This document shows, piece after piece, positions 1 through 64,000 of a stretch of DNA of 64,000 bases. This DNA is from Terriglobales bacterium. Lineage in GTDB: Bacteria > Acidobacteriota > Terriglobia > Terriglobales > Acidobacteriaceae. Position 1 is the first letter of the stretch. Every line of letters begins with the position of its first letter. Location: the NCBI GenBank assembly GCA_025934735.1, contig JAICWP010000005.1:62001-126000 (forward strand). Direction: 5' to 3'. Under the pieces are notes generated by a model that was not told the DNA's origin, searched no databases, and worked only from the letters and a program-made list of their open reading frames with translations. A program made the translations under genes and the position numbers.

Positions 1-277
1 TAAGCTTCAGCAGCCGGTGCACCGGAGGAGGCGCGGCGCACAGCTTCAGGTCGCCTCCGGAGCGCCGAATCCTGGCCACCAGCCGGACCAGCGTGCCCAG
101 CCCGCTGCTGTCAATGAAGTTCACATCGGCCACGTCCAGCACCAGGTCGCGACACTCGGCGTAGAGCTTGTTTACGTGCGACTCAATTTGCTGCGCTTCT
201 GAGCCGGCCACAATTCGGCCCGCGGCTTTCACCACCATCACGCTGCCCAACTGGCGATCTTGCAATTCCAGCGGCAT
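1..277 (-). CDS. STAS-domain anti-sigma factor antagonist (3' end outside window)
   Basis: The reading frame starts at an ATG at 277 with a good AGGAGA ribosome site just upstream and stays open to base 1, giving 92 codons and no stop. The product begins MPLELQDRQLGSV and holds the STAS phosphorylation-loop motif DSSGLGTLV near residue 58, where the second Ser is the usual kinase target. SpoIIAA/RsbV-type STAS proteins bind or release anti-sigma kinases in partner-switching circuits. The start codon directly abuts the TAG stop of the TPR gene upstream, so the two are probably co-transcribed and translationally coupled. The partner kinase is not visible in the window. Family assignment is firm; the regulatory target is unknown. 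Confidence 0.85.
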   Translation of the reverse strand, partial: MPLELQDRQLGSVMVVKAAGRIVAGSEAQQIESHVNKLYAECRDLVLDVADVNFIDSSGLGTLVRLVARIRRSGGDLKLCAAPPPVHRLLKL

Positions 278-1396
278 CTATCTTCTCCTTGGTTTCGCGC
301 TATTCACTTTGGCCAGCAGGTCCTTGGCCGGCTGCTGATAGGCGCCCTCGATGCCGGCGGCTTCCGTTAATGAGGTGCGCGCCTCGGCCAGACGGCCCAG
401 CTTGGCGTAGGAGTAGCCCAGGCGGTAAAGCGCCATCTGATACGAGGCGGGATCCTCTTTCAGCAGCGAAGTTGCCGATTTGAACTCGGTGATTGCGGCG
501 GGCGTCTTCTCCTGCCGCATGAGGGCGTACCCCAGAGCGGAGTGAGCCACTCCGGCCGAGAGCTTCTGCTGGCGGGTGGCATCGGGCGATTCCGCCTTGG
601 CCAGCTCGATGGCTTTGCGGGCGTAAATGATCGCCTTGCCCAGGTTCGCTTCCTTGGGCTGCTCGGAATAGGCGTTGGCCAGCAGGATCAGCGTGGGCAG
701 GCTGTTGGGATCGGTGGCCAGACTCTTCTCGCCGTAAGCCACCAGCCGCTCCGGCTCATTTAACTGCTGCAGGCTGTAGATGGCGTATTGCGAAACCGGC
801 TCCGCGAACTTGGATTCAGGAAACGCCGGGGTGTAGCGCTCGATATAAGCCATGCGCGTCTTCGGGTTCTGCTCGGCGGCGATGGCGTTGTAGCCGGCCG
901 CTTCCAGGAACTCATACGACTGTTTGTCAGCGTCGCCGGACTGATCGCTGCTGCTGTCCGCGGCGTTGGTCAGCTTTGCCTTTCCGAAGGAGGAGGTGTA
1001 GAGTTCGCCGCCCTTCACCGAGTAATCCAGCACCTTGCCCCAATCCTTCAACTGCTGCGCCGTTCCTGCCTGCGACACCAGTATGTCGAGATTGTGTGGG
1101 GCGGCCGCCAGCGCCTTGTCCCCGGCTTCCAGCGCCTTAGTATTGTCACCGGCGGTGGAATAGGCCTGGGCCAGCTGCCAATTGCCGTAGGCTACGGCCT
1201 GCGGGTTGGAAGCAAACTTCTGCACGAAATCCTGCAGCATGGAGATGCGCTTCTGCGCATCGGTTTCGCTGCTGATGGCCTGCAGCGCCTGGTCTTCCGG
1301 CGTGCCGGCGGGAATAAGTATTTTTTCCAGCTGCGCGTGGGCGAATGCCACGAACAGAACGGGTATCAACAGGGCCGACCAGCGAACGCGAACCAT
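278..1396 (-). CDS. Secreted TPR-repeat protein
   Basis: A 372-aa protein with an N-terminal signal peptide (hydrophobic segment LLIPVLFVAFAHA, cleavage likely near residue 21). The rest is helical with repeated tetratricopeptide patterns: an A-Y-G-N-W-Q-L-A-Q-A-Y block near residue 70, GYALMRQEKTPAAITEF near 290 and YRLGYSYAKLGRLAEARTSL near 325. TPR proteins act as protein-binding scaffolds, and this one should sit in the periplasm or be exported. Its TAG stop touches the ATG of the STAS gene, which suggests one operon. The C-terminus is basic (KPRRR). I cannot name a specific partner or pathway. Confidence 0.75.
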   Translation of the reverse strand: MVRVRWSALLIPVLFVAFAHAQLEKILIPAGTPEDQALQAISSETDAQKRISMLQDFVQKFASNPQAVAYGNWQLAQAYSTAGDNTKALEAGDKALAAAPHNLDILVSQAGTAQQLKDWGKVLDYSVKGGELYTSSFGKAKLTNAADSSSDQSGDADKQSYEFLEAAGYNAIAAEQNPKTRMAYIERYTPAFPESKFAEPVSQYAIYSLQQLNEPERLVAYGEKSLATDPNSLPTLILLANAYSEQPKEANLGKAIIYARKAIELAKAESPDATRQQKLSAGVAHSALGYALMRQEKTPAAITEFKSATSLLKEDPASYQMALYRLGYSYAKLGRLAEARTSLTEAAGIEGAYQQPAKDLLAKVNSAKPRRR

Positions 1397-1601
1397 TTCT
1401 CACCTCCGCAAATGCCGGTACCGGGGGAGTGGGCGGACGCAGCCGCGGAAAACGCGCCGCTGGCATGCCCACAGTATCTGCAGCGGGCCATGCTAGCGCC
1501 GTTTTCACCCGGGGGCAATTCTTTTCGCAACACCTAAGAATCACCACAAAGGGCACGATGGCTTAAGTGGACGGAAGGAATAGGGCAGAACCACCTTTGT
1601 A

Positions 1602-2432
1602 TCATTCTCGGTCGAAAACTCGGTCGCTCAGCCGCCGGACCCAGCCGTGGTGCGCCTGAAAGGGAGGCAACACGATGGGTTCGGCGCGCAGCTCCCTCAG
1701 CGCTTCTTCCAGCGGCAGCGACTTCCATCGCTCCAGCCGCTCTTCAATCTTCTGCTGATACTCCGCCTTCTGCGCCCAATAATGAAACAGCACGTCGTCG
1801 CAGGCGTGCAACTGAGCATTTTTCTGCAGGAAGTAGGACACCGCATACTGCTCCACCAGCTGCTTCTTATAGTGCGGTGAAACGGCGTCAATGAAGGCCA
1901 GCGCGGTGTGCAGCAGGTGGAATTGGGAGGGATGAAGGCCAATGGCGCCCGAGTTCCACATGTCGGCATTCAGGTCAATGGGGCTGCCGCGGAAATGAAA
2001 CTTGCCCACGCGCTTGCGGAAGCGCTGCAGCTGTCCGGTCGGGTGGCTCAGAACTGCATACTCTTTACGATGGAGCACCGCATCGCCGGGTCCAATGCGG
2101 GCAAACACCGGGGTGAAATCGGCAAAGAAAAAGGTATCCGAATCGGCAAACAGAACACGCTCTTCCCCATGGTCTCGCGCCGCCTCGGCCAGCGCCGCGA
2201 TCTTGATGCGAAACGGATAGTTCCCTGGGCCGCGCCACGCCCGCACGCGATCGGCGCTTAATTCGTGTACCTGGATTTCGTGGACAAGCGGCGCAAAAAC
2301 GCCAACTGCGTCGCTGTACACGTGGACCTGCACGTCCAGCGCACCTTTCCAGGCCAGCGCCGAGTAGGCGGCATAGAGCGCCTGCACGTGCACGTTGCGG
2401 TACCCGCAGGCCAGGTAGATGAGATGCTCCAT
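1602..2432 (-). CDS. Putative GT-A fold glycosyltransferase
   Basis: A 276-aa cytoplasmic protein without signal peptide. The N-terminus MEHLIYLACGYRN followed by a strand-helix pattern, and the DSDTFF block near residue 98 (a DxD-type metal/nucleotide-sugar motif), fit a GT-A nucleotide-diphospho-sugar transferase, distantly like GT8 or capsule-type enzymes. A second conserved-looking block, DLNADMWNSGAIGLHP, lies near residue 155 and resembles the acceptor-side region of such enzymes. It is divergently transcribed from a membrane glycosyltransferase, with a 63-bp gap, which supports a shared role in surface glycan synthesis. Donor and acceptor cannot be inferred. Opposite-strand ORFs over it are shadows. 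Confidence 0.6.
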   Translation of the reverse strand: MEHLIYLACGYRNVHVQALYAAYSALAWKGALDVQVHVYSDAVGVFAPLVHEIQVHELSADRVRAWRGPGNYPFRIKIAALAEAARDHGEERVLFADSDTFFFADFTPVFARIGPGDAVLHRKEYAVLSHPTGQLQRFRKRVGKFHFRGSPIDLNADMWNSGAIGLHPSQFHLLHTALAFIDAVSPHYKKQLVEQYAVSYFLQKNAQLHACDDVLFHYWAQKAEYQQKIEERLERWKSLPLEEALRELRAEPIVLPPFQAHHGWVRRLSDRVFDRE

Positions 2433-2478
2433 AGATCTTGGGTGACTGGGCTCGATTGTAATCGCCCGATTTCTACCG

Positions 2479-2487
2479 TGCTAGACT
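2479..2487 (+). promoter_or_regulatory. Extended -10 promoter element, probably leaderless start
   Basis: TGC-TAGACT fits an extended -10 box (TGnTAnnnT). It ends 8 nt before the ATG at 2496, so the predicted transcription start falls on or next to the start codon, and there is no Shine-Dalgarno sequence. No convincing -35 was found, as expected for extended -10 promoters. Not experimentally supported. Confidence 0.4.
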
Positions 2488-2495
2488 GGCACAAC

Positions 2496-3854
2496 ATGAG
2501 TCTGGATGCGGCTGAGGCGAAGTTTCCCCCCAAGGCGGCAGTCCCGGCGCCCGCTTCTTCCAGCTTGGAACTTTCTCGACGGCACAAGCTTTTTCGCTCC
2601 CCTGCTTTCATCATTGTGGTGGCTCTGCTTCTGCGCCTGCTGGTCATTACCGCGGGCCACACCTACCGCATTACTCCACGACGTGATCACTTTCAATTTG
2701 GCTGGGAGATGGGACGCATCGCCCGCTCCGTGGCCACCGGCCACGGCTTCGGCAACCCCACCGATCTCGAAACCGGACCCACCGCCTGGGAGGCGCCGCT
2801 CTACCCTTACCTGCTGGCACTAGTGTTCAAGGTGTTGGGGGTGTACTCGCTGGCCTCCGCCTGGGTGATCCTGGCCCTCAACAGCCTGTTTTCGGCGCTG
2901 ACCTGCCTGGTGGTTTACCGCATCGGCCAGCGCCTGTTCGGCTCCACGGCCGCGCGCTGGGCGGCCTGGACCTGGGCGCTCTTCCCCTACTTCATTTACT
3001 GGCCGGTGCGCGTGGTGTGGGAAACCAGCCTCTCGGCGCTGCTGCTGTGCCTGGCCGTGCTGCTGCCCTTGCGTCTGGCAGAAAATCCCCGCCGCCGAGA
3101 ATGGCTGCTGCTCGGCTTGCTTTGGAGCGTGATTGCACTTACCAATCCCACCTTGCTGTCTTTTCTGCCGTTTTCCCTGGCTTGGGTGTGGTGGCGCCTG
3201 CGCGGGCGTTCCGTCGCCGTGCTGGCCAATATAGCGCTGTCGCTACTGGTCTGTTCTCTGCTGATCGCACCCTGGCTGGTCCGCAACTACCGCGTGTTCG
3301 GAGAGTTCGTTTTCATCCGCGACAACTTCGGCCTGGAAGTTCACATGGCTAATAATGACCAGTCCGGCGGGCTCTGGACCCGCTCGGAACATCCGGGCAA
3401 CAACCCGGAGGCCATGCGGCAGTTCGCCGCCATGGGCGAATTGCCCTTTATGAAAGCGGAACAACGCGCGGCTTTTACTTTCATTGCTGCTCATCAAGGC
3501 GAGTTCCTCGGCTTCTTCGCCCGTCGCATCTTCTATTTCTGGGCGGGCAATCCCCAGGAAGCCTTGGCCCGCAGCTGGACCTTGGCGCCGGCTCGCCACC
3601 TCGCCTTCCTGCTTTCCACCCTGGGCGCGTTTGCCGGACTCTGGCTGGCTTGGCGGCACCGGGTCCGCGGCACCTTCTTGCTGGCCTGTGCCCTGCTGGT
3701 TTATCCCATCCCTTATTACATTGCCTTCCCGGCGCCGCGCTACCGTCATGCCATCGAGCCGGAGATGCTGTTGCTCATTATTTACGCGCTGTGGCTGGCC
3801 CACGGACGCCAAGTACGTTGGCCCAGACTTCGTCGTGTTGAAGATGGGAAATAG
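2496..3854 (+). CDS. GT39-like membrane glycosyltransferase (ArnT/PMT family)
   Basis: A 452-aa polytopic membrane protein. I start it at the ATG at 2496 because the upstream in-frame extension lies antisense to the glycosyltransferase gene and looks non-coding. After about 35 soluble residues comes a first membrane helix (FIIVVALLLRLLVIT), then the block PRRDHFQFGWEMGRIARSV, equivalent to the acidic first periplasmic loop that binds the polyprenyl-phosphate sugar in GT39/ArnT enzymes, then WEAPLYPYLLAL. About ten further hydrophobic segments follow. Such enzymes move a sugar from a lipid-linked donor onto lipid or protein at the outer face of the inner membrane. The stop codon lies inside a short tandem repeat. 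Confidence 0.72.
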   Translation: MSLDAAEAKFPPKAAVPAPASSSLELSRRHKLFRSPAFIIVVALLLRLLVITAGHTYRITPRRDHFQFGWEMGRIARSVATGHGFGNPTDLETGPTAWEAPLYPYLLALVFKVLGVYSLASAWVILALNSLFSALTCLVVYRIGQRLFGSTAARWAAWTWALFPYFIYWPVRVVWETSLSALLLCLAVLLPLRLAENPRRREWLLLGLLWSVIALTNPTLLSFLPFSLAWVWWRLRGRSVAVLANIALSLLVCSLLIAPWLVRNYRVFGEFVFIRDNFGLEVHMANNDQSGGLWTRSEHPGNNPEAMRQFAAMGELPFMKAEQRAAFTFIAAHQGEFLGFFARRIFYFWAGNPQEALARSWTLAPARHLAFLLSTLGAFAGLWLAWRHRVRGTFLLACALLVYPIPYYIAFPAPRYRHAIEPEMLLLIIYALWLAHGRQVRWPRLRRVEDGK

Positions 3855-3900
3855 TAGTTAGTAGTTAGTAGTTGGCAGTTGGCAGTTGGCAGTTGGCAAT
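3852..3900. repeat. Intergenic tandem microrepeat (TAGTAGT and GTTGGCA units)
   Basis: Repeated TAGTAGT/TAGTTAG words run directly into four copies of GTTGGCA (3871-3898). Similar word-repeats recur in other gaps (near 5325, 6230, 23700, 31660 and 59620), so this belongs to a genome-wide family of low-complexity intergenic mosaics. The glycosyltransferase stop codon is made by the first unit. Confidence 0.85.
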
Positions 3901-4052
3901 CGGCGCACGCGAGCACGAGCTAGGAGCTTGTTTACCTTGCTCAAGGTTACGTTAGTACGAAGCCACTCCGTCAATTGCGCGGCCCCGTCTTTCCGGTTTT
4001 AATAAATCTTCGCGGCTTCCCCACCCGAGAACTCATCTAACCCTCACCTGGC

Positions 4053-5306
4053 ATGCGCAGCATTCTGCAAAAACGCGAGCTGCGGTACGTGTTTACCGCC
4101 AACCTGATCTCCATGCTGGGGAGCGGGATGAACTCCGCCGCCGTCACCTGGTTCATCCTACAGGCCACGCACTCGGAAATGGCGCTGGGTACCCTGGTGG
4201 TGCTGCAAACCCTGCCCGCCATGCTCATGCTGCCCTTCACCGGTGTCATCATTGACCGCGAGGACCGCCGCCACCTGGTCATGGCGCTGGACGCCATCCG
4301 TGCGCTCATGGTGGTGGGCGTGGCCAGCCTCGCCTTCCTGCATCGCGTGCACGTGTGGGAGCTTTACCTGATGAACATGCTGGTGTCGGCCGGCTTCTGG
4401 ATGTTCTGGCCCACCATTACCGCGCTCATCCAGGAACTGACCCCGGACTCGCAGTTCGTGCACGCCAACACTTTTCTGCTGGCCGGCGTGCAGGGCGGGT
4501 GGCTGATTGCCGGCGCCCTGGTGGGATTCATGTACAACCACATTGGCCTGGGCGGCGTGCTGCTGATTGACTTTGCGACCTACGTGGTTTCCTTCAGCTG
4601 CTACTTTGCCTTGCGCAAAGGAAAGCGCCGCGTGGTGCAGCAGGAGAAATTGCCGGCAATAGCCCGCGAAGGCGCCTGGGACCGGTATTGGCGGGAATTG
4701 CGCGAGGGCATCAGCTACCTGCGCGGGAACCGCTACGTGGTCCTGCTGGGCGCCAGCTGGGCAATGTTTATTGGCGCCATGTCCACCCAGAGCGTAGTCA
4801 CCGCCCCGCTCAGCGATCGCCTGCTGCACGCCGGGGCTGTCGGCTATGGCTGGCTGAACGCCGGATGGGGCATCGGCGCATTTTTGAGCGTGCTTTACGC
4901 TGCCCAGGTCATCCGACGCCTGGATAGTCGCCGGACCGTGGCCATTTCCATGGCGCTGCTGGCGGGCAGCATTTTCCTGGCGCCTTACTCGCGCTTGTTG
5001 GCGGCGGCTGTGGCCCTTTATGCGCTCATGGGCTCGGCCCGCGGCGTGGGCGGCATCGCCATTTCCAGCAGCATGATGGAACATGTGCCGCAGCGCTTCA
5101 TGGGACGCGTGCAAAACGCCTTCTACTTTGCCGGCACTGTGCTACAGGTGTGCCTCAGCCTTATTGTGGGCGCAGCGGCGCATCACGTCGGCCTCGCCCT
5201 GGGATTCGCCCTGATCGCAGGAGTGTACTTCGTGGCCTTCCTCACCGCCGCCTGGCCGCTGGAAACCGTGCCCGCACTGGCTCCCGGGGAAGCGACAGGA
5301 GATTAG
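4053..5306 (+). CDS. MFS transporter, EntS/MFS_3-like exporter
   Basis: A 417-aa protein with 12 probable membrane helices. The N-terminal block ELRYVFTANLISMLGSGM matches the start of MFS_3/EntS-type efflux carriers, and the loop-2/3 signature appears as GVIIDREDRRHLVMALD near residue 70 (the D-x-x-x-R-R pattern). A second, weaker copy (AQVIRRLDSRRTVA) follows helix 8. Such proteins export siderophores or other small molecules by proton antiport. No substrate gene lies beside it, so the substrate is unknown. The start has no clear ribosome site; the N-terminal match to the family supports it. It stands alone between two repeat-bearing gaps. Confidence 0.8.
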   Translation: MRSILQKRELRYVFTANLISMLGSGMNSAAVTWFILQATHSEMALGTLVVLQTLPAMLMLPFTGVIIDREDRRHLVMALDAIRALMVVGVASLAFLHRVHVWELYLMNMLVSAGFWMFWPTITALIQELTPDSQFVHANTFLLAGVQGGWLIAGALVGFMYNHIGLGGVLLIDFATYVVSFSCYFALRKGKRRVVQQEKLPAIAREGAWDRYWRELREGISYLRGNRYVVLLGASWAMFIGAMSTQSVVTAPLSDRLLHAGAVGYGWLNAGWGIGAFLSVLYAAQVIRRLDSRRTVAISMALLAGSIFLAPYSRLLAAAVALYALMGSARGVGGIAISSSMMEHVPQRFMGRVQNAFYFAGTVLQVCLSLIVGAAAHHVGLALGFALIAGVYFVAFLTAAWPLETVPALAPGEATGD

Positions 5307-5442
5307 AACCGGTAGTCGCGAGTCGGCCGGTCAGTGGTCAGTAAACTCGAAACCGACTCCCGACAACTGACTCCCGGCTACCTTTCCCCTCGCTCTGATA
5401 TTCTGTCCGGCTTACAACCTCCGACACGAAGGGACTGCCCGC

Positions 5443-6210
5443 ATGACCAGCCTCGCCGGACGTAACGCCGTGGTCTTTGGAGTGGCCAATAAGCGCAGCA
5501 TTGCCTGGTCCATCGCCCAGGGGCTGCACGCCGCGGGCGCGCGCCTGGCCATCACCTACCAGAACGAGCGCCTGGAGGAGGAAGCCAAGGACCTGATCCT
5601 TTCCCTGCCGGGCGCTGAGGCCTTCCGCTGCGACGTCAGCCAGGACCAGGAATTGGACCGGCTTTTCTCCGAGCTGCGCGCCCGCTACGGCAAGCTGCAC
5701 GTGCTGGTGCACAGCATCGCCTACGCACCCGCCGAGGAACTGAAAGGCGAGTTCCTCAGCACCACCCGCGAGGGCTTCCGTATCGCCCATGACGTTAGCG
5801 TGTACTCCCTGATCGCCTTGGCACGGGCGGCGGCTCCGCTCATGGAAGATGGCGGCAGCATCATTACCATGACCTATTACGGCGCGGAAAAGGTGGTGCC
5901 CCGCTCCAACGTAATGGGCGTGGCCAAGGCGGCGCTGGAGGCCACCGTGCGCTACCTGGCTGCCGACTTGGGCAAGCGGCGCATCCGCATCAACGCCATT
6001 TCCGCCGGTCCCATCAAGACCCTGGCCGCGCGCGGCATCTCCGGCCTGGGGGACATGCTCAAAGCCCATGCCGAGCGCGCTCCCCTGCAGCGCAATGTGG
6101 ATGTCAACGAGGTGGGGAGCACGGGAGTGTTCCTCGCCTCCGACGCCAGTTCCGGCATCACCGGCGAAACCATCTACGTGGACTGCGGCTACAACATTAT
6201 GGGGTTTTAA
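5443..6210 (+). CDS. fabI: Enoyl-[acyl-carrier-protein] reductase (NADH), FabI-type
   Basis: A 255-aa short-chain dehydrogenase that reduces enoyl-ACP in the last step of fatty-acid elongation in the cytoplasm. FabI hallmarks are the nucleotide-binding start [16 protein letters not shown], the HSIAYAP strand after beta-4, and [14 protein letters not shown] near residue 190. The active-site region reads [19 protein letters not shown]. The first Tyr (residue 145) matches E. coli Tyr146 and Lys162 matches Lys163, but the position of the proton-donor Tyr156 is Ser155 (TCC at 5905-5907). Length and all other motifs are intact, so this is not a decayed gene. It is monocistronic, and a hairpin terminator follows at about 6492. 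Confidence 0.93.
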
Positions 6211-6416
6211 ACAGCAGTGGCCGGTGGCACTTGTCAATGGCTACTGGTCAGCCATCAGTGGCTAATGGTCAGTTCTCATTTTCCCGCGGGCATCGGTCAG
6301 GGGCACTGGGGGAGGGCAGTTGTCCTTTGCTTTTAGGTTGTCACGTGCCGCAGGCTAGGTTGGGTGTAGATTCTCTCGTTCAAGGCTTCTCTCAGCGCCG
6401 GAGGCGCGTCATAGTC

Positions 6417-6487
6417 AAGCCCAGGACGGAAGTCCTGGGTTAGCAGTGCGGAAAATAATTCGAGCCCCGTAGGGGCGGCACCGCTAA
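6417..6487. repeat. Composite hairpin repeat, copy 1 (convergent 3' gap)
   Basis: Two palindromes in tandem. The first (6417-6440) reads AAGCCCAGGAC-GGA-GTCCTGGGT-like; the second has arms GCCCC (6464-6468) and GGGGC (6472-6476) around a GTA loop, with flanks CGA and GGCAC. The same pair recurs in the same order at 53801-53868, also between convergent genes. The remaining sequence of this 330-bp gap holds TGGTCAG word repeats (about 6224-6275) and no gene. Confidence 0.75.
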
Positions 6488-6491
6488 CGCA

Positions 6492-6515
6492 AAAGGCCTC
6501 CTTGCGGAGGCCTTT
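6492..6515. terminator. Bidirectional intrinsic terminator between fabI and the PBP gene
   Basis: A perfect 10-bp stem, AAAGGCCTCC (6492-6501) with GGAGGCCTTT (6506-6515), closes a 4-nt loop. On the plus strand it is followed by a T-rich run (TTTAATTTTG), which fits termination of fabI. Read on the minus strand it ends in TTTTG and can serve the convergent PBP gene. Confidence 0.75.
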
Positions 6516-6537
6516 AATTTTGTTCGCGGCTAAGAGC

Positions 6538-7773
6538 TTACTGCGTCGCGCCCGTGGTCTGCACGCTGGAGGTGGACTCAGGCACGGCCGGGTTCTTTAC
6601 CATGAAGAAGCTGTGGTCGTAGAGGTCACGGTACATGTGGCCGGCGATCTCCGCGGCCTTGGGCCCGAAGGTGGGCCGTCCGCCCTGCAGGAAAACCACC
6701 ACCACAATGCGTCCCGCGGTGGTATTCGCGTAGGAGGCAAACCAGCCAAAGCGGGTGCCGTCCTTGGAGCAGGTGCCGGTCTTGCCCAGAATCTCTTCTT
6801 CGTTGAAGTTCACGCGCACGCTGCGGGCGGTGCCGTACGCCACCGCGCCCGCCATGCCGTCGGAAATCTCAGGAATCAGAGGCGCAATGTTCAGCTGGCG
6901 CTTGATGCGCGGCTGGAAGTTAGTCACCTCGTCCGGCGTGGTCGGGTGCTGCAGGTAGTAGAGCGTTCCCCCGTTGGCGATAGCGGAAGTCAGCGCCCCC
7001 AGTTGCAGCGGGGTCATGGACACGCCTTCGCCGAAAGAGCACATCTTGCCGACGCCGCCGTCCTTGGCGGGGATCACGTGGTCGGGATATTCGCCCAGCT
7101 GTTCGCCAGGGATGTTGTAACCCGCCAGTTCGCCCAGGCCGAACTGGTGCGCGTAGTAGGCCACCTTCTCAAAGCCCAGCTGGCGTCCTACCGCTTCGAA
7201 GTAGGCATTGTTGGAATGCGCCAAAGCTTGCGTCAGGTTGAGCCGGAAGCGGCGCCCCAGGCGAATGCTGGTGTCCTTGTCAATCAAGCCTTCATTAAGC
7301 GCCGCCAGCGCCACCGACAGCTTGATGGTGGAGCAGGGCTGGGCGCCGCTGGAAAGAGCCAGCTTCTGGTTGACCATGGCCAGAATACGGCCGCTGGTGG
7401 GCTCGATCGCGACTACCGTGCCGTTCATGTTGCCCAGGGCATCCACTGCGGCGGCGCGCACCACCGGGTCCTCGCCGGCGGTTATGTCGCCGTCAGAGAT
7501 GTCATCGCTGAAAGAACTGGTATAGAAGCGCTCGTAGGAACGATGGCGCCGGGCATAACGCGAGCGCCGCTCACGGCGATGGGCATAAACCGCGCGGCTG
7601 CGGCGCAGCCGGCTCATCCTCCGCCGGGCGCGGGCGTTTTCCGTGATTCTGTGCTTGGATTTCGTCCGCGTAGTGCGATGCGTATTGATAGTCGCCGCCA
7701 GCGCGCTCAGTTCGAGGGCAATGATTGCGAAAACCAGAAGGGCGACTTGGGCGACCACCGAGCTCTTTTTCAT
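6538..7773 (-). CDS. Small penicillin-binding protein (transpeptidase domain only)
   Basis: A 411-aa protein with an N-terminal membrane anchor (residues 7-27), then a long Arg/Lys-rich stretch (about 31-80) and one penicillin-binding transpeptidase domain. The active-site motifs are complete: STIK with the acylated Ser148, SNN at 187-189, and KTG at 331-333. Such enzymes cross-link or trim peptidoglycan in the periplasm. There is no PBP dimerisation domain and no transglycosylase domain, so it is not FtsI or a bifunctional PBP. It lies 590 bp downstream of ftsZ, separated by a strong hairpin, so it probably has its own promoter. The basic linker may bind cell-wall polymers (inference). Confidence 0.85.
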   Translation of the reverse strand: MKKSSVVAQVALLVFAIIALELSALAATINTHRTTRTKSKHRITENARARRRMSRLRRSRAVYAHRRERRSRYARRHRSYERFYTSSFSDDISDGDITAGEDPVVRAAAVDALGNMNGTVVAIEPTSGRILAMVNQKLALSSGAQPCSTIKLSVALAALNEGLIDKDTSIRLGRRFRLNLTQALAHSNNAYFEAVGRQLGFEKVAYYAHQFGLGELAGYNIPGEQLGEYPDHVIPAKDGGVGKMCSFGEGVSMTPLQLGALTSAIANGGTLYYLQHPTTPDEVTNFQPRIKRQLNIAPLIPEISDGMAGAVAYGTARSVRVNFNEEEILGKTGTCSKDGTRFGWFASYANTTAGRIVVVVFLQGGRPTFGPKAAEIAGHMYRDLYDHSFFMVKNPAVPESTSSVQTTGATQ

Positions 7774-8318
7774 CAGCGCCTGACCATCCCTGGGGCCTTT
7801 GCCAACAGTGTTATTTGCACGAAACCGGCCACTCGAACCGCGGTGGCCTTCTACAACTAACTATTACTAACGCTTAGATAGTAAGAGAGTTGCTGTTTGC
7901 TGCGCAATCAAAAAACGGTAACCGCGCATGACCTTTTTTACCCCAATTAAGTGACACTGATGCAGCTACTTAGGCCAGAGTTACCAGGGTGAAGGTGCCT
8001 TCCGTAACCACATCATGTTTACTTTTCGGATACGGGACCTCGGTGTTAAGCCAGGGGCTTGCGACCGGCGCCCGTTCCACCCTGTTTGGCAGCGCAAGGG
8101 GTGAAAAGTTCTGCACCTATGACGGTGGTGGTCAGCAGAGTGACAGAATTAGGCAAAATGGTGCTATTTCCGGCGACTCTCTATTGCGGTACGGGCTGGA
8201 TTGCGGTACGGGCTGGGCGGTTCGTATCAGGGCACGCCTTCAGGCGTGCCGTAGAAAACCGGAGAGGAATGCGGCTTCAGCCGCTGCGCCTGCGGCGCTG
8301 GTCTGATAACGCGGGTAC
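7774..8318. other. 590-bp gap between PBP gene and ftsZ; repeats only
   Basis: I see no credible gene here. The gap holds a perfect 17-bp tandem duplication (8183-8199 and 8200-8216, unit ATTGCGGTACGGGCTGG) and two hairpins of the TTCA-loop family: GGCACGCC/GGCGTGCC at 8231-8250 and GCGGC/GCCGC at 8271-8284. The part next to the PBP gene (7860-7960) is AT-rich and may carry its promoter; a weak TACTAT -10-like box is present on the minus strand. Confidence 0.6.
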
Positions 8319-8351
8319 GCTCCGGACGTATTGAACCAATACGTCCGGAGC
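8319..8351 (-). terminator. Strong hairpin after ftsZ
   Basis: A perfect 15-bp inverted repeat, GCTCCGGACGTATTG (8319-8333) with its complement at 8337-8351, has a 3-nt loop and sits 13 bp past the ftsZ stop. There is no T-run on the minus strand, so it may work as a transcript-stabilising 3' hairpin or a Rho-assisted end. It marks the end of the division cluster. Confidence 0.65.
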
Positions 8352-8364
8352 CCGAAGCGCTGGT

Positions 8365-9600
8365 TTAGTTCACTTCGGTACGTTTGCGAATGAAGGTGGG
8401 CACGTCGAGATCATCGTGCTCGAACGTGGGCACCGGAGCCGGCGGGGTGGGCATGGCCACCCTGGGCGATTCCTCCACATGGTTCACCACCGGAGGGGGC
8501 GCATCCGGGATAGTGAACCCGGAGGTCACGCGCTGCCGCGAGATGGCCTGCGCCGAGGAGGAAATCCCGCGCTCACGCCGCTGTGGCACGTCGCTCTTGA
8601 AACCGGTGGCGATCACCGTGATCTTCACGGTGTCCTTCATCTTGTCGTCCAGCACGGCGCCGAAAATGATATTGGCATCTTCGTGGGCGGCGCTCTGGAT
8701 GATGCTGGAGGCCTCGTTCACTTCGCTCAACTTCAGTGAACTGGAGCCCGTAATGTTGATGAGGATGCCGCGCGCCCCATCAATAGCGCCAGCTTCCAGC
8801 AGCGGCGAGGCGATGGCGCGCTGCGCCGCTTCGGTTGCGCGGCGGTCGCCGGTGGCGGTGGCCGTGCCCATCACCGCATATCCCATGCCGGCCATGATGG
8901 CCTTCACATCCGCGAAGTCGCGGTTGATGATGCCGGGGATGGTGATGATGTCGGATATACCCTGTACCGCCTGGCGCAGGATGTCATCAGCGACCTTGAA
9001 CGACTCGAAGAAGCCGGCGTTCTCTGCCACTGCCAGCAGCTTCTCATTGGGAATGACGATAGTAGTGTCCACCGAGTCAATCAGTTCGGAGAGGCCGTTC
9101 GAGGCTTGCATCATGCGGCGCTTGCCCTCAAAGCCGAAGGGCTTGGTGACCACGCCCACGGTGAGCGCGCCCATTTCGCTGGCCAGCGAGGCGATGATGG
9201 GAGCCGCGCCCGTGCCGGTGCCGCCGCCCATGCCGGCGGTAACGAACACCATGTCCGCGCCCTCCAGCGCCTCGATGATCTTGTCGGAATCCTCCAGCGC
9301 CGCCTTGCGTCCCACTTCCGGATTGGCGCCCGCGCCCAGCCCGTTGGTGAGTTTGACGCCAAGCTGAATTTTGACCGGAGCGCGTGACAGGCGCAGCGCC
9401 TGCAGGTCGGTGTTGGCCACGATGAACTCCACACCTTCCACCCCGGCGTCAATCATGCGGTTGACGGCATTGGTGCCGCCGCCGCCCACGCCAATCACCT
9501 TGATGTTGGCGTCGTTCTTGGCTTCTTCGTGAAAGCTGATGCGGATGCCGCTCTTGGGCGTCTCCGCCGGGTTCAGTGTGTTTTCCTTTTTTGGCGTCAT
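8365..9600 (-). CDS. ftsZ: Cell division protein FtsZ
   Basis: The 411-aa tubulin-like GTPase that forms the cytokinetic Z-ring. The GTP-binding signature GGGTGTG is at residues 125-131, preceded by the [12 protein letters not shown] start of the fold and followed by [12 protein letters not shown] and the NADFADVK-like T7 loop ([11 protein letters not shown]). A Pro-rich linker (about 340-395) leads to the conserved C-terminal peptide [12 protein letters not shown], which docks FtsA and other membrane tethers. The N-terminal extension of about 30 residues before the fold is somewhat long. The start has GAGGAG upstream. It is the last dcw gene, 71 bp after ftsA, with a strong hairpin downstream. 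Confidence 0.98.
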
Positions 9601-9671
9601 GACTTGCGCTCTCCGCTCCTCTTACGGAAATTTTCTTCAGAACCTGTGTGCCACTTCCGATCTCTTGCCCG

Positions 9672-10913
9672 CTACAGTCGTATCCCCTGCACCGGCTGCC
9701 CTTTGCCAAACAGCGCCTTCAGTTTGCCGACTCCCCACTTGTCATCCTGGCCGCCGCGGGCCAGGCGGGCGCGGTGACCGTAAAAAATCATGCCGATCAC
9801 GGTGGTGAACTCGGGTTCGGCCAGAAGCGCCGGCATTTTGGCCAGCGGCGAAGGCCAGCCCAGGCGCACCTGCTTGCGCAGCACCGATTCTGCAATCTCC
9901 AGAATGCCGCTCAGCCGCGCTCCGCCCCCGGTGAGCACCACTCCGGCGCCACAGCTCTCCAGCAGCCCGCCATGGCGCAGGCCGTCGCGCAGCATCTCGA
10001 ACAGCTCGCGGGCGCGCGGCTCCAGAATCTCCCCCAGCACGCGTTGCGCGATCATGCGCGAAGGCCGGTCGCCCACCGAGGGCACCTCCACCTCGTGGCC
10101 CTCGGGAATGCGCGTGACCACGGCGCAACCGAAGCTGCGCTTTAGCTTCTCTGCTTCGGCGAGGGGCGTGCGCAGGCCCACCGAAATGTCGCTGGTGAAA
10201 TGGTCGCCGCCCACCGGCAGCACCGCGGTGTAAGCCACCGCGCCATCCCGGAATCCGACCACGTCGGTGGAGCCGGCGCCGATGTCCAGCAGGCAAACGC
10301 CCAGTTCGCGCTCCTCGGGGCGCAGCACCGCGTCGGCGCAGGCCAGGGGCTCAAACACGGTGTCGTTCACGTGCACCCCGGCGCGATTGAGCACCGTAAC
10401 CACGTTCTGGGTGGCGCTGTTGGCCGCCGTGACCACGTGCACCTTCACTTCCAGCTTGCTGCCCATCATGCCCAGGGGATCGCGAATTCCGGGCTGGTGG
10501 TCGAGGATGAACTCCTGGGGCAGCAGGTGGAGGAACTCACGGTCGGCGGGCAGAGAAATGGCTTTGGCTTTTTCCACGGCGGAGCGGATTTCGTCACGCG
10601 TGATTTCGCGCGGGCGCTGTCCCAGGCTGATGCCGCCCACGCTGTTCACGCCGCGCACATGGGAACCGCCCACGCCCACGATGGCGCGCTCAATGGGAGC
10701 GGAGATGCCGTCCTCGGCCTGCTCCACCGCTTTCTGAACCGAGGCTACGGCCCGCTCCAGGTCCATGATGACGCCTTTGCGCGAGCCCAGCGAATCAGCC
10801 ACTCCGTGGCTGCGGTAGCGCAGCCCGGCTTCGGTAATTTCCGCCACCAGCGCGCATGTTTTGGCGCTGCCTACGTCAATTGCGGTCAGAAGATGCTCGT
10901 TGCTGTGTGCCAT
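9672..10913 (-). CDS. ftsA: Cell division protein FtsA
   Basis: A 413-aa actin-fold ATPase that tethers FtsZ to the membrane and recruits late divisome proteins. Visible motifs are the phosphate-1 region AIDVGSAKTCALVAEI at the N-terminus, the SHVRGVNSVGGISLG segment of the FtsA-specific 1C domain, LLDIGAGSTDVVGF (phosphate-2) near residue 205, and VLTGGGARLSGI (adenosine motif) near residue 335. The C-terminus ends in the basic GKGQPVQGIRL, a candidate amphipathic membrane helix but weakly hydrophobic. It lies 13 bp after ftsQ and before ftsZ, the classic order. Confidence 0.96.
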   Translation of the reverse strand: MAHSNEHLLTAIDVGSAKTCALVAEITEAGLRYRSHGVADSLGSRKGVIMDLERAVASVQKAVEQAEDGISAPIERAIVGVGGSHVRGVNSVGGISLGQRPREITRDEIRSAVEKAKAISLPADREFLHLLPQEFILDHQPGIRDPLGMMGSKLEVKVHVVTAANSATQNVVTVLNRAGVHVNDTVFEPLACADAVLRPEERELGVCLLDIGAGSTDVVGFRDGAVAYTAVLPVGGDHFTSDISVGLRTPLAEAEKLKRSFGCAVVTRIPEGHEVEVPSVGDRPSRMIAQRVLGEILEPRARELFEMLRDGLRHGGLLESCGAGVVLTGGGARLSGILEIAESVLRKQVRLGWPSPLAKMPALLAEPEFTTVIGMIFYGHRARLARGGQDDKWGVGKLKALFGKGQPVQGIRL

Positions 10914-10926
10914 GATCCTTTGTCGC

Positions 10927-12066
10927 TCAGCCTTGGGCGGCGCGACCAGTTCCTTTCGAATGCCGGCCGCGACGATGTTTCGCCACGGTTTTCCTCTTCG
11001 CCGCCCGCGCCGGCTTTCTGCTGTGGGTGATGGGGCTGGTGGCGCGCTTCAAATCGGCGGTGGTCAGGGCTGCCGGCTTTACCCCGGCGGCGATGGCCGC
11101 GCGCACAGCGGGCGCGCTCAGCGGTTTCTGTGACATTAGGCTCGCATCCGGGTTCACGATGATTTGCCGGTCATAACGGAGGTCCACCGAATCCAGCTTC
11201 TGGAACTGCTGCCGCCATTCCGCCACGTGGGTAACGTAAATCTTGTAGCGGCCCAGAAAATTCCCCGAACCCAGGTGCACCAGCACCGCCCCGGAAGGGT
11301 CGTTGACCATCACCTTCACATCGTCAGGATCTGACAGGTCCACTTCGCTGAGGTCCTGCGAGTAGCGGGCGCCGCTGGAATCCAGGTCCTGAATGAGCTG
11401 GGTGTAGATGTCCATCCGGGCGGCGCGCGTGGAGAGCGGCTCGGCTTCTCCCATGCCCACAATCACGGGAAACGAGTACTGGTGGTGTCCGCCGACGGGC
11501 AGGTCCATGACCACGCCATCGGCATCAATCAGGGAAATATGCGAGCCGATGCGGGCGAATGCCACCGGCGTGCGCTCCTGGATCTGCACCTGCAGGTGGT
11601 CAGGCAGGAAGCGCATCACCGCCGCCGACTTTACCCAGGGAATCTGCTGCAGCTGCTTCTGGCGCTGCGCCAGGGGGACAAAGAAGACATTCCGTCCTAT
11701 GTCGCCGCCCATCACGTCCATGATCTGGGAGCGGCTGACGTTCTGGTTGCCGCCCACCTCGATGTTGTCGCTGGACTCTATGGTGAAACGCCAGGAGTGC
11801 GAGCCGTACTGCATGGTCATACCGGCTACGATGGCAATCAGAATGAGAAGAATGGCGACAATCGCGGCCCGCTTCAGCCGGTGGGCGGTTTTCCTGGGGA
11901 GAGACCCTCGACGTACGGAAACACGCTTCTGCGCGCGCAAAAACGGCGATTCTTGCTCGGATTCCAAGTCAACCAGGCGGGCATCGTCCAGAGTAGCGGG
12001 AACATACTCCGCACTGGGCGTGAGCTCCAGGTCGTCCTGGGCAGGTGGAACGCTTCTACGCGCCAT
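10927..12066 (-). CDS. ftsQ: Cell division protein FtsQ
   Basis: A 379-aa bitopic divisome protein. About 65 cytoplasmic residues rich in charged groups precede a single membrane helix (AAIVAILLILIAIVAGMTM). The periplasmic POTRA domain follows (IEVGGNQNVSRSQIMDVMGG, then FFVPLAQRQKQLQQIPWVKSA) and then the FtsQ beta domain. FtsQ links FtsB/FtsL/FtsI to the rest of the divisome. The C-terminal tail (about 330-379) is strongly basic and low-complexity (KPARAAKRKTVAKHRRGRHS), an extension beyond the usual E. coli length. It is directly upstream of ftsA and separated by a 240-bp repeat-bearing gap from the M24 peptidase gene. Confidence 0.9.
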   Translation of the reverse strand: MARRSVPPAQDDLELTPSAEYVPATLDDARLVDLESEQESPFLRAQKRVSVRRGSLPRKTAHRLKRAAIVAILLILIAIVAGMTMQYGSHSWRFTIESSDNIEVGGNQNVSRSQIMDVMGGDIGRNVFFVPLAQRQKQLQQIPWVKSAAVMRFLPDHLQVQIQERTPVAFARIGSHISLIDADGVVMDLPVGGHHQYSFPVIVGMGEAEPLSTRAARMDIYTQLIQDLDSSGARYSQDLSEVDLSDPDDVKVMVNDPSGAVLVHLGSGNFLGRYKIYVTHVAEWRQQFQKLDSVDLRYDRQIIVNPDASLMSQKPLSAPAVRAAIAAGVKPAALTTADLKRATSPITHSRKPARAAKRKTVAKHRRGRHSKGTGRAAQG

Positions 12067-12169
12067 CAGCCGTATTCAGTTGTCGTCGAGAATCGCCGCA
12101 GTCACTATAGCTGCTTTCGTTCAAAATTGAGACAACAATTTTTCCACAGGGAGGTCAAATTCATCGCCG

Positions 12170-12300
12170 CTGATAAACACGGATTTACGCGGATCAACAT
12201 CGGGGCATCAGCAAAATCCATTTTGTTCGCATGGAGGTTCGTTAACGATTCGCCAATCGTTCTTTAAGAATCCGTGTACATCCCCGTTGATCCGTGGCGA
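12170..12300. repeat. ATCCGTG-type dispersed repeat pair between the peptidase gene and ftsQ
   Basis: Two inverted, imperfect copies of a repeat built on ATCCGTG and GATCCGTGG words: around 12174-12206 (AACACGGATTTACGCGGATC) and 12269-12298 (AATCCGTGTACATCCCCG, then TTGATCCGTGG). A third fragment (CAAATCCGTGG) occurs near 15323. No gene is seen in this gap. Confidence 0.6.
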
Positions 12301-12306
12301 AGGAAG

Positions 12307-13596
12307 TTAGATGTTGGCGAAGGGATGCTCCAGTGACGGGCTCTGCGGCGTGAATAGCTCGGCGCCATTAGCGGTGATGTGCATGTCATCTTCCAGGCGT
12401 ACCCCAAACTCACCGCGAATATAGATTCCCGGCTCGTCGCTGAAGGTCATATCGGACCGCAGCGGCAGGGTATCGCCGTGCACCAGGTATGGCCACTCGT
12501 GGCCGTCCATGCCCATACCGTGTCCCAGCCGGTGGGTAAAGTACTTGTAGCCCGGCCCGTAACCCGCATCGGTAATCACCTTGCGCGCGGCCGCGTCCAC
12601 CTCCTGGGCGGGCACGCCTGGGCGAGCAGCGTGCGGCGCGGCTGCCTGCGCGCGATGAACGATGTCGAACACCTGCCGCATCTTGTCGGTCGGCTTGCCC
12701 AGAACAAAGGTGCGGCTGATATCGGAAACATAGCCCTCGACTTTGCAGCCGCCGTCCATCAGCAGAATGGCGCCGTCGCGGATCACCTGCGGAGTGATGG
12801 AACCGTGGGGCAGAGCCGAGTACTCGCCCACCTGGATTTCGGCGTCTCCTTCAAACCCCAGCTGGCGATGCGCGGCAGCGACCAGGTCCTCAAAATCATG
12901 CTGGGTCATGCCTTCCTGCAAGGCATTGTAGGCGGCGGCGTAGGCGGTGAGCGTCACCTTGGCAGCCAGCCGCATGAGCTCGATCTCGTGCGCGCTTTTG
13001 ATCGTGCGGCAGCCTGCAGTCACCGGCGTGGCACTGCTGATTCTGGCCTGCGGTGCGGCCAGAGCCACGCCATCGCTGAACACGAAGCGCGTGGTCTCAT
13101 CCATTCCCAGGTTTCCGGTAGCCAGGCCTCGATCCTTCAGGCCCTGGGCCACCAGCCGGTAAGGGCTCTCGTCTTCGTTCCAGAAGCGGACCTCGGCATC
13201 GGCCAGCGGGCTCTTGGCGATCTGCTCATGGGAGCGGTCGGTTTCAAAATACGGGCAGACGAAGAAGGCAGTGCCCTTGGCGGGAAGAATCAGGGCAAAC
13301 AGGCGCTCGCCGCCCCACCAGCGGATGCCGGTGAAGTAATCCAGGGAGGTGCCGGCGGTCAGCATGATGGCGTCCAGACGGTGGGTAGCCATAAGCTCGC
13401 GCGCTTTGGCCAGGCGCGCCTGGCGCTCATCATTGGAAATGGGGCGGGCCTGCTCCTTCATGGATTTGAGCGCGGCAATGGAGGGCGGCAGGGGCCGGCA
13501 GTCGCTATCCACGGTTTGCGGCACGGCGTGCGCCGGCAAAGCGGTGGCGCCGGCAGCCAGCGCTGTGCCGTAAAGAAAGCTGCGGCGAGAGACCAT
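12307..13596 (-). CDS. Tat-exported M24 metallopeptidase (Xaa-Pro aminopeptidase-like)
   Basis: A 429-aa protein that starts with a twin-arginine signal (SRRSFLYGTALAAGATALPAHA), then a creatinase/prolidase N-terminal domain and a pita-bread M24 domain. The metal-ligand pattern is present: DGGCKVEGYVSD (two Asp), HRLGHGMGMDGHE (His), SDEPGIY (Glu) and VRLEDDMH (Glu). Members cleave an N-terminal residue before proline. Export to the periplasm is unusual for the family's housekeeping members. It sits between murC and ftsQ, where murB and ddl are found in many bacteria, 40 bp after murC. A role in wall-peptide trimming is only inference. Confidence 0.85.
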   Translation of the reverse strand: MVSRRSFLYGTALAAGATALPAHAVPQTVDSDCRPLPPSIAALKSMKEQARPISNDERQARLAKARELMATHRLDAIMLTAGTSLDYFTGIRWWGGERLFALILPAKGTAFFVCPYFETDRSHEQIAKSPLADAEVRFWNEDESPYRLVAQGLKDRGLATGNLGMDETTRFVFSDGVALAAPQARISSATPVTAGCRTIKSAHEIELMRLAAKVTLTAYAAAYNALQEGMTQHDFEDLVAAAHRQLGFEGDAEIQVGEYSALPHGSITPQVIRDGAILLMDGGCKVEGYVSDISRTFVLGKPTDKMRQVFDIVHRAQAAAPHAARPGVPAQEVDAAARKVITDAGYGPGYKYFTHRLGHGMGMDGHEWPYLVHGDTLPLRSDMTFSDEPGIYIRGEFGVRLEDDMHITANGAELFTPQSPSLEHPFANI

Positions 13597-13635
13597 GAAG
13601 CCTCCAGATTCGCAATTAGAACTTGGACTTAAAAT

Positions 13636-15048
13636 TTAGCCGGCCGTGATTTTAACAGCGTGCGGTCGGGCTTGCAGTTGCTGCAGGATTTGCGGGCCGA
13701 GCTGCGAGATGTTGCCGGCGCCCAGGGTAAGGATCAGATCTTTTTCTTCGGCCACGGCGGCAGCGGCGCTGGCGGCCTCGGTAAATGAGCCCAGGTACAC
13801 CGCGGTCTTTCCGCCCAGCTTGATAACCTGCTGGGCCAGGGCCTCCCCGGTTACGCCGGGAATGGGTTGTTCGCTGGCAGGATAGATGTCGAGCACAAAC
13901 ACGGAATCGGCGTCGGTGAAGGCGGTGGCGAATTGGTCCATCAGCGCCTGCGTGCGGCTGTAGCGGTGCGGCTGAAAGATAACGTGAATACGCCGGTAGC
14001 CGCACTCGCGGGCCGCAGCCAGGGTGGCGCGAATCTCGGTGGGGTGATGGCCGTAGTCATCCACCACGCTCACGCCCGCAGCCTTGCCGCGCAACTGGAA
14101 GCGCCGGTCCACACCGCGAAAGCTGTCCAGTGCTTGGTGAATCTTCTCCCGGGGAACCTCCAGTCCCACGCCCACGGCGATGGCGGCGGTGGCATTGAGC
14201 ACGTTGTGGGCCCCAGGGACGCACAGGTGAAATTCCCCCAGGTCTTCGCCGCGATAACGCACCTGGAACCGGCTCCCCGTGCAACCGTTGTCGAATTCGG
14301 CCTGCGAGCTCATGATGCGGAAATCGGAATCGGGTCGCCGCCCATAGGTGAGCACCCGCCGCCGCAGTTGCGGCAGCAGTGAGCGCAGGGGCGCATCGTC
14401 ATTACACATCACCACCATGCCGTAAAAGGGCACGCGGTCCATGAACTCCAGGAATGTGCGCTTCACATCGCGCAGGTCGCGGTAGCAGTCCATGTGCTCG
14501 CGGTCAATGTTGGTGACCACGGTCAGGATGGGCGACAAGGTCAGGAACGAGCGGTCGCTCTCGTCCGCCTCGGCCACCAGGTATTGCGATTTGCCCAGAC
14601 GCGCGTTGGAGCCCATGGCATCCACGCGGCCCCCGACCACCACCGTGGGGTCGAGCCCACCTGCCGCCAGCACCGCTGCCACCATCGAAGTGGTGGTGGT
14701 CTTGCCGTGCATGCCAGCGATGGCAATGCCGTACTTCAGGCGCATAAGTTCGGCCAGCATCTCAGCGCGGCGAATTACCGGAATAACCAGCCGGTGCGCC
14801 TCTCGCACTTCAGGGTTATCTGGAGAAATGGCGGAACTGGTGACCACCACTTCCGCGCCGGCCACATTGGCGATGGAATGGCCTTCAAAGATGGTCGCCC
14901 CCAGGTCAGCCAGCCGCTGCGTGACCGGCGAAAGCTTCAGGTCGGAGCCGGAGATTTTGAAGCCCAGGGTTAGCAGCACTTCGGCGATGCCACTCATGCC
15001 GATGCCGCCGATACCTACAAAATGCACGCGTTGGATCTTGGCAAACAT
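13636..15048 (-). CDS. murC: UDP-N-acetylmuramate--L-alanine ligase
   Basis: A 470-aa cytoplasmic Mur ligase that adds L-Ala to UDP-MurNAc with ATP. It shows the N-terminal UDP-binding start RVHFVGIGGIGMSGIAEVL, the P-loop GMHGKTTTTSM near residue 115, the central EADESDRSFL, and the C-terminal YGHHPTEIRATL. Length is normal for MurC. It is separated from murG by a 290-bp gap carrying dispersed repeats and is followed by the M24 peptidase gene rather than murB. Confidence 0.97.
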   Translation of the reverse strand: MFAKIQRVHFVGIGGIGMSGIAEVLLTLGFKISGSDLKLSPVTQRLADLGATIFEGHSIANVAGAEVVVTSSAISPDNPEVREAHRLVIPVIRRAEMLAELMRLKYGIAIAGMHGKTTTTSMVAAVLAAGGLDPTVVVGGRVDAMGSNARLGKSQYLVAEADESDRSFLTLSPILTVVTNIDREHMDCYRDLRDVKRTFLEFMDRVPFYGMVVMCNDDAPLRSLLPQLRRRVLTYGRRPDSDFRIMSSQAEFDNGCTGSRFQVRYRGEDLGEFHLCVPGAHNVLNATAAIAVGVGLEVPREKIHQALDSFRGVDRRFQLRGKAAGVSVVDDYGHHPTEIRATLAAARECGYRRIHVIFQPHRYSRTQALMDQFATAFTDADSVFVLDIYPASEQPIPGVTGEALAQQVIKLGGKTAVYLGSFTEAASAAAAVAEEKDLILTLGAGNISQLGPQILQQLQARPHAVKITAG

Positions 15049-15132
15049 TCAAACCCAATATCGATTTTCTTCGCTCTTGAGTGACGCGGACCCACTGAAT
15101 TATTGAAACGCCTCTTACTATTGAAGTGCCTC

Positions 15133-15295
15133 TTAATAGATGCCGTCATGCTGTGGTGCTTGAGCGCCGAAGCATCTCGCGTATAGATGGCGTCATGCTG
15201 AGGGCGTTTAGGCCCGAAGCATCTCGCGTGCACCGCTACAAACTCACCGTTGCTGCACGCCAGATCCTTCGCGACTGAAGTCGCTCAGGATTATG
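15133..15295. repeat. GTCATGCTG...GCATCTCGCGT direct repeats
   Basis: Two copies of a roughly 35-bp unit that begins CGTCATGCTG and ends GAAGCATCTCGCGT lie at about 15143-15182 and 15190-15229. A related stretch (GATCCTTCGCGACTGAAG, then TCGCTCAGGAT) follows at 15261-15291. Related GTCATCC...GAGGGACC sequence occurs at 17876-17936. No gene is seen in the 290-bp gap. Confidence 0.7.
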
Positions 15296-15337
15296 CCACC
15301 GTGAAGTCCTCGATTATTCGTGCAAATCCGTGGCCAA

Positions 15338-16411
15338 TCAGGCAGCCACCCCGGCGAGGCGCGCCGCCAAATCAGCAATCTCCTGAGCCGCGCGGGGATG
15401 GGCTAACCCGCGAGCCGCCAGTGCCATCCGCCCTAACCGCACCGGGTCGTTCAGCAGCGACTGCAGTGTCCGCACCAGGTGCTCGCTGCTAAGTTCCGCC
15501 TCTATAATCAGTTCCGCAGCCCCGGCTCCAGCCAGCGCCTCCGCGTTGCGCAACTGGTGGTCGTCCGCCGCCTTGGGAAAAGGCACGAAAACCGCCGGCC
15601 TTCCCGCTGCTGTCACCTCGGCCACCGTACTTGCTCCGGAACGGCAAACCAGCAGGTCGGCACGGGCAAATACGCCCGGCATATCGTTTATAAACGGATA
15701 CACTTCCGCGGAAATTCCCGCACGCAGGTACGCCCCTTGGGCCTGATTATAATCGCGCTCGCCAGTCTGGTGGATGATGTGAATCCCGGATATCTGCTGC
15801 TGTAGGGCAGGCAGCGCCTCCACCATCACCCGGTTCAAGGCGCTGGCTCCCTGGCTACCCCCAAACACCAGCACCGTGGGTGAGTGGCTGGAGGCGCAGT
15901 AGGGAGGCACCAGAAAGAATTCCCGCCGCACCGGCACGCCCGTCACCAAGGCGCGGCGGAAGTAGCGGGCGGTCCTCTCGAAATGCACCGCGGCCATGGA
16001 CACCATGGGGGCCACCACGCGGTTGGCGAATCCGGGCACCACATTGGGCTCGAATACCAGGGTGGGCAGACCGCGCAAAGCAGCCGCCAGCATGGCCGGA
16101 CCGGAGGCGTAACCGCCCACACCCACCACTACGTCCGGGCGGTACTCCCCAAGAATGTGCGACGACGCCAGGATGGCCCGGGGCAGTGCGGTGAGGGTGC
16201 GAAGCCGGGTAGCCAGGCTGACGCGATTCAGCGCCCCGACCTCAATCAGGCGCAGCTCGAAACCCGCCGCCGGCACCAGGCGGTTCTCCATACCTCGGGC
16301 TGTGCCCACAAACAGCACTTCGGCGCGGAAACGCTCCCGCAACTCCCGCGCAATGGCCAGCGCCGGGATCACGTGCCCGCCCGTTCCTCCACCCGCTATA
16401 ACCGCCCGCAT
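15338..16411 (-). CDS. murG: UDP-GlcNAc:undecaprenyl-PP-MurNAc-pentapeptide GlcNAc transferase
   Basis: MurG makes lipid II from lipid I at the inner face of the membrane. I start it at the ATG at 16411, which gives [20 protein letters not shown], the canonical N-terminus with G-loop 1. The longer reading from 16492 adds 27 unconserved residues; neither start has a good ribosome site. Further motifs are [14 protein letters not shown] (G-loop 2 region), [14 protein letters not shown] (G-loop 3) and the UDP-GlcNAc site [18 protein letters not shown] with [19 protein letters not shown]. Length is 357 aa from the chosen start, normal for the family. It lies between ftsW and murC. Confidence 0.95.
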
Positions 16412-16496
16412 GGAAGTAGCAGAATACGCCACGCCGCTGCGGGCCGGTGGCGCTTCGGTTCGGTTCTTCGTTACTTCGACAGCTGAGGGCATGGGG

Positions 16497-16605
16497 AGAA
16501 AATTGAGTAATTGTGTGATTGAGTAATCGGGTAATTGCCCGCAGGACCGCTGCCGGTTTCAATTACACAATTACCGGATTACTCAATTACTCAATCGCTG
16601 CCGCG
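16497..16605. repeat. AT-rich inverted repeat of ATTGAGTAATT words
   Basis: An AT-rich stretch of ATTGAGTAATT-like words (16502-16536) is mirrored by its complement (16559-16595), separated by a short GC-rich core. It could fold into a long hairpin. A similar AT-rich array lies at 32083-32183, upstream of the sialidase-like gene. It contrasts sharply with the GC-rich surroundings. Confidence 0.7.
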
Positions 16606-16619
16606 CTGCTCGCGGCAGC

Positions 16620-17711
16620 TCAGTCCACCTGCTGGGTAATATTGAGCAAAACCCCTACGCAAGCCAAGGTGACGAACAGCGATGTACCGCCGTAGGAAAT
16701 GAAGGGCAGGGGGATGCCCTTGGTGGGCAGAATGCCCAGCACCACGCTGATATTAAAGAGCGCCTGCAGCACCACCATGCTGGTGATGCCCACCGCCAGC
16801 AGCTTGCCAAAGGTATCCTGGATGAGGACGGCGGCGCGAATGCCGCGGTACAGGAACAGGAGAAACAGGGCCACGATCACCACCGAGCCCAGCAGGCCCA
16901 CTTCCTCGGCGGTGGCGGCAAAAATGAAGTCGGTGTGCGGCTCGGGCAGGTAGAACAGCTTCTCCTTGCCTTCCATCAAGCCCACGCCCATAAGCCCGCC
17001 CGTTCCCACCGCGATCATGGACTGGATGATGTGAAAGCCGTGGCCCTGGGGATCGGCCCAGGGATTCAGGAACGCGAGTATGCGCTCATAGCGCCACTTC
17101 ACGCGAAATATGAGGCCATAAAGGACCGGAGCCGACGCGGCCAGCCCGTAGCCGAAGTAACGCAACCGCATGCCGGCCACGTAGAGCACGGTGCCGGTAA
17201 TGCCGGCGCAGGCGATGGCGGTGCCCAGGTCCGGTTCCTTGACGATCAGCCCCAGAAACACCACCGTGGGCATGATGGCGGGCAGCAGCGTGTTGCGCCA
17301 GTCGTCCATCAACCGGGTGCGGGATTCCAGAAAATAGGCCAGAAAAAGGATGAGCGCGGGCTTGGCAATTTCCGAGGGCTGCAGCGAGAACCAGCCGGCG
17401 TGAATCCAGCGGTGCGTGTTGTGCGAGCGGTCGAGAAAGAATACCGAGATCAGCAGCAGGGTGGTCAGGCTCAGCACGGAAAATACCACCGACGGCTGCT
17501 TGTAGCGGCGGTAGTCAATCTTCAGGGTGGCGAACATGGCCGCCAGCCCCGCCGCCGCCCACGCCACTTGCCGGATCAGGAAAGTATAGGGCGAGCCATA
17601 GCGGTCTTTGGCCATCACCGCCGAGGCGCTGAACACCATCACCAGCCCGATGAATACCAGCAGCACGGTAACCGTGAACAGCGTTCTGTCGACACTAACC
17701 CGTCTGGCCAT
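16620..17711 (-). CDS. ftsW: Peptidoglycan polymerase / division protein FtsW
   Basis: A SEDS-family glycosyltransferase that polymerises lipid II at the septum together with FtsI. I prefer the ATG at 17711 (MARRVSVDRTLFTVTV, 363 aa); an upstream in-frame ATG at 17822 adds 37 residues of low quality. Ten hydrophobic segments are visible. SEDS motifs include GWFSLQPSEIAKPALILFLA, the catalytic-loop region KEPDLGTA near residue 175 and LPTKGIPLPFISYGGTSLF near the C-terminus. The gene order ftsW-murG-murC is canonical. Confidence 0.95.
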   Translation of the reverse strand: MARRVSVDRTLFTVTVLLVFIGLVMVFSASAVMAKDRYGSPYTFLIRQVAWAAAGLAAMFATLKIDYRRYKQPSVVFSVLSLTTLLLISVFFLDRSHNTHRWIHAGWFSLQPSEIAKPALILFLAYFLESRTRLMDDWRNTLLPAIMPTVVFLGLIVKEPDLGTAIACAGITGTVLYVAGMRLRYFGYGLAASAPVLYGLIFRVKWRYERILAFLNPWADPQGHGFHIIQSMIAVGTGGLMGVGLMEGKEKLFYLPEPHTDFIFAATAEEVGLLGSVVIVALFLLFLYRGIRAAVLIQDTFGKLLAVGITSMVVLQALFNISVVLGILPTKGIPLPFISYGGTSLFVTLACVGVLLNITQQVD

Positions 17712-17812
17712 TTGCCCTGAAAAGAATTTCTCATTCCAGAGGCGCAGAGGCACAGAGGATTCTAAAAAAAGCTGTGGAGTGGCTCCTTCGGAGTAAACCT
17801 TAAAGGGAGGGA

Positions 17813-17936
17813 AAGATTTCAAGATTTCAAGATTTCAAGGTTCAAGGTTCAAGTGAAGATTCGAGCTTTCAATTGTCATCCCGAGCGAGCCCGACCGAGC
17901 GGACGCGAGGAAGCGCGAGTCGAGGGACCTTGTGCT
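17813..17936. repeat. AAGATTTC tandem words and GTCATCC-type dispersed repeat
   Basis: Tandem copies of AAGATTTC and AAGGTTC words (17813-17854) are followed by a GTCATCCCGAGCG...GAGGGACCTTGTG repeat at 17876-17936. That repeat is related to the units at 15133-15295. It fills the murD-ftsW gap, and no gene is seen. Confidence 0.7.
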
Positions 17937-17996
17937 TTCCGCAACCCTAGTGACCGCCCTCGCAACCTGCGAAACTTTCGAACCTAATTTCCGGGT

Positions 17997-19373
17997 CTAC
18001 GCCGCGCCCTCGCCGGCCGCCTGCTCCGCCAATGCCTGCACGGTCTGCTTGAAAACGCGCCCGCGGTGCTCGTAATTCTCGAACTGGTCGAAGCTGGCGC
18101 AGGCTGGGGCCAGCAAGACGATGTCCCCTTCTTGGGCCGAGGCTGCCGCCCGCTTGACTGCTGCGTCGAGCGTGCCCGCGCGCACCACCTCCACCGCGTC
18201 ACCGAGGTGCGCCTCGATTTTTTCCGCCGCCGCCCCGATGGTGTAAACCCGCCGTACCCGCTCCTTCAACAGCGGCTTGAGCACGGTGTAGTCGCTGCCT
18301 TTGTCCTTGCCGCCAAGAATCAGGTGGATGTTGGCGGAAAACGATTCCAGCGCCTTGATGGTGGCATCCACGTTGGTGGCCTTGGAATCGTTGTAGAACT
18401 CCACCCCACGCACCGTGGCCACATATTCCAGGCGATGCTCCACCGCCTTGAATTCCTGCACGGCCCGCCGGATGCGCTGCGGTTCCGTGTGCACCAGCAT
18501 GCCCGCGCACACTGCCGCCAGCACGTTCTCCAGATTGTGCGCGCCCTTGAGCTTGATTTTACTTACTGGCATGATCTCGCGTTCCTGGCCGCCATCGCGA
18601 AAAACAATCTGGCCGCTGCGGACCCAGGCGCCGGACTCTACTTCCGTCTTGCGGCTGAACCAGATTTTGCGTGCCCTTGTCCGGCCGGCTAAGCCAACGC
18701 AGGTGGGATCGTCAGCGTTGAGCACGGCAAAGTCTTCGCCGGTTTGGTTCTCAAAGATCCGCGCCTTGGCGTCCACGTACGCCTCAAACGTGCTGTGCCG
18801 GTCGAGGTGGTCGGGAGTAATGTTCAGCACCACCGCAATAAAAGGACGGAAGGTCTCGATGGTTTCGAGTTGGAAGCTGGAAACCTCCAGGACAACATAG
18901 CTGCCATCCGTGCTCTGGTCCACCAGGGAGATGGCGGCGGTTCCGATGTTGCCGCCCACCAGCGATTCCCGCCCGCCCATGGCGATGACTTCGCCCGTCA
19001 GCGCCGTGGTAGTGGTCTTGCCGTTGGAGCCGGTGATGGCCACGATTCGTCCCTTGAGAAAGCGCGCCGCCAGCTCAATCTCGCCGATCACCGGAATCCC
19101 CCGCTCGCGCGCCTGCGCCAGTTGCGGCGCGTCCACCGGCACGCCCGGGCTGACCACGATCAAGTCTTGGCCGCGGAACGTCCGCTCGCCATGCCCGCCG
19201 GTTTCCAGCGTGATGCCCTGGTCCAGCAGCTTGGGGATTTCCCCGCGCAGTTCGTCCTGGCTCTTGGTATCGGAAACCGTGACCCGCGCACCCCGCGCCT
19301 TCAGAAACAGCGCCGAGGCCACCCCAGACTTTCCCAGGCCGACTACCAGCACGCTTTGGTTTTTTAAGTTCAA
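17997..19373 (-). CDS. murD: UDP-N-acetylmuramoyl-L-alanine--D-glutamate ligase
   Basis: A 458-aa Mur ligase that adds D-Glu to UDP-MurNAc-L-Ala. Visible features are the N-terminal VLVVGLGKSGVASALFL, the P-loop TGSNGKTTTTAL near residue 115, NITPDHLDRHSTFEAY near 190, the HRLEYV block and YNDSKATNVDATIKAL in the middle, and LILGGKDKG with LLAPACASFDQFENYEHRG at the C-terminus. All are standard MurD blocks and length is typical. It follows mraY at 140 bp and precedes ftsW. Confidence 0.97.
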   Translation of the reverse strand: MNLKNQSVLVVGLGKSGVASALFLKARGARVTVSDTKSQDELRGEIPKLLDQGITLETGGHGERTFRGQDLIVVSPGVPVDAPQLAQARERGIPVIGEIELAARFLKGRIVAITGSNGKTTTTALTGEVIAMGGRESLVGGNIGTAAISLVDQSTDGSYVVLEVSSFQLETIETFRPFIAVVLNITPDHLDRHSTFEAYVDAKARIFENQTGEDFAVLNADDPTCVGLAGRTRARKIWFSRKTEVESGAWVRSGQIVFRDGGQEREIMPVSKIKLKGAHNLENVLAAVCAGMLVHTEPQRIRRAVQEFKAVEHRLEYVATVRGVEFYNDSKATNVDATIKALESFSANIHLILGGKDKGSDYTVLKPLLKERVRRVYTIGAAAEKIEAHLGDAVEVVRAGTLDAAVKRAAASAQEGDIVLLAPACASFDQFENYEHRGRVFKQTVQALAEQAAGEGAA

Positions 19374-19513
19374 GCTATTTAGCTGACTGGCTGGCTAGCT
19401 TCCTGGCTCTCGGATTTCGGCTCCGACGTTTGCCAACCTGCCCTAGTCTGTGGCCGAAAGCCGAGGGTCGCAGGCCGATGGCCCTTCCCGCATTCTGCCA
19501 CTCCCCTGCCCGC

Positions 19514-20647
19514 CTACCTTAACTTGAGCGTGGTTAGAGCAAAAAGTGCAAACACCAGCGACGCGATCCAGAAGCGCACGATGATCTTCGACTCCGACCA
19601 GCCCAGCAGCTCGAAGTGATGGTGCAGCGGCGCCATCTTAAAAATGCGTTTGTGGCGCAGCTTGTAGGAGGCCACCTGCAGGATCACCGATACCGCCTCA
19701 ATCACGAATATTCCGCCAATAAAGGGCAGCAGTAGTTCCTGCTTGATCATGACCGCCACCGTGCCGATGGCGCCGCCCAGGGCCAGCGAGCCTACGTCGC
19801 CCATGAACACCTCGGCCGGGTGCGCGTTATACCAGAGAAAGCCGATGGCCGCACCCACCATGGCGCCGCAGAATACGGTCAGTTCGCCCACCTGTGGCAT
19901 GCGCTGCAGTTCCAGGTAATTGGCAAAAGCGGCATGGCCGCTGATGTAGGTGAGCACCGCCAGCGCGCCTGCTGCAATGATGGTGCAGCCGATGGCCAGC
20001 CCGTCCAGCCCGTCCGTGAGGTTCACCGCGTTGCTCGACCCCACGATCACCAGCACCACGAAGCCGATGAAGGGCAGGAACGAAAACAGCCACATGTGGG
20101 GAATCACCAACCACCGGTCCACCACCAGGTCCGGCCGGAACGTCTTCACGAAGGGCACAATCAGCTTGGTGGAGTACAAGCCCCGGGTTTGCAGCCCGAT
20201 GAGCGCAATGGCGATGAGCACGCTGGTGGTGATCTGCAGCAGCAGCTTGGTGCGCCCGGTCAGCCCCAGGTTGCGGCGATGCACCGTTTTCAAATAGTCG
20301 TCGGCGAAACCGATGCCGGCAAAGGCTGCGGTAGAGAGCACCGCCACCCAGATAAATTTATTGCTCAGGTCCGCCCACAACAGGGTAGGAACAATGATGG
20401 AGATGGCGATCAGCACGCCACCCATGGTCGGGGTTCCGGCTTTCTTATGGTGCGCCTGCGGGCCCTCTTCGCGGATGAACTGCCCGATCTGGAAGTCGCG
20501 AAGGCGGTTGATCACCAGCGGCCCGATAATCAATCCCGTGAACAACGCCGTCAGGCTGGCAAAGGCGGTGCGGAAGGTCAAAAACCGGAAGATGCGGAAG
20601 GGCGAAAAATAATGAAATAGTTTCAGGTACAGCAACCAGTAGAGCAA
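19514..20647 (-). CDS. mraY: Phospho-N-acetylmuramoyl-pentapeptide transferase
   Basis: A 377-aa integral membrane enzyme that makes lipid I from UDP-MurNAc-pentapeptide and undecaprenyl phosphate. Hallmarks are the substrate loop EEGPQAHHKKAGTPTMGG, the Mg-binding FADDYLK near residue 118, NLTDGLDGLAIG near 215, MGDVGSLALGG near 285 and the cytoplasmic PLHHHFELLGWSE. About ten membrane helices are visible. It follows murF after 63 bp, in canonical order. Confidence 0.97.
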   Translation of the reverse strand: MLYWLLYLKLFHYFSPFRIFRFLTFRTAFASLTALFTGLIIGPLVINRLRDFQIGQFIREEGPQAHHKKAGTPTMGGVLIAISIIVPTLLWADLSNKFIWVAVLSTAAFAGIGFADDYLKTVHRRNLGLTGRTKLLLQITTSVLIAIALIGLQTRGLYSTKLIVPFVKTFRPDLVVDRWLVIPHMWLFSFLPFIGFVVLVIVGSSNAVNLTDGLDGLAIGCTIIAAGALAVLTYISGHAAFANYLELQRMPQVGELTVFCGAMVGAAIGFLWYNAHPAEVFMGDVGSLALGGAIGTVAVMIKQELLLPFIGGIFVIEAVSVILQVASYKLRHKRIFKMAPLHHHFELLGWSESKIIVRFWIASLVFALFALTTLKLR

Positions 20648-20710
20648 TCGTCCTCCCTGCAGATCCGCAGCCTACCAACGTTTGCGGCGGGCGAGACCCC
20701 CGCCGGAAGC

Positions 20711-22111
20711 CTACTTTCCTGCCTGCAACGCACTACTCGGCGTGGTCACCCGCGCGCGCCATCGTTCCAGGGCTTTCTCCAGCCGTACCCCGCGCGAAGC
20801 CTTGAGCAGGACGGCATCGCCGGAACGCGCTTCACGGGCCAGCCACTCGCCCGCTTCTTCCGGAGTCGCCATGAACTGCGCCCGCATTCCTGCTTTTCGT
20901 GCGCCTTCCACCATGTGCTCGGCCGCGCCCCGCACTCCCACCAGCACACTCACGCCGCGCTTGGCCATGCGCAGTCCGCATTCGCGGTGCAGTTCCGGGC
21001 CCGCCGGACCTAACTCCAGCATCTCTCCTGCCACCACAATCCGGCGCTGCGCCGGCAAAGCCATCAGGGCATCCACCATGGCATCAAGGGCTTTTGGATT
21101 CGAATTGTAGCAATCATTGATAACGGTAGCGTCGCCAACTTCGATCAACTGGCCTCGCTTATCCGCGGGAGCCAGATTGGCCAGCGCGGCCGCCGCGTCC
21201 GCTAGAGGAATGCCCTGCTCCAGCGCTACTGCGACAGCCGCCAGAGCATTAGGAATGTTGTGTGCGCCTACCAATGGCAAGGTGGCGGGCTCGCGGCCGC
21301 CGCCTGCGGCAATCTCGAACGCCGAACCCCGGGCGCCGCGAAGCTCGATGTGTTCGGCGCTAACGTTGGCCGGATTCGTCACCCCGAAGGTCACCACCTT
21401 GCCGGCAAATCCGCGCCCAAAATGCGAAACGTATTCGTCGTCGGCATTCAGTACCGCGGTTCCGCTGGCCGGTAGCGCCTGAACCAGTTCGTGCTTGGCC
21501 CGCGCAATCTCCGCCACCGATTTGAAAAACTCCAGGTGAACTGGCGCCACGCAGGTCACCACGCCGATTTCCGGCTGGGCGATGCGCGCCAGCTCGCGGA
21601 TTTCGCCCAGGTGCGACATGCCCATCTCGATGACCGCCACCTCGTGCTCCGGCTCCAGCCGCAGCAGCATGAGCGGAAGCCCGAAGTGGTTGTTCAGGTT
21701 GCCCTCGGACTTGTGCACCCGAAAGCGTGTGGCCAGCAGGTGGGCGATGGCTTCCTTGGTGGTGGTCTTGCCCGCCGAGCCGGTAATGCCCACCACCGGC
21801 TTGCCCCAGGCGCGGCGCACCGCAGCCGCCAGCTTCTGCAGCGCCGCCAGGGTCTCCTCCACGGCCATCAGGCGCGAGGGGGACGGAAAACTCGCCAGCC
21901 GGTCAGCCGCCACCACGGCGGCCACGGCGCCCCGGTCCAGCGCCTGAGCAACGAAGTCGTGCCCGTCCAGCCGCTCGCCTTTCACCGCAAAGAACAGCTC
22001 GCCGTGCCGCAGAGTGCGCGAATCAATGGAGTAGCCCTGGGCAACGGCGGCCGGGTCAAACTCACCGCTGCCGGAAATGAATTCCGCGATGCGCGCCAGC
22101 GGCAGTTTCAC
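20711..22111 (-). CDS. murF: UDP-N-acetylmuramoyl-tripeptide--D-alanyl-D-alanine ligase
   Basis: A 466-aa Mur ligase that adds D-Ala-D-Ala to the UDP-MurNAc-tripeptide. It shows YSIDSRTLRHGELFFAVKGERLDGHDFV at the N-terminus (in separate strands), the P-loop TGSAGKTTTKEAI near residue 120, EMGMSHLGEI near 165 and NDCYNSNPKALDAM near 330. Its ATG overlaps the murE stop by 4 bp (ATGA), so the two are translationally coupled. Domain order and length are typical. Confidence 0.96.
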   Translation of the reverse strand: MKLPLARIAEFISGSGEFDPAAVAQGYSIDSRTLRHGELFFAVKGERLDGHDFVAQALDRGAVAAVVAADRLASFPSPSRLMAVEETLAALQKLAAAVRRAWGKPVVGITGSAGKTTTKEAIAHLLATRFRVHKSEGNLNNHFGLPLMLLRLEPEHEVAVIEMGMSHLGEIRELARIAQPEIGVVTCVAPVHLEFFKSVAEIARAKHELVQALPASGTAVLNADDEYVSHFGRGFAGKVVTFGVTNPANVSAEHIELRGARGSAFEIAAGGGREPATLPLVGAHNIPNALAAVAVALEQGIPLADAAAALANLAPADKRGQLIEVGDATVINDCYNSNPKALDAMVDALMALPAQRRIVVAGEMLELGPAGPELHRECGLRMAKRGVSVLVGVRGAAEHMVEGARKAGMRAQFMATPEEAGEWLAREARSGDAVLLKASRGVRLEKALERWRARVTTPSSALQAGK

Positions 22112-23640
22112 GGCTTGCTCCCCGCGGCCCGGGAAGCCGGCATGGCATCTTCGCAGTAGCCCAGAGTGACCAATGCGGCGCGCACCACTTCCACATCATC
22201 AAAGGGCGCCGAACCGGCGCGCGTGACCTGCACCTTCTCGTGGCCCTTGCCCGCCAGCAGGACAATATCGCCGGCGCGCGCCTCACCCAGGGCCAGCAGA
22301 ATGGCTTTCCGGCGGTCGGGTTCGCTCACATAACGTGTTCCGGTGCGCTGCAAGCCGGTGAGCGCGTCATTGATGATGGTGAGTGGATCCTCGCTGCGCG
22401 GGTTATCGGAAGTGAGTACCACGAAATCGCTGCCCCGGCCGGCGGCTTCGCCCATCAGCGGACGCTTGGCGCGGTCGCGGTCGCCGCCGCACCCGAACAG
22501 GGTGATGACGCGCGCCTTGCGCGGGCCGCGGGAGACGAACTCGCGCGCCAGCGCGGTCAGATTGCGCAGCGCGTCATCGGTGTGCGCGTAGTCCACCACG
22601 ACAGTGAAGGGCTGCCCGCAATCCACCAGCTCAAATCGTCCCGGCACTCGCGTCAGCGCTCCCACGCCCCGGGTGATGGCATCGCCGCTGCAGCCGCGCG
22701 CCCAGGCGGCCGCGGCCGCGGCCAGCACGTTATACACATTCACCTTTCCAATCAGCGGCGAGAAAATGGGCAGGTCGCCCACCGGAGTCACCATGCGGAA
22801 GCGCGTGCCCCGCGGCGTGATCTCCATTTCCCGGGCGCAGAATTCACCTTTAGCTAGCCCGTAGCCCACCAACTGCGACTTCTTTTTTTTGCTCAGCGCC
22901 ACCAGGCGGGCGCCGTATTCGTCTTCCAGATTCAGTACCGCCACTCGCGGCGGCTCCGTGCCGCAGCCTTCAAACAGCTTTTGCTTGGCGGCAAAGTATT
23001 CTTCGAAAGTGCGGTGGTAATCGAGATGATCGCGGGTGAGGTTGGTAAACACGGCCGTGTCGAACGGAATCCCGAAGGTGCGTTCCTGGGCGAGCGCGTG
23101 CGACGAGACTTCCATGACCGCTTCAGTCGCGCCCGCTTGCCACGCCTCCGCAAACAGCCGGTTCAGCTCCAGTGATTCCGGCGTGGTGTGCGGCGCGGGC
23201 AGGATCTGGCCCGCAACGTGGTACTCGATGGTGCCCACCAACGCGGTGCTTCGACCCGCGGCCATCAAAATAGATTCGACCACAAATGCGGTGGTGCTTT
23301 TGCCGTTGGTGCCGGTAATGCCGGTTATGGCCAGCTTCTCTGCCGGCCGATGATAGAAGTTGGCGCTCAGGCGGGCCAATGCGCGCCGGCCATGCGCCAC
23401 CCGCGCCCAAGCGGCAATGCCCGCGGGCGCCACAAAATTTGGCGAATCGCTGACCACGGCCACGGCCCCGGCAGCGACAGCTGTGGCGATAAATTGGTTG
23501 CCGTCGCTGCTCTCCCCCTGCATGGCCACGAACAGACACCCCGGCCGCACGCGGCGGGAATCGTATTCCACACCGCTGACCTCGGCGTCGCCGGCTTGCG
23601 CCAGGACCTCCACCCCGTCCAGAAGTTGTTGGAAGGTCAT
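22108..23640 (-). CDS. murE: UDP-MurNAc-L-Ala-D-Glu:meso-diaminopimelate ligase
   Basis: A 510-aa Mur ligase adding the third residue of the stem peptide. The P-loop is TGTNGKSTTAF (residues 109-119), with EVSSHAL near 177 and NLTRDHLDYH near 200. The specificity loop reads SDNPRSEDP, and Asn-Pro-Arg at 413-415 marks enzymes that add meso-diaminopimelate rather than lysine, so a DAP-type (A1-gamma) peptidoglycan is expected. The C-terminus carries LLAGKGHEKVQ. It overlaps murF by 4 bp. Confidence 0.96.
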   Translation of the reverse strand: MTFQQLLDGVEVLAQAGDAEVSGVEYDSRRVRPGCLFVAMQGESSDGNQFIATAVAAGAVAVVSDSPNFVAPAGIAAWARVAHGRRALARLSANFYHRPAEKLAITGITGTNGKSTTAFVVESILMAAGRSTALVGTIEYHVAGQILPAPHTTPESLELNRLFAEAWQAGATEAVMEVSSHALAQERTFGIPFDTAVFTNLTRDHLDYHRTFEEYFAAKQKLFEGCGTEPPRVAVLNLEDEYGARLVALSKKKKSQLVGYGLAKGEFCAREMEITPRGTRFRMVTPVGDLPIFSPLIGKVNVYNVLAAAAAAWARGCSGDAITRGVGALTRVPGRFELVDCGQPFTVVVDYAHTDDALRNLTALAREFVSRGPRKARVITLFGCGGDRDRAKRPLMGEAAGRGSDFVVLTSDNPRSEDPLTIINDALTGLQRTGTRYVSEPDRRKAILLALGEARAGDIVLLAGKGHEKVQVTRAGSAPFDDVEVVRAALVTLGYCEDAMPASRAAGSKP

Positions 23641-23661
23641 CCCTTTACCACATTATAACTG

Positions 23662-23690
23662 TGTGGGGGCGGGGCTTTGCCCCGCGCCAC
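23662..23690. repeat. GGGGCGGGGCTTTGCCCC-type hairpin, copy 1
   Basis: A GC-rich hairpin (GGGGC-TTT-GCCCC core) sits upstream of murE. Similar elements are at 24330-24362 and 48432-48478. The last carries two opposite copies: GGGGCTCTGCCCC and GGGAAAGCCCCGCCCC. They lie only between genes. Confidence 0.6.
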
Positions 23691-23774
23691 GCCGTCTTTG
23701 GTCGCTGGTCGTTGGCCTGCGCGCATCTAGCGGCCTGTTGTTAACGACTAACGATCAACGCCTAACGGCCGTTC

Positions 23775-24278
23775 CTACTCCCCTGGCCGCAGCACCTTTT
23801 GCTGGCCACTGCCGGTCAGCTTCAGCTGGGAGCCCGCAGGATCGGCGCGCAACACGGTCGAGCCCGATCCCAGCCCGCTGAACAACAGCAGTTCTACGCC
23901 GTGCATGTCGCCCTGGATGTGCGCGATCTCGTGCGCGCGCTCGTCCGACATGTAGAGCAGGTCGCTCATCAACGTGGTCCGCATCCGGCCGGTATCGTCA
24001 TAGAAGCTGATGCCGTGCGGTCCCAAAGATGAGCGCAACCTGCCTTCCTGGTCGAGCATGTTGATGGCGGGATTGCCGTCGCGGCCGACCTCGATTCGCA
24101 CCCGTTCCCGGCCTTGGGCATCGCGCAGCACGAATTGCGAAGCCTCGAGCGCTTCCGGCGAAGGCCGCGCCTGGGCCATGCACAGCACCGCTACTACCGC
24201 TACCAGCCCTGCCGCAGCTCCGCGCTTGAGCCGACGGTTCTGCGCTTCCAGTTTGGTGAGGCGTTCTTCGAGCGTCAT
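23775..24278 (-). CDS. Conserved-looking membrane-anchored protein inside the dcw cluster
   Basis: I do not recognise this gene. The start at 24278 has a clear AGGAG and gives 167 aa; longer readings add an Arg/Ser-rich shadow. The N-terminus MTLEERLTKLEAQNRRLKR is a short coiled coil facing the cytoplasm. It is followed by one membrane helix (AAGLVAVVAVLCMAQA), then a periplasmic domain with recurring short strands (FVLRDAQGRERVRIEVG, INMLDQEGRLRSSLG, ISFYDDTGRMRTTL, each with a D-x-x-G-R turn). The repeats suggest a small beta-structured domain. It is encoded between ftsI and murE in the direction of the operon, so a wall- or division-related role is plausible but unproven. Confidence 0.7.
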   Translation of the reverse strand: MTLEERLTKLEAQNRRLKRGAAAGLVAVVAVLCMAQARPSPEALEASQFVLRDAQGRERVRIEVGRDGNPAINMLDQEGRLRSSLGPHGISFYDDTGRMRTTLMSDLLYMSDERAHEIAHIQGDMHGVELLLFSGLGSGSTVLRADPAGSQLKLTGSGQQKVLRPGE

Positions 24279-24329
24279 CGCACACTCCTGGGGAAAGTTG
24301 ATAAAGGAATGAGCATACTCTGAGTGGCC

Positions 24330-24362
24330 GTGCGGGGGCGGGCTTTGCCCCTGCCCGGACGG
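24330..24362. repeat. GGGGCGGGGCTTTGCCCC-type hairpin, copy 2
   Basis: GGGGGCGGGCTTTGCCCCTG belongs to the same family as 23662-23690 and lies in the 112-bp gap between ftsI and the 167-aa membrane protein gene. Confidence 0.55.
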
Positions 24363-24390
24363 GCGACACCCCTTCCCCACACATGTTTCC

Positions 24391-26556
24391 CTACTGCTCG
24401 AACCTGACCTCCACGCGCGCGCCCGCCGCCACATGCGATCCCGCCGCGGGCGACTGCTCCCGAGCCACGCCGTTGCCAATCGCGTCAAGTTCAATGCCGC
24501 TGTTCTGCGCAGCTTCGATCGCCGCACGCAGAGGCTTGCCGAAGAAGGAAGGCACCACGATGCCGCCCTGCTCCACATCCAGCACCACCGTGCCCGAACT
24601 CGGTACGCGGACCGGAGCCTCCGCTGGCTTGCTCTCAGGCCTTGACCGCATGGCTAGGGGCTCGGCTGTGACCGCGGCTACCGGCTCAACTCCAGAATCC
24701 CTGGGCTCACTTGGCGGCATCGGTCGCGACGGCTGAATCAGAGCGGCCTGTTCGGCGCCCGCAACATCCAGCGGCGCACCTAACCGATCCGGCGTGCCTT
24801 CTGCCACATCTTTTTCGGTGGCCGACTTGCTGGCCAGCAGCAATTGGCGCTCCTTCGGAATGTCCAGGTCGTGCGGCACGTGCATATATTCCAGCACCTG
24901 TTGCGCGACCTTCTGGAACAGCGGCGCCGCCACTATGCCGCCCTCGTGGCCATGGGTGATGGGTGAATCCAGAATGACCACAACCACCACGGCAGGATTA
25001 TTGACAGGAGCGAATCCGGCAAAGGAGGTTACGTACTTCGTATGGGAATAGGTGTGCGTGACCGGATCCACCTTCTGAGCCGTTCCGGTTTTGCCGGCTG
25101 TGGTGTAGCCCTCCAGCAACGCCTTGCGCCCGGTGCCGCGCAGAACCACGCCCTCCATCATCTGCTTCATCTCGGCGGCAGTGAGGCGGGCAATTACGCG
25201 GTGCTGGTCTCCGGGATGAAACACCACCGTCTGCGGCGTGCTGCGGGGCTCGAGGGTGCCGGCCACAATGTGCGGCGTCGTCCAGACTCCGTCATTGGCA
25301 ATGGTGGACACCATGGATGCAAGCTGGATTGGGGAAACGCCAATCTCCTGCCCAATGGAGATGGCGCCAATCGAAATCTTCGACCAGCGGTTCACCGCTT
25401 TGGCCATGCCCCGCGTCTCTCCCGGCAGGTCGATCCCGGTCTGCGAACCGAAGCCGTAACCGCGGATGTACTGGTAGAGGCGGTCGTCGCCCAGGCGAAG
25501 CCCGATCTTAATGGTGCCCACGTCGCTGGAATGGGCCAGCACGTCAGCCACCTTCATCACGCCAAACGGATGCCAGTCGTGTATGCGCCGGCCAGCCACC
25601 ACGATGGAACCCATCTGGCAATCCACCAGCTCGTTGGGGTTGGTCAGATGCTGGTCAATGGCGGCTGAGAGCGTTACCAGCTTAAACGTCGAGCCCGGCT
25701 CATAGATGTCGCTGATGGCGCGGTTGTTGAGTTCCTCAGGCCGAATCTTTTTGCTCAGGTTGGGATTGAACGTAGGCCGGTTGGCCAGAGCCAGGATTTC
25801 TCCGGTGTGCGGATTCTCTACGATCACCGTGCCGGCGGCGGCACTGTTTTCCCGAATCGCATTATCCAGTTCGCGCTCGGCGATGTACTGGATGGCCTGG
25901 TCAACCGTGAGCACCACGTTTTCGCCCGGCTCCGGCTGGCGTTCCACCCGTCCAAACCAGCGCTTGCGAGCGTCCACCGAGATGAGCATGCGCCCGGGCT
26001 GACCGCGCAGCTCATCATCGAATTCGCGTTCTATCCCGCTCAGCCCCTCGTCATCCATACCTACGTAGCCCAGCACCTGGGCGGCCAGCTCGCGCTTGGG
26101 ATAGAAGCGCTTGGATTCCTTTTGGAAGTAGACGCCGCGCAGGTTGAGGGCGCGCACCCGGTCGCTGGCGTCAGCATCCACTTTGCGCGCCACCCAGCAG
26201 AAGGTGCGCGAAGCGCGGAAGCGGGCCCGCACCTCGGCGGGATCGAGCTTCAGGATGTGCGCCAGCAGCGTGGCCGCGGTGTTGGGATCGGGAATTTCAC
26301 TGGGCACCGCGAAGATGGAGTCCACCGCGATGGACATGGCCAGTTCGTGCCCGCTGCGATCGAAGATGAGCCCACGGCGCGGCGCCACTTCGATGGTGCG
26401 CTGCTGCTGGCGTTGCGCGTGCTGCTCCAGCTTGCCGTAATCGAACACTTGCAGCTGCACCAGGCGCCCGCAGATCAGCAGCGCCCACAAGGCGAAAACC
26501 ACCGCCAAAATATAAATGCGTTTCTGTGCGTCCTTGCCCGGATTACTCGCTGCCAC
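24391..26556 (-). CDS. ftsI: Division-specific transpeptidase FtsI (PBP3-like) with PASTA domain
   Basis: A 721-aa class B penicillin-binding protein. It has one membrane helix (residues 13-32), a PBP dimerisation domain beginning at APRRGLIFDRSGHELA, then the transpeptidase domain with STFK (Ser289), an SSD motif at 343-345 instead of the usual SxN, and KTG at 489-491. A proline-rich linker precedes one C-terminal PASTA domain (about 650-721, VPSFFGKPLRAAIEAAQ). The protein cross-links septal peptidoglycan with FtsW. PASTA domains are typical of Gram-positive PBP2x and of acidobacterial FtsI, while E. coli FtsI lacks one. It lies directly after ftsL. Confidence 0.94.
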   Translation of the reverse strand: MAASNPGKDAQKRIYILAVVFALWALLICGRLVQLQVFDYGKLEQHAQRQQQRTIEVAPRRGLIFDRSGHELAMSIAVDSIFAVPSEIPDPNTAATLLAHILKLDPAEVRARFRASRTFCWVARKVDADASDRVRALNLRGVYFQKESKRFYPKRELAAQVLGYVGMDDEGLSGIEREFDDELRGQPGRMLISVDARKRWFGRVERQPEPGENVVLTVDQAIQYIAERELDNAIRENSAAAGTVIVENPHTGEILALANRPTFNPNLSKKIRPEELNNRAISDIYEPGSTFKLVTLSAAIDQHLTNPNELVDCQMGSIVVAGRRIHDWHPFGVMKVADVLAHSSDVGTIKIGLRLGDDRLYQYIRGYGFGSQTGIDLPGETRGMAKAVNRWSKISIGAISIGQEIGVSPIQLASMVSTIANDGVWTTPHIVAGTLEPRSTPQTVVFHPGDQHRVIARLTAAEMKQMMEGVVLRGTGRKALLEGYTTAGKTGTAQKVDPVTHTYSHTKYVTSFAGFAPVNNPAVVVVVILDSPITHGHEGGIVAAPLFQKVAQQVLEYMHVPHDLDIPKERQLLLASKSATEKDVAEGTPDRLGAPLDVAGAEQAALIQPSRPMPPSEPRDSGVEPVAAVTAEPLAMRSRPESKPAEAPVRVPSSGTVVLDVEQGGIVVPSFFGKPLRAAIEAAQNSGIELDAIGNGVAREQSPAAGSHVAAGARVEVRFEQ

Positions 26557-26689
26557 GCCGCCCTCTGAAATCGTGCCGTTGCCGGATCGAAGAGTTCTGC
26601 CTCAGGGCCGGATTCTCATCCAGCCTAAGACAAGAATGGCAGCCCAAAGCCAGGCTGCCAGCTTGCTTCCGAGAAACCGTTCGCCTGGT

Positions 26690-27160
26690 TTATCGCGCAG
26701 ACACCACCGAAACCGGGTTAGCCACGCTGGCCATCTGCGGCGCGATGGGATCGGGCTGCGCGGTATCCAGCATGATGACCTGCCCCGCCGTCGGCGATTG
26801 CAAGCCCATGTGCCGCGCCAGCTGGTCGATCCGCCCGGGATCGCGCAGCGAAGCGTCCTCCAGCCGCAGCGCCCGGTTGATTTCCACCAGTCCAGACTTC
26901 TGCGCCTGTAGGGCTTCAATGCGATAGCCGTATTCGATGGCACTGAAGTGCTGCCACGCATAGGTCATGACCAGCAGGAACAGGCAGCAGATCGTGGCCA
27001 GGAACATGGCCATCTCGCGCGTGCGCTTGGGATCCGCCACCCGCACCACCCGCGAGTTATCAATATTTTTGCCGAAATAAACTTCCGGCGTGCCCGTCCA
27101 GCAGGGGTTGCGCCGCGCCGCTCGCAGAGAGGAGGAAGCCATGGCTGGGGCTGCCATCAT
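26690..27160 (-). CDS. ftsL: FtsL-like division protein
   Basis: A 156-aa bitopic protein: a basic cytoplasmic arm, one membrane helix (MAMFLATICCLFLLVMTYAW, about residues 50-69), then a periplasmic segment with heptad pattern (YRIEALQAQKSGLVEINRAL, RLEDASLRDP), ending DQLARHMGLQSPTAGQVIML. Size, topology and place between rsmH and ftsI identify FtsL, whose sequence is poorly conserved across phyla. FtsL forms a coiled coil with FtsB and activates FtsWI. The first ATG overlaps the stop of the small upstream ORF as ATGA. Confidence 0.8.
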   Translation of the reverse strand: MMAAPAMASSSLRAARRNPCWTGTPEVYFGKNIDNSRVVRVADPKRTREMAMFLATICCLFLLVMTYAWQHFSAIEYGYRIEALQAQKSGLVEINRALRLEDASLRDPGRIDQLARHMGLQSPTAGQVIMLDTAQPDPIAPQMASVANPVSVVSAR

Positions 27161-27306
27161 GCCACCCCCGCGAGGGCAGGTTCGCCGCAGTATTCTGGTA
27201 AAAGCATCGCGTACGCCTCGTCCGTCGCTTTCAATTCGGCTTCCGCGTTCTCTTCCGCTCTGGCCACCGCCGCCATCAATTCGTCAATGATTGTTCCGCT
27301 GAACAT
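27157..27306 (-). CDS. 49-aa ORF between rsmH and ftsL
   Basis: A short ORF not seen by length-limited gene finders. It starts ATG at 27306 behind GGCAGGAGG, an excellent ribosome site, and stops with a TGA that overlaps the ftsL ATG by 4 nt (ATGA). The peptide begins MFSGTIIDELMAAVARAE, continues as an acidic, Ala/Glu-rich amphipathic helix (ENAEAELKATDEAYAML) and ends GEPALAGVA. No membrane segment is present. The ribosome site, overlap and codon use similar to its neighbours support translation. The function is unknown. It may be a divisome accessory peptide, or it may only deliver ribosomes to ftsL. Confidence 0.7.
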   Translation of the reverse strand: MFSGTIIDELMAAVARAEENAEAELKATDEAYAMLLPEYCGEPALAGVA

Positions 27307-27347
27307 CGTGTTCCTCCTGCCCTACCCTCAGCCTGGTGAACCTGATT

Positions 27348-28247
27348 TCAAATTCTTTCCGCGGCCCTCAGCTTGGTGCTGCGCGAACGCGGGTTCAAAG
27401 CGATCTCCTCTGCCGTTGCTCCCACCGGCTTTTTTGTCAGCAGCCGGTAAACTCCGTTGCGGGCTCCTTCGCGCAGCGCGTCTTTCACGATGCGGTCCTC
27501 CAGCGAGTGGAAACTGATGATCACCAGCCTCCCGCCCGGCCTAAGCACATGGGGCGCCGCGCCTTCGCTCAGCAGCCCCCGCAAATCGTCCAGTTCGCGG
27601 TTTACGAATATTCGGATTGCCTGGAAAGTGCGCGTCGCCGGATGAATGCGCTCATGTTTCATTGACCGGGCCGCGGCCCATACCACCTCCTCCAATTGCT
27701 TGGTGGAGCGTATCGGCCGCGACCGGACAATGGCTCTGGCGATTCTCCGCGACCTCCTTTCCTCACCGAATTCGTAAATCACATCGGCGAGACTTTTCTC
27801 GTCGAGGCGATTTACCACTTGATCGGCGGTCAGCTCGGCTTGCGGGTCCATCCGCATATCGAGCGCTCCTTCCGCCTGAAAACTGAATCCCCGTGCCGCA
27901 TCGTCAAGCTGCAGGCTGCTCACGCCCAGGTCGGCCAGCAGGCCGTCGGCCGAAGCCGCCTCTACCCGCTGCCCAATCTCGGCGAACGAACCCTGCAGCA
28001 AGCTCACCTGCGGCCATTCCCCTTGCGGGGGCGGCTGCAAACGGCGCCGGGCTATCTCCAGCGCGGTGGGATCCTTATCGAGGCCAATCAAATGTCCCCG
28101 TGCGCCCAGGCGTTTTGCGATTTCGTAGCTGTGCCCGCCAAGGCCCACGGTGGCATCTATATAGGTCCCGCCACGCTGAACGGCCAAAAAGTCGATCGCT
28201 TCTTTTAAAAGAACCGAAACATGGCCAAGTTCCGCTTTGTCGACCAT
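27348..28247 (-). CDS. rsmH: 16S rRNA (cytosine1402-N4)-methyltransferase
   Basis: A 299-aa MraW/RsmH protein that methylates C1402 in the 16S rRNA P-site. The N-terminus HVSVLLKEAIDFLAVQRGG, the SAM motif YIDATVGLGGHSYEIAKRL, GLDKDPTALEIARRRL, DGLLADLGVSSLQLDDAARGFSF, MRMDPQ and the C-terminal LVIISFHSLEDRIVKDAL are all family hallmarks. It follows mraZ at 41 bp, as in most bacteria. Confidence 0.97.
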   Translation of the reverse strand: MVDKAELGHVSVLLKEAIDFLAVQRGGTYIDATVGLGGHSYEIAKRLGARGHLIGLDKDPTALEIARRRLQPPPQGEWPQVSLLQGSFAEIGQRVEAASADGLLADLGVSSLQLDDAARGFSFQAEGALDMRMDPQAELTADQVVNRLDEKSLADVIYEFGEERRSRRIARAIVRSRPIRSTKQLEEVVWAAARSMKHERIHPATRTFQAIRIFVNRELDDLRGLLSEGAAPHVLRPGGRLVIISFHSLEDRIVKDALREGARNGVYRLLTKKPVGATAEEIALNPRSRSTKLRAAERI

Positions 28248-28288
28248 GCCGCCCCGCTGAGGGGCCCCTCACTCCCCTAAATCCCTGC

Positions 28289-28726
28289 CTAGATCCCCAG
28301 GTCGTCGAGGTTCTTCTCATCCTCGGCGGTGAAGGCTTCTTCCACTTCCTGGCGCACGCCTTCCATGCTCTGTACTTCCAACCGGTTCAGGTAGCCCATT
28401 ACCGCTACCTCGCCTTTGAGTTGCGCCGAGTCGCGCAGCAACTGCGGCAGCAGCAGCCGTCCCTGGCTGTCCATTTCCGCCACCTGCCCCCAGTAGTTCG
28501 TGCGCGTCAGGAACTTCTTCTTTGTGGGGTTGAAGGTGGAAAGGCCCGCCAGTTTCTGCTCGATGCGCTCCCATTCCTCGAAGGGATAAATCTGGGCACT
28601 CTTCCCATCCAGACTGGTTATGTAGAATTGCGTGCTGTACTTCTCGTCGATAACGCGCTTGAATTCCGCGGGCACCTTGAGCCGCCCTTTTTCGTCCACG
28701 CGGGTTGGGTGATTGCCGCGAAACAT
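28289..28726 (-). CDS. mraZ: Transcriptional regulator MraZ
   Basis: A 145-aa protein with two SpoVT-AbrB-like MraZ repeats. The first is MFRGNHPTRVDEKGRLKVPAEF and the second, near residue 75, reads QVAEMDSQGRLLLPQLLRD; each has the DxxGR core. MraZ assembles into rings that bind tandem repeats at the promoter of its own operon. Just such repeats lie at 28911-28940, about 185-214 bp upstream, which supports autoregulation. It is the first gene of the dcw cluster. Confidence 0.96.
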   Translation of the reverse strand: MFRGNHPTRVDEKGRLKVPAEFKRVIDEKYSTQFYITSLDGKSAQIYPFEEWERIEQKLAGLSTFNPTKKKFLTRTNYWGQVAEMDSQGRLLLPQLLRDSAQLKGEVAVMGYLNRLEVQSMEGVRQEVEEAFTAEDEKNLDDLGI

Positions 28727-28910
28727 GATTCCGGCCCCGGTTCGGGGTTTTTCTTACGTGGGCTGCTACTACGGCAGCCAGGGAGGAGGTCAAAAAGGTC
28801 GCTAATTCCTTGCTTTCACTTGCGTTAGGGCTGTTGTTTGGGCTGTCAGCCTTTAATTCCACTGGCGCTCCTGAAAACAGCAACTTTGCCCATGGCGACC
28901 GTACTGCTTG

Positions 28911-28964
28911 ACCACTTTCTACCACTTTCGACCACCATCCTACTATCAACTTCTTTGCTGTCAA
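28911..28964 (-). promoter_or_regulatory. dcw/mraZ promoter with three MraZ-box repeats
   Basis: On the minus strand a consensus -35 TTGACA (28964-28959) is followed after 16 bp by TAGGAT (28942-28937). Three head-to-tail 10-bp units (GTGGTCGAAA, GTGGTAGAAA, GTGGTCAAGC) occupy 28940-28911, covering the -10 box and expected start near 28930. The GTGG core at 10-bp pitch and the AAAGTGG reading match described MraZ sites in E. coli and Mycoplasma. Bound MraZ would block initiation. The leader to mraZ is then about 200 nt. Confidence 0.75.
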
Positions 28965-29549
28965 TAGGAATTTCGTAGGTCATTGGACGCGCTCCGATCG
29001 CAAAAATAAAAACTCCACAGCTTGTGCTTTTAGCGAAGCGCCCCCCAAGGACTTGCGGTTTACCATCCTGGTTCGTGAGGACTTGCGGCCTGAAATCCCG
29101 TTTTGAATCAGAGCAATGGCTGGAAAGACCTGTGGAAAAGTGCTTTTCTTGCTCGACCACCTCGCAATTCGCCCCGCCTCATGCCCACGGCAATGCAGTT
29201 CAAGCTGCTGAACCTAAAGCTCTCTAACGCTCACAACAGGGGTTTCGATCAGGTGCTGACGGTAATGGACGCGGGCCGTGAAATGGTGCCCTCGTTCCGC
29301 CTTGTTCCAGGGCTTCGCTTGCGAGGCAAGTGGCTGGCGCGCGCTACGGAGTGCGAAAGTGACCCTTTTTACCGATATAACGGACCAAAGCGGTTTAAGT
29401 CCTGCCACAAATTTGTTCCCCCAGCCACGGGATGGGCCGCGGGCACGCTGTTCGCGATTGTGGGCTATGAGGTGGGGTTCGGGGCGATCTGGGTGTATTT
29501 GGTGCGCCGGTCTCGCCCCTTCCCCAATGACTGTATGTTATTTCGGAAG
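28965..29549. other. Long gap upstream of the dcw promoter; no firm gene
   Basis: I find no well-supported gene. One plus-strand frame (29103-29573) has a short stretch, VPGLRLRGKWLARA (29304-29345), that resembles the core of SymE-type toxins, but the rest does not fit and no ribosome site is clear, so it may be a decayed remnant. The segment has a lower GC content near 28990-29020 than its surroundings. Confidence 0.4.
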
Positions 29550-29600
29550 GGCGCAGCTTCAGCTGCGCCGTAAGATCGGCCTGGTATGACGGCTTCAGCC
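29550..29600. repeat. TTCA-loop hairpin repeats
   Basis: GGCGCAGC-TTCA-GCTGCGCC (29550-29569) and a shorter GGC-TTCA-GCC (29591-29600) lie downstream of the oxidoreductase gene on the minus strand. They belong to the same family as hairpins at 8231, 8271, 51130 and 59531. Confidence 0.75.
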
Positions 29601-29643
29601 GCTGAGGGTCGCCTTCGGAGAACAACAACCCTCGGCGAGCGCC

Positions 29644-30654
29644 TCAGGCCTCCGCCACCTTCAGGATCAGCTTGCCAAAATTTTCGCCGGTAAACAACTT
29701 GAGCAGCGCCTCCGGGAAATTCTGCAGGCCATCAACCATGTCCTCGCGCGATTTAAGCTTCCCTGCCGCCATCCAGCCCGCCATCTCCCGTGCGGCCTGC
29801 GGATAGCGATCCATGAAATCGGTAACCAGCATCCCTTTCATGGTGGCGCGGTTCACCAGCAGCGAAAGATAGTTGCTTGGCCCTTTCACCGGAGTGGTGT
29901 TGTTGTATTGCGAAATGCCGCCGCAAATAACGATTCGCGCGCCCAGGTTGATTTGCGCCAGCACCGCATCCAGAATGTCGCTGCCGACATTATCGAAATA
30001 AACATCAATGCCCTTGGGGCAATTCTTGCGCAACCCGACCGTCACCTCTTCGTTTTTGTAATCAATGGCCGCGTCGAATCCCAGCTCGCCGGTGATGTAC
30101 TGGCACTTCTTTGCCCCGCCGGCGATGCCCACCGCGCGGCAGCCTTTAATTTTGGCGATCTGGCCTACCACCGAACCCACCGCCCCCGCTGCGGCTGAGA
30201 CCACCACGGTGTTGCCGGACTGGGGAGCGCCGGTCTCGAGCAGGCCGAAGTAGGCGGTCATGCCCGGCATGCCCAGCACGCTCAGGTATTTGGGCAAAGG
30301 CGCCAGCCGGGTATCCACCTTGCTCAGGCCTTTGCCGTCGGATATGGCGTACTCCTGCACGCCCAACATGCCGTACACGTGATCGCCCACGGCAAAATTC
30401 GGGTTTTTCGATTCGACGACCCGGCCGGCAGCCAGCGCCCGCATCACTTCGCCGATACCCACTGGCGGCATGTAGGAGCGCATCGCGCTCACCCAGCCGC
30501 GCATGGCCGGATCGAGCGAAATCTGCAGCACCTTGATCAGGAATTCTCCGTCGCCGGGCTGGCGCACCGGCTCTTCGGCGTAATTCCAGTCGCTGCATTT
30601 GGGCATACCCACGGGGCGGACAGCCAGGCGGAATTGGTGGTTTGCAATATTCAT
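29644..30654 (-). CDS. NADP-dependent zinc-free medium-chain oxidoreductase (CurA/YncB-like)
   Basis: A 336-aa medium-chain dehydrogenase/reductase without zinc-binding cysteines. The start at 30654 gives MNIANHQFRLAVRPVGMP, the usual N-terminus of this family; longer readings are unconserved. The N-terminal GroES-like domain holds LQISLDPAMRGWVSA, and the Rossmann core reads VVVSAAAGAVGSVVGQIAK near residue 155, followed by GADAAIDYK-like LGFDAAIDYKNEEV. The YFDNVGSDILDAVL and GGISQYN blocks are characteristic of curcumin/leukotriene B4 reductase-like enzymes that reduce alkenal double bonds with NADPH. The natural substrate is unknown; a detoxification role is plausible. It lies 17 bp after the DUF1835 gene. 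Confidence 0.88.
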   Translation of the reverse strand: MNIANHQFRLAVRPVGMPKCSDWNYAEEPVRQPGDGEFLIKVLQISLDPAMRGWVSAMRSYMPPVGIGEVMRALAAGRVVESKNPNFAVGDHVYGMLGVQEYAISDGKGLSKVDTRLAPLPKYLSVLGMPGMTAYFGLLETGAPQSGNTVVVSAAAGAVGSVVGQIAKIKGCRAVGIAGGAKKCQYITGELGFDAAIDYKNEEVTVGLRKNCPKGIDVYFDNVGSDILDAVLAQINLGARIVICGGISQYNNTTPVKGPSNYLSLLVNRATMKGMLVTDFMDRYPQAAREMAGWMAAGKLKSREDMVDGLQNFPEALLKLFTGENFGKLILKVAEA

Positions 30655-30671
30655 AATCGTTCTTTCTGGAC

Positions 30672-31622
30672 TCATCTCCCGCCGCGGGCCGATACAATCC
30701 GGCGGACGGCCTTGTCCCAGCGCCAAGAAACCTCGTTTCCGACCAAATGTACGCCGCCGATCCAGTAATCTACTCCGTTGAGTTGAACGTGATCGGCCTT
30801 ACGCCTGAGCACACCGCGACCGAGATCGGTCAGAACGACCTGGGACTTATATCGCAGATGCCCTTTGCCATTTCGCACAACTTTCACCAAAGGATTTTTC
30901 ACTTCCACACAACGCTTCAGTAGGTCGAACAAGAAGGAGTCGCCTACCGATTCGGCGCTCAAAACCGCCGCGACAGCAACCGAAATTCTTGTCTCTTCTC
31001 GAGATTCGATTTCCTTCAGCAGCTTGCGCTGTAGTCGGGAGAGTCCGTCCCCTTTCCCTGGATACTCGCGGAGCACCCAAGTAATGGCACGCTTCAGTCC
31101 TGGAACGCTTAGACGCCTGCTCAGCAACCGGCTGAGGCGGGCAGGCGTGGGAGACCGAAAGGCCTGCCAGACTACTTTTGCGATTCGCATGTGGCCCGAG
31201 GTCACGGCTCGCCGCCTGGAGTAAGCCTGAACCATCTGCGTCGGATTCAGAACTCCGCCGTGCTCTGCAACCCACGACAGCCGCTTCGGTGCTCTCTTCT
31301 CCTCACCGAACCATGAAAGCAACTGGACCAGGCTCAGTTCACACAGCGTGCAGTCGGACCCAAACCATAACACCACCTCTTCGTAGTCGCCGTAGGTTGC
31401 GAGATTGGCGTCTCGACTGACAAACTCCCTGGAACTCTTGCCAGCTGTCCAGAACTTAGAGCGTGATCGGCTCAACTGCCGCAATGACATGCCCTCAGGC
31501 ACAGGCCCGGAGTAAAGTGCATCACGCCACGAAAGTACCTCACCTTCGCGGCCTAGTGCAGTTTGGCGAAGTGTTCCGCTCGCCGAGTCGCCGTCGACAA
31601 TATGCAATGTCCGCTTCGACAT
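30672..31622 (-). CDS. DUF1835-domain protein
   Basis: A 316-aa protein. The ATG at 31622 gives MSKRTLHIVDGDSASGTLRQ, which fits the start of the DUF1835 domain, including the later LSWRDALYSGPVPEG segment. The C-terminal half carries TPARLSRLLSRR and GLSRLQRKLLKEIE, resembling the companion DUF3658-like region of two-domain members, and ends with VLTDLGRGVLRRKADH, a winged-helix-like pattern. The biochemical function is unknown. Codon use looks somewhat less GC-biased than its neighbours, consistent with but not proving transfer. No clear ribosome site is visible. Confidence 0.75.
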   Translation of the reverse strand: MSKRTLHIVDGDSASGTLRQTALGREGEVLSWRDALYSGPVPEGMSLRQLSRSRSKFWTAGKSSREFVSRDANLATYGDYEEVVLWFGSDCTLCELSLVQLLSWFGEEKRAPKRLSWVAEHGGVLNPTQMVQAYSRRRAVTSGHMRIAKVVWQAFRSPTPARLSRLLSRRLSVPGLKRAITWVLREYPGKGDGLSRLQRKLLKEIESREETRISVAVAAVLSAESVGDSFLFDLLKRCVEVKNPLVKVVRNGKGHLRYKSQVVLTDLGRGVLRRKADHVQLNGVDYWIGGVHLVGNEVSWRWDKAVRRIVSARGGR

Positions 31623-31698
31623 ATGACAAAAACACGCGTGTTGGAGCCGCTGCCTTTCATTCGTACCGCTACTCCCGACTCGCGACTCCCAACTCCCG

Positions 31699-32067
31699 CT
31701 ACGAACGCACCTTCTCCACCACCACGGCGGTGCCGTAGGCCAGCACTTCGGTGACGCCCTGCATGATTTCGGTGGCGTCGTAGCGCGCGCCCACCACCGC
31801 ATTGGCGCCAAGCTGGCCGGCGTGCTCCAGCATGAGGTCGAAGGATTCCTCCCGCGTCTTCTCGCATAACTTGGTCAGGAGCGTGATGTTGCCGCCCACC
31901 AGCGTCTGCAGGCTTGCGCCGATCGTTCCCAATACAGAACGGGACCGCACCGTGATCCCCCGCACCACGCCCAGGTTGCGCACTGTGCGGTAGCCCTCGA
32001 GTTCAAAAGCGGTTGTCACCATGCGGTGGTCAATGATTATGGATGCCGGCATGCCCGTGGTCGCCAT
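31699..32067 (-). CDS. YbjQ/UPF0145 (heavy-metal-binding-like) protein
   Basis: A 122-aa protein started at the ATG at 32067, which has GGAGG in front. Conserved family blocks are [22 protein letters not shown] near residue 22, the [26 protein letters not shown] helix and [17 protein letters not shown] before the C-terminal [11 protein letters not shown]. The family forms pentamers; a heavy-metal role is only suggested by old annotation. Translation from earlier in-frame codons would run through the AT-rich repeat and is unlikely. Confidence 0.88.
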
Positions 32068-32082
32068 GGGTCCTCCGATTGG

Positions 32083-32183
32083 TAATTGAGTAGGTCCGAT
32101 TTGTAATTGAGTAATTTGTAAATTGTAAATTTCAGTGCGCGGTAATGAATTACAAATTACAAATTGCCGAGTTACAAATCCCC
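32083..32183. repeat. AT-rich array of TTGTAATTGAGTAATT words
   Basis: Words such as GTAATTGAGTA, TTTGTAATTGAGTAA and ATTACAAATTACAAATTG form imperfect direct and inverted copies in the divergent gap between the YbjQ-like and sialidase-like genes. It is the same type as 16497-16605. Confidence 0.65.
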
Positions 32184-32197
32184 CTAGGCGCAACGCA

Positions 32198-32203
32198 TAT
32201 AAT
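32198..32203 (+). promoter_or_regulatory. Consensus -10 box TATAAT of the sialidase-like gene
   Basis: A perfect TATAAT ends 8 nt before the ATG at 32212. There is no Shine-Dalgarno sequence, so the message is probably leaderless. No good -35 hexamer lies 16-18 bp upstream. Confidence 0.55.
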
Positions 32204-32211
32204 CACCCCGC

Positions 32212-33633
32212 ATGGCCTGTCGAATTCTACGCTCCGCCGCCGCGCTTCCCCTGCTATTCTCCGCCTTGCTGGCCGCGCAGCAGCTTGCGCCCGCACCCGG
32301 AACCCACGTTCTTCAGGTGACGCCGGAAGCCGGCTACTTCAATGAGCCCTCCATCGCGGTGAATCCCCGCAACCCGCAGCAGATCGTAGCCGCCTACCAG
32401 GTGCCTGCCCACGTCGCCTATTCGCACGACGCCGGCCGCACCTGGAGTGAAGTCCCGGGCATCGCGCCCAAGAATTACAAAATATCGGGCGACGTTTCCG
32501 TCACCTACGACGCCCATGGCCACGCCATCCTGTGCTACATCGCCTTCGATAAGCTAGGCACCGCCAACTACTGGGCCCACAATGCCACGCGCAACGGGAT
32601 CTTTATCAAGCGCTCGCTGGATGGCGGCAAGACCTGGGAGGAGAATGCCATCCCGGTTATCGAGCACGCCACCCTGCCCGGCATCCCCTTCGAGGACAAA
32701 CCCTACATTGCGGCCGACAACAGCAGCGGCCCCTACTCCGGCAACCTGTATGTGGGCTGGACGCAGTTCACGCTGACCAAGTCGGTGATTCTGTTTTCGC
32801 GTTCCACCAATGGAGGCAAGACCTGGTCCGCGCCCATCGAGATCAGCACCCATGAAGGCCTGCCCCGCGACGACAATGGCGCGGTCGAAGGCTTCACCGG
32901 GGCGGTCGGACGGGATGGCGCGCTCTACGTGGTCTGGGCCGACGGCAGCAGCATCGCCTTCACTGAATCCCGTGACGGTGGCCACAGCTTCTCGCGCAGC
33001 CACAAGATTCTGGATACGGCGCCTTCGTATTTCGACGTGGAAGATGTGTCCCGCTCCAACGGCTTCCCGGAAATCGGGATTGGCCCGAGCGGCGGCAAGG
33101 CTGGCATTCTCTATGTAACCTGGAGCGACTACCGCAACGGCGACGTGGACGTTTTCTGCTCCACTTCCCGCGACCACGGCCGCAGGTGGACGCCGGCAAT
33201 GCGGGTCAATTCCGACCCAGTGCATGATGGCACTGACCAGTTCTTTCAGTGGCTGGCGGTGGATCCCCGAACCGGAGCTGCCAATATTATTTTTTATGAC
33301 CGACGCGCCGACGCGCAGAATGTGAAAACCACAGTGACTCTGGCCAGCTCGAGCAATGGGGGCAAATCATTTACTAATTACGCCTGGACCGCGGAACCAT
33401 TTGCCAGCCATCGCCAGTTCGTCGGCGACTACCTTGGTATAACCGCCTGGCAGGGACGCGTGTACGGCATTTGGACGGAGGTCACGCCCGTGCCACCCGC
33501 CAAGCCGGGAACGGAAAAGGCGGCGAAGGCTCAGCCCGAGCAACATCGCACCATTGTCAAGCTGGGAGTCGCGCAATTTCCGTCCGCCAATTTGCCGGTA
33601 AAAGCGGTGGACGGGGCGTCCGCCAAGCGTTAG
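32212..33633 (+). CDS. Secreted sialidase-like BNR/Asp-box protein
   Basis: A 473-aa exported protein with a signal peptide (ALPLLFSALLAAQ, cleavage near residue 23) and a six-bladed propeller marked by Asp-box motifs: SHDAGRTW, SLDGGKTW, STNGGKTW, SRDGGHSF, SRDHGRRW and SSNGGKSF. Sialidases and related glycosidases use this fold, but the catalytic Arg triad cannot be confirmed from sequence alone, so enzyme activity is uncertain. The FDRIP-type (RIP) motif is not obvious. The C-terminus is Lys/Pro-rich. It is transcribed divergently from the YbjQ-like gene with a -10 box right before the start. Confidence 0.8.
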   Translation: MACRILRSAAALPLLFSALLAAQQLAPAPGTHVLQVTPEAGYFNEPSIAVNPRNPQQIVAAYQVPAHVAYSHDAGRTWSEVPGIAPKNYKISGDVSVTYDAHGHAILCYIAFDKLGTANYWAHNATRNGIFIKRSLDGGKTWEENAIPVIEHATLPGIPFEDKPYIAADNSSGPYSGNLYVGWTQFTLTKSVILFSRSTNGGKTWSAPIEISTHEGLPRDDNGAVEGFTGAVGRDGALYVVWADGSSIAFTESRDGGHSFSRSHKILDTAPSYFDVEDVSRSNGFPEIGIGPSGGKAGILYVTWSDYRNGDVDVFCSTSRDHGRRWTPAMRVNSDPVHDGTDQFFQWLAVDPRTGAANIIFYDRRADAQNVKTTVTLASSSNGGKSFTNYAWTAEPFASHRQFVGDYLGITAWQGRVYGIWTEVTPVPPAKPGTEKAAKAQPEQHRTIVKLGVAQFPSANLPVKAVDGASAKR

Positions 33634-33699
33634 GCTAGCTGTAATCAGTGCGCCACATTTGTCTGGATCTTGCGGGAACCTGCCCGCCTGGAGTCACAG

Positions 33700-33921
33700 A
33701 TGAAGACGTGTGCTCACGAAGTGCCAAGCGCCGGCATGCCTTACGAAGTCCTCACCTGCGGCGCTCCCGTTCCGGGAGACGGCGAGATTTGTGCCGAATG
33801 TGGTGGCGAATTCTGTTCCCTGCACCTGACCCGCTGCGACTGCTGTGGCGAGGCAGTGTGCACACGCTGCGCCTTCCACCATGGCAAAGTGTGCTCCTAC
33901 AACGAGGTTGCCGCTTCCTGA
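33700..33921 (+). CDS. Small cysteine/histidine-rich putative zinc-binding protein
   Basis: A 73-aa protein. The ATG at 33700 has GGAG at good spacing; a TTG at 33670 could extend it by ten residues. It carries CAH, CGAP, then CAECGGEFCSLHLTRCDCCGEAVCTRCAFHHGK in three or four Cx2C-like knuckles, resembling a B-box or treble-clef zinc finger. The B-box-like order (CxxC...CxLH...CDxC...CxxC...H) suggests two bound zinc ions. It stands just before the sigma-54 activator gene. Function unknown. Confidence 0.7.
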   Translation: MKTCAHEVPSAGMPYEVLTCGAPVPGDGEICAECGGEFCSLHLTRCDCCGEAVCTRCAFHHGKVCSYNEVAAS

Positions 33922-34169
33922 ACCCGCCAGGAAACTGTGAGCTGCAGGTTGCCGCCGCCACGCGCGCGCATCTTTACATTTCTCCGCGCACTGTAAATTC
34001 TGCCTTAGCCTATTTGCAACCCGCATGAATGGTGTTATCACTAGCTTAGCTTGGGTCAAAACTCAAGGTGTTACCGTTTGCTAGCAGCGGTTCCGCGGTC
34101 ATGTTTGGGTAGCGGTTAGGCGCCGGTACTCCCTCCCGGCCTACGGATCAGAACGCAGAAAGCAGTCGG

Positions 34170-36242
34170 ATGTCACACGTTCCCCAGCCCGCGGAGGATG
34201 CTTCCGCCGAGCAGCGCTACCGGGCGCTGCTGGAAGTAACCGACGCCGTTGCCCTGCACCACGACCTCGACCAACTGCTGCACGATCTGGCGTACCGCCT
34301 GCGCAAAATTGTCCGCTTCGATTCCGTCAGCTTTGCCCTGCACGATCCGGCCGCCAATCTCATGCGCATCGCCCACATCGAAAGCTTCGGACAAGATCTC
34401 CCCGTACCGAAAACGATGGCTATCAACGACTCCGCCTCAGGACGGGTGTGGCAGACAGGAGAGCCGCTGGTCCTGCCCGATCTCAGCACCGCACCGCCAC
34501 TGGGCCCAGTGTTGAAGGCCTTGCAATCGTGCGGCTTTCACTCCTGCTGCGTGCTGCCGATCACCGTCGTGGATCGCCGCCTGGGGGCGCTGGCCCTAGC
34601 CAGCCGCGAAAAAAATGCCTACGGTAGCGCCGATCTGGAGTTCCTGCAACGCGTGGCCGAACAAGTTGGGCTGGCGGTGGACAATGTGGCGCAGCGGCAG
34701 CAAGCCCTGGCTTACCAGGAACAGATTGCCAGCGAGCGCGACCGCCTGCGGCTCCTGCTGGAAGTCAATAATGTGCTGGTTTCCAACCGCGACATCCGCG
34801 ATCTGTTTCCCGCCATCTCTGGTTGTCTGCGCCGGGTAGTGGCGCACGATTATGCCAGCCTCGCCCTGCTCCAACCCGATGCCTCGCTCCTGCGTTTGCA
34901 CGCGCTGGTGTTTCCTGAAGGCAAAGGCCTGGTGCATGAGGAAATGCTGTTTGCTGTGGAAGGCTCCGCCGGGGGCCGCGCTCTGGCCCAATGCCGGCCC
35001 TTGCTGGCCGACCCGCTGGATCCGGCAGAGTTTCCCGCCGAAATCACCTCTCGCATGGTTTCCGAAGGCGTGCGCTGCGCCTGCTGGCTGCCCCTGGTCA
35101 CACGCAACGCTGTGCTGGGCACGCTGAGTGTCGCCAGCCTAACAGAACACGCGATCCGCCAGGACGACGTGGAACTGCTGGCCCAGGTGGCCAGCCAGGT
35201 GGCCATCGCCCTGGAGAATGCGCTCGCGTTCCGTGAAATTGCCCAACTCAAGGACAAGCTGGCGCAGGAAAAGCTCTATCTTCAGGAGGAAATTCACTCC
35301 CAATACAACTTCGAAGAAATTGTGGGCGAGAGCCGCCTGCTGCGGACCGTGCTGCAGCAGGTGGAGACGGTCGCGCCTACCAGTGCAACAGTACTCATTT
35401 TGGGAGAGACGGGCACGGGTAAGGAATTGATTGCCCGCGCCATTCACGACCTGAGCACGCGGCGGGAGCAGACCTTTGTCAAAATGAGCTGTGCCGCCAT
35501 CCCCACAGGCCTGCTGGAGAGCGAGCTGTTTGGGCATGAAAGAGGGGCGTTCACCGGCGCCATCGTGCAGAAAGTCGGCCGCCTCGAACTGGCCCACAAA
35601 GGTACGCTGTTTTTGGACGAGGTGGGCGACATCCCTCTGGAGCTCCAACCCAAGCTGTTGCGAGCGCTACAGGAAAAAGAATTCGAGCGCCTGGGCAGCA
35701 CGCGCACCCAGCGGGTGGACACGCGAGTAGTGGCCGCCACCAATCGCGACCTGGCGCAGATGGTGGAGGAAGGCACCTTCCGGCGCGATCTGTACTATCG
35801 CCTGAATGTCTTCCCGGTGCGCATCCCGCCCCTTCGCGAACGCCGCGAAGACATTCCCCTGCTGGTCCGCTATTTTGCCCAGAAGTTTTGCCGGACTATT
35901 AACCGGCGCATCGAGACCATCCCTTCCGAAACCATGGAAGCCCTGGTCGCGTGGTCCTGGCCGGGCAACATCCGCGAACTGGAACACATGGTAGAACGCG
36001 CCGTCATTCTCTCGCCCGGGCCGGTCCTGAATGTGCCCATTGCGGAGTTGCGTCCGACCAATGGGGACGTGCACAATCTGGAACGGCTGGAAGATGCCGA
36101 GCGGGAGCACATCTTGCGGGTGTTGCGCGAAGCCGGAGGCGTAATCGGCGGCTCTGACGGCGCTGCTGTCCGCCTTGGCCTGAAGCGTACCACTCTCCAC
36201 TTCAAGATGAAAAAGCTCGGCATCAGCCGCGTTGATGTTTGA
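34170..36242 (+). CDS. FhlA-like sigma-54-dependent activator with two GAF domains
   Basis: A 690-aa enhancer-binding protein. Two GAF sensor domains occupy about residues 19-170 and 190-350, and a coiled linker precedes the AAA+ domain with Walker A GETGTGKE (412-419), the sigma-54 contact loop GAFTGA (459-464) and Walker B FLDEVGD (481-487). A Fis-type helix-turn-helix ends the protein (AAVRLGLKRTTLHFKMKKLG). Length and order match FhlA, the formate-responsive activator, but no hydrogenase or formate gene is near, so the ligand is unknown. The first GAF domain holds CGFHSCC, a Cys cluster that might sense redox or metal (inference). A candidate sigma-54 promoter lies downstream. Confidence 0.93.
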   Translation: MSHVPQPAEDASAEQRYRALLEVTDAVALHHDLDQLLHDLAYRLRKIVRFDSVSFALHDPAANLMRIAHIESFGQDLPVPKTMAINDSASGRVWQTGEPLVLPDLSTAPPLGPVLKALQSCGFHSCCVLPITVVDRRLGALALASREKNAYGSADLEFLQRVAEQVGLAVDNVAQRQQALAYQEQIASERDRLRLLLEVNNVLVSNRDIRDLFPAISGCLRRVVAHDYASLALLQPDASLLRLHALVFPEGKGLVHEEMLFAVEGSAGGRALAQCRPLLADPLDPAEFPAEITSRMVSEGVRCACWLPLVTRNAVLGTLSVASLTEHAIRQDDVELLAQVASQVAIALENALAFREIAQLKDKLAQEKLYLQEEIHSQYNFEEIVGESRLLRTVLQQVETVAPTSATVLILGETGTGKELIARAIHDLSTRREQTFVKMSCAAIPTGLLESELFGHERGAFTGAIVQKVGRLELAHKGTLFLDEVGDIPLELQPKLLRALQEKEFERLGSTRTQRVDTRVVAATNRDLAQMVEEGTFRRDLYYRLNVFPVRIPPLRERREDIPLLVRYFAQKFCRTINRRIETIPSETMEALVAWSWPGNIRELEHMVERAVILSPGPVLNVPIAELRPTNGDVHNLERLEDAEREHILRVLREAGGVIGGSDGAAVRLGLKRTTLHFKMKKLGISRVDV

Positions 36243-36380
36243 TTAGCCCCGGCGACAGCCGGCTGACACCCTGACGGCGGGCCGTCGCAATGCACTGACA
36301 CTCTCCCTGGCTCACCCAATCCTTATTTTCTAAATGCCTGTGTTTGCACTGTGTCCGCGGTCACAGTCGGCCGTGACTGC

Positions 36381-36395
36381 TGGCCTCTGGCGTGC
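36381..36395 (+). promoter_or_regulatory. Candidate sigma-54 promoter before the STAS gene
   Basis: TGGCCTCTGGCGTGC places GG (36382-36383) and GC (36394-36395) exactly 10 nt apart, the hallmark of -24/-12 promoters. The predicted start lies near 36407, 22 nt before the ATG. Inverted repeats GGTCAC...GTGACT (about 36358-36379) and GACGGC...GCCGTC (about 36274-36287) upstream could be activator sites. The -12 side lacks the full TTGC. Confidence 0.4.
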
Positions 36396-36428
36396 CCTTC
36401 CATCAGCCAGTCAGGGAAGGCGAACATC

Positions 36429-36722
36429 ATGTTCCGAGCAACAGTAGAGCATAACGGTGACCTGGTGACGCTGCGGATCGAAGGACGTTTAAGCGGACCG
36501 TGTCTTGCGGAATTGGAACAATGCTGGAGCCAAATCCATGCCGGCAACGGCACCCACCGGATAGTGGTGGACCTTAAAGAGGTGACGTTTGTCAGTTCGC
36601 AAGGCAAGCAGCTTCTGGAACGGCTTTGCCGCGCTGGTGCACGGCTAACGGCTGATGGGCTGATGACGCGGGCTCTGGTTGAGCAAATTGCTGATTCTGT
36701 GGGCCAGGAAAAACACATATAA
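36429..36722 (+). CDS. STAS-domain protein
   Basis: A 97-aa single-domain protein begun at the ATG at 36429, preceded by AGGGAAGG. It has the STAS strand-helix pattern: MFRATVEHNGDLVTLRIEGRL, HRIVVDLKEVTFVSSQGKQLLERL, GARLTADGLMTRALVEQI. The phosphorylation loop reads VSSQGK rather than DSSGLG, so it retains a Ser but loses the usual flanking residues. STAS proteins act in partner-switching or sensing complexes. It is 7 bp before the Crp/Fnr gene, so one operon is likely. Confidence 0.75.
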   Translation: MFRATVEHNGDLVTLRIEGRLSGPCLAELEQCWSQIHAGNGTHRIVVDLKEVTFVSSQGKQLLERLCRAGARLTADGLMTRALVEQIADSVGQEKHI

Positions 36723-36729
36723 GGGGGCG

Positions 36730-37299
36730 ATGATGTCCACAGTACACGCACCATACAACTTGGAAGTTGCCGACACGTGTCTGAACTGCCAACTCCGGGG
36801 ACGGGGCTATTTCTGCCACCTGGCGGGAGAGGAACTCCAGGCTCTGGCAGCGATTTCCTATTCCACCGTTTACCCGGAAGGATCGGTGCTGTTCGTGGAA
36901 GGGCAGATGCCCCGCGGGGTGTACATCCTGTGCCGGGGCAAGGCCAAGCTCTCCATGGTTTCCAAAGAGGGCAAGACTTTAATCCTTCGCATCTCCGAGC
37001 CGGGCGACGTCCTGGGCCTGAGTTCCTGCCTGCTCAGCCAACCTTACCAGGGGACGGTGGAAACGCTGACTCCCTGCCAAGTGAATTTCATTCGCCGCGA
37101 AGATTTCCTGCGCTACATTCGCTCCCACGCCAACGCTATGTTTCGGGTGGCGGAGTTTCTCAGCCGTGAGTACCAGTCCGTTGTCATGAGATCGGATCGC
37201 TGGGACTGGCCCACTCAGCGGCGGAGAAAATGGCACGCCTGCTCCTGGATTGGAAAGAGACGCGGGCCAATGGCAACGGCTCCACCGTCCTCAAGTTAA
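36730..37299 (+). CDS. Crp/Fnr-family regulator, N-terminal part (frameshifted)
   Basis: The sensor half of a Crp/Fnr regulator, started at the ATG at 36730 (AAGGGGG upstream). It has the cyclic-nucleotide-binding fold (VLFVEGQMPRGVYILCRGKAKL, ILRISEPGDVLGLSSCLL) and the dimer helix start FRVAEFLSREYQSV. An N-terminal CLNC plus a third Cys (residues 17, 20, 29) recalls the Fe-S cluster ligands of FNR. After about residue 151 the frame is lost; the matching continuation CHEIGSLGLAHSAAEKMAR lies in another frame. One missing T in the run at 37181-37182 explains it. The last about 40 residues are therefore not native. Confidence 0.8.
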   Translation: MMSTVHAPYNLEVADTCLNCQLRGRGYFCHLAGEELQALAAISYSTVYPEGSVLFVEGQMPRGVYILCRGKAKLSMVSKEGKTLILRISEPGDVLGLSSCLLSQPYQGTVETLTPCQVNFIRREDFLRYIRSHANAMFRVAEFLSREYQSVVMRSDRWDWPTQRRRKWHACSWIGKRRGPMATAPPSSS

Positions 37300-37616
37300 G
37301 TCTTACCCACGAAGAGATGGCGCAGATGATCGGCTCCAGCCGGGAGACGGTTACGCGTATGCTGGCCCGCTTTCGCGCCAGCAACTACATCGAAGTACAT
37401 GGCTCAACCCTGCTAATCCGCGATCGGGCCGCGCTGCAGGAAATTGCCAACAGCGATGGCGATGAGCAAGAGGTGGAAGCGCGCCTGCATCCAGTTGCCG
37501 GCAACGGTTCTGAGCGCCGCGCTTCCGCGGCAGGGCAGGGTGGCACCGCGGCAGCAGGATCTCGCTCCCGTTCACCCCGAGCAAGCGGCCCCGTTCTGCA
37601 GCTATCGGCCCGATAA
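37230..37616 (+). CDS. Crp/Fnr-family regulator, C-terminal HTH part (frameshifted)
   Basis: The DNA-binding half of the same regulator, in a different frame. The native segment really begins at about 37182 (CHEIGSLGLAHSAAEK) and continues MARLLLDWKETR, LTHEEMAQMIGSSRETVTRMLARF, the recognition helix of the Crp HTH, and NYIEVHGSTLLIRDRAALQEIA. After about 37450 the sequence is Ala/Gly/Ser-rich and unlike the family. If the single-base deletion is real the gene is a pseudogene; if it is an assembly error the full protein is about 295 aa. There is no ribosome site before the ATG at 37230, so this half would not be made independently. Confidence 0.75.
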   Translation: MARLLLDWKETRANGNGSTVLKLSLTHEEMAQMIGSSRETVTRMLARFRASNYIEVHGSTLLIRDRAALQEIANSDGDEQEVEARLHPVAGNGSERRASAAGQGGTAAAGSRSRSPRASGPVLQLSAR

Positions 37617-37648
37617 AGCATGGCATCTGACGTGAAGGAGGGCACCCC

Positions 37649-38101
37649 ATGAAAGCGTCCGGCATGTATTGCTGCGAGGTCTGCGGCGCCCCACAAAAGG
37701 GTGATGGTTGGTTCCTGATAACCGAGGATCCGGAGCGTGACACTCTCCAGATCTTGCAGTGGAACCGCCGTTTGGCGGAGCAGCCGGGAATGCGCCATCT
37801 CTGCTCGGCCGCCCATGTCGAGGATCTGGTCTCGCAGTGGATGGTCTCGGGCAGCCTGGATTACGGCTTCTCGCCTGCCCCTGGCTCCCAGGATCCTGTC
37901 GCGCCTACCGACACGGATGCCTCTTACCGCCTGGGTGAGTTGATGCTGGACCGGGCCAGCTTCGCCGCACTGGGCGAACGTCCGGACATGCTGAATTCCA
38001 TTCTCGATGCCATTGATGGTGCGCTGCAGGCCTCCATAAGCGCCAAATCCCTTTTGGGCGAAGAACAAGAGGAAGGGGCAGTCCCGGCTTACGATGCTTA
38101 G
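37649..38101 (+). CDS. Unknown CxxC protein
   Basis: A 150-aa protein with GGAGGG before its ATG. The N-terminus CCEVCGAPQKGDGWFLITED looks like a small zinc knuckle; a second Cys/His pair is at RHLCSAAHVEDLVSQWM near residue 50, so a Cys3-His or Cys4 site is possible. The C-terminal half is mainly helical and acidic (EEQEEGAVPAYDA). I do not recognise a family. Its stop lies 6 bp from the converging opcA stop. It may belong to the regulatory group that starts at 33.7 kb. Confidence 0.65.
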   Translation: MKASGMYCCEVCGAPQKGDGWFLITEDPERDTLQILQWNRRLAEQPGMRHLCSAAHVEDLVSQWMVSGSLDYGFSPAPGSQDPVAPTDTDASYRLGELMLDRASFAALGERPDMLNSILDAIDGALQASISAKSLLGEEQEEGAVPAYDA

Positions 38102-38107
38102 GCCGGC

Positions 38108-39229
38108 TCAGGCGGCCGACAGCGCCGGCGTGAGATCGCTGGCCATCCGCAACACTTCTTCGTAGAGCGCATCCCGCCCCAAAATTTCCAGCTCGCGGCT
38201 CACCAACCGGCTGGGAGAGTCCTCCCCGGTTCGCACCAGTCGGCGCAGCGGGGGTTGGCCGGGCAGTTCCGAACGCGTAGCCAGGCCCTTGCCATCCTGC
38301 GTGCGCGATACCACAAAGGTCGCCGCGTCTTTTTCGTCGCAACTGAGAAACACGGCGCATACGCCATGGCCGGGACGTTTGCCCTGCCGCAACTCCAGCC
38401 GCAGGCGCGAGCCGGTACGGCTCAATTCCCAAACGGCGGAAACATTCTGTTCCCTCGCCCCTTGCGGGGGGACCGGCTGCGGATTTCGGAATCCCAGCTG
38501 CCGCGCCAGCCAGGCCGCCAGCAGTAAGGCGTCGGCCTGCACACTCGATCCCTCGTTGCCGAATTCGACCACGACCCTGCGCAGGCGGTGAACATAGGGA
38601 GTGCGGGCCGGACCATCAAACAGTTGTGCGATCAGTTGCCGCCAGGAGGTCAGGCGCGACCACGCCAAGTCACTGACGGCCGTATCAGGGCTCTGGAAAA
38701 GGGAGTGCACCCGCGGCCAATCAGCCTGCAGATCCTCCAGCCCGGCGGAATCCACAATGATGCGCGACGCCAACTCGCGTAGCTGCTGAAACAGGTCGTT
38801 CCCCAGCGAGTTCGCGTCCCGCCACCACAGGAACACGGGTAGATCGGGCAGCACCAGCGCGCGAACAATGCTGGCGACGCGCGCCTGTGCCGCCGGCTTG
38901 GCAACGATGCTGATCAATTCCCTGCCGATATAGCGATTGCCGGTGTGAGAGGTGAGGCAGGAAGCAGACACTTCGGTGTGGATTTCCTGCTCCGCATTGG
39001 CGGCAGCCGGCGAGACCAGGATGGCCCGGCAAGGGTGTTGCATCACAATTGGGTCGAGCAGTTCGGCGGCGGCTTGCAGGTCGGCAGCCGCAAGGCAGTA
39101 CACCACCAGGTTCAACGTTCGCGAGCACAGCACCGGTCCCGTGCCCGACTTTTCAGCCTCGCTGCGCCACAGGTGGCGCAGTTCTTTCTCCACCTTGCCC
39201 GCATCCGCCGGAACTTCCGTATGAGACAT
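38108..39229 (-). CDS. opcA: Glucose-6-phosphate dehydrogenase assembly protein OpcA
   Basis: A 373-aa OpcA-family protein, begun at the ATG at 39229. Typical blocks are the N-terminal helical part with SRTLNLVVYC, CRAILVSP, the central ALVLPDLPVFLWWRD and DSAGLEDLQADWPRVHSLF, and DLAWSRLTSWRQLIAQLFD near residue 190. In cyanobacteria and actinobacteria OpcA binds G6PDH and keeps it in an active, redox-controlled state. It follows zwf by 14 bp on the same strand, the usual arrangement. Confidence 0.92.
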   Translation of the reverse strand: MSHTEVPADAGKVEKELRHLWRSEAEKSGTGPVLCSRTLNLVVYCLAAADLQAAAELLDPIVMQHPCRAILVSPAAANAEQEIHTEVSASCLTSHTGNRYIGRELISIVAKPAAQARVASIVRALVLPDLPVFLWWRDANSLGNDLFQQLRELASRIIVDSAGLEDLQADWPRVHSLFQSPDTAVSDLAWSRLTSWRQLIAQLFDGPARTPYVHRLRRVVVEFGNEGSSVQADALLLAAWLARQLGFRNPQPVPPQGAREQNVSAVWELSRTGSRLRLELRQGKRPGHGVCAVFLSCDEKDAATFVVSRTQDGKGLATRSELPGQPPLRRLVRTGEDSPSRLVSRELEILGRDALYEEVLRMASDLTPALSAA

Positions 39230-39243
39230 CAACCCTGCTTCTC

Positions 39244-40779
39244 CTATGGCTGGCGCCAGCAGCAGCCGCCCTGCAGCAGGCTGTCGGCTTCCGCCGGTCC
39301 CCAGCTTCCGGCAGCGTAGTTGGGAAATGAAGGCGCCGGCTGGCTCGCCCAGGCTTCCAGAATCGGGGTCAGGATGGACCATGCCGTCTCCACCGCATCG
39401 CGGTGCGCGAACAGACTCGGGTCGCCCAGCATGCAATCCAGCAGCAGCCGCTCGTAGGCGCTGGCCGAAGCCATGCCGAACGAGGTGGAATAACGAAAGT
39501 CCATGGTGACCGGGCGCACGTGAACCGCCGGGCCCGGCTGCTTGGCATTGAACTTCAGCGATATGCCTTCATCGGGTTGGATGCGGATAACCAGCAGGTT
39601 GGGCGAAACCTGGTCCGTGGGCGTGTGGTTGAACAGCAGCAGCGGCGCCTGCCGGAACTGGATGACGATTTCCGTAAGGTGCTTGGGCAGGCGTTTGCCG
39701 GTGCGCAGGTAGAACGGAACCCCCGCCCAGCGCCAGTTCTCGACGAAGAGCTTGAGCGCGACAAACGTTTCAGTGGTGGAATTGGGATTGATGCCGGGTT
39801 CGGAGCGATAGCCGGCGACCTGCTTGCCGTCTACCCAGCCGGGCCCGTACTGCCCGCGCACCACGCAGGAGTTCACGCGATCTCCGACCAGTGGCGGAAT
39901 GGCGCGCAGCACCTTGAGCTTCTCCGCGCGCACCTCGTCGGCGCCCATGGAAGCGGGCGGCTCCATGGCGGTCAGCGCCAGCACCTGGGAGAGATGATTC
40001 TGCACCATGTCGCGCAGGGCGCCCGATTCTTCATAATAGGAGGCGCGGTTCTCCACCCCCACGGTTTCCGCCGCCGTGATCTGCACGTGGTTCACGTAGC
40101 GGCGGTTCCAGATAGGCTCGAAAATCCCGTTGGCGAAGCGAAACACTAACAGGTTCTGGACCGTCTCTTTTCCCAGGTAGTGGTCAATGCGGTAGATCTG
40201 CTCTTCATGAAAGACCTTGGAGATTGCCTGGTTTAGCTCGCGCGCGCTTTGCAGGTCGTGGCCGAAAGGCTTTTCGATGATCAGCCGCCGCCAGCCCTTT
40301 TCCCCCTGCGCCAGCCCGGCGGCATCCAGTTGCTGCACGATGCCGGCAAAGGAACTGGGCGGCACCGCCAGGTAATAAACGCGATTGCCGTTGGTGCCTC
40401 GCTGGCGGTCAACCTCCTCCAGCAACGAGGAAAGGCTGGCATAGTCTTCGGGGTGGCCGGGATGGGCAGAAAGATAAAACAGGCCTTCGGCGAAGCTTTC
40501 CCACGCTTCCCGGTCTACCGGCCCCTGCTCGCCAAACTGTTCCACGGCCTCTTTCATGGCAGCGCGGAACTGCTCGTCGTTCATTTCGGTTCGCGAGAAC
40601 CCCACAACGGAGAAGCCGGCGGGCAGCAGGCGTTCGCGCGATAGGTTGTAGAGCGCGGGCATCAGCTTGCGCCGGGTCAGGTCGCCGGAGGCACCGAAGA
40701 TGACCATCACGCAAGGGTCGGGGGTGCGCTCCAGGCGAATGCCTTCGCGCAGCGGATTTTCCATGGTCAGGGCAGCCAC
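39244..40779 (-). CDS. zwf: Glucose-6-phosphate 1-dehydrogenase
   Basis: A 511-aa enzyme of the oxidative pentose phosphate pathway that makes NADPH and 6-phosphogluconolactone. It starts with GTG at 40779, supported by GAGGAGCG; an ATG five codons on is an alternative. The NADP site is VIFGASGDLTRRKLMPALYNL, the catalytic segment is RIDHYLGKETVQNLLVFRFAN near residue 200, and the structural EKPFGHDLQSA precedes it. Length is standard. It lies between the tal-pgi fusion and opcA. Confidence 0.97.
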   Translation of the reverse strand: MAALTMENPLREGIRLERTPDPCVMVIFGASGDLTRRKLMPALYNLSRERLLPAGFSVVGFSRTEMNDEQFRAAMKEAVEQFGEQGPVDREAWESFAEGLFYLSAHPGHPEDYASLSSLLEEVDRQRGTNGNRVYYLAVPPSSFAGIVQQLDAAGLAQGEKGWRRLIIEKPFGHDLQSARELNQAISKVFHEEQIYRIDHYLGKETVQNLLVFRFANGIFEPIWNRRYVNHVQITAAETVGVENRASYYEESGALRDMVQNHLSQVLALTAMEPPASMGADEVRAEKLKVLRAIPPLVGDRVNSCVVRGQYGPGWVDGKQVAGYRSEPGINPNSTTETFVALKLFVENWRWAGVPFYLRTGKRLPKHLTEIVIQFRQAPLLLFNHTPTDQVSPNLLVIRIQPDEGISLKFNAKQPGPAVHVRPVTMDFRYSTSFGMASASAYERLLLDCMLGDPSLFAHRDAVETAWSILTPILEAWASQPAPSFPNYAAGSWGPAEADSLLQGGCCWRQP

Positions 40780-40822
40780 ATTCGCTCCTCGTACGCGCTC
40801 AAATGTTCATGGCCCGGAACAG

Positions 40823-43600
40823 TTACGCGGCCCGGTGCCCGGAATTCAGTTCCGAGCGCAACTCCCGCGCCACCTCCAGCAACTGCGCCAGCCCGCTCTT
40901 CGCGTCCGCGCCCAACTGCACCCGCACCACACGACGGCCGCGCTGCGTCAGCGCCTGCCAGTCCCCTTGTGCTTGCGCCCGTATCAGCTGCCCAAAAGTG
41001 TAGTTGGTTTCCGGCACCGGCACGTCGCTTCCGGGCTGGTCTACGAGTTGCAGGAACAGGCCGGTATTGGCACCGCCTTTGTGCAGCTGCCCGGTAGAGT
41101 GCAGGAAGCGCGGTCCGTAGCCCGCGGTGGTGGCCAGATGCGACTTCTCGCGCAGCAGCACGCGCAATTGCTCCAGCGCCTGGTCAGCAGCCGCCGTCGG
41201 TTCCAGATAAGCATGCAGCGAAATATAATTACCCGCCTGTGCCCTGCCCAGCCACTCCTGCAGCGCGCCCTGCAAGGGCTGGCGTTGCGCGGTCGGCACT
41301 TCTGGCGCCTGCTGGCCCCCGGCTTTGCCTTCCATGGCTCTCTTCGCCAGGTCCTTAGCTAATTGGACGTCCGGCTGGTTAAAGGGCTGAATGCCGAGCA
41401 CCGCGCCGGCGGCGGCTACCGCCATCTCCCAGCGGAAGAATTCCTGGCCGAGATCGTACTTGTCCTTCAAGGCGAGTCGGGCCACGGGATGTCCCGCCTG
41501 CTCCAGGGCTGCCACCTTCGCTTCCAGACCCTTGTCCTCGCCGGGAATATGCAGGAAGGCGAAGAAGCGGTCCTTGCCGTACACCTCGGGGGCGCCCGCC
41601 GGCTCATCCGCGATGGGCACAATGCCTTTGTTGTCCTTGCCCGTGCTCTCCGCAATCAACTGCTCCACCCAGATGGGGAATGCCGCCAGTGACGGCGAAG
41701 CCAGAAATGTAGCCTTGTCGCGCTGCATGCGCGCCAGTTCGCCCAAGGCGGCTCCCAAAGCCAGGGTCGGACACTTCTTTGCGTCCACGCAGAAGGCACT
41801 GGCCTCGGCCATCGTCCAAGCCTCGTCCAGCAGGCGCTTCAGGTCCATGCCGATCAGGGCAGCGGGCACCAGCCCAAATACAGTGAGCGCGGCGTAGCGG
41901 CCTCCAACTTCCGGAGGCGCCGAGAAAACGCGGCGGAACTTGCGCTCGCGTGCCAGCTTTTCCAGCGGCGTGCCCGGATCGGTGATCGCGCTGAAGTTCT
42001 GCCCCGGCTGCTTGCTGCGGTCGTTAACCAGTTTCCAGAAATAATAGAAGTAGGAGAGCGTCTCCGTGGTGGTGCCCGATTTGCTGGACACCAGGAACAG
42101 CGTGCGCAGCGGGTCAATGCGCCGCTCCACGGCCCGCACCGCCGCCGGATGCGTGCTGTCGAGAACGATCAGCTCCGGATAACCGGCGGCATTGCCGAAA
42201 GTACGCTGGTAGACCTCCGGCGCCAGACTGGAGCCGCCCATGCCCAGCAGCACCACGTGGTTGATGCCCGCATCCTTAACCGCCGCTGCGAAGGTCTGCA
42301 ATTCTTCCACATGCTCGTGCATGGCCTGCGGTAGGCTCAGCCAGCCCATGCGGTCCGTGAGTTCCGGAACCGGCTTGGGCGACCACAGCCTGAAGTCCTT
42401 GGCCCACAGCCGGCGATTGAAGTCGTCTTTCTGCCACTGCGAGAGGCGCGTATCCACAGCTGATTGCGCCGGCCCCAGGCTGAGCTGCTGGCGATCCACC
42501 GGAGTCGAAACCAGCTTGGTTCGTTTTTCGCGTAGGCTGTTCAATAGTTGCGCCATGGATTTGTCGAAAGCTTCTACCCCATCCACGGACAGCTTTTCGG
42601 TGATCTGGTTCAAGTCAACTCCCACCTCGGCAAGGCGGGCCAAAGCGGCTTCTGCCTCCTCCTCGCCGGCTTCCAGCGTCGGTGCAACTTTGCCGTGGTC
42701 GCGGAAGGCGTCAAGGGTGGCCGGCGGCAGGGTGTTGATGGTGTGCGGCCCGATCAACTCTTCCACATACATAACATCGCGGTAAGCGGAATTTTTGGTG
42801 CTGGTGCTGGCCCAGAGCGGCCGCTGCAGCCGTGCGCCTCGCTGCTGAAATTCGCTGAAGGGCGCGCCCAGAAAGATTTCCTTGAACCGCCGGTAAACCC
42901 GCTTGCTGTTGGCGATGGCGATCTTGCCCCGCAGCGCCAGCGCTTCCGGCGTCCCGATTTTTTCCAGCGCGGCGTCCACCAGCGTATCCACGCGGCTGAC
43001 AAAGAAAGAGGCCACGGACGCCACCTTGGCCGGGTTCTGGTTGCGCCGCAAGCCGCGCAGGTAGGCGGCGGCCACTGCCTCGTAGTGCGCCAGCGAGAAC
43101 ATCAGCGTGATATTGACGTTGATGCCTTCCGCGATCAGCGCCTCGATAGCAGGCACGCCTTCGGGGGTGGCCGGCACCTTGATCATCACGTTTGGGCGCA
43201 CCACAGCCCTCCACAGCCGTTTGGCCTCTCTGACTGTTGCCGCCGTGTCGTGCGCCATGGCGGCGGGCACTTCCATGCTGACAAACCCGTCGGCGCCCCC
43301 GGTTTCGTCATACACAGTCCGCAGGATATCGGCCGCCATCTGGATGTCTTCAATCTCCAGGTGGTCGAACATATTTTCTGCTGAAGCGTGCGGATCCTTG
43401 GCCAGCAGGGAGCGCAGGCTCTCGTCGTAATCGGCGCTGCCGGCGATGGCCTTGTCGAAAATAGTGGGATTGCTGGTGACTCCGCGCAAGCCATCCTCAT
43501 CGCGCAGCCGCTTGAGGCCGCCGCCAGTTAGCAGATCGCGCCGGATGTAATCCAGCCAAACCGATTGTCCGTATTCCTGCAGTTGCTTGAGTGGGTTCAT
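40823..43600 (-). CDS. Bifunctional transaldolase / glucose-6-phosphate isomerase
   Basis: A 925-aa fusion. I start it at the ATG at 43600 (MNPLKQLQEYGQSVWLDYIRR) with AAGGGAA in front. The N-terminal transaldolase (about 1-370) shows GVTSNPTIFDKAI, the Schiff-base lysine in VMIKVPATPEG and ITLMFSLAHYEAV. The C-terminal phosphoglucose isomerase (about 410-925) shows LLGMGGSSLAPEV, SSKSGTTTETLSYFYYFW and HLHKGGANTG-like QLHKGGANTGLFLQ. It would convert sedoheptulose-7-P/GAP to F6P/E4P and interconvert F6P with G6P, feeding carbon straight back to Zwf encoded downstream. Such fusions are known in several phyla. Confidence 0.93.
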   Translation of the reverse strand: MNPLKQLQEYGQSVWLDYIRRDLLTGGGLKRLRDEDGLRGVTSNPTIFDKAIAGSADYDESLRSLLAKDPHASAENMFDHLEIEDIQMAADILRTVYDETGGADGFVSMEVPAAMAHDTAATVREAKRLWRAVVRPNVMIKVPATPEGVPAIEALIAEGINVNITLMFSLAHYEAVAAAYLRGLRRNQNPAKVASVASFFVSRVDTLVDAALEKIGTPEALALRGKIAIANSKRVYRRFKEIFLGAPFSEFQQRGARLQRPLWASTSTKNSAYRDVMYVEELIGPHTINTLPPATLDAFRDHGKVAPTLEAGEEEAEAALARLAEVGVDLNQITEKLSVDGVEAFDKSMAQLLNSLREKRTKLVSTPVDRQQLSLGPAQSAVDTRLSQWQKDDFNRRLWAKDFRLWSPKPVPELTDRMGWLSLPQAMHEHVEELQTFAAAVKDAGINHVVLLGMGGSSLAPEVYQRTFGNAAGYPELIVLDSTHPAAVRAVERRIDPLRTLFLVSSKSGTTTETLSYFYYFWKLVNDRSKQPGQNFSAITDPGTPLEKLARERKFRRVFSAPPEVGGRYAALTVFGLVPAALIGMDLKRLLDEAWTMAEASAFCVDAKKCPTLALGAALGELARMQRDKATFLASPSLAAFPIWVEQLIAESTGKDNKGIVPIADEPAGAPEVYGKDRFFAFLHIPGEDKGLEAKVAALEQAGHPVARLALKDKYDLGQEFFRWEMAVAAAGAVLGIQPFNQPDVQLAKDLAKRAMEGKAGGQQAPEVPTAQRQPLQGALQEWLGRAQAGNYISLHAYLEPTAAADQALEQLRVLLREKSHLATTAGYGPRFLHSTGQLHKGGANTGLFLQLVDQPGSDVPVPETNYTFGQLIRAQAQGDWQALTQRGRRVVRVQLGADAKSGLAQLLEVARELRSELNSGHRAA

Positions 43601-43663
43601 CTCGAGTTCCCTTCTGTCTCGTTGCTGAAATGAAGCATTCAGCATTTGGGTTCCGCCGCACAT

Positions 43664-45733
43664 TCACTTCCCGCTTTTCACCAACCTCAGCGCGTGCTCC
43701 ACCACGTTGGGCACGTTGAAGCCCAGCTTCTCCATGGCCACGTTGCCGGGAGCGGAAGCGCCAAACCGGTCAATGCCGACCACATCGCCGGCCTCGCCAA
43801 CGTACTTGCACCAACCCAGGGTCGCGCCCGCCTCGATGGCCAGCTTGGGCACGGCCGCGGGCAGCACCTGCTTGCGGTAATCCGACGGTTGCTCGTCGAA
43901 CAGCTCCCAGCAGGGCATGGAAACCACGCGCGCGGCGATTTTCTGCTTTCCCAGTTCCTCGCGCGCGGCCAGCGCCAGCTGCACCTCGGAGCCGGTGGCG
44001 ATCAGCACAATCTGCGGCTTGCCGCCTTCGGCCTCCGCCAGCACATAAGCGCCTTTGGCCACGCCTTCGCGGATGGCATAGCGTTGCGCATCGAGCACCG
44101 GCAGCTTCTGCCGCGTCAAAGCCATGCACATGGGATGCTGCCGCTGCAGCGCGATCCGCCATGCTTCCGCGGTTTCATTGGCGTCCCCCGGCCGCATTAG
44201 CGTCATGTTCGGCATAGCCCGCAGGCTCATCAGATGCTCGATGGCCTGGTGCGTGGGCCCGTCCTCGCCCAGCCCGATGCTGTCGTGCGTGAAAACAAAC
44301 AGCGAGTGCGTGTCCATCAGCGCGGCCAGGCGGATGGAAGCGCGCATGTAGTCGGAAAAAATCAGGAACGTGGAGCCATACGGAATAATCCCGCCATGCA
44401 ACGCCATGCCGTTCACGATGGTTCCCATGCCGTGCTCGCGGACGCCAAAATGGATGTTGCGGCCGCTATCGCTCCCCATGCCGATGTCGCCATAGGCGGT
44501 GAGCGTGGTTTTAGTCGAAGGCGCCAGGTCGGCGGAGCCACCCACCAGAGCCTGCACCCGCCCGGCGAGCACGTTCATCACCTTGCCGGAAGCATCGCGC
44601 GTTGCCATGCCCTTGGGATCGGCGGGAAACACCGGCACGTCGGCATCCCACCCCTGCGGCAGCTTGCCGGAAATCAATTGCTGCAGATCCTGCGCCAGCT
44701 TGGGATAACGGCCGTGGTATTCGTCGAAGCGATCCTTCCACTGCGCTTCCAGTTCTTCGCCGCGAGGCCCGGCTTCGCGGAAGTGTGCCACTGCTGCTTC
44801 CGGAATGTAGAAATCGGGCTGCAGCGGCCACCCCAGCTTTTCCTTGGTGGCTTTTACGTTATCGGGACCGAGCGCCTCGCCATGCACCGCGGCCGTGTCC
44901 TGCAGCGGGCTGCCGTAGCCGATGTGGTTGCGCACAGAAATCAGCGAAGGCTGGTCCTCATATGCCTGCGCCAGTCGAATAGCCGCCTCTACCGCATCTA
45001 GATCATTGCCGTCGGGCACCGTCTGCACGTGCCAGTGGTAAGCGCGGAAACGCTCAACCACGCTCTCCGTGAAAGCCAGCTCGGTGGAGCCTTCGATGGA
45101 AATGTGGTTGTTGTCGTACAGATAAATCAGCTTGCCTAGCTTGAGAGTGCCGGCCAACGAAGCCGCTTCAGCGGAGACGCCCTCCATCAGGTCGCCGTCC
45201 GAAACAATGGCATAGGTGTAGTGGTCCACCACTCCCAGTTCTTCCTTGTTGAAGCAGCCGGCCAGGTGGGCCTCCGCCAACGCCATGCCCACGCCCATTC
45301 CGAAGCCTTGCCCCAAAGGCCCGGTGGTGGCCTCGATGCCGCGATCCAGGTTGTACTCCGGGTGTCCAGGAGTCTCGCTTCCCCACTGGCGGAAGCGTTT
45401 TAGCTCCTCCAGCGGCATGTCGTAGCCATAAAGGTGCAGCAAGGCATAAAGCAGTGCGCTGCCATGCCCGGCGGAAAGGATGAAGCGATCGCGGTTAAAC
45501 CAGCGCGGGTTATTGGGATTGTGCCGCAGGAAGCGGTCCCAGAGCACGTAGGCCATGGGGGCGGCGCCCAGCGGCAGTCCGGGATGCCCGGAGTGCGCCT
45601 TCTCCACCTCGTCCACGGCGAGCATGCGGATGGTGTTCACGCACAGCCGATCCAGTTCGTTGCCCTTGGGTTGGCCCTGGGATATAGCGCCCTCGTGTTC
45701 AGTAGCCGGCAAATTCTTCAGTCCGGATGTCAT
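43664..45733 (-). CDS. tkt: Transketolase
   Basis: A thiamine-diphosphate enzyme of the pentose phosphate pathway (689 aa from the ATG at 45733). Motifs are [21 protein letters not shown], the [18 protein letters not shown] block, [17 protein letters not shown], the ThDP-binding [16 protein letters not shown], and [21 protein letters not shown] in the middle domain. The start lies 35 bp inside the end of the upstream reductase gene in another frame; the conserved [12 protein letters not shown] begins soon after, so a later start is not possible without truncation. The overlap and the GGTGG site inside the upstream gene suggest translational coupling. Confidence 0.96.
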
Positions 45734-46421
45734 CCTCGTCCACCTTTGTGTCCAGCAGGGTTTTGCGCATGGCGGCAACCATGGCGGGAGGTCCCGCCAA
45801 ATAATAAATGGGGCCGTCCAGATTGTTCAGGTATTTGATGAGCATGGCGCGGTCAATGAAGCCTTGTTCGCCTTCCCAGGGCCGCTTGGATTTTTCCATG
45901 TCGGTCATGGTGGGAATGAAATGGTAGTTGCCGTTGTCCTTTTCCAGCCGGCGCAGGAAGTCGAGGAAGGGAGCATCTTCCGGCCGGTGGTTGGAATAGA
46001 AAAGGTAGAGCTGGTGGGGCAGGCGGTCGTGCGCGGCCTGAGCGACGATGCTCATAAAGGGAGTAATGCCGATGCCGCCGGCCAGGAACACCGCAGGCTT
46101 CTTGGCATTCTTGTGAAGCGTGAAGGAGCCCATGGGGCCGTCAATCTTCAGTTCGGTTCCCAGCGGCACGGACTTCAGGTTACGCTTGAAAGCGCTGTCA
46201 CGCATGCGGGTGGCGAATACCAGCTCGTTTTCCGAAGGCGGGCTGGCGATGGAGAAGCTGCGGGTGTTGCCCTCGTCGTCGGTTTCCGGCGGGTTGAGCA
46301 TGGTCATGTCCACCGACTGGCCGCCCTGGAAATCGAAGCCTTCGGGCTTTTCGAAGTGGAAGGCCATGGTGCCCTCGGCGACCTGCTCGCGCGATTTGAG
46401 CTTGCTCTGGTACACAGGCAT
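45699..46421 (-). CDS. Ferredoxin-NADP reductase-like FAD oxidoreductase
   Basis: A 240-aa single-chain flavoprotein of the FNR superfamily. The FAD domain has the RSFSIAS variant of the RxYS motif near residue 54 and the phosphate-binding segment GSFTLHK; the NAD(P) domain has [14 protein letters not shown] near residue 112 and [12 protein letters not shown]. No 2Fe-2S or globin domain is present, so it must pass electrons to a separate partner. It heads the tkt-tal/pgi-zwf-opcA operon, which suggests use of the NADPH produced there, for example to reduce a ferredoxin or flavodoxin. This link is inference. Confidence 0.85.
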
Positions 46422-46663
46422 GATGTGGCTCCTGGCGCCCGTGCTGCAATCAGGCGGCTGGCGCCTGCTTTCTGGCTCCAGCCTATTTTGATTAAGCCAA
46501 CCCTGCCGGGGTTACAAATTGCGGCTTGCCCGGCGGCCAACTCACCACCACGTCCCTCGGCACACCTTTGCGAAACCTCTATGATACATCGCAAGCCCGC
46601 GGCGCTGCCACGAGCCGCTTACCTATCGTGTTACGATATTATTGTTCCTGGAGAGGAAAGCTC

Positions 46664-47197
46664 ATGACTCACGCCCAACTTGCCGCCGACGCAGGCGGGA
46701 AGCAGTATCCGCTCCGCGGACAACTGCTCCGCAACTTTGCCCTGCTCTCCGCCGCTGGCAAGCAGGTGCAGCTCAGCGATTACCGCGGCCGCGCCAACCT
46801 GGTGCTGGTGCTGGCGGGAGCTCAGGGCACCGGACCAAAGCTGGACCTGCTGAGCCAGCTGGCTTCCCGCCATTCGGAGATTCTGGAACAGGAAGCCCAG
46901 GTTATCGCCGTGCTTTACTGCGCGCGCGAGCAGGCCCAGGCGGTCAAGTCGCGCGGTCACCTGCCCTTTGCTGTGCTGGCTGACTCAGAAGGCTTGGTAC
47001 ACCGCTCCCTGGGCGCGCTGGACGGCAACGGGCACCCGCGACTGGCTGTTTATGTAACCGACCGCTATGCGGAGGTGTTTGCCGCCTGGCGCACCGCCCA
47101 GGGCGACATCGTCCCCAGCCCACAGGATATTTTGGATTGGCTGGACTTCGTCAACCGGCAGTGTCCGGAATGTTTTCCTCCGGAGTGGCCGGCATAA
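46664..47197 (+). CDS. Redoxin-like thioredoxin-fold protein
   Basis: A 177-aa protein begun at the ATG at 46664 behind GGAGAGGAAAG. The AhpC/TSA-like fold is visible: LRNFALLSAAGKQVQLSDYRGR, NLVLVLAGAQ, VIAVLYCAREQAQ, FAVLADSEGLVHRSLGAL and LAVYVTDRYAEVFAAW. The peroxidatic Cys expected shortly after the NLVLVLA strand is absent (GAQGTGPKL). One Cys is in VLYCA and a CPEC pair stands at the very C-terminus. It may be a non-peroxidase redoxin or use the terminal CxxC. It is transcribed divergently from the FNR-like gene. Confidence 0.75.
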   Translation: MTHAQLAADAGGKQYPLRGQLLRNFALLSAAGKQVQLSDYRGRANLVLVLAGAQGTGPKLDLLSQLASRHSEILEQEAQVIAVLYCAREQAQAVKSRGHLPFAVLADSEGLVHRSLGALDGNGHPRLAVYVTDRYAEVFAAWRTAQGDIVPSPQDILDWLDFVNRQCPECFPPEWPA

Positions 47198-47246
47198 CAC
47201 GGTTCAATGGAGGGGACGCAGAGAGATTTTGAAAGGAGGCAAAAGC

Positions 47247-47609
47247 ATGATTCAGCTCAAGCGCGCGTACGATGCGGCCGCCAAGAGCGATGGCGCCCGC
47301 TTCCTGGTAGAGCGGCTTTGGCCGCGTGGCGTGAAAAAGGATTCCCTGGCGCTGGAAGCCTGGCTCAAGGACGTCGCCCCCAGCACGAACCTGAGAAAGT
47401 GGTTCTCGCATGATCCCGCCAAGTGGTCCGAGTTCCGCCGCCGTTACTTCGAGGAGCTCAGGACTAATCCCCAACCTTGGGAGCCCCTGCTCGCCGCCGC
47501 CCGTCGCGGCCGCGTCACCCTGGTTTACAGTTCGCACGACACCGAGCACAATAATGCGGTTGCCCTGAAGGATTTCCTCGAAAAAAAGCTGGGCAAAAAG
47601 GCGGCTTAA
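47247..47609 (+). CDS. DUF488-family protein
   Basis: A 120-aa protein with a strong AGGAGG before the ATG at 47247. Family hallmarks are RFLVERLWPRGVKKDSLALEAW near the N-terminus, APSTNLRKWFSHDPAKWSEFRRRYFEEL in the middle and TLVYSSHDTEHNNAVALKDFL at the end. Members are small, soluble and widespread; their biochemical role is not established. It lies 50 bp after the redoxin gene and 8 bp before a HAD phosphatase gene, so the three form a likely operon. Confidence 0.9.
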   Translation: MIQLKRAYDAAAKSDGARFLVERLWPRGVKKDSLALEAWLKDVAPSTNLRKWFSHDPAKWSEFRRRYFEELRTNPQPWEPLLAAARRGRVTLVYSSHDTEHNNAVALKDFLEKKLGKKAA

Positions 47610-47616
47610 TTCGCTC

Positions 47617-48426
47617 ATGGCGGCAAAAGACCGCGTCCAACTGGTCATCGCTGATGTAGATGGCACCCTGGTCACACAGGACAAGGTGCTGACCGAGCGT
47701 GCCCGCGAAGCTGTGCGCAAAATCTTGACGGCAGGCATTGCGTTCACCGTTACCAGCGGCCGCCCGCCACTGGGCATGAAGATGCTCGTCGAGCCGCTGG
47801 GCTTGAAGGATCCCATCGCCGCCTTCAATGGCGGGGTCTTCGTGCGCCCTGATCTTTCCGTGCTGCACCAGCACTTGTTGCCCCAAGCCGCCGCCCAGAG
47901 CGCCTGCGAAATTATTGCCCAGCACGGTCTCGACGTGTGGCTCTACACCGACCAGGACTGGTTCGTGCGCCGCCGACAGGCGCCCCACGTGGACCGCGAG
48001 GAGTGGACGGTGAAGTTCCCGCCCAAAGTGGCGCCCAGCTACGACGGATTGCTGGGACGGGCGGCCAAACTGGTGGGCGTCAGCGACGACTATGCCGCAG
48101 TCGCCCGCTGCGAGCAGGACGTGCAGAAGAAGTGCGGCGACCAGGTTTCCGCCTCCCGCTCCCAGCCCTACTACCTGGACATAACTCACCCTCAGGCCAA
48201 CAAAGGCGAGGTGGTTACGGTGCTTTCGCAGATGCTTAAAGTTCCGCCGGAAAAAATCGCCACCATTGGCGACGGACCCAATGACGTGCTCATGTTTCGG
48301 AAGAGCGGCATCAGCATCGCCATGGGCAACGCCAGCGATGAGGTGAAGAAGGCGGCCAAATTCGTAACCACTTCCAACCAGGAAGAAGGCTTCGCCCAGG
48401 CCATGGAGCGCTTCGTACTCTCATAG
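47617..48426 (+). CDS. Cof-type HAD-superfamily phosphatase
   Basis: A 269-aa phosphatase with the four HAD motifs: DVDGTL with nucleophile Asp near residue 13, TSGRPP (motif II Ser) near 49, Lys in NKGEVV near 192, and GDGPNDVLMF (motif IV) near 217. A C2B cap lies between motifs II and III, as in the Cof/YbiV subfamily that dephosphorylates sugar phosphates or phosphorylated cofactors. The substrate cannot be inferred. It is the third gene of the redoxin-DUF488 group. Confidence 0.92.
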   Translation: MAAKDRVQLVIADVDGTLVTQDKVLTERAREAVRKILTAGIAFTVTSGRPPLGMKMLVEPLGLKDPIAAFNGGVFVRPDLSVLHQHLLPQAAAQSACEIIAQHGLDVWLYTDQDWFVRRRQAPHVDREEWTVKFPPKVAPSYDGLLGRAAKLVGVSDDYAAVARCEQDVQKKCGDQVSASRSQPYYLDITHPQANKGEVVTVLSQMLKVPPEKIATIGDGPNDVLMFRKSGISIAMGNASDEVKKAAKFVTTSNQEEGFAQAMERFVLS

Positions 48427-48431
48427 CTCGT

Positions 48432-48478
48432 GGCGACGGGGCTCTGCCCCATCTGGACGGGAAAGCCCCGCCCCACCG
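48432..48478. repeat. GGGGCTCTGCCCC hairpin, copy 3 of the GC-rich family
   Basis: GGGGC-TCT-GCCCC (48436-48451) is followed by GGGAAAGCCCCGCCCC. It can pair internally and may end the transcript of the phosphatase gene. It resembles 23662-23690 and 24330-24362. Confidence 0.55.
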
Positions 48479-48509
48479 AGAACCGGCACTCTGCTCCGCG
48501 CCTTTCCCA

Positions 48510-48515
48510 TACAAT
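48510..48515 (+). promoter_or_regulatory. -10 box TACAAT of the response-regulator gene
   Basis: TACAAT (5 of 6 consensus) ends 6 nt before the GTG start at 48522, with no Shine-Dalgarno sequence. The mRNA is probably leaderless or nearly so. No clear -35 is seen. Confidence 0.45.
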
Positions 48516-48521
48516 AACGAT

Positions 48522-49214
48522 GTGAGATCCACAATTTTCGTGGTGGAGGACGACTCCGACATCGCCCGCCTGGTGCGCCATCACCTGGAGGCTGCCGGTT
48601 TTGCGGTGCGGCCGTTTGCCTCCGCTTCCGGCGTGTTGGCCCAGGCCGAACAGGAGCGGCCCTCGCTCATGCTGCTGGACATCATGGTGCCCGGCGGCGA
48701 CGGCCTCGACCTCTGCCGCCGCGTGCGCGAGACGCCGGCCATTGCCGCCACCCCGGTCATATTCCTGACCGCCCGCACCGCCGAGGCCGACCGCGTGCTC
48801 GGCTTGGAACTGGGCGCCGACGACTACATCACCAAGCCTTTCAGCCCGCGCGAACTGGTGGCCCGGGTCAAAGCCGTGCTGCGCCGCTTCGAACAACCCC
48901 TGCAGCCGGCCGTCGTGAAGCTCGACGACATCGAGATTGATACCGGGGCCATGATCCTCACCGTGCGCGGCAAGAACGTGCCCGCCACCGCCACCGAATT
49001 TCGCCTGCTGGAATACCTGGCCCGCCACACCGGCCGCGTCTTTACCCGCGACCAACTGCTGGATGCCGTGTGGCGCGACACCTCTTACGTCACCCCGCGC
49101 TCGGTGGACGTTTACGTGCGCCGCATCCGGGAAAAGATCGAGCGCGATCCGGAAAATCCCCGCTACCTGCGCACCGTGCGCGGGGCGGGTTACCGCTTCG
49201 AGGTCCCGCGGTGA
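48522..49214 (+). CDS. OmpR/PhoB-type response regulator
   Basis: A 230-aa response regulator starting with GTG. The receiver has the acidic pair at residues 10-11 (VEDD), phospho-acceptor Asp53 in MLLDIMVPGGDG, the Thr in FLTART and Lys in DDYITKPFSPREL. The C-terminal winged helix shows LTATEFRLLEYLARH-like (TATEFRLLEYL) and RSVDVYVRRIREKIERDPENPRYLRTVRGAGYRFE. Together with the overlapping kinase gene it looks like a PhoB-PhoR pair, though no phosphate-uptake gene is close. Its TGA overlaps the kinase GTG. Confidence 0.93.
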   Translation: MRSTIFVVEDDSDIARLVRHHLEAAGFAVRPFASASGVLAQAEQERPSLMLLDIMVPGGDGLDLCRRVRETPAIAATPVIFLTARTAEADRVLGLELGADDYITKPFSPRELVARVKAVLRRFEQPLQPAVVKLDDIEIDTGAMILTVRGKNVPATATEFRLLEYLARHTGRVFTRDQLLDAVWRDTSYVTPRSVDVYVRRIREKIERDPENPRYLRTVRGAGYRFEVPR

Positions 49215-50950
49215 CCAGGCGCATCTTCTTCAAGCTGCTGGGCGCATTTCTGCTGGTCATCGCGGTCGCCACTGCCACCCTGGATTTTGCCGTGCGCCGC
49301 GCCTGGGAAACTTCCCTGCGCCATGAACTGGAAACCACGCTCACCCAGAAAGCTCGCCTTTTTGCCATGCAGGTGGAGCACGCACGCGACCGCCGCCCCT
49401 TGCAGCAGATTGCCAATGAGGTGTCCCAGGCGGCTGACGCCCGCGCCACCATCATTGAGTCCAGCGGTAACGTGCTGGCCGATACCCGCGCCGATCCCGA
49501 GGAGATGGAGAACCATGCCACCCGGCCGGAGTTCATCGCCGCGCTGAATGGCAACATCGGCAGCGCTCAGCGCATAAGCCACACCGTGGGCATTCCCTTC
49601 CTTTACGTGGCCGCCCCGGTTGCCGGCGGCGCTGTGCGCCTGGCTTATCCCCTCTCCTCTATTGCCCAGCGAGTGCGGCACGTTCGTCTGCAACTCTTAT
49701 TTGCTTCCGGCCTGGCCTTGCTGGTAGCCCTGGTTTTGGCGGTGCTGATCTCGCAAGCTATTTCCAGGCGGCTGCAGCGGATCGTGGTTTTCGCTGACCA
49801 GATTGCAGCCGGCGACCTGACGGCGCGCATCGAGGAAGGTTCCGCGGACGAGATTGCTCACGTCGCCGCCGCGCTCGACCGCACCGCCCGCCAACTGGAG
49901 CGCAGCTTTGCCGAGCTGGAAACCGGGCGCAAACAGCTGGAAACTCTGCTCAACAGCATGCAGGATGCGGTGCTGGCGGTTTCGCCCGCAGGCAAGGTGG
50001 AGTGGTCCAATGGCGTGATGAAGCGCCTGGCCTACGGGCATGTGCGCGTGGGCGCGCCGCTGGTGGAAACCATGCGCGACCCCGAGTTCCTGCGCGCCGT
50101 GGACGAGGCTTTGCGCACCCGTCAGGTCAGGACCGCGCGCGCCAGTTCCCTGGGAGCCGGGCGCAGTTTCGATGTGATTGCCGCTCCTCTGCCCGGCGGC
50201 GGCGCTGTGGTCGTGCTGCACGATTTGACCGAGGTGGAGCGGGTGGAGAAGACGCGTCGCGACTTTATCGCCAACGTTTCCCACGAGCTGCGAACGCCGC
50301 TCACTTCCATTCAGGGCTATGCGGAAACCCTGCTCGATTCCGGCGGCAATGGCAATACCCGGGAATTCCTGGAGATCATTCGGAAGAATGCTTCCCGCAT
50401 GAGCCGCCTGACCGAAGACTTGCTGACCCTGGCGCGGGTGGAATCGGGCGAAACTGAATTTGCCTTGCAGCCACACTCCGCCGCCGAACTGCTGCGCGAA
50501 GCTCAGCAGAACTTCCAGGAGATTCTCAAGTCCTCCGGAATGGAATTAGAGGTTGCGGAAAGCACGCCCGCGGCCGTTCAGGTGGACACCGACGCCATCC
50601 AGCAGGTACTCACCAACCTGATTGACAATGCTGCCAAGTATGGCGCCGCTGGCGGCCGCATCGTGCTGGGGGCACGCGAGGTGGAGGGCCGCGTGGAATT
50701 TTACGTGCGCGACTTTGGCGCCGGCATCACCTCCGAGCACCTGCCCCGGCTGTTCGAGCGCTTCTACCGCGTGGACAAGGCCCGCTCGCGCGAGTCAGGC
50801 GGCACCGGCCTGGGCCTGGCGATTGCCAAGCACATCGTGCTCGCCCACGGTGGTCGCATCCGCGTGGAAAGCGCGCTCGGCCACGGCTCCACCTTCTTTT
50901 TTACCCTGCCGCTCGCCGTTCCCGCCGACACCACTGCCGGCACCAGTTGA
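49211..50950 (+). CDS. PhoR-like sensor histidine kinase
   Basis: A 579-aa membrane kinase starting at GTG 49211, which overlaps the regulator's TGA by 3 nt. Layout: membrane helix 1 (about 5-25), periplasmic sensor (about 28-158), helix 2 (160-182), HAMP (180-232), PAS (243-340), HisKA with His358 in VSHELRTPLTSIQGYAETLL, and a HATPase domain with NLIDNAAKYG, DFGAGI, GGTGLGLAIAKHIV and HGSTFFFTLPL. Domain order and coupling to an OmpR-type regulator match PhoR. A longer reading from 49070 overlaps the regulator gene in another frame and is rejected. Confidence 0.93.
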   Translation: MTRRIFFKLLGAFLLVIAVATATLDFAVRRAWETSLRHELETTLTQKARLFAMQVEHARDRRPLQQIANEVSQAADARATIIESSGNVLADTRADPEEMENHATRPEFIAALNGNIGSAQRISHTVGIPFLYVAAPVAGGAVRLAYPLSSIAQRVRHVRLQLLFASGLALLVALVLAVLISQAISRRLQRIVVFADQIAAGDLTARIEEGSADEIAHVAAALDRTARQLERSFAELETGRKQLETLLNSMQDAVLAVSPAGKVEWSNGVMKRLAYGHVRVGAPLVETMRDPEFLRAVDEALRTRQVRTARASSLGAGRSFDVIAAPLPGGGAVVVLHDLTEVERVEKTRRDFIANVSHELRTPLTSIQGYAETLLDSGGNGNTREFLEIIRKNASRMSRLTEDLLTLARVESGETEFALQPHSAAELLREAQQNFQEILKSSGMELEVAESTPAAVQVDTDAIQQVLTNLIDNAAKYGAAGGRIVLGAREVEGRVEFYVRDFGAGITSEHLPRLFERFYRVDKARSRESGGTGLGLAIAKHIVLAHGGRIRVESALGHGSTFFFTLPLAVPADTTAGTS

Positions 50951-50988
50951 CATCGAGCCGGTACGCACAAGTCCGTCCAGGTAACATT

Positions 50989-51149
50989 CGAGCCGCGTAG
51001 CGGCACAAGGATGTAGCCCACGGCGTAAGCCATGCGAAAGAAACCAACCCTGAAACCAGCCCCGGAGGGGCGACATAACCAGCCTTCGGCCGTGCGTGTT
51101 GGCCGCGCTGCCTTTTGCTACTTTGAAAGGGCGCAGCTTCAGTTGCGCC
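50989..51149. repeat. Cluster of hairpin repeats in the 306-bp kinase-gntR gap
   Basis: Contains GCCGC-GTA-GCGGC (50992-51004), a CAGCCCC-GGA-GGGGCGACA element (51057-51076) and the TTCA-loop hairpin GGCGCAGC/GTTGCGCC (51130-51149). The first matches elements at 6464 and 53847 with changed stem bases; the second matches 53714 and 53779. No gene is present in the gap. Confidence 0.75.
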
Positions 51150-51219
51150 AAAATGCTCTCTCATTTTTTCATTCCGAGCGGACTTTAATCCGCGAGGAAT
51201 TGCCCTCTCTTGAATCAGC

Positions 51220-51248
51220 TTGACAATGTACTAATATTCTAGTACATT
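51220..51248 (+). promoter_or_regulatory. gntR promoter with overlapping palindromic operator
   Basis: Consensus -35 TTGACA (51220-51225), 17-bp spacer, -10 TACATT (51243-51248). A perfect 9-bp palindrome, AATGTACTA (51225-51233) and TAGTACATT (51240-51248), spans the spacer and the -10 box. Its position fits autorepression by the GntR protein. The predicted start falls at the ATG at 51257. Confidence 0.8.
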
Positions 51249-51256
51249 ACCCATCA

Positions 51257-51658
51257 ATGCACGCGCCTCCGTTCCGATTCCGCCTCGACCTGCACAGCGG
51301 CGTTCCTGTTTATCGCCAGCTCATAGACCAAGTGCGCGGCGGTATCGCATCCGGACAGCTTGTGGTCGGCGATCAGCTGCCCACCGTGCGCCAGCTCGCT
51401 GTGGATTTGTCCATTAATCCCAACACGGTAGTGCGTGCTTATCGCGAACTCGAACTCGGCGGCCTATTGGAAAGCCACCAGGGAACGGGCACCTTCATCA
51501 GCGCGCAAAAGATACGCGGCGGAGAACAGGAGCGCGAGCGCCAGTTGGCCCAGATCGTCAGCGATTGTGTGGCTCGTGCGGGGGCGGCCGGCTTCACCGT
51601 CGAGGATTTACTTGAACAATTGCGCGAGTTGGCTCCGCAACCAAGTCGCAGGAGATAA
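51257..51658 (+). CDS. GntR-family regulator, YtrA type
   Basis: A 133-aa regulator with a winged helix (PVYRQLIDQVRGGIASGQLVVGDQLPTVRQLAVDLSINPNTVVRAYRELE, read in segments) and a very short C-terminal helical tail for dimerisation, the hallmark of the YtrA subfamily. There is no UTRA or FCD ligand domain. YtrA regulators generally repress their own operon. A perfect palindrome overlaps the promoter directly upstream, and a slipin gene follows 4 bp after the stop. No ribosome site is visible, so the message is probably leaderless. Confidence 0.92.
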   Translation: MHAPPFRFRLDLHSGVPVYRQLIDQVRGGIASGQLVVGDQLPTVRQLAVDLSINPNTVVRAYRELELGGLLESHQGTGTFISAQKIRGGEQERERQLAQIVSDCVARAGAAGFTVEDLLEQLRELAPQPSRRR

Positions 51659-51662
51659 ACCT

Positions 51663-52424
51663 ATGACGAAATTCCAGATTGCTCCCATCAATGGAGTCGC
51701 CGTTATGGCCCTGGTTGCCTGTATCGCCGCGGGAGCGGCCGTCAGCGCCGCTGTCCATCATCCCGCGCCCCTCATTGCGGGTGCCTTGCTCGGCCTTTAT
51801 CTCCTGTTCGCCATCAAAGTGGTCCGGCAATGGGAAAAGGTCGCGCTCCTGCGCCTGGGCCGCTATGTGGGGCTGCGAGGGCCGGGACTGTTCCACATCG
51901 TACCCGTCATTGAGACGCTCAGCCCGTTTGTGGATCAGCGGGTTCGCGTGGCCAGTGTGACCGCCGAATCCACCCTTACTCGCGACACGGTTCCGGTGAA
52001 CGTGGATGCCATCGTCTTCTGGCTGGTGTGGAATGCGGAAAAGGCAATCCTGGAAGTAGAAAATTCCCTGGAAGCCATAAATATGAGCGCCCAGACTGCC
52101 CTGCGCGAGTCCATTGGACGCCACGAACTGGCGCAGATGATTACCGAGCGCGAAACTCTGGGCCGCGAACTGCAGCGCATCCTTGATGAAAAAACGAATC
52201 CCTGGGGAATAACCGTGCAGTCGGTGGAGGTGCGCGACGTGAGAATTCCGCAAGCTCTGGAAGATGCCATGTCGCGCCAGGCGCAGGCGGAACGCGAACG
52301 GCAGGCGCGCATCATCCTGGGACAAGCCGAAACGGAGATCTCCGACAAGTTTGTGCAGGCGGCAGCCGCCTACAGCGAAAATCCCACCGCTTTGCACCCT
52401 GCGCGCCATGAACATGCTGTATGA
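51663..52424 (+). CDS. Slipin (stomatin/prohibitin-like SPFH protein), frameshifted near the end
   Basis: A membrane SPFH protein begun at the ATG at 51663 (AGGAG upstream). Two hydrophobic segments (about 12-32 and 36-52) are followed by the SPFH domain: VRQWEKVALLRLGRYVGLRGPGLF, RVASVTAESTLTRDTVPVNVDAIVFW, MSAQTALRESIGRHELAQMI and WGITVQSVEVRDVRIPQALEDAM. After YSENPTALH the frame breaks: CCC at 52397-52399 has one C too many, and the expected LRAMNMLYEAIKERGS lies in the next frame. Slipins organise membrane domains. Coupling to a YtrA-type regulator suggests regulated expression under membrane stress (inference). Confidence 0.85.
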   Translation: MTKFQIAPINGVAVMALVACIAAGAAVSAAVHHPAPLIAGALLGLYLLFAIKVVRQWEKVALLRLGRYVGLRGPGLFHIVPVIETLSPFVDQRVRVASVTAESTLTRDTVPVNVDAIVFWLVWNAEKAILEVENSLEAINMSAQTALRESIGRHELAQMITERETLGRELQRILDEKTNPWGITVQSVEVRDVRIPQALEDAMSRQAQAERERQARIILGQAETEISDKFVQAAAAYSENPTALHPARHEHAV

Positions 52425-52533
52425 AGCCATCAAGGAGCGCGGTTCCATGGTGATCGTGCCCTCGTCTGCGGTAGAGACTATGGGGCTCGGCGGAACCCTG
52501 GCCACCGCGTCCCTCGGCGGAGCAAAACCCTGA
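52408..52533 (+). pseudogene. C-terminal tail of the slipin in the shifted frame
   Basis: MNMLYEAIKERGSMVIVPSS followed by AVETMGLGG is the normal C-terminus of slipins, displaced by +1 relative to the upstream frame. Removing one C at 52397-52399 joins the two parts into one 289-aa protein ending at 52533. There is no ribosome site for separate translation. Confidence 0.8.
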
Positions 52534-52563
52534 CACTTGAACAGGTCGAACGGAGCAGAACGT

Positions 52564-53601
52564 ATGAAGCATGCGCTGAAAGTGTGCCTCAACAGGCGGA
52601 GGTTCCACACTATCACGCGAGTGGGCATGATTGCTCTCGTTGCGGTGGTGTGCTCGGCCAGCCCGCATGATCCCTCACCCATTGGCCGGATGATTGACAT
52701 CGGCGGGCGTAAGCTCCACATTCATTGCACAGGCAGGGGCAGCCCGACGGTAGTGGTGGAGAATGGCGGCGCCGCATTCTCGTTTGATTGGGGGTTCGTT
52801 CAGCCAGAGGTCGCCCGCTTTACACGAATCTGCACCTACGATCGCGCCGGATATGCCTGGAGCGATGCCGGACCGCATTTCGATACCTTTGACCAGGCCG
52901 CGCACGACCTTCATCTCCTACTGGCAAGGGCGGATGTTCCTGGCCCATACGTGCTGGTCGGACATTCGCTGGGCGGGATGCTGATTCGCTTTTACCAAGC
53001 CAAATATCCAAAGGATGTCGTCGGAATGGTGCTGGTGGACAGTTCGCATGAACAAAGTCTGCAGCGCGTAGGACCAAAGATGGTCCGAATTCCCGAACTT
53101 ACCGCGGAACAGTTCCACGCTCTCATTGACGAGGGAAAGGCAAATCCCCCTAAGAACGCGGAACCGAACCTGGCCCCGACTACCATTTTTCCGCCCTACG
53201 ACAGGCTGCCGGCCAAGTTTCAGAATCTGCACTTGTGGGCACTCAAGAAAGTGCTTCCGCTGGTGGAGAGCTGGGGGCTGAATCTTCAGTTTGATCTGAG
53301 CCGACTTCACCAACTTCGTGTCGCAAGCCCACATCCCCTGGGCAACATGCCATTGGAAGTGCTCACTGCGTCCCAATTTGATGTGGTGCGAGGACCCGGC
53401 ATTACGCTCGAACAGGCCCGACGAGACCATTTGCATTTGCAGAACGATTTGACACAACTCTCCACCAACAGCAGCCACATAATCATTTCAGGGAGCGGCC
53501 ATGAAATTTACCTTTACCAACCGGGCGCCGTTGTCCGGTCCATATCTGCCGTTGTCTTTTCAGTTAAGAACCATTCGCCTTTGTTACGGAGCCGGAGGTG
53601 A
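52564..53601 (+). CDS. Alpha/beta hydrolase with N-terminal export signal or anchor
   Basis: A 345-aa protein started at the ATG at 52564 (GGAG upstream), with a hydrophobic N-terminal segment (MIALVAVVCSASP) that may be a signal peptide or anchor. The alpha/beta-hydrolase fold shows RKLHIHCTGRGSPTVVVENGG, YDRAGYAWSD, the nucleophile elbow GHSLGGMLIRFY near residue 145, VLVDSSHEQSL and the catalytic-His region SGSGHEIYLYQP near the end. The acid residue is not certain. Substrate unknown. Codon use and lower GC than the neighbours give a hint of separate origin. Confidence 0.82.
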   Translation: MKHALKVCLNRRRFHTITRVGMIALVAVVCSASPHDPSPIGRMIDIGGRKLHIHCTGRGSPTVVVENGGAAFSFDWGFVQPEVARFTRICTYDRAGYAWSDAGPHFDTFDQAAHDLHLLLARADVPGPYVLVGHSLGGMLIRFYQAKYPKDVVGMVLVDSSHEQSLQRVGPKMVRIPELTAEQFHALIDEGKANPPKNAEPNLAPTTIFPPYDRLPAKFQNLHLWALKKVLPLVESWGLNLQFDLSRLHQLRVASPHPLGNMPLEVLTASQFDVVRGPGITLEQARRDHLHLQNDLTQLSTNSSHIIISGSGHEIYLYQPGAVVRSISAVVFSVKNHSPLLRSRR

Positions 53602-53637
53602 TCGTGCTGTCAGAAACGGTCGAAAGGAGTGGAACCC

Positions 53638-53766
53638 ATGAACTACTTACTTGAAGGGTGCCTGGTCGCGCTAATGCTGGTTAGCAGCGTCGCGCCTTCT
53701 GCGAGCCAAACCAGCCCCGAAGGGGCGAAAGAACGGGCCTTGGCGCTGCGTGTTGGTGAGAAATAA
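53638..53766 (+). CDS. 42-aa secreted ORF whose 3' half is repeat sequence
   Basis: A short ORF with a strong site (AAAGGAG) before its ATG. Residues 1-23 look like a signal peptide (LLEGCLVALMLVSSVAPSAS). From codon 24 the DNA is a dispersed repeat (53709-53766, including CCAGCCCCGAAGGGGCGAAA), so the peptide ends QTSPEGAKERALALRVGEK by reading through it. The most likely history is a secreted-protein gene whose body was replaced when a repeat was inserted or when a deletion fused the two. It may still be translated. Confidence 0.5.
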   Translation: MNYLLEGCLVALMLVSSVAPSASQTSPEGAKERALALRVGEK

Positions 53767-53868
53767 ATCCTGAGACCAGCCCCAAAGGGGCGACACACTA
53801 AAGCCCAGGACGGAAGTCCTGGGTACCGTTCCTATGGAGTGTCCGAGTCCCGTAGGGACGGCACTATA
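53709..53868. repeat. Hairpin repeat cluster including composite copy 2
   Basis: Two CCAGCCCC-xxA-GGGGCGAMA elements (53711-53730, 53776-53795) are followed by the composite element at 53801-53868: the AAGCCCAGGAC...GTCCTGGGT hairpin (53801-53824) and GTCCC-GTA-GGGAC (53847-53859). The mttB stop codon at 53864 lies in the edge of the last one. Compared with 6464-6476 the stem changed at both partners (C-G to T-A). Confidence 0.75.
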
Positions 53869-55345
53869 CCGCCAATACCGTCTCGGCAATTCCCGGCAGT
53901 CGCGCCATCCCTGCGCGTCTTACCTCCGCTTCCATATAGGAAAACAACTCATGCTCGAGCGAAACCGGCAGGTCTGGCCGCCGGTATGTAGCAACTAATT
54001 CATTCACCCGGGCGCGGGCGCGGTCAAATGTGCTGGGCGAGCCCGCCTCCTGCCAGCCGCGCAGCGAGTCGCGGTCAATCACCTCCGAAGGCATGTACTG
54101 CTCGCTGCGGAACAGCTGCCGCGTCTCCTTCAACTTCAGGAAATCGCCGCTATGCCCCAGCGCCGCAAACATGTGCGTCGCCAGCGTGGGCGTGCGCGGC
54201 TGAATGCCGGCCAGCAATCGCTGGGCGTAGCCAATGGCTTCCGCGTCAATCACCAGCTTTTCTATGCTCATGGCGGCCAGGAAGTTCAGCATGCCGGCTC
54301 CGGAAATCATGTTGATGCCCGCCAGCGCGCCCAACACGGCCACCATGCCTGCTTCCATCCCCGCCTGCGCATCCACCACCTTGGCGTCGCCGCCTATCAG
54401 GTAAGTGTGCGTGGGCAGGCCCAGGCGCTTGCCCACCTGCGCGTAGGCGATGTCAATCATCGCCGTCTCCACCGCGCCCATGGGCGTGTTGCCGGTGCGC
54501 ATGTCGAAAATGGCGGGCGCGCCTCCCCAAACCACCGGCGCTCCCGGCGCTGCCAGTTGATGGATCGTGATTCCGCTCAGACACTCGGCGGCGTGCTGCA
54601 CCACGGCGCCCGCCAGCGTGACTGGCGCTGCCGCCCCCGCCAGCGGCATGGAGATAATTTCCGCCGGCACGCCCGCGCGCCCCAGGTCAATCAGGCTTTG
54701 GCCTGCGAATTCCGTCCAGGTCAGCGGCGGCGAAGGACACACATCGAACACCGCCCGTGGCTTCTGCCGTAACTGCTGCCGGCCGCCGGCTTCGATGGCC
54801 AGCAGGTCCAGCATGCGCCGTCCGCCCGCGGCGCTGAATCCCCCGGTCACGACCGGCTTGTTGGAATGCCACAACACCAGGAACAGCCGGTACAGGTCGC
54901 CGCTCTCGGCAGCCACCTCGGTGCATACCATGGCGGTGGACTGCGCCGCGTACTGGGGCAGCATCTCCGACACCTGCACCAACCGGACCAGGTCCAAGGC
55001 TTGTGCGGGACGGTGCTCCAGCGTGTCCGGGTCGAGCAGATAGACGCAAGAAGATCCCGGATCGAAGTGGACGTCATCTCCGCCATAGTGCACCGCCGGG
55101 TTGCCGGCACGGTCGTACAGGAAAAACTCGCGTGGCGTCGTTTCCAGAGCCCTCCGCGCCAGCGCCTCCGGGATATGTGCGACTTCGCCTTGAGCCGTGG
55201 TTTCCACCCGCGCTCCGGAACAGGCCAGCAGTTCCAGGGCCGCCGGCGCCTGCACTCTCACCCCCGGACGCTCCAGCAACTCGAAAGCTTCCGCCAGAAT
55301 GCGGTCAATGAACTCGCCGTCGAGCAGTTCGATTTTGGGTTGCAT
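53864..55345 (-). CDS. MttB-superfamily corrinoid methyltransferase (non-pyrrolysine)
   Basis: A 493-aa trimethylamine-methyltransferase-family protein (MttB/MtgB superfamily). Typical blocks are AFELLERPGVRV near the N-terminus, VHFDPGSSCVYLLDPDTLEHRPAQ, SNKPVVTGGFSAAG near residue 165, WGGAPAIFDMRTGNTPMGAVE near 280 and GSGGLNF-like ISGAGMLNFLAAMSIEKLVID near 355. The frame has no internal amber codon, so it belongs to the non-pyrrolysine branch, which includes glycine-betaine and carnitine demethylases. It would move a methyl group from a quaternary amine to the corrinoid protein encoded 13 bp upstream. Confidence 0.9.
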   Translation of the reverse strand: MQPKIELLDGEFIDRILAEAFELLERPGVRVQAPAALELLACSGARVETTAQGEVAHIPEALARRALETTPREFFLYDRAGNPAVHYGGDDVHFDPGSSCVYLLDPDTLEHRPAQALDLVRLVQVSEMLPQYAAQSTAMVCTEVAAESGDLYRLFLVLWHSNKPVVTGGFSAAGGRRMLDLLAIEAGGRQQLRQKPRAVFDVCPSPPLTWTEFAGQSLIDLGRAGVPAEIISMPLAGAAAPVTLAGAVVQHAAECLSGITIHQLAAPGAPVVWGGAPAIFDMRTGNTPMGAVETAMIDIAYAQVGKRLGLPTHTYLIGGDAKVVDAQAGMEAGMVAVLGALAGINMISGAGMLNFLAAMSIEKLVIDAEAIGYAQRLLAGIQPRTPTLATHMFAALGHSGDFLKLKETRQLFRSEQYMPSEVIDRDSLRGWQEAGSPSTFDRARARVNELVATYRRPDLPVSLEHELFSYMEAEVRRAGMARLPGIAETVLAV

Positions 55346-55358
55346 GAGGAGGACCTCG

Positions 55359-56024
55359 CTACTTTGCCTGCCCGTTGGATTTGCCCACCAGCGACTTGGC
55401 CAGCGTCACCGCGCCCACGGCATCTTTGCCATAGCCATCGGCGCCGATTTCCTCCGCCCACCTCCGGGTCACCGGCGCTCCGCCCACGATGATTTTCACT
55501 CGCGGCCGCAGCTGCGCCCGGTCCAGCGCCTCCACTACCCCGCGCTGCAGCGCCATGGTGGTGGTCAGCAGCGAGGAGACGCCGACGATGTCCGCCTGCA
55601 GTTCGCTCGCTTTGGCGGCAAACATTTCCGCCGTCACGTTCACGCCCAGGTCCACCACCTCGAAGCCGGCGGCAGAAAGCAGAATCCCCACCAGCGTCTT
55701 GCCGATCTCGTGAATATCGCCTTTGACGGTGCCTAGCACCACCCGGCCCAGGAATTCGCGCTGAGTCCCGCGGCGCTTCATCTCCGGCTCCAGTACGCCG
55801 ATGCCTGCCTTCATGGCCTCCGCCGCCATCACCAGGTCCGGCAGAAACATCTGCCGCCGGGCAAATTGTTCGCCTACGTAATCCACCCCGGGAACAAAAC
55901 CACGATTCACTGCCTGCAGCGGATCAATGCCCGCCGCCAGCGCCTGCTGCGCCAGTTCCGTGGCGTGGTCGGCGGCGCCGTCAATAATGCTCTGCCGCAT
56001 GGCATGGAACAGGTCGTCGCTCAT
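55359..56024 (-). CDS. Corrinoid (B12-binding) methyl-carrier protein, MtbC/MttC type
   Basis: A 221-aa protein: an N-terminal methionine-synthase-cap-like helical domain (about 1-85) and a B12-binding Rossmann domain with the base-off/His-on motif D-x-H-x-x-G at residues 103-108 (GTVKGDIHEIGKTLVG), VDLGVNVTAEMF, VGVSSLLTTTM and IVGGAPVTRRWAEEIGADGYG. The cobalt ligand is His105. It carries the methyl group between the MttB-type enzyme encoded downstream and an acceptor methyltransferase not seen here. The start has AGGGAAAA in front. Confidence 0.94.
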   Translation of the reverse strand: MSDDLFHAMRQSIIDGAADHATELAQQALAAGIDPLQAVNRGFVPGVDYVGEQFARRQMFLPDLVMAAEAMKAGIGVLEPEMKRRGTQREFLGRVVLGTVKGDIHEIGKTLVGILLSAAGFEVVDLGVNVTAEMFAAKASELQADIVGVSSLLTTTMALQRGVVEALDRAQLRPRVKIIVGGAPVTRRWAEEIGADGYGKDAVGAVTLAKSLVGKSNGQAK

Positions 56025-56183
56025 ATATGTTTTCCCTGAATCGCGCGGGTCGGGCGCTGCAGGAATGCTAGCCGGGGCTTGTCTCAGCGGGATGTGATTC
56101 AGGTCACTGGGTGGGGTGATGAGGACTGCGCGGGCCGGCCGCCGATTGCGCTCTCCTCAACCGCAATGCAGCCGCGGCAAGAA

Positions 56184-56561
56184 TCAGGCGGCCCTCTCCT
56201 CGGCGCGCAGCAGTTCGTCAATGGCTTGCAGGACAGCGGTAGGGTGCTGACCCTTCTGCAGGAAAGCGTCAACGTGCATGCGGGCATCTTCCGGGACTTC
56301 CGCCACACCCGAAAACATGACAATACGCACTTGTGGCTTGATTCGCTTCATGGTGGCGGCGACCTCGCCTCCATCTACCTCCGGCATGGCGTAATCGAGC
56401 AGGACGAGATCTACCGGATGAGTGGCAAATAGCTGCAGGCCTTCCTGCGCGCTATGGGCGGTTTCCACGTAGTACCCGGCGCTTTGCAGGTACAGGCACC
56501 AGCCCGCCAGGGAGGGTTTGTGGTCATCAATGCAAAGAAGATTCTTTTGGCCTACCGGCAT
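56184..56561 (-). CDS. Single-domain response regulator (receiver only)
   Basis: A 125-aa receiver domain starting at the ATG at 56561 behind GGAGG. Features are LLCIDDHKPSL (acidic pair), LVLLDYAMPEVDGGEVA with the phospho-acceptor Asp near residue 55, IVMFSG (the Thr/Ser position is Ser) and a C-terminal FLQKGQHPTAVLQAI with Lys. There is no output domain. Such proteins act as phosphate relays or by binding partners. It lies between the SAM methyltransferase gene and the corrinoid protein gene; a role with them is unproven. Confidence 0.88.
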   Translation of the reverse strand: MPVGQKNLLCIDDHKPSLAGWCLYLQSAGYYVETAHSAQEGLQLFATHPVDLVLLDYAMPEVDGGEVAATMKRIKPQVRIVMFSGVAEVPEDARMHVDAFLQKGQHPTAVLQAIDELLRAEERAA

Positions 56562-56666
56562 TCGCGCCCTCCGCACGTCCTGAAGGTAGACGAGTGGCAT
56601 GCAGTAAAGGCAAGGAACAAACAATACACCGCCGGCGGCATATTCGCCAAGGGCTTTCAAACCTAT

Positions 56667-57476
56667 TCAGCTAAGTGCCGGCTGTCCGCCAGCCCGCGGA
56701 AATGCATAAATTGCGTACTGCAGGTTGCCGTGGAGCCGCCGCAGGCCGCCATTCTCCGCCAGCACGTGCTCCAGCAGCGGATTGTGGTAAACCACGTAGA
56801 CCGGGCGTGGATGTTCCTGCAGCGAGTCCCGCAGGTGCGCCATCACCATTCGCAGGCCCGCCTCCGGCAAGGGATTGAAGAGAAATAGCACCAGGGGGGT
56901 TGGCGGAAACTGGAAATCGCGGGCGTCGCCGCAAACCGACTCCACCGCAAAGCACGTCTGGCTCTCGCTTTTGTATCGGCGGAGGTTGTCCTGTGCGGCC
57001 CGGTGCAGCGCCGGCACCACTTCCACTCCCAGGATGCGTTGGAAGGGATACTCCGAAGCCATCAGCAGCGTGCGCCCTTTCCCCGATCCCAGGTCAATGA
57101 ACTCAAACTGGCGGTAATCAATCGCCAGCCCGCGGATGCTCTCATGAAACTGCGCCGGATCACTGGGCTGGTACGCATGTCCGGCCAGCACGGCTAAAAG
57201 GTCGGCGCGGCGGCTAACGTTGGCGGAGGTGGTGTCCACGCGGTAGTCCCAGTCAAAATCAATGTCGCCGTAGCGCTGCTTGCGCCGTCCCGGAGTGGCA
57301 TCGCGCGCGAACTCCCACATTTCACCCAGGAACATTCCGGCGGCGCGGGTCAGGCCCAGGCGGGGCAGGTTTTCGCGCCACCAGCGCACCAGGGCGCGGC
57401 GAATCGTGAGCGGGGAGTCGGCCGCCTTCACCGGCTCAAGGGGTTGACGCTTCGCCTCCGCGCGTTCCACCTTCAT
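56667..57476 (-). CDS. Class I SAM-dependent methyltransferase
   Basis: A 269-aa protein with the SAM motif I EFIDLGSGKGRTLLMASEY near residue 145, motif II-like GVEVVPALHRAAQDNLRRY and LVLFLFNPLPEAGLRMVMAHL, the last with FNP where a D/NPP-like motif is expected in N-methyltransferases. The first 100 residues are basic and helical. The target is unknown. It sits 24 bp after the DUF5675 gene on the same strand. Confidence 0.82.
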   Translation of the reverse strand: MKVERAEAKRQPLEPVKAADSPLTIRRALVRWWRENLPRLGLTRAAGMFLGEMWEFARDATPGRRKQRYGDIDFDWDYRVDTTSANVSRRADLLAVLAGHAYQPSDPAQFHESIRGLAIDYRQFEFIDLGSGKGRTLLMASEYPFQRILGVEVVPALHRAAQDNLRRYKSESQTCFAVESVCGDARDFQFPPTPLVLFLFNPLPEAGLRMVMAHLRDSLQEHPRPVYVVYHNPLLEHVLAENGGLRRLHGNLQYAIYAFPRAGGQPALS

Positions 57477-57500
57477 GCAGATGATTGTAGCGGCATCGGG

Positions 57501-58013
57501 CTACACAGGTTCACCAGCCATGGACAAATTCGGAACTGCTCGCTCGCCGTCCATCACGCGCACGCAGACTTCGTAGCCCTCTGTGATGTCCGCTTGCAGC
57601 CTGGCAAACAGCTTGCTAAACGCCGCCCGGCTTTTGCCCACAAAATTCTCTGCCCACGTTTGTCCCACCAGGATGCAGCCCTCGGTGTCGGCATCCGTGT
57701 TTCCAGCATGAATGCGGATACCTTCGAATCCGGGCACCGCCAGCAACTGCGGCAGCATTTTCTTGAACCGACTGGAGTAGTTGACGGTGAGCGAGTAATT
57801 GCCCGCCGGAATGCAGGTGGCTCCAGGAACCTTTGTGCCCGGTGCCCGAGCGCAATCCTCCAGCGTGTAGCACTCGAATTTCCCGTTCACGAACAGGCGG
57901 CCGATGGTGGATTTGCCGGTATAGATCTCGCGCCGGATTTCGACCCGCAGAACGGCTGGTTTGCCTGCGTTTGTGCTCCTCGCTTTCACTCGCGACGATG
58001 ACGGTTCGGACAC
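57501..58013 (-). CDS. DUF5675-family protein
   Basis: A 170-aa protein starting with GTG at 58013, supported by AGGAG. The conserved core reads GRLFVNGKFECYTLED near residue 38, GATCIPAGNYSLTVNYSSRF near 64 and PGFEGIRIHAGNTDADTEGCILVG near 93 (two segments). The H-x-G-N...S/T-x-G-C pattern recalls the active site of L,D-transpeptidase-like folds, with His97 and Cys107 as candidates, but activity is not established. DUF5675 proteins are frequent in phages and prophages; no other phage gene is near. A terminator lies directly upstream. Confidence 0.78.
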   Translation of the reverse strand: MSEPSSSRVKARSTNAGKPAVLRVEIRREIYTGKSTIGRLFVNGKFECYTLEDCARAPGTKVPGATCIPAGNYSLTVNYSSRFKKMLPQLLAVPGFEGIRIHAGNTDADTEGCILVGQTWAENFVGKSRAAFSKLFARLQADITEGYEVCVRVMDGERAVPNLSMAGEPV

Positions 58014-58021
58014 ACAATCTC

Positions 58022-58058
58022 CTAAAAAGAAAACGGACCGCTGTGGTCAGGCGGTCCG
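58022..58058 (-). terminator. Intrinsic terminator after the saccharopine-dehydrogenase-like gene
   Basis: On the minus strand CGGACCGC (58058-58051) and GCGGTCCG (58041-58034) form an 8-bp stem, followed by TTTTCTTTTT (58033-58024). It ends the upstream gene. The T-run is immediately followed by the AGGAG of the DUF5675 gene, so read-through may set that gene's expression. Confidence 0.85.
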
Positions 58059-58084
58059 GGAATTTTCCGACAAACTGTTTGAGA

Positions 58085-59284
58085 TTACCCGGCAACTTCC
58101 ATCAGCATTTCCGGGCTGGCGCTCTCGGCAATGGACTCCGTGATGCGAAACCCGCGCCGGCGTGCCTCGCGCACGAATGCATCTCCAGGAACGGCCAATT
58201 CCACCGGGAAGGAGCCCACGCGAATCTCGCCCCGCGCCATCATGGCGGCCACAATAGAAAGGTGCCAGCCGGTGGTGCGCTGCATGGCGGAAAATCCTGT
58301 GGTCTCGTCGTAGTAGTCAATCACCTCCACCGTGGCTTCGGCCGCTGCTCCATCCTTCTTGCCCAGGGCGCGCACGCGCACGATGCACACATCCTTGATC
58401 ACCTCAGCCCGCACCTGTGGCTCGAATAAAGTGTGGAACAGGTGCCGGGGCACCACCTCTTTGCCATCCACCTTCACCGGCTTAGTGTCGAACAGGCCGA
58501 GGTCGGAGAATGCCTTCAGTTGCGCGAAATTGCCGGGATAGCGCAGCACCTTCAGTTCATAGGTCTGCAGTTTGCCGGCAAACGTCCAGGGCGCCGTGGA
58601 AGCGCCGCCCGCGATAAAGAAGCATTCCAGGTCGCCCAGCGGCGGCACCTCCAGCATTTCAAATTCGGTGAAGCAGGGAATGTGCGTGAGCTTGCTTTCG
58701 CGCAGCACGGTCATGCCACCGTAATATTCGTTGGTCAGGCCTTCGATACTGAAGGTCAGTTGGTAATTCCAGGGTGGCGAAGGATGCTGCGGCAGGCCGC
58801 CGTCATAGATGTAAACGTGTTCGGCGCTGTCCAGCAGGCCCATGGCATAAACCGCCAGCGTGTTGCCCATACCTGGCCCCATGCCGCAGTCCGGCACTAC
58901 GCGCACCCCCGCGCGGCGCGCTTCGCCATCCAGCGCATGCTGCTGGCGGACTATATCGGTGTTGCCGCCCAGGTCGCAGAACGACACGCCGCTGGCAATC
59001 GCGGCGCGCGTCAGGGCCAGGTTGAAGAAGTAGGGCACGGCGCTTAGCGCCACATCGTAGCCCTTCAGAGCGCGACGCACCGCTGCTTCATCGCTCGCAT
59101 CGAGGGCGAGTGCGGTGGCAGCCCGCCGGCCCAACAGTTCGTTCACCTGAGCCGCGGATCGTTCCGCCAGAGTGGCATCCACGTCTGCCAGCGTGACCCG
59201 CGTGGCCTCGCCAAATTTGGCCAAGTCGTAGGCGGCGGCAATTCCCTGCCGTCCTGCTCCCAGCACTATGTAGGAAAATGACAT
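58085..59284 (-). CDS. Saccharopine dehydrogenase-like oxidoreductase
   Basis: A 399-aa NAD(P)-dependent enzyme. The N-terminal Rossmann motif is YIVLGAGRQGIAAAYDLAKFG, followed by LADVDATLAE, the YDVALSAVPYFFNLALTRAAI segment and FCDLGGNTDIV near residue 115, then PDCGMGPGMGNTLAVYAMG. These match the saccharopine dehydrogenase / lysine 6-dehydrogenase family, which links lysine with alpha-aminoadipate semialdehyde. The lysine 6-dehydrogenase-like shape (single chain, no LKR domain) fits, but the substrate is uncertain. It is monocistronic, with a strong terminator. Confidence 0.85.
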   Translation of the reverse strand: MSFSYIVLGAGRQGIAAAYDLAKFGEATRVTLADVDATLAERSAAQVNELLGRRAATALALDASDEAAVRRALKGYDVALSAVPYFFNLALTRAAIASGVSFCDLGGNTDIVRQQHALDGEARRAGVRVVPDCGMGPGMGNTLAVYAMGLLDSAEHVYIYDGGLPQHPSPPWNYQLTFSIEGLTNEYYGGMTVLRESKLTHIPCFTEFEMLEVPPLGDLECFFIAGGASTAPWTFAGKLQTYELKVLRYPGNFAQLKAFSDLGLFDTKPVKVDGKEVVPRHLFHTLFEPQVRAEVIKDVCIVRVRALGKKDGAAAEATVEVIDYYDETTGFSAMQRTTGWHLSIVAAMMARGEIRVGSFPVELAVPGDAFVREARRRGFRITESIAESASPEMLMEVAG

Positions 59285-59662
59285 GTTCGTCCCTCAGTTG
59301 AATTTCGCATCCGCTGAACTATTCGCACTTGAATTTTACGGGGGCGTGTCGCTTTCTACTGTGACCGGTGGACATTGCCGATGTGCGCTGGGTTACAGCC
59401 GTTGCGAGTGCGAGTTCGGGTTCCACGCCGCCTGTGCCAGAAGGGCTTTGAAGGGCCGGCAATCGCTAGCCGGCTTTGAATGGGCGTGGCTTCAGCCCTA
59501 CCGAAATTGGCCTGCCTTGCTTGAACAAGCGTGCGGCTTCAGCCGCACGAAAACCAGACAGGAAAACCTTGGGGCTTTAGTCCCGGGATAAACGATTCAC
59601 TTCAAAATAGATGCACACGACTGAATGCTGACCGGTGACTGCTGACTCTTGCCAACTGCGAC
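59285..59662. repeat. 378-bp gap filled with hairpin repeats; no gene
   Basis: Holds GTGCGGC-TTCA-GCCGCAC (59531-59548), GTGGC-TTCA-GCC (59486-59497), GGGGC-TTTAG-TCCC (59571-59584), and word-repeats of the CTGACCGGTGACTGCTGACT type (about 59620-59660). They are members of the same families seen near 8231, 29550 and 51130. No coding frame looks real. Confidence 0.7.
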
Positions 59663-60736
59663 CTACTCTGTTTCCGTCACCTTCGTCGCTTTGCGGAACT
59701 TCCCGGCTTCCACTCCCGTGAGCGCCGCCAGCGCCAGCGAGATCATCTGCGCGGGCAAAATCTCTAGGATTGGGCGCAGCGCCGGCACAACCGCGGGCAG
59801 CTGCAGCGCCTCAGCATCGCTCTGCGGGCCGCAAAGAAACGCCCGGCCGCCTGCACGCCGGATATCCTCCACCAGGCTGCGGTTCAGCTCTTCCACTTGC
59901 GGGTCGCCCGCGTAAACCAGCGCAAACAGATGCGAATCCACCATCTCAAACGGTCCATGGCGGAAAGCCGCGCTGCTCATGCCTTCGGAATGAAATCGCG
60001 TGGACTCCTTGATGATTAGGCCGCTATTCATGGCCGCGGCCAGCGAACTGCCGCGTCCCAGGAAGAACAGGTCGCGCACCCCTTCCAGTTCGCGCATCAG
60101 GCTCTCCACGTGGGTCTGCCACCGGCTCAGATAATCGCGAACCAGCCCTGGCGCTTGCCGCAGTTCCCCGGCAGAACTGCCCGGCTGGCCGCCGCAAAGC
60201 AGCCCTCCCAACCACGCCAGTACCGCAATCGCGGAAACGTAGGTCTTGCACGACACCGAAAACTCCGAGCCCGCCCGCGTTACCAGGCTGGCGTCGGCGC
60301 GCATTGCAAGTGGCGAATCAGCCCCGTTAGTCACGCCAACAACCGGCGACTTGCGGCCCGGGAGATCCAGCAGCTTTACCGTTTCCGCGCTCTTGCCCGA
60401 CTGCGACACCGCCACCACCAGCGTGCTTTCATCCAGCAACCGGGGCAGAAAATGAATCAGCTCGGAAGTTTCCACCAGCAGCGCGCTGGTGCCGCACGCC
60501 AGCAACGAGAGATAGAGCGGCTGCAACGCGTTCAGCGACGCGCCCATCCCGGTCAGCACCACCCGCTGGTATTTGCCTTCCACCGGTGTCAGTCGGCGCA
60601 GTTTGTCCGTGACTTCCAGCACCGGAAGTGTGTTCTCCAACGCTTCCGGCTGCCCCAGCAGGTCTTGGAAATAGCGGCCCTGGATGACAGTTCCCAGGCT
60701 ATTAGTTTCCATCGCGATGAATTCCTTCGTGGTCAT
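59663..60736 (-). CDS. SIS-domain sugar isomerase (GlmS isomerase-half / AgaS-like)
   Basis: A 357-aa protein with two SIS domains and no glutaminase domain. Motifs include VVLTGMGASLNALQPLYL, VVAVSQSGKSAETVKLLD near residue 110, VVGVTNGADSPLA, LFFLGRGSSLAAAMNSGLIIKE in the second domain and AAFRHGPFEMVDSHLFALVYAGD near 265. This arrangement is typical of GlmS-like or fructosamine/AgaS-type isomerases or deglycases. Its ATG overlaps the stop of the ROK kinase gene by 4 bp, so it should act on the same amino sugar or hexose phosphate. Confidence 0.88.
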   Translation of the reverse strand: MTTKEFIAMETNSLGTVIQGRYFQDLLGQPEALENTLPVLEVTDKLRRLTPVEGKYQRVVLTGMGASLNALQPLYLSLLACGTSALLVETSELIHFLPRLLDESTLVVAVSQSGKSAETVKLLDLPGRKSPVVGVTNGADSPLAMRADASLVTRAGSEFSVSCKTYVSAIAVLAWLGGLLCGGQPGSSAGELRQAPGLVRDYLSRWQTHVESLMRELEGVRDLFFLGRGSSLAAAMNSGLIIKESTRFHSEGMSSAAFRHGPFEMVDSHLFALVYAGDPQVEELNRSLVEDIRRAGGRAFLCGPQSDAEALQLPAVVPALRPILEILPAQMISLALAALTGVEAGKFRKATKVTETE

Positions 60737-61668
60737 GATTGCCTTGGCTTGCCGAAACGGTTGTACCAGGCGCGCGCCGCCCCGGCCACGCCCGCATCTG
60801 CTCCCATGCGCGCCAGCAGGATTTCCGTTTTTTCCGCCGGCACCAGGGTGCAGCTGGTGCGCACCACCTCGCGCGCTCGATCCATGAACAGATGAGCGCT
60901 GGCCATCACTCCTCCGCCCAGCGCGATCGCATCCGGACAGTACATGGTGACCAGATTGGCCAGGCCCACACCCAGGTAGTAGCCTTCCCGCTCCACCGCT
61001 TTTTTCGCCAGCGGATCACCCTGCTCCGCCAGCCGGCAAATTTCCTTGGCGCTCAAATCCACGGGCAACTGCGTGCCGGCGGGCGCGTTCTCTCGCACCC
61101 AGGTGACCATGGCCGGTCCTGCTGCCATCCATTCCCAACAGCCGTGCGCCCCGCAGTAGCACAGCGGCCCCGAGGCCTCCACCACCATGTGCCCGAGCTC
61201 CGGGTGCGACTGGTCCACTCCCCGATATAATTCGCCGTCAAACACGAGGCCGCCACCGATGCCGGTGCTGATTGTCACGTAGATGAAACGGCGCTTGCCC
61301 CGGCCGGCGCCCCAGGCGGCTTCCCCGAGCGCGGCGGCGTCGGCATCATTTTCCACCGCTACCGGCACGCCGAACTCATGCTCCAGCGGCTGCTTCAGAT
61401 TGGAACCTTTCCAGCCGGGCAGGTTGTCCACCGTCCCGAAAATGCCGGTCTCGGGGTCAATGGGACCGGTACTGCCCACTCCGATGCCTTTAATTTTCCC
61501 GCCAGCATGCTGTTCGGATTCGCGCAGCAGTCCAATAATGCGCTCCAGTCCGCGACCGAAACCCTGCGTCGGGCTGGTGGCGCACTCAGTGCGGTACAGG
61601 ATGCGGCCATCAGGAGCCACCGCACCCGCCGCAATCTTGGTTCCGCCAATGTCAATGGCCCCGATCAC
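60733..61668 (-). CDS. ROK-family sugar kinase
   Basis: A 311-aa kinase. The ATP-binding start is AIDIGGTKIAAGAV; GVGSTGPIDPETG and NDADAAALGEAAWGAG follow, with STGIGGGLVFDGELYRG and the zinc-binding ROK signature HMVVEASGPLCYCGAHGCWEWMAAGPA (in pieces: His, then CxCGxxGCxE) near residue 165. The VAVENDADAAALGE block fits glucokinase or N-acetylhexosamine kinases. Coupled by ATGA overlap to the SIS isomerase gene, so a pathway for an amino sugar, for example GlcNAc or glucosamine, is plausible. Confidence 0.9.
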   Translation of the reverse strand: MIGAIDIGGTKIAAGAVAPDGRILYRTECATSPTQGFGRGLERIIGLLRESEQHAGGKIKGIGVGSTGPIDPETGIFGTVDNLPGWKGSNLKQPLEHEFGVPVAVENDADAAALGEAAWGAGRGKRRFIYVTISTGIGGGLVFDGELYRGVDQSHPELGHMVVEASGPLCYCGAHGCWEWMAAGPAMVTWVRENAPAGTQLPVDLSAKEICRLAEQGDPLAKKAVEREGYYLGVGLANLVTMYCPDAIALGGGVMASAHLFMDRAREVVRTSCTLVPAEKTEILLARMGADAGVAGAARAWYNRFGKPRQS

Positions 61669-61863
61669 GCAGTCACCTGCGCCTGGGGAAAACCCGCCTT
61701 CTGCAATTGCACCCTGCTCAGGGCAGTTTTCCTGCCCATTGGCCCGCTGCCCACTCGTGGAATCAACAATTTGGCGCGCTCACTTTCGCTGGAAATTCCA
61801 TTGTAGCCGATGAAGCCGCTTTCGCCTTTCACAATAACAACCAAAAGCAAAGATTCGAAACTC

Positions 61864-61989
61864 TTGACAACCTCCCGCGCAACATTGTACCGTGCCGCCT
61901 CGAAAACACGACCGATGGCGTTCATCGGTGGAAGCGATGCTTGCCTGCCCTGGCCATACTCCCCCCGAGTGGCCAGGGCTTGCTTTTTT
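61864..61989 (+). ncRNA. Candidate small RNA or attenuator upstream of the FAH-family gene
   Basis: A possible -35 TTGACA (61864-61869) with a weak -10 is followed by a short hairpin CCGATG-GCGTT-CATCGG (about 61911-61927) and by a perfect 10-bp stem GCCCTGGCCA (61947-61956) with TGGCCAGGGC (61970-61979), then TGCTTTTTTC. This is a full terminator, about 80 nt before the ATG at 62071. The layout fits an attenuator or a roughly 90-nt small RNA. I could not match it to a known riboswitch class. The rest of the 400-bp gap shows nothing else. Confidence 0.4.
61947..61989 (+). terminator. Intrinsic terminator in the leader of the FAH-family gene
   Basis: Stem GCCCTGGCCA/TGGCCAGGGC with a 13-nt loop and a run of six T at 61984-61989. 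No coding gene ends just before it on the plus strand, so it must end a non-coding transcript or attenuate the downstream gene. Confidence 0.8.
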
Positions 61990-62070
61990 CTGAGTTCACG
62001 CCGGGTCTGAGTTGCGCGTGTGGACAACGCTCGCGCCCTGTCACTACACTCTTGCCGTACCCTGAACGCC

Positions 62071-63096
62071 ATGAAACTCGTCACCTTCTCCACAAGCTGG
62101 GGTGAAACCCGGATCGGCGCGCTCACTCCTGACGGCGCCATCGTTGACCTCAACTCCGCCTGCGCTCTTTATCTGCGCGATTCCGAACGCGAATCGGCCT
62201 ACGTGCGCCTGGCCCGAGCCCTGGTCCCGCCCAACATGCGCGAACTCTTCGGCGGCGGCGATACCGGCCTGGAAGCGGCGCACAAGTCGCTCGACCACGC
62301 TCTCACGTTAAGTGGCGAGCTGCGCGGCGTGAATGGCGAGCCCGTCATCTACTCCCGCGAGGAAGTGAAGCTCAAGGCGCCGATCATTCCCAAGAAGTTT
62401 TTCCACACCGCCGGCAACTTCCGCGAGCATCACGAAGAGGCCGTGCGCGCCAAGTTCTCCCATCCCGTGCGCCCGTGGATCGTATTCTTCCAGAACGTGG
62501 ACGCCATCATCGGCCCTGACGAGCCGGTCATTTACCCCGAGCACCTCACTCAGGAACTCGACTACGAACTGGAACTCGCGGTCGTGCTCAAGAAAGCGGG
62601 CAAGCACTTCTCCGCCTCCCAAGCCGGTGACTACATTGGCGGCTATGTCATCTTCAACGACATCACCGCCCGAGACATTCAGCGCGAGGAGATGAAGTCG
62701 GGCGTATTCAGCTACTGCAAAGCCATTGACAGCTTCTGCCCCCTGGGTCCGCACATCGTGACCGCCGACGAAATCCCCGACCCGCACAACCTGGCTATGG
62801 AGCTGCGCGTGAACGGGGAACGCCGCCAGGTGTCGCATTCCGGCAAGATGTCGGTAAAGATTCCGGAAATCATCGCCCACTACTCCGCTATGGGCTACAG
62901 CGCCGGCGACGTGCTCTCCACCGGCACTGTTTCCGGTGTGGCTGCCTTCAGCGGCGATCCCAAAGCCTGGTACCTCAAGCCCGGCGACGTGATGGAATGC
63001 GAGATCGAGCGCATCGGCGTGTTGCGCAATCCCGTCATCTCCTGGGAGGAGGCCTATGGCAACAAGCCGGCCATGGCCATCCGCGAAAGCGCCTGA
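62071..63096 (+). CDS. Fumarylacetoacetate hydrolase (FAH)-family protein
   Basis: A 341-aa protein; I start at the ATG at 62071 (MKLVTFSTSWGETRIGAL) although no ribosome site is visible. Family blocks are the N-terminal helper domain, FFHTAGNFREHHEEAV near residue 110, and the metal-binding E-x-E...D set: YPEHLTQELDYELELAVVLKK (Glu pair) and YVIFNDITARDIQREE (Asp), then DVLSTGTVSGVAAFSGDPKAWYLKPGDVMECEIERIG at the end. Members hydrolyse or decarboxylate 3-oxo acids in aromatic or sugar-acid breakdown. A DRE-TIM enzyme gene follows by 3 bp. Confidence 0.9.
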   Translation: MKLVTFSTSWGETRIGALTPDGAIVDLNSACALYLRDSERESAYVRLARALVPPNMRELFGGGDTGLEAAHKSLDHALTLSGELRGVNGEPVIYSREEVKLKAPIIPKKFFHTAGNFREHHEEAVRAKFSHPVRPWIVFFQNVDAIIGPDEPVIYPEHLTQELDYELELAVVLKKAGKHFSASQAGDYIGGYVIFNDITARDIQREEMKSGVFSYCKAIDSFCPLGPHIVTADEIPDPHNLAMELRVNGERRQVSHSGKMSVKIPEIIAHYSAMGYSAGDVLSTGTVSGVAAFSGDPKAWYLKPGDVMECEIERIGVLRNPVISWEEAYGNKPAMAIRESA

Positions 63097-63099
63097 CTT

Positions 63100-64000
63100 A
63101 TGCCTGAAAATAACCTGCATGGCCAAGTCTGGGTCAGCGAGTTGAATTCGCGCCCGGAAATTCGCGGCGCCTTCGCCCGCACCCAACCCATTCGCTTCTA
63201 CGACACAACCTTGCGCGATGGCGAGCAAACCGTGGGCGTGGTCCTCTCGCCCCAGCAGAAGCTGGAAATTGCGCGCAAGCTCGACGAGCTGGGCGTCAGC
63301 CGCATCGAGGCCGGCTTCCCTCGTGTTTCCGCCGACGACGCCGAGGCCATTCGCCTGATGTCTCGCGCCAGTCTGAAGGCCGAGCTCTGGGGCTTTTCCC
63401 GCGCCGTCAAGGCCGACCTGGAAGAACTGGTGCGCTTGGGCGTGCACGCCACCATCATTGAGGCTCCCACTAGCGACATCAAGCTCAAGGCCTACGGCAT
63501 TTCCCGTGACGAGGTGCTGGGCCGGGTGCGCGAGGCCATCAGCTTTGCCCGCCAGAATGGCATCACCGTCGCCTTCTTTGCCGTGGATGGCACCCGCACC
63601 GGCCTGGAATTCCTCAAGCAGGCGTATCTGGCAGCGCTTGAAGCCGGCGCCGCCGAACTTGTGGTGGTGGATACCATCGGCGCCTGCGGCCCGGAAGCCG
63701 CTGAATTTCTCACCCGCGAAGTGTGCGCCTGGGCCGGTCCCAACGTGCCGGTGCACTGGCACGGGCATAACGATTTCGGACTGGGCACCGCCTCCGCCCT
63801 TGCTGCGGTGCGCGGCGGCGCCACCTGGGTGCAGGGCACCATCAATGGGATGGGGGAGCGCGCCGGCAACGCCGACATCTGCGAAATTGCCCTGGCTTTG
63901 CGCTGTCTCTACGACGTGCCCGTGGCCATGGATCTGGCCAAAGTTCGCGAGGTTTCTGAAGCCGTTTGCCACGCCGCCGGCTATCAGCTTGAGGCCTGGA
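63100..64000 (+). CDS. DRE-TIM metallolyase (2-isopropylmalate/homocitrate synthase-like), 3' truncated
   Basis: The frame starts at the ATG at 63100 and is open to the window end, with about 300 codons visible. RFYDTTLRDGEQTVGVVLSP holds the R-D-G-E-Q signature of the acyl-CoA-condensing DRE-TIM family, followed by LDELGVSRIEAGFPRVSADD, the HGHND metal ligands (VHWHGHNDFGLGTASA) near residue 223, and GTINGMGERAGNADICEIAL near 250. It may condense an acyl-CoA with a 2-oxo acid or cleave the reverse. It starts 3 bp after the FAH-family gene without an obvious ribosome site, so the two are probably coupled. Confidence 0.9.
   Translation, partial: MPENNLHGQVWVSELNSRPEIRGAFARTQPIRFYDTTLRDGEQTVGVVLSPQQKLEIARKLDELGVSRIEAGFPRVSADDAEAIRLMSRASLKAELWGFSRAVKADLEELVRLGVHATIIEAPTSDIKLKAYGISRDEVLGRVREAISFARQNGITVAFFAVDGTRTGLEFLKQAYLAALEAGAAELVVVDTIGACGPEAAEFLTREVCAWAGPNVPVHWHGHNDFGLGTASALAAVRGGATWVQGTINGMGERAGNADICEIALALRCLYDVPVAMDLAKVREVSEAVCHAAGYQLEAW

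Follow-up and report, generated by a model that had tools for sequence, protein, structure and literature searches.

MraZ and the head of the dcw operon

In Escherichia coli K-12 (NC_000913), a sigma-70 promoter heads the dcw operon, and between it and mraZ lie three GTGG(G) units spaced at 10-bp pitch (TTGACA-18-TAAACT-7-GTGGGAAATT GTGGGGCAAA GTGGGAATAA), and E. coli MraZ has been reported to act as a repressor (Eraso 2014, as cited in PMC8475190). In Burkholderia cenocepacia, the fragment bound by MraZ (PmraBc) contains four 7-nt repeats separated by 3-nt spacers; as in E. coli, the repeats lie downstream of the -10 element and span the transcription start (PMC7761207). The MraZ boxes of Mollicutes are given as AAAGTG[T/G] (Fisunov 2016, as cited in PMC8475190); in M. 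genitalium these repeats are found at mraZ only, and loss of mraZ raises the transcripts of mraW, MG_223 and ftsZ by log2 values of 2.1-3.0 (PMC8475190). At the level of the leader, R. sphaeroides has UpsM and a weakly translated sORF in its dcw 5' UTR, the sORF being restricted to this species (PMC5089854). Regarding overlapping genes, laoB and pop of E. coli O157:H7 are described as long antisense examples (PMC5810103, PMC7103648), and off-frame stop codons have been found to be generally over-represented in prokaryotes (PMC2996987).

The locus studied here belongs to a 64,000-nt stretch of Terriglobales DNA, referred to in full as the window. Like E. coli K-12, it presents a sigma-70 promoter and then three GTGG units at 10-bp pitch before mraZ, although the -10 element is separated from box 1 by 1 bp instead of 7 bp and the core of the boxes is GTGGT/A instead of GTGGG. 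Compared with the four contiguous repeats of B. cenocepacia, the window has three repeats, with a possible fourth at a distance of two turns. The Mollicutes box AAAGTGG occurs twice in the window triplet, and both systems have a single site per genome, at mraZ; however, Mollicutes are wall-less hosts with a four-gene cluster, whereas the window carries a full dcw operon. The E. coli K-12 leader comprises tens of nucleotides without a known overlapping frame, while that of the window contains a candidate one. A long mraZ 5' region with an upstream frame is shared with R. sphaeroides, but the sORF of the latter is species-limited, whereas the window frame is kept in the genomes of about 100 related soil bacteria, with an mraZ overlap of 290-410 nt. 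Like laoB and pop, it is a long frame inside an annotated gene; unlike those antisense genes, it shares the strand of mraZ and lies in its -1 phase, is conserved across many genera and stands at an operon head. To judge from these sequence comparisons, the operator is ordinary and real, with an architecture already known from E. coli and Burkholderia. The new part is the overlapping frame, a candidate gene that had gone unnoticed and is unnamed in Pfam and NCBIfam.

Promoter and MraZ boxes of the window

On the minus strand, the order of elements is TTGACA, 16 bp, TAGGAT, one G and GTGGTCGAAA GTGGTAGAAA GTGGTCAAGC (Table 1), which bears out the sequence-only reading in its description of this promoter with three head-to-tail 10-bp units; the triplet sits 209 bp 5' of mraZ. 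The same reading had put the boxes on the -10 element as well as on the start site. The latter placement holds, as they span the transcription start predicted at ~28930, and the former has to be corrected, as they begin 1 bp past the -10. By itself the promoter match is not significant (1 seen vs 0.4 expected); it draws its significance from conservation in relatives. Exact matches to GTGGTNNAAAGTGGT occur only twice in the window, overlapping each other and both within the triplet. When up to 3 mismatches are allowed, GTGGNNNAAAGTGGNNNAAAGTGG is found at 3 places in the 4.9-Mb genome, with 0 mismatches solely here and with 2 and 3 mismatches at the two runner-up sites. The genome has a single mraZ, and residues D11, R15, D86 and R90 of the DxxGR motifs of MraZ are invariant among 14 sequences including that of E. 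coli. After rsmH, the downstream dcw genes include those for an ftsI-type penicillin-binding protein and a Mur ligase, and mraY.

Two additional blocks were observed around the promoter. An ACCT..AA block is conserved immediately 5' of the -35 element (region 28936-28980, minus strand, and relatives), and a TTAGGCG block is conserved immediately 5' of the -10 in relatives and degenerate in the window. They might represent an UP-element, an extended -10 or the site of a second regulator.

Table 1. Features of the mraZ region, in window coordinates
Feature	Position	Strand	Remarks
-35 element TTGACA	28959..28964	-	TTGAC kept across most family members
-10 element TAGGAT	28937..28942	-	TAGGAT/TAAGAT kept immediately 5' of box 1
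MraZ box 1 GTGGTCGAAA (putative)	28926..28935	-	exact GTGG in 54/55 family members
MraZ box 2 GTGGTAGAAA (putative)	28916..28925	-	exact GTGG in 51/55 family members
MraZ box 3 GTGGTCAAGC (putative)	28906..28915	-	exact GTGG in 50/55 family members
Weak candidate fourth box ATGGG, offset 42	28889..28893	-	GTGG at offset 41 in relatives
Shine-Dalgarno AGGAG of overlapping frame	28868..28872	-	Shine-Dalgarno of at least 4 nt in 80/96 relatives
Candidate overlapping gene, GTG to TGA, 181 codons	28317..28862	-	-1 phase relative to mraZ
mraZ, 145 aa	28289..28726	-	PF02381, E=9e-19
rsmH (mraW), next dcw gene	27348..28247	-	control gene for stop-codon statistics

Conservation of the operator

The sequence-only reading had pointed to the mraZ upstream regions of other Acidobacteriota as the place to look for the triplet, and there it is found. 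Among 60 genomes of the GTDB family, 57 have mraZ, and alignment of their upstream regions on box 1 showed that 55 of the 57 score as triplets, with GTGG-like units repeated at 10-bp pitch; exact GTGG recurs at offsets 0, 10 and 20 with the frequencies listed in Table 1, against a background of 1.1%. The block formed by promoter and boxes is rigid across the family, yet it lies anywhere from 69 to 334 bp ahead of mraZ, a combination that points to a function at the promoter. Most mraZ genes across about 60 Acidobacteriota families also carry a triplet, which appears in two dialects, GTGGWnnAAA and [AT]TGGGAnAAA. The second dialect was seen upstream of mraZ at L110, L131, L090, L133, L128, L118 and other loci, in several families of the phylum. 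At a further locus (L059, genome G002), a divergent MraZ with 40% identity is preceded by TTGG/CGGG/CGGG/CGGG repeats at 10-bp pitch, which suggests a shifted box sequence.

Beyond the triplet, a fourth GTGG lies at offset 41, two helical turns past box 3, in 64/96 and 9/34 genomes of two groups within the family (background ~1%), and a contiguous fourth box at offset 30 occurs in 7/44 cases from other families. The GTGG at offset 72 was considered as an extra MraZ box and dropped, as it holds the GTG with which the overlapping frame begins, and a Shine-Dalgarno sequence precedes it.

The distribution of the pattern follows that of mraZ. At up to 2 mismatches it is present in 29 of the 30 mraZ-bearing genomes, nearly always at mraZ alone, and in none of 15 genomes without detectable mraZ, 13 of which reach at least 90% completeness with no more than 5% contamination, some mraZ-less genomes being incomplete assemblies. 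It was also observed that mraZ has apparently been lost independently in genera g93 (f19) and g124 (f30) and in G067, G129 and G146, where the operator pattern is absent too. The claim that an MraZ operator lies at the dcw promoter thus gains strong support from conservation, from co-occurrence with mraZ and from the E. coli layout, and the comparisons strongly support the interpretation of the repeats as a known kind of switch that would be phylum-wide. Autorepression by steric block, as postulated from the sequence, would be consistent with the position of the boxes and with the data from E. coli, M. genitalium and Burkholderia.

A second reading frame crossing the start of mraZ

The leader of about 200 nt that had been envisaged between promoter and mraZ is upheld in part: some 67 nt are plausibly untranslated, and the other 136 nt before mraZ belong to a conserved reading frame. 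Its Shine-Dalgarno sequence and GTG are located 72-73 bp past box 1, codons 1-45 are upstream of mraZ and the remainder lies within mraZ, in the -1 phase. In the leaders of relatives, a GTG or ATG near offset 72 follows GAGG or GGAG, and no stop is encountered until past the mraZ start. The start codons in 96 relatives are 72 GTG, 22 ATG and 2 TTG, and Shine-Dalgarno plus GTG at offset 71-73 are in phase in 60/64, with the distance to mraZ taking more than 20 different values. Indels in the overlapping frame of relatives are in-phase, and both its start codons and its end points differ among them. A structured RNA leader was considered and rejected, given that codons and in-phase indels account for the leader alignment and that the leader has no Rfam match. 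The frame is essentially limited to one Terriglobales clade, which comprises Sulfotelmatobacter, Angelobacter, SbA1 and many MAGs; in other families it is closed early in 13 of the 14 genes examined.

Predicted product and proposed mechanism

At the protein level, the signs of selection concentrate upstream of mraZ, where pN/pS is 0.68 in the overlapping frame vs 0.83-0.90 in the other frames, an only moderately low value. The additional synonymous constraint on mraZ that a classical overlapping protein would lead one to expect was not found: no amino-acid constraint is seen within the overlap, and mraZ and rsmH are equally variable at their 4-fold sites. The tail of the frame stays open, and its sequence is not conserved beyond what MraZ imposes. 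Searches with the product gave no match in Pfam or NCBIfam and no convincing relative in the PDB. AlphaFold predicts one helix (residues 13-38) followed by disorder, with a mean pLDDT of 53 and otherwise low confidence. The somewhat favoured product is a small helical protein that ends in a disordered basic tail, because the helix-bearing part, upstream of mraZ, shows signs of protein-level selection.

Taken together, it is highly probable that the locus combines an MraZ operator with a clade-specific overlapping gene under its control. A sigma-70-type promoter would drive the dcw operon, and MraZ, encoded by the annotated first gene of the operon, would bind GTGG units that share one helix face and run from the second base past the -10 across the start site. 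Bound MraZ would thereby block RNA polymerase and keep its own operon down. When transcription proceeds, the message would present a leader of ~67 nt and then the Shine-Dalgarno sequence and GTG that open the 181-codon frame, which crosses the mraZ start and continues through mraZ in the -1 phase; the frame itself is conserved and is presumed to be translated. Its first 45 codons would carry one hydrophobic helix under weak purifying selection, and the tail would merely need to stay open. The frame is most likely a clade-specific overlapping gene that shares the control of the MraZ operator and would encode a small protein made of a helix and a disordered tail; the production of MraZ may also be throttled as ribosomes translate this frame across the mraZ start. 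It is likely, with somewhat less assurance than for the explanation as a whole, that in a large Terriglobales clade the first translated dcw gene is this unannotated overlapping gene, that mraZ is dual-coding in about 100 genomes and that MraZ controls both frames through its operator.

The main rival to a role as a helical protein is translational throttling of mraZ, and both can coexist. According to this possible, though rather unlikely, explanation, the upstream frame is a device of translational control in which ribosomes that start at GTG 28862 cross the mraZ start and limit MraZ, the sequence of the peptide being largely irrelevant. In its favour, the tail is open yet unconserved, nearly all relatives have a frame that extends over the mraZ start, and the weakly translated sORF in the R. 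sphaeroides dcw 5' UTR (PMC5089854) offers a parallel. However, mere occlusion of the mraZ start needs no open frame of 290 nt, and some purifying selection appears to act on the helix-forming part.

Avoidance of stop codons and the remaining alternatives

The maintenance of the frame was analysed in a clade set by at least 71% MraZ identity to the window protein alone, which avoids circularity (n=99, with n=33 outside). Over 290 nt or more of mraZ, the frame is free of stops in 92/99 genes of the clade vs 5/33 outside, where the counts cover related sequences and many of the sampled genomes are metagenome assemblies; the open fraction expected from rsmH and outside-clade rates is 12-13%. In addition, 19 of 19 further named genomes, previously unused, are open over the same minimal length. 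The frame has been lost in L035, L039, L144 and L165, and L202 has a stop at +146.

These figures bear on the explanation that only the operator is real and that codon bias or other constraints on the sequence keep the -1 phase open, with no functional product. Long off-frame ORFs are frequent in GC-rich genes, the overlapping tail lacks amino-acid conservation, and rsmH of the same genomes is likewise somewhat depleted of stops in the -1 phase when its codons are shuffled (171 observed vs 305 expected). Nevertheless, the depletion is far stronger in mraZ (19 vs 120), is weak in mraZ of family members outside the clade (76 vs 100) and is absent in the other phase (182 vs 189). It is accompanied by a conserved Shine-Dalgarno sequence and start codon, by in-phase indels and by the lower pN/pS upstream of mraZ, and it runs against the general over-representation of off-frame stops in prokaryotes (PMC2996987). 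We consider this explanation improbable.

The avoidance is manifested in individual codons as well. Third-position T before a stop-forming codon is found at 16/1763 sites (0.9%) of clade mraZ genes vs 27% elsewhere in the same genes; the corresponding values are 11% vs 25% for mraZ outside the clade and 10.6% vs 23.3% for rsmH of the clade genomes. Simple inheritance does not account for the avoidance, given that several avoided sites remain variable for C, G and A. The avoidance is strong as far as roughly mraZ codon 97 and weak beyond, and stops are frequent at codons 134/136; a favoured stop there is just suggestive because GCT and GAT are common at these positions anyway.

A +1 frameshift that carries ribosomes out of the upstream frame and into mraZ, yielding an N-terminally extended MraZ, would agree with a frame that runs stop-free into mraZ in nearly all relatives. 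It is very unlikely because the frame is open far past any useful fusion point: a shift near the mraZ start needs no open frame to codon 95, one near codon 95 would lose half of MraZ, and mraZ has its own start, preceded in many relatives by a G-rich stretch. Least probable of all is binding of the repeats by a regulator other than MraZ, since, even though MraZ is assigned to them by sequence comparison, they are near-exclusive to mraZ, absent from mraZ-less genomes and laid out like proven MraZ sites (PMC7761207, PMC8475190).

Implications for the dcw operon

Under the preferred reading of an operator coupled to an overlapping gene, the frame, if translated, would constitute an unusually widely conserved long same-strand bacterial overlap, and both the dcw leader and the synonymous variation of mraZ would need rereading. 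It would provide a direct route to the setting of MraZ dosage and to testing for a small helical protein hidden in the division operon. As regards the operator, MraZ autocontrol of wall and division genes, known in E. coli, Burkholderia and mycoplasmas, is very likely Acidobacteriota-wide, with about one MraZ site per genome. MraZ-like genes are present as two tandem copies or as three separate ones per genome in G117 (L139), G079 (L103) and G111 (L140, L141), some of them being located away from a typical dcw promoter.
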